NCBI GenBank assembly: GCA_005788935.1
Contig: SYAK01000526.1
Coordinates: forward strand, 1-6,574
Direction: 5' to 3'
DNA length: 6,574 nucleotides
Source: Pseudomonadota bacterium
GTDB taxonomy: Bacteria; Myxococcota; UBA9042; PHBI01
Shown here: in pieces, positions 1 to 6,574 of the stretch
Numbering within the stretch: the stretch's first letter is position 1
How the letters are laid out: each line of letters starts with the position of its first letter
Notes under the pieces: model-generated
What the model saw: the letters and a program-made list of their open reading frames with translations, nothing else
Database searches by the model: none
What the model was told of the DNA's origin: nothing
Made by a program: the position numbers and the translations under genes

Positions 1-164
1 ATCGAGCTCGCCTGGGGCAAGGTGAAGCGATGGCTGCGGACGGCGCGAAGGCGGACGCGAGAGGCCGTCGACGACGCACTCCGCGACATCATGTCGCTCA
101 TCACCCCCCCTCCGGCGCCGCCGGCTGGTTCAGGCACTGCGGTTGGAAATATCAGGCTTCATGA
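1..164 (+). pseudogene. IS630/Tc1-type transposase, C-terminal end, frameshifted
   Basis: Frame 1 from base 1 reads IELAWGKVKRWLRTARRRTR, then a helical tail ending in DIMSLITP. This matches the end of the DDE_3 catalytic domain of IS630-family transposases, where the last catalytic glutamate follows an NPI motif; that glutamate would be codon 2 here. After the run of seven C (104-110) the family-typical ending continues in another frame: SGAAGWFRHCGWKYQAS and TGA at 162-164. Frame 1 itself runs on without homology to a TGA at 184-186. The gene is therefore split by one base, most simply by an indel in the C-run. Everything upstream, including the first two catalytic aspartates, lies outside the window. 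Only eight bases separate the stop from the start of repeat A, so a normal inverted-repeat end is not evident and the element looks truncated at this junction. Family assignment is by remembered motifs. Confidence 0.72.
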
Positions 165-172
165 TCAAGAGA

Positions 173-808
173 GTCAGAGCTCATGAGGCGCTCGAGGCGA
201 AAAAATCGGACCAAGTTCAAGGATCGGATCATCGGTCTGCTGCTTGAAGCGGGCCTGCTGGACATGACCGCGCCCGACAGGCCGCACAGCCCGAAGCAGC
301 GGTACCGGACCACGAAGGCTGGGCTGGCGTTCCTGCCCGGCGCGGTCCGGAGGTGAGGCTGTGGCCGCGTCGCCTGTCGTCTCCCCGCCTCAGGCTCGGC
401 CGCGGACGTCCTGGACGAGGCGGAGGATGTCGGCGAGGACGCCAGCCGCGGTGACATCGCCTCCAGCGCCAGCACCTCGAACGATGAGGGGGTAGGCGCG
501 GTATCGACGGGTGGTGAAGGCGACCATGGCCTCCTCGCCGCGGAGGCTCGTGGGGGGGTGGTCGGTCGGGACGGCGACGGGGCCGACGCGGACCTCCTTG
601 GAGTGGCCCGGGACCGGGGTGACGCTCGCGAGGTAGCGCAGCGTCAGGCCTTATGCGCGCCAGGCTGCGACCCGCCCGGAGATCTCGGCGTCGAGGCCGG
701 CGAGCTGCGCCACGAGGCGCTCCGGGTCGGCCTCTTTGAGCCAGGGCGACGGGATGAAGGGCTCGACTTCCACGTCGGAGCGCGCGAGCTCCGCGCCAAG
801 CTCTCGCG
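173..808. repeat. Direct repeat copy A (Fic-like C-terminal ORF plus thrA 3' end)
   Basis: These bases match 3311-3951 in the same orientation. By eye the first ~245 bases differ at about 20 positions, so identity is roughly 90%. Similarity begins sharply at GTCAGAGCTCATGAGG and ends near base 808, where the copy leaves the thrA reading frame for unrelated sequence. Copy A lacks a six-base repeat unit present in copy B (the second GCGGAC of the latter) and has one extra base near 381-390. On its left it abuts the transposase remnant; on its right, the cargo genes. Confidence 0.92.
183..356 (+). pseudogene. Fic/AlbA-type C-terminal winged-helix fragment, copy A
   Basis: A 57-codon ORF starts MRRSRRKNRTKF and contains [15 protein letters not shown] and [12 protein letters not shown]. 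The pattern R-x-x-R-T-x-F, then LLE-x-GL-x-x-MT-x-PD-x-P, then Q-x-YR-x-T resembles the C-terminal winged-helix domain found at the end of many Fic-family and AlbA/Schlafen-type regulators. Full proteins of those families have several hundred residues; only this last domain is present. The reading frame is closed by the TGA at 162-164, just upstream of the repeat boundary. It differs from the copy at 3309-3494 at 9 of 57 residues. I infer a decayed 3' remnant cut by the rearrangement or the IS, although a small free-standing DNA-binding protein cannot be excluded. No convincing ribosome binding site is seen. Confidence 0.55.
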
Positions 809-809
809 A
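390..809 (-). pseudogene. thrA 3' fragment (homoserine dehydrogenase C-terminus), broken
   Basis: Read on the minus strand, this is the last ~140 codons of the aspartokinase/homoserine dehydrogenase gene that is intact at 3527-6016. It enters homology at RELGAE and continues through SDVEVEPFIP, PWLKEADPER, RVAAWRA, then GLTLRYLASVTPVP, GEEAMVAFTTRRYR and a C-terminus QDVRGRA. A TAA stop (plus-strand TTA, 651-653) replaces the codon after AAWRA, where the intact gene reads AAWRDAGL. Apart from that stop the frame is uninterrupted, which suggests a fairly recent loss. No aspartokinase part, NAD(P)-binding fold or start is present. It cannot encode a working enzyme. It marks the scar of the rearrangement that placed the cargo genes beside thrA. 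Confidence 0.9.
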
Positions 810-851
810 GGGGTTTGCCGTTCGACCGTGTGCTCGCCCGGTGCCGATGGG

Positions 852-880
852 TTGCTCCCGGACAGCGTGACGGCTATCAT
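852..880 (+). promoter_or_regulatory. Candidate sigma-70-type promoter for the 910 gene
   Basis: TTGCTC (852-857) and TATCAT (875-880) are separated by 17 bases. The -10 matches TATAAT at five of six positions; the -35 keeps TTG. Transcription would begin near 887, giving a leader of about 23 bases before the ATG at 910. The site lies in the unique ~100 bases between the end of repeat A and the gene. This is a pattern match only. Confidence 0.4.
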
Positions 881-909
881 CCGGCTAGGGACTCGGAAGC
901 GCCCCAACC

Positions 910-1494
910 ATGTGCCGGGATATGACGATGACCGTGGACCTCGCCCCCATCCTTGTCGCCCTCGTAGCAACCCCCGGCGCCGTGGCCGCGTGGGAGGTTG
1001 ACGATGTCGAGGACCCGACGTTGTCGGTCTTTGATGTCTCCGGGACGCCACGTCAGTTGGTTTACGTCTCGCCAACACCCTCCGAGCGTGACGCAGTCAC
1101 CGAGGCGCTTGTCAAGGCCGGCCATCCCCCTGCTTTCTATGCGCGCGCGACCGGCGTCGTGTGGCGCGCGCTGCCCGACGTTTTCAACGTATGGGCCGAG
1201 CGTGGAACGGGTCTGATGGTGCGCGCGGACGTCGCGACCCTCGCCGACGGGACGGCGGTCGACAGGGCGGCGATTATGTCCGTTCTCCCGTTTACGGCCG
1301 AGCAGGCCGTCGCTCGGGGCGTCAACCTTCAGACGGCGGACGCATCCTATACCATCGCCGAGCACTACAAGCATTCCGCAAGCTTCTCGCCCGACTACCA
1401 GGACTCGGGCGCGTGGGGCGACATCACTTGGGTGAGCGTCCTGGCGCATCAGCTCGCGCGTTGGCTCGACGTCTCGCTCGCAACGACGGCCTGA
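910..1494 (+). CDS. Unrecognised 194-aa soluble protein, convergent with the DUF4157 gene
   Basis: I do not recognise this protein. It starts MCRDMTMTVDLAPIL and ends ARWLDVSLATTA. It is rich in D, E, V and A, with no signal peptide, clear transmembrane segment or metal motif. A hydrophobic stretch near residues 12-28 is short and followed at once by acidic residues (WEVDDVED). Aromatic-rich parts are GVVWRALPDVFNVWAE near residue 85 and GAWGDITWVSVLAHQLARWL near the C-terminus. The first ATG is chosen because GGAAG (895-899) lies 10 bases upstream; ATG 922 is possible but has only a GGGA one base away. Codon third positions are mostly G or C, supporting a real gene. It sits inside the cargo bounded by the direct repeats and converges with the DUF4157 gene across a 78-bp gap. 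A role as immunity or accessory factor for that protein is a guess from position alone. Confidence 0.75.
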   Translation: MCRDMTMTVDLAPILVALVATPGAVAAWEVDDVEDPTLSVFDVSGTPRQLVYVSPTPSERDAVTEALVKAGHPPAFYARATGVVWRALPDVFNVWAERGTGLMVRADVATLADGTAVDRAAIMSVLPFTAEQAVARGVNLQTADASYTIAEHYKHSASFSPDYQDSGAWGDITWVSVLAHQLARWLDVSLATTA

Positions 1495-1514
1495 GCCCAA
1501 TCGACAGGCACGTA

Positions 1515-1545
1515 GCGAGCGCTCTCGGTTCCACGAGGCGTTCGC
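1515..1545. terminator. Hairpin in the convergent gap, possible bidirectional terminator
   Basis: GCGAGCGCTCTCG (1515-1527) pairs with CGAGGCGTTCGC (1534-1545) around the loop GTTCCA. This gives a 12-bp stem with one G-T wobble and one bulged T. It lies 20 bases after the stop of the 910 gene and 27 bases after the stop of the DUF4157 gene, where both transcripts end. Neither side has a clear T-tract, so intrinsic termination is unproven. Confidence 0.45.
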
Positions 1546-1572
1546 GGTACGCGCACGTAGCGGACAGACCCT

Positions 1573-3219
1573 TCAAGGGGTGGGCGTGGTCGCAGTCGAC
1601 CTGGTCTCTGGCGCGGGAGTCTCTGCCGCCGGTCCTTTATCGTCCTTCTTGACCAGGGTTCCGTTGACCCCGCCATTGGTCGACTTCGCGCTCTCAATCA
1701 TCCCTTTGTAGATCGAGAGCTTCTGCTCCTCCGTGGCTTGGTCGAAGGTCGCTGTAGGCTCGAGACCCAGCTCTTTCTTCTTCTTGTCGAAGACTTTCTT
1801 CATGATGGTTTCGGGTGATTCACCGGCCTCGCGGCCGCTGAGTCCGAGATCGCGCATGAAGAGGATCTCCGCACACGCAGGATCCGTCATGACCTCGGTC
1901 CTGAAGAAGACACGGGCCCATGTACGGTAGTTGACCGCGAGCGCTGCGCACGCTGCTGGCGCCATCCCCTCGGCCTCGGCCTTGGCGACGAGACGCCCGT
2001 TTTCGACCTTGTCGATGGTCTCGGTGTAGAGAACGCGGCCGAAGCTGCCGCTGTCGGGGTCGATCTGCCCGAGGACGTTCATCGCCGAAAGCATCGCGCC
2101 TTCAAGGAGCTTCGCGTCGGCATCGTCCTTGATCTTCTTCAGCCCATGGCTCTCAACCAGCCGCTTGGCGGCATTGTAGAGTTTTTCCATCGTGTCGCCG
2201 TTGTACGGCGCCATGGCGTTCAACGCTGCGAGGCGAATGCCCTCTTCACGCGTTAGCGCGAGCTTCTTTTCGTCGAGTTGCGTCTGAAGTCGCTTCTGCT
2301 CTTCGAAGTCGACAGTGACGACGGTCTCATGCGCCTTGGCGGCGTTGGCCGAGGCCTTGAACTCGGCCTGCATGGCCCGCATCTGCTCGAGCTCGGCTGC
2401 GAAGGTGGTTCGAATGTGCGCGCAATAGGTGTCGTAGGCCTGTGGAACGGTGATGACGGGCGCCGTGGTCTCGGTCTCGGGCGTGGTCCCCGCCGTGGGT
2501 GTCGCGCCGGCCCCGACTTGGGCAAGCGCCGCGTCGGCGTGGGGCGTCGGAGAGGTCGTCTCGACGCGCTGGACGACCTTCTTCTGGACTGCCTCGCCAC
2601 CGCCACCGCCATTCATTTCAGCCAGTATGGGTTCAGCCGATTTCCCGGCGACGACCGCGTCCGCGACCTTGTCCGCGTGTTGCTCGTAGGCATCGCCGGC
2701 CTTGCCGACGCCGCCCGACAAAGAGACACCGGCCTGTTGCTGTAAGACGTGGGCCGCCTCGTGGGCCGCCGTATGAAGATCAGGAGCCCCCTTGAATGCG
2801 ACGCTGGTCCCGGTCGCGTAGGCATCGGCACCCATCGCGGTAGCCCCCTCGGCCGCAGCCGAGTCGGTGTGCGCCACCACGTTCGAGATGTCGTAACCCC
2901 CGAACGCGTCCTGGATGGTCCCTCCGTGTGGCAAGGCCCCGCCACTGCCGGAGAGGCCATGGCCCGCGGCCGCGTGAACGTCCGATGTGTCGCCCCTGCC
3001 GCCGTGCTGCTGCAACGGCTGAAGCATCGCGGCCTGAGCATCATAGCCCTCGGCCGCGCGTACGGACGCTTTCAGTTGCACTGCGCTCGTGCCGCCGCTG
3101 ACCCGGGAACGCGCGGCAGATGACGAAGACGATGGGGCTGAATGCAGCGAGACTTGCGGAGTGTCGCTCCCTTTTCCTGCGAGCTCGTTCGACATCGTTG
3201 TCACGTTCTCATCCTTCAT
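1573..3219 (-). CDS. DUF4157 (HEAAH) protein with unrecognised helical C-terminal region
   Basis: The protein has 548 residues. Residues 1-50 are polar and serine-rich (SSSSS at 30-34) and lead to AVQLKAS, a sequence common before DUF4157 in myxobacterial proteins. Residues ~92-190 are the DUF4157 domain: [35 protein letters not shown], then the zinc-type motif HEAAH (153-157) followed by VLQQQAG and [10 protein letters not shown], whose E179 could be a third ligand. A Gly run (204-208) and Thr/Pro-rich linker (~221-258) follow. Residues ~260-520 are mostly helical, with heptad-like charge between 270 and 330, a lysine cluster [12 protein letters not shown] (474-485) and [16 protein letters not shown] do not recognise this part. 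DUF4157 proteins are often cargo or associated factors of extracellular contractile injection systems, but no structural genes of such a system are here. No signal peptide is visible. A second possible start is Met9. The 3' half is AT-richer than thrA. A toxin function for the C-terminus is inference only. Confidence 0.88.
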
Positions 3220-3269
3220 CGCTTCATCGAAATGCGCGGTCCCGCATCGGCTCCGAGAGTCACCTCGGG

Positions 3270-3298
3270 ACCCTAGCCGGTTGGCTGCACGCTGTCGA
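3270..3298 (-). promoter_or_regulatory. Candidate promoter for the DUF4157 gene
   Basis: On the minus strand TCGACA (3293-3298) and TAGGGT (3270-3275) are separated by 17 bases. The -35 matches TTGACA at five of six positions, but the -10 matches TATAAT at only three. Transcription would begin near 3263, leaving a leader of about 44 bases. The leader shows no strong Shine-Dalgarno: GATGAAGCG precedes ATG 3219, and AAGGA lies upstream of the alternative start at Met9. Weak pattern match. Confidence 0.25.
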
Positions 3299-3308
3299 CC
3301 GCAGGACG

Positions 3309-3494
3309 ATGTCAGAGCTCATGAGGCGCTCGGGGCGAAAAAATCGGACCAAGTTCAGGTTTCAGATCATCGGTCTGCTGCTTGAATGGAACCTGCTGGA
3401 CATGACCGCGCCCGACAGGCCGCACAGCCCGAAGCAGCGGTACCGGACCACGAAGGCTGGGCTGGCGGTCCTGCGGGGCGCGGCTCGGAGGTGA
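3309..3494 (+). CDS. Fic/AlbA-type C-terminal winged-helix ORF, copy B (possible remnant)
   Basis: This 61-codon ORF begins [16 protein letters not shown] and contains [20 protein letters not shown] near its end. It has the same domain as the ORF at 183-356: a winged-helix segment that normally ends Fic-family or AlbA-type regulators and binds DNA or regulates the protein. The start chosen is the ATG at 3309; AGGA lies only two bases upstream, so translation is doubtful. The frame stays open further upstream to 3120, but that part lies opposite the 5' end of the DUF4157 gene and has no recognisable homology. The Fic or AlbA catalytic part is absent. The ORF ends 32 bases from the convergent thrA stop, the same arrangement as in repeat A. 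It may be a remnant, or a small conserved neighbour of thrA that was duplicated with it. Confidence 0.5.
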
Positions 3495-3951
3495 GGCTTT
3501 GGCCGCGTCGCATGTCGTCTCGCGTCTCAGGCCCGGCCGCGGACGTCCTGGGCGAGGCGGAGGATGTCAGCGAGGACACCGGCCGCGGTGACGTCGCCGC
3601 CAGCGCCAGCGCCGCGCACGATGAGGGGGTAGGGGCGGTAGCGGCGGGTGGTGAAGGCGACCATGGCCTCTTCTCCGCGGAGGCTCGTGGCGGGGTGGTC
3701 GGCCGGGACGGCGACGGGGCCCACGCGGACGCGGACCTGCGTCGGGTGGCTGGGGACCGGGGTGACGCTCGCGAGGTAACGCAGCGTCAGGCCGGCGTCG
3801 CGCCAGGCGGCGACCCGCGCGGAGAGGTCGGCGTCGAGGCCCGCGAGCTGCCTGACGAAGCGCTCGGGGTCGGCCTCTTCGAGCCAGGGCGCGGGGATAA
3901 AGGGCTCGACCTCGACGTCGGACAGCTCGACCTCGGCGCCGAGCTCTCGCG
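3311..3951. repeat. Direct repeat copy B (Fic-like ORF plus intact thrA 3' end)
   Basis: This is the partner of 173-808 in the same orientation. It begins at GTCAGAGCTCATGAGG and ends inside thrA near codon 690, beyond which only this copy continues as thrA. Compared with copy A it holds an extra six bases (tandem GCGGAC near 3725-3736), which adds an Arg-Val pair to ThrA, and it lacks the in-frame stop. The left boundary adjoins the promoter region of the DUF4157 gene. Confidence 0.92.
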
Positions 3952-6016
3952 CGCGGATGACGGCCTTCCGCGCGACGTCGAGGCCCGACAGGTCGTCTCG
4001 CGGGTGAGGCTCGGTCAGGCCTCTCTCTCGGGCGGTCGCGACGGCCTCGGACAGCGGCGTCCCGCGCATCAGAGCGCCCGCGAGGAAGGCGAGGGTGCCA
4101 GACAGCGAGCCGTCGATGCGCTCGACCGTGTCGCCTGTCCTGACGAGGTTCTTCAGCGTCTCGATGACCGGCAACGAGGCCCCGCAGGTCGTCTCGTACA
4201 GCCACCCTCGGCTCGCCTGCCTCGCGGCGTCGCGCAGCGCCCTCCACGACGCGAGGGTCCCCGTCAGCGGCTTCTTGTTGGCCGCGACGACGTGAACGCC
4301 ATATGCAAAAGCCTGCGTATAAAGCAATTCTTGGGAACCTGCGGCGGTGCAGTCGACCAGCACCGGCAGTGACAGCCTCGACAGCTCCGGGAGCAGCGCC
4401 TCCGGGCGCCTCCCCTGCGGGTCGAGCCGCGCGAGGGCCTCCCCGGGGGCGAGCCCCGCTGGCTCGAACACCGACCGCGCGCTGTCCGCGAGGCCGACGA
4501 GCTTCAGCCGGATCCCGTGCTCCCGCCTCAGCGTCTCTCCCTGCACCTCGAGCTGCGCGAGCAGGCTGCCTCCGACGGTCCCGTGGCCGAGCAGCAGCAG
4601 GTGGACCTCGGCCTCGGCCAGGTTGAAGGCCGCGTGCACCGTCCTGACGGCCGCCGCAGTGTCCTCTGCGTCCACGACGCACGCGATCGACCGCTCGCTC
4701 GCCCCCTGCGCGATGGCGCGCACCTTCACCCCGATGTGCCCGAGCGCCGCGAAGAAGCGCCCCGCGACGTTCGCCTGCTGGCCCATCCGCTCCGCCACGA
4801 GCGTCACGAGCGTCACGGGGGCGCGGCCCTCTCCGATGACTACCTCGCCATCTCTCGCCTCCGCGAGCGCCCCGAGCACCGTCCTCGCGACCTCCCCGTC
4901 GCCCTCTGGCACGACGAAGCTCGCGCTGACCCCGAGGCCGGTGTGGTTCGTCATCCAGACCTTGACCTCGGCCGCCTCGAGTGCTTCGAGGGCCCTCGCG
5001 AGGAACCCCGAGGGCAAGGCCGAGCGGCGCGACTCCGCGTGCAGCAGCGCGAGCTCCTCGAGGCTCGTGACGCAGGTCGGTCGTGCTCCACCGGGGTGTC
5101 CGGCCGCGTCGATAACGGTGCCAGGCGCCTCGGGTTCGGTCGTGCTGCGGATGACGAGGCGCGTCGGCTGCCGCCTGTCGAGGTCGATGAGCGGGATGAC
5201 TGTCCGCGCGTGGAACATGCGCGTCCCGAAGTGGGCCAGCTCGAGGGCCTCGAACCACGTCAGGTTGCGCACGGGCCACGCCTCGTTGACGAGCCTCGGG
5301 TCGGCCGTGAAGACGCCTGGCACATCGGTCCAGACGGTCACCTGGCTCGCGCCGAGGGCGTGCGCCAGAATGGACGCCGTGTAATCGGACCCGTTGCGAC
5401 CGAGCGTCGTCGTGTGGCCCGCCTTCGAGCGGCCGATGAAGCCCGTCACGACAGGGATCGCGCGCCAGCCCTCCGCGGCGGCCCGGACGCGGCCCCCCGT
5501 CTCCGCGAGGTCCACCGAAGCGCTCTGGGGCGTCCCGTCCGTCACGACTAGGTCGCGCGCGTCGACCGCCTCGGCTGCGATCCCGCGGGCCCTCAGCGCG
5601 CTGGAGACGAGGGCGGCGCTGACCCGCTCTCCGACCGCGAGCACCTCATCGAGCGCCCTCGGCGTGACCTCGCGGACGAGGCCGAAGCCCTCGACGAGCC
5701 GCCTCGCGGGCGCCATGATGGCCCAGGCCTCGTCCCTGAACGCCGTCAGCGCTGCGCCTTCCAGGACCTGCCGCGCGGCGTCCACCGCGGCCGCGTGTGC
5801 GCGCTCGACCGCGGCGTCCGCTCCGGCCGCGTCCCCCGCCGCCGCCCGCCGTGTCGCCGCGATGAGCCAGTCGGTCGTGTCCCCGACCGCAGACACCACG
5901 ACGAGCGTCCGCCCCTCACCCGTGGCGACCTCGGAGATGCGCGCGAGGGCCTGCGGCAGGCGCCCCGGGGTGCCGAGCGACGAGCCTCCGAATTTGTGGA
6001 TCTGCCAAGGCTGCAT
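3527..6016 (-). CDS. thrA: Bifunctional aspartate kinase / homoserine dehydrogenase
   Basis: The enzyme catalyses the first and third steps from aspartate to homoserine: phosphorylation of aspartate, and NAD(P)H reduction of aspartate semialdehyde. It is cytosolic and 829 residues long, close to E. coli ThrA (820). The kinase part (1-~300) shows KFGGSSLG (8-15), TLGRNGSDYTA (204-214) and TDVPGVFTADPR (230-241). The middle (~315-465) holds two ACT-like units, including VKVWMTNHTGLG (351-362) and GQQANVAGRFFAALG (412-426), typical of allosteric control by end products. The dehydrogenase part shows GHGTVGGSL (477-485), AANKKPLTG (578-586), the signature around ETTCGASLPVIETLKN (608-623), and DLSGLDVARK with D680 and K684 in the catalytic positions. 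The start has GGAG seven bases upstream. It follows metX by 27 bp on the same strand. ThrA versus MetL naming rests on motif similarity to ThrA; effector specificity cannot be read. No attenuator is visible in the short gap. Its last ~140 codons are duplicated at 390-809. Confidence 0.97.
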   Translation of the reverse strand: MQPWQIHKFGGSSLGTPGRLPQALARISEVATGEGRTLVVVSAVGDTTDWLIAATRRAAAGDAAGADAAVERAHAAAVDAARQVLEGAALTAFRDEAWAIMAPARRLVEGFGLVREVTPRALDEVLAVGERVSAALVSSALRARGIAAEAVDARDLVVTDGTPQSASVDLAETGGRVRAAAEGWRAIPVVTGFIGRSKAGHTTTLGRNGSDYTASILAHALGASQVTVWTDVPGVFTADPRLVNEAWPVRNLTWFEALELAHFGTRMFHARTVIPLIDLDRRQPTRLVIRSTTEPEAPGTVIDAAGHPGGARPTCVTSLEELALLHAESRRSALPSGFLARALEALEAAEVKVWMTNHTGLGVSASFVVPEGDGEVARTVLGALAEARDGEVVIGEGRAPVTLVTLVAERMGQQANVAGRFFAALGHIGVKVRAIAQGASERSIACVVDAEDTAAAVRTVHAAFNLAEAEVHLLLLGHGTVGGSLLAQLEVQGETLRREHGIRLKLVGLADSARSVFEPAGLAPGEALARLDPQGRRPEALLPELSRLSLPVLVDCTAAGSQELLYTQAFAYGVHVVAANKKPLTGTLASWRALRDAARQASRGWLYETTCGASLPVIETLKNLVRTGDTVERIDGSLSGTLAFLAGALMRGTPLSEAVATARERGLTEPHPRDDLSGLDVARKAVIRARELGAEVELSDVEVEPFIPAPWLEEADPERFVRQLAGLDADLSARVAAWRDAGLTLRYLASVTPVPSHPTQVRVRVGPVAVPADHPATSLRGEEAMVAFTTRRYRPYPLIVRGAGAGGDVTAAGVLADILRLAQDVRGRA

Positions 6017-6023
6017 CGCGAAT

Positions 6024-6027
6024 CTCC
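6024..6027 (-). promoter_or_regulatory. Shine-Dalgarno site of thrA
   Basis: GGAG on the minus strand lies seven bases before the ATG at 6014-6016, inside the 27-bp metX-thrA gap. It supports this start and translation from a shared metX-thrA transcript. Confidence 0.7.
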
Positions 6028-6043
6028 GCGCGTTGTTTGCAAC

Positions 6044-6574
6044 TCAAAGTATCAGGGCGCGTCGCACGAGGGCGTCGAGCTGCGGCCACTCGATGAGGAA
6101 CGCGTCATGCCCGTGGGCGCTGCGGATAGTCGCACGCTCGGTCGGGGTGCCGCTAGCGTCGAGCAGGTCCGCGAGTCGCTGCACCTCGGGCGGCGTGAAG
6201 AGCATGTCCGTGTCGAGGTCGACGACGAGGGCCTTGGCGCCGCGGATGCGCCCGAGCAGCGGCGCTGCATGCACGAGGTCGTGGCTGTCCATCGCGTCGA
6301 GGAGCGCGAGGTACGGGGCGGCCTCGAAGCGCTCCCGGAGGCTGTCCCCGAGGTGCTCGAGGTAGCCCGCGATGCGGGTCTCGCCGCGCGCGCCGGGCAC
6401 GGGCGTCAGGTGCGGCGCCTGGCGGGCCTCGAGGCCGGGCTCGGCGCGATAGGTCAGCATCGCGAGCTGGCGCGCGACCTCGAGCCCCCGGACCGGGTCG
6501 AGCGCGATCGCCTGCCGCTGGACGTGGTTGAAGCCCGCCAGCCACGCCGGCGCGAGGGCCGTCGCGCCGAGCGG
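6044..6574 (-). CDS. metX: Homoserine O-acetyltransferase, C-terminal 176 residues (5' end beyond window)
   Basis: The frame is open from the window edge, so the gene is partial at its 5' end. The visible part is the second half of an alpha/beta-hydrolase of the MetX family, which transfers acetyl from acetyl-CoA to homoserine as the entry to methionine synthesis. The fragment shows FNHVQRQAIALDP (15-27), GLEVARQLAMLTYR (30-43), LDAMDSHDL (92-100), then DTDMLFTPPEVQRLADLL (121-138) with D123 at the catalytic aspartate position. SAHGHDAFL (152-160) follows, with H156 at the catalytic histidine. The nucleophile serine lies in the missing part. The related homoserine O-succinyltransferase variant of this fold cannot be excluded from the C-terminus. 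The gene is directly upstream of thrA, 27 bp apart and on the same strand, so it probably shares its mRNA and supplies the next step for homoserine. Confidence 0.93.
   Translation of the reverse strand, partial: PLGATALAPAWLAGFNHVQRQAIALDPVRGLEVARQLAMLTYRAEPGLEARQAPHLTPVPGARGETRIAGYLEHLGDSLRERFEAAPYLALLDAMDSHDLVHAAPLLGRIRGAKALVVDLDTDMLFTPPEVQRLADLLDASGTPTERATIRSAHGHDAFLIEWPQLDALVRRALIL

Follow-up and report, generated by a model that had tools for sequence, protein, structure and literature searches.

Direct repeats of a host gene that flank foreign DNA, with one copy whole and one broken, are the hallmark that the locus described here shares with single-crossover insertion-duplication of the Campbell type, a process for which an integrase is not required. 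Genomic islands that target tRNA genes or gene ends are elements carrying a replacement gene end, and the attachment cores of gene-end integration are short; such islands share with the present locus a preserved gene 3' end and a second 3' end at the far side. In addition, the ends of insertion sequences (ISs) are common duplication breakpoints. With regard to the genes carried, the DUF4157 domain (PF13699) is presented in two reports as marking the effectors of extracellular contractile injection systems (eCIS) (PMC8213781, PMC11297309), and the latter report places 88% of known effectors no more than 10 genes away from an eCIS operon (PMC11297309). A literature search on DUF4157 in myxobacteria found no paper.

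The DNA stretch analyzed here, hereafter called the window, comprises 6,574 nt, and its features are collected in Table 1. The best-supported reading of the locus, to which we attach about an even chance, is an insertion mediated by homology of sibling origin, without an integrase and with an IS at its edge. Viewed against the described systems, the locus looks like an old scar left by an ordinary kind of recombination, and not like a new type of mobile element.

Table 1. Features of the window, in order of position.
Feature	Coordinates	Strand	Basis or detail
IS630-type transposase C-terminus	1..164	+	frame 1 as far as about 110, frame 3 from there, with GWFRHCGWKYQAS and stop at the end
Direct repeat, left copy	173..808	.	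alignment
Fic-like_C remnant, left copy, cut at 5' side	174..356	+	PF21247, E 3.6e-10
thrA 3' fragment, left copy, with internal stop and 6-nt loss	390..808	-	alignment
Cargo between repeats, GC 0.649	809..3310	.	composition
Words GACAGCGTG and CCGGCTAGGG upstream of 194-aa gene	861..890	+	word comparison
194-aa protein, function unassigned	910..1494	+	ORF
DUF4157/eCIS_core protein, 548 aa, HEAAH motif	1573..3219	-	PF13699, E 9.5e-11
Words GACAGCGTG and CCGGCTAGGG upstream of DUF4157 gene	3271..3296	-	word comparison
Direct repeat, right copy	3311..3951	.	alignment
Fic-like_C remnant, right copy	3312..3494	+	PF21247, E 1.9e-9
thrA-type aspartate kinase/homoserine dehydrogenase, intact, 829 aa	3527..6016	-	PF00742, PF00696, PF22468, PF03447 above cut-offs
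C-terminal part of upstream gene, read as metX	6044..6574	-	DNA match to L001, L005

The two repeats of the thrA 3' region lie in the same orientation, as the original prediction had claimed, and their global alignment comprises 635 aligned bases, of which 566 are identical (89%) and 69 are mismatched, with 7 gap columns that correspond to one 1-nt and one 6-nt indel. Confinement of the similarity to short blocks had been named as one outcome that would refute the original prediction; instead, the alignment exceeds 630 nt and crosses two gene ends, running from thrA over its stop and the intergenic gap into the Fic remnant, with an abrupt limit at both ends. Since the local alignment score of the two copies is 903 and all other direct repeats in the window reach at most 57 nt among the families listed (20 of 22), the pair is not attributed to chance. 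Identity amounts to 171/185 in the Fic-C part, 27/31 in the intergenic gap, 178/195 in the 3' part of thrA and 190/224 in the earlier part of thrA. The copies are spaced 3138 nt apart, and one identical base marks the start of both.

In both copies, the PF21247 match starts at position 19 of the 64-position profile, and the cut falls at the same base, so that Fic-like_C is read as a gene remnant; the Fic-like C-terminal ORF originally described therefore stands as a domain match present in both repeats, and falls as a whole ORF. The right remnant is convergent with intact thrA. The original prediction also had the gene end broken beside one border of the cargo and the gene whole beside the other, and these states are seen in the left thrA piece, where an in-frame stop occurs and the 6 missing nt fall within a conserved motif, and in the right copy, where the 829-aa ORF is open. 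On the far side of thrA, the DNA match to two Myxococcaceae MAG contigs (L001 and L005) continues from thrA into the upstream gene, which we take to be metX (homoserine O-acetyltransferase); a Pfam scan of this piece gave no match. The best thrA relatives found have 71–73% protein identity, and no genome was found above about 73% thrA protein identity to the window thrA. The host thus probably belongs to an unsampled lineage close to the two MAGs.

The cargo has a lower GC content than the repeats, the remainder of thrA and the gene upstream of it (0.712–0.742), and its GC3 is 0.78–0.80 compared with 0.91–0.93 in the comparison segments (thrA 0.91); by these two measures the cargo is compositionally foreign. 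It holds only two genes, in agreement with the original description, and these are convergent. For the 194-aa protein, three members were found in a protein search, its own sequence included, and the predicted model suggests a PH-like C-terminal half, a weak resemblance whose score may have little meaning. In the 548-aa protein, the eCIS_core match covers residues 105–164, and the HEAAH motif, read in the translation, is of the HExxH type; 958 relatives were identified among 7999 scored candidates. No Pfam domain besides PF13699 passed the cut-off in this protein, the best PDB sequence match had an E value of 0.34, and its structural model (mean pLDDT 57.2) gave a best Foldseek E value of 0.66, with a C-terminal domain that is helical by low-confidence prediction. 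The same C-terminal domain recurs without the DUF4157 core in two relatives (P0009 and P0010), which points to gain or loss of a module.

With the eCIS-associated DUF4157 effectors described, the protein shares the eCIS_core with its HExxH-type motif, a low-confidence N-terminus and a C-terminal domain that differs (PMC8213781, PMC11297309), whereas the window departs from them in having no eCIS structural gene within its 6.6 kb. The cargo most likely encodes a DUF4157 effector of a contractile injection system and a partner protein. Furthermore, each cargo gene is preceded by the words GACAGCGTG and CCGGCTAGGG in one and the same order, the two pairs being inverted with respect to one another. 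A shuffle test of these words gave P 0.006, and they are given no weight because 411 of 1888 random window pairs reached an equal alignment score; possibly they represent a shared promoter, a cassette end or chance.

The left edge of the window adds an element that the original prediction did not contain. The translation of the first 164 nt aligns with the C-terminus of an IS630 transposase (genome G002, locus L061) at 49% identity over 39 aa, and this IS630-type end stops 8 nt before the left repeat; the short piece gave no match in Pfam or NCBIfam. A run of seven C (104–110) lies at the change of transposase frame, which may reflect programmed frameshifting, decay by mutation or a sequencing error. 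In L061, the inverted repeat of the IS extends 17 nt beyond the transposase stop, and in the window the left repeat starts 9 nt beyond the corresponding stop, which by this comparison puts the repeat edge no more than about 10 nt from the expected end of the IS. This closeness is taken as a sign that the IS probably set the left breakpoint of the repeat unit. The likeness to the IS630 family lies in the relatedness of the window transposase C-terminus to the transposase of G002; the window shows the last 164 nt only, with a putative inverted repeat.

Absence of the cargo is the rule among the related thrA loci examined. An initial check of 37 loci (31 distinct genes), mostly with about 1.5 kb downstream, revealed no second thrA end; such flanks are too short for a copy about 2.7 kb away, and longer stretches were therefore compared. 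The resulting set of 26 loci, including 20 longer stretches picked among 96 family genomes with long enough contigs, contained no second thrA end, cargo-protein relative or Fic piece in the available stretch. The set includes a Kofleriaceae MAG (L004) and leaves out L003, which offers 1 nt downstream. In 24 of these loci, 10–12 kb downstream were available and held no thrA-end repeat, cargo or Fic piece. The two others, L001 and L005, are the closest relatives, and their flanks of 2056 and 731 nt, both under 10 kb, are so short that an element there could be missed. One locus of the initial check, L024, contains two short inverted self-matches within thrA.

The cargo-free state that relatives were expected to display was accordingly found at every locus with long flanks (24/24), whereas the possibility that thrA recurrently receives other cargos was not borne out, with no instance among the 26 loci, including the 24 with at least 10 kb downstream. 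In 95 of the 96 family genomes, a Fic-like_C query had no match at E ≤ 0.001; the remaining genome gave a single weak match. Searches for a donor gave no match in phages or viral contigs, and the plasmid search yielded two weak matches to the thrA region.

The divergence between the two copies bears on how they arose. For 139 thrA codons in the alignment, the differences counted were 27.5 synonymous and 20.5 non-synonymous, corresponding to a dS of 0.29, a dN of 0.072 and a dN/dS of 0.25, for which the bootstrap range (0.13–0.47) has an upper bound of almost 0.5. The dS is of comparable order to the 0.34 obtained in the same thrA region for a pair of Archangium species (L002 and L006); the L001–L005 row, which has a one-codon register shift, was left out of the comparison. 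When duplication in place with a neutral left copy was simulated, at an assumed right-branch dN/dS of 0.05, the mean non-synonymous share was 0.54–0.61, against an observed 0.43, and the observed share arose in 0–4% of runs (P 0.00–0.04) across the 8 of 16 settings reported, the rest having at most 60 runs in the required range. Since the observed share is rare in these simulations, some of the divergence most likely accumulated while both copies were functional thrA genes, and the left copy probably first diverged in a sibling lineage. By this simulation, the observed divergence fits the original suggestion of an incoming copy from a divergent relative better than it fits plain decay in place. 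Differences per codon position in thrA number 13, 8 and 30; the third-position excess was considered as sole proof of foreign origin and dropped, since synonymous changes also accrue when the right copy is under constraint.

In a tree of 32 proteins, the left and right copies are sisters (support 100/99), with a tip length of 0 for the right copy and 0.21 for the left, and decay, as read from these tips, fell on the left copy. Where the two differ, the consensus of at least 12 of the 13 nearest relatives is matched by the right copy at 8 columns, 2 of which (87–88) rest on the placement of the 6-nt gap, and by the left copy at 2 columns (84–85), which are gap columns read as placement of the same 6-nt difference. 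Polarization with L001 and L005 assigned 5, 4 and 6 changes to the left copy by codon position, an even distribution, and five changes to the right copy, with 31 of 51 not assignable.

The Fic-C part behaves differently from thrA: 14 of its 185 sites differ, 12 of these 14 differences are non-synonymous, and no constraint is visible. Its differences are fewer than those at thrA synonymous sites (Fisher P 6e-5) and not clearly distinct from those at all thrA sites (P 0.12) or in the intergenic gap (P 0.30). The Fic part thus looks younger than the thrA synonymous sites, a mismatch for which gene conversion or a separate arrival may need to be added to any model. Within this part (173–357 vs 3311–3494), a perfect run of 76 nt occurs and the differences are clustered.

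A repeat with one intact and one broken copy, foreign composition of the enclosed DNA, an IS-like end and absence from the relatives examined are the observations that any account of the locus has to accommodate. In the homology-mediated insertion that we favor, a foreign two-gene segment would have entered beside thrA by homologous recombination, the recombining homology being the thrA 3' end together with an already truncated Fic-like remnant. This thrA homology would have diverged in a sibling lineage before the two met (pairwise dS about 0.29), and the end of the IS630-type element would have set the left breakpoint. As an outcome, the chromosome would carry the thrA-end/Fic stretch twice, with one copy completing a working thrA and the other, useless, left to decay. 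What we infer is that the segment was joined by homologous recombination, that the homology came from a sibling and that the IS played a part. As in Campbell-type insertion-duplication, long host direct repeats flank DNA that is foreign, here by composition only; past the left repeat, where native sequence would be expected, an IS630-like end is found and both copies end at one base. The locus further differs from that system in that the copies are 11% apart, their common edge lies near an IS end, and neither a circular form nor a donor was seen. Counting against the insertion are the Fic-C and thrA divergences, which fit one uniform history poorly, the left-assigned changes, spread over codon positions as in plain decay, the size of the dN/dS test (139 codons, with its bootstrap bound near 0.5), and the shared start base at the IS end, which is unexpected for a random circle boundary.

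Several of these points would also fit partial duplication of the thrA 3' end in place, perhaps mediated by the IS, after which the cargo would have inserted between the two copies while the left one decayed neutrally. In the tree, neither copy has a closer relative than the other, the best other thrA being 72% identical in the protein search; at the 8 differing columns noted above, gap-dependent ones included, the right copy and not the left keeps the relatives' residue; the evenness of the left-assigned changes and a left breakpoint close to an IS end agree with such an origin; and the small divergence of the Fic part, free of constraint, suits a recent duplication. However, thrA carries an excess of synonymous over non-synonymous change that the simulation rarely reproduced, its synonymous differences exceed the divergence of the Fic part, and a second, independent event is required to put the cargo exactly between the copies. 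We regard duplication in place as possible but rather unlikely.

An assembly artifact, by which two strains or a metagenome repeat would have been joined into a chimera, draws on the start of the window inside an IS-like gene and on the longest contig for the 194-aa protein, which at 3122 nt is close to the repeat spacing; it is distinctly improbable, given that the window proteins have 2–4 member sequences each in the protein collection, possibly non-independent, and that the copies differ to a degree (11%) at which short-read assemblers usually separate sequences. Site-specific integration at the thrA 3' end, by an element bringing a replacement gene end, would account for an intact gene that retains its end, a second end at the far side and a cargo foreign in composition. 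The original prediction had offered such end replacement as an option while noting that no integrase is visible, and indeed a Pfam scan of six pieces of the 6.6-kb window showed none. In addition, the duplicated block exceeds 600 nt, continues beyond the end of the gene into the remnant of another one and is far larger than an attachment core, and a thrA-end repeat was found in 0 of 24 long-flank relatives, all of which sets the locus apart from gene-end-targeting islands and makes this route very improbable. Altogether, the original idea of foreign DNA enclosed by a duplicated gene end is sound, and homology-mediated insertion ranks above in-place duplication, which ranks above an assembly chimera, and site-specific end replacement comes last of the four.

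A more speculative extension concerns the mobility of the cargo. The longest contig for the 194-aa protein (P0001) measures 3122 nt, and those for two DUF4157 relatives (P0005 and P0009) measure 3125 nt; their nearness to the repeat spacing may be chance or may reflect a small circle. We consider it a long shot that the cargo and one repeat (about 3.14 kb) form a small circular or otherwise transferable cassette that lacks an integrase, uses the thrA end as a homology handle and spreads effectors among sibling myxobacteria. Were this the case, the free form of the cassette would be seen in the contigs of 3122 and 3125 nt, and homology borrowed from an essential gene, thrA, would offer a simple and overlooked way for injection-system effectors to spread in myxobacteria.

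Under the favored insertion, the locus would provide an example of effector-type genes that arrive beside a housekeeping gene and leave a duplicated gene end as the scar. It suggests that the edges of such arrivals can be set by an insertion sequence and by sibling-derived homology, without an integrase.
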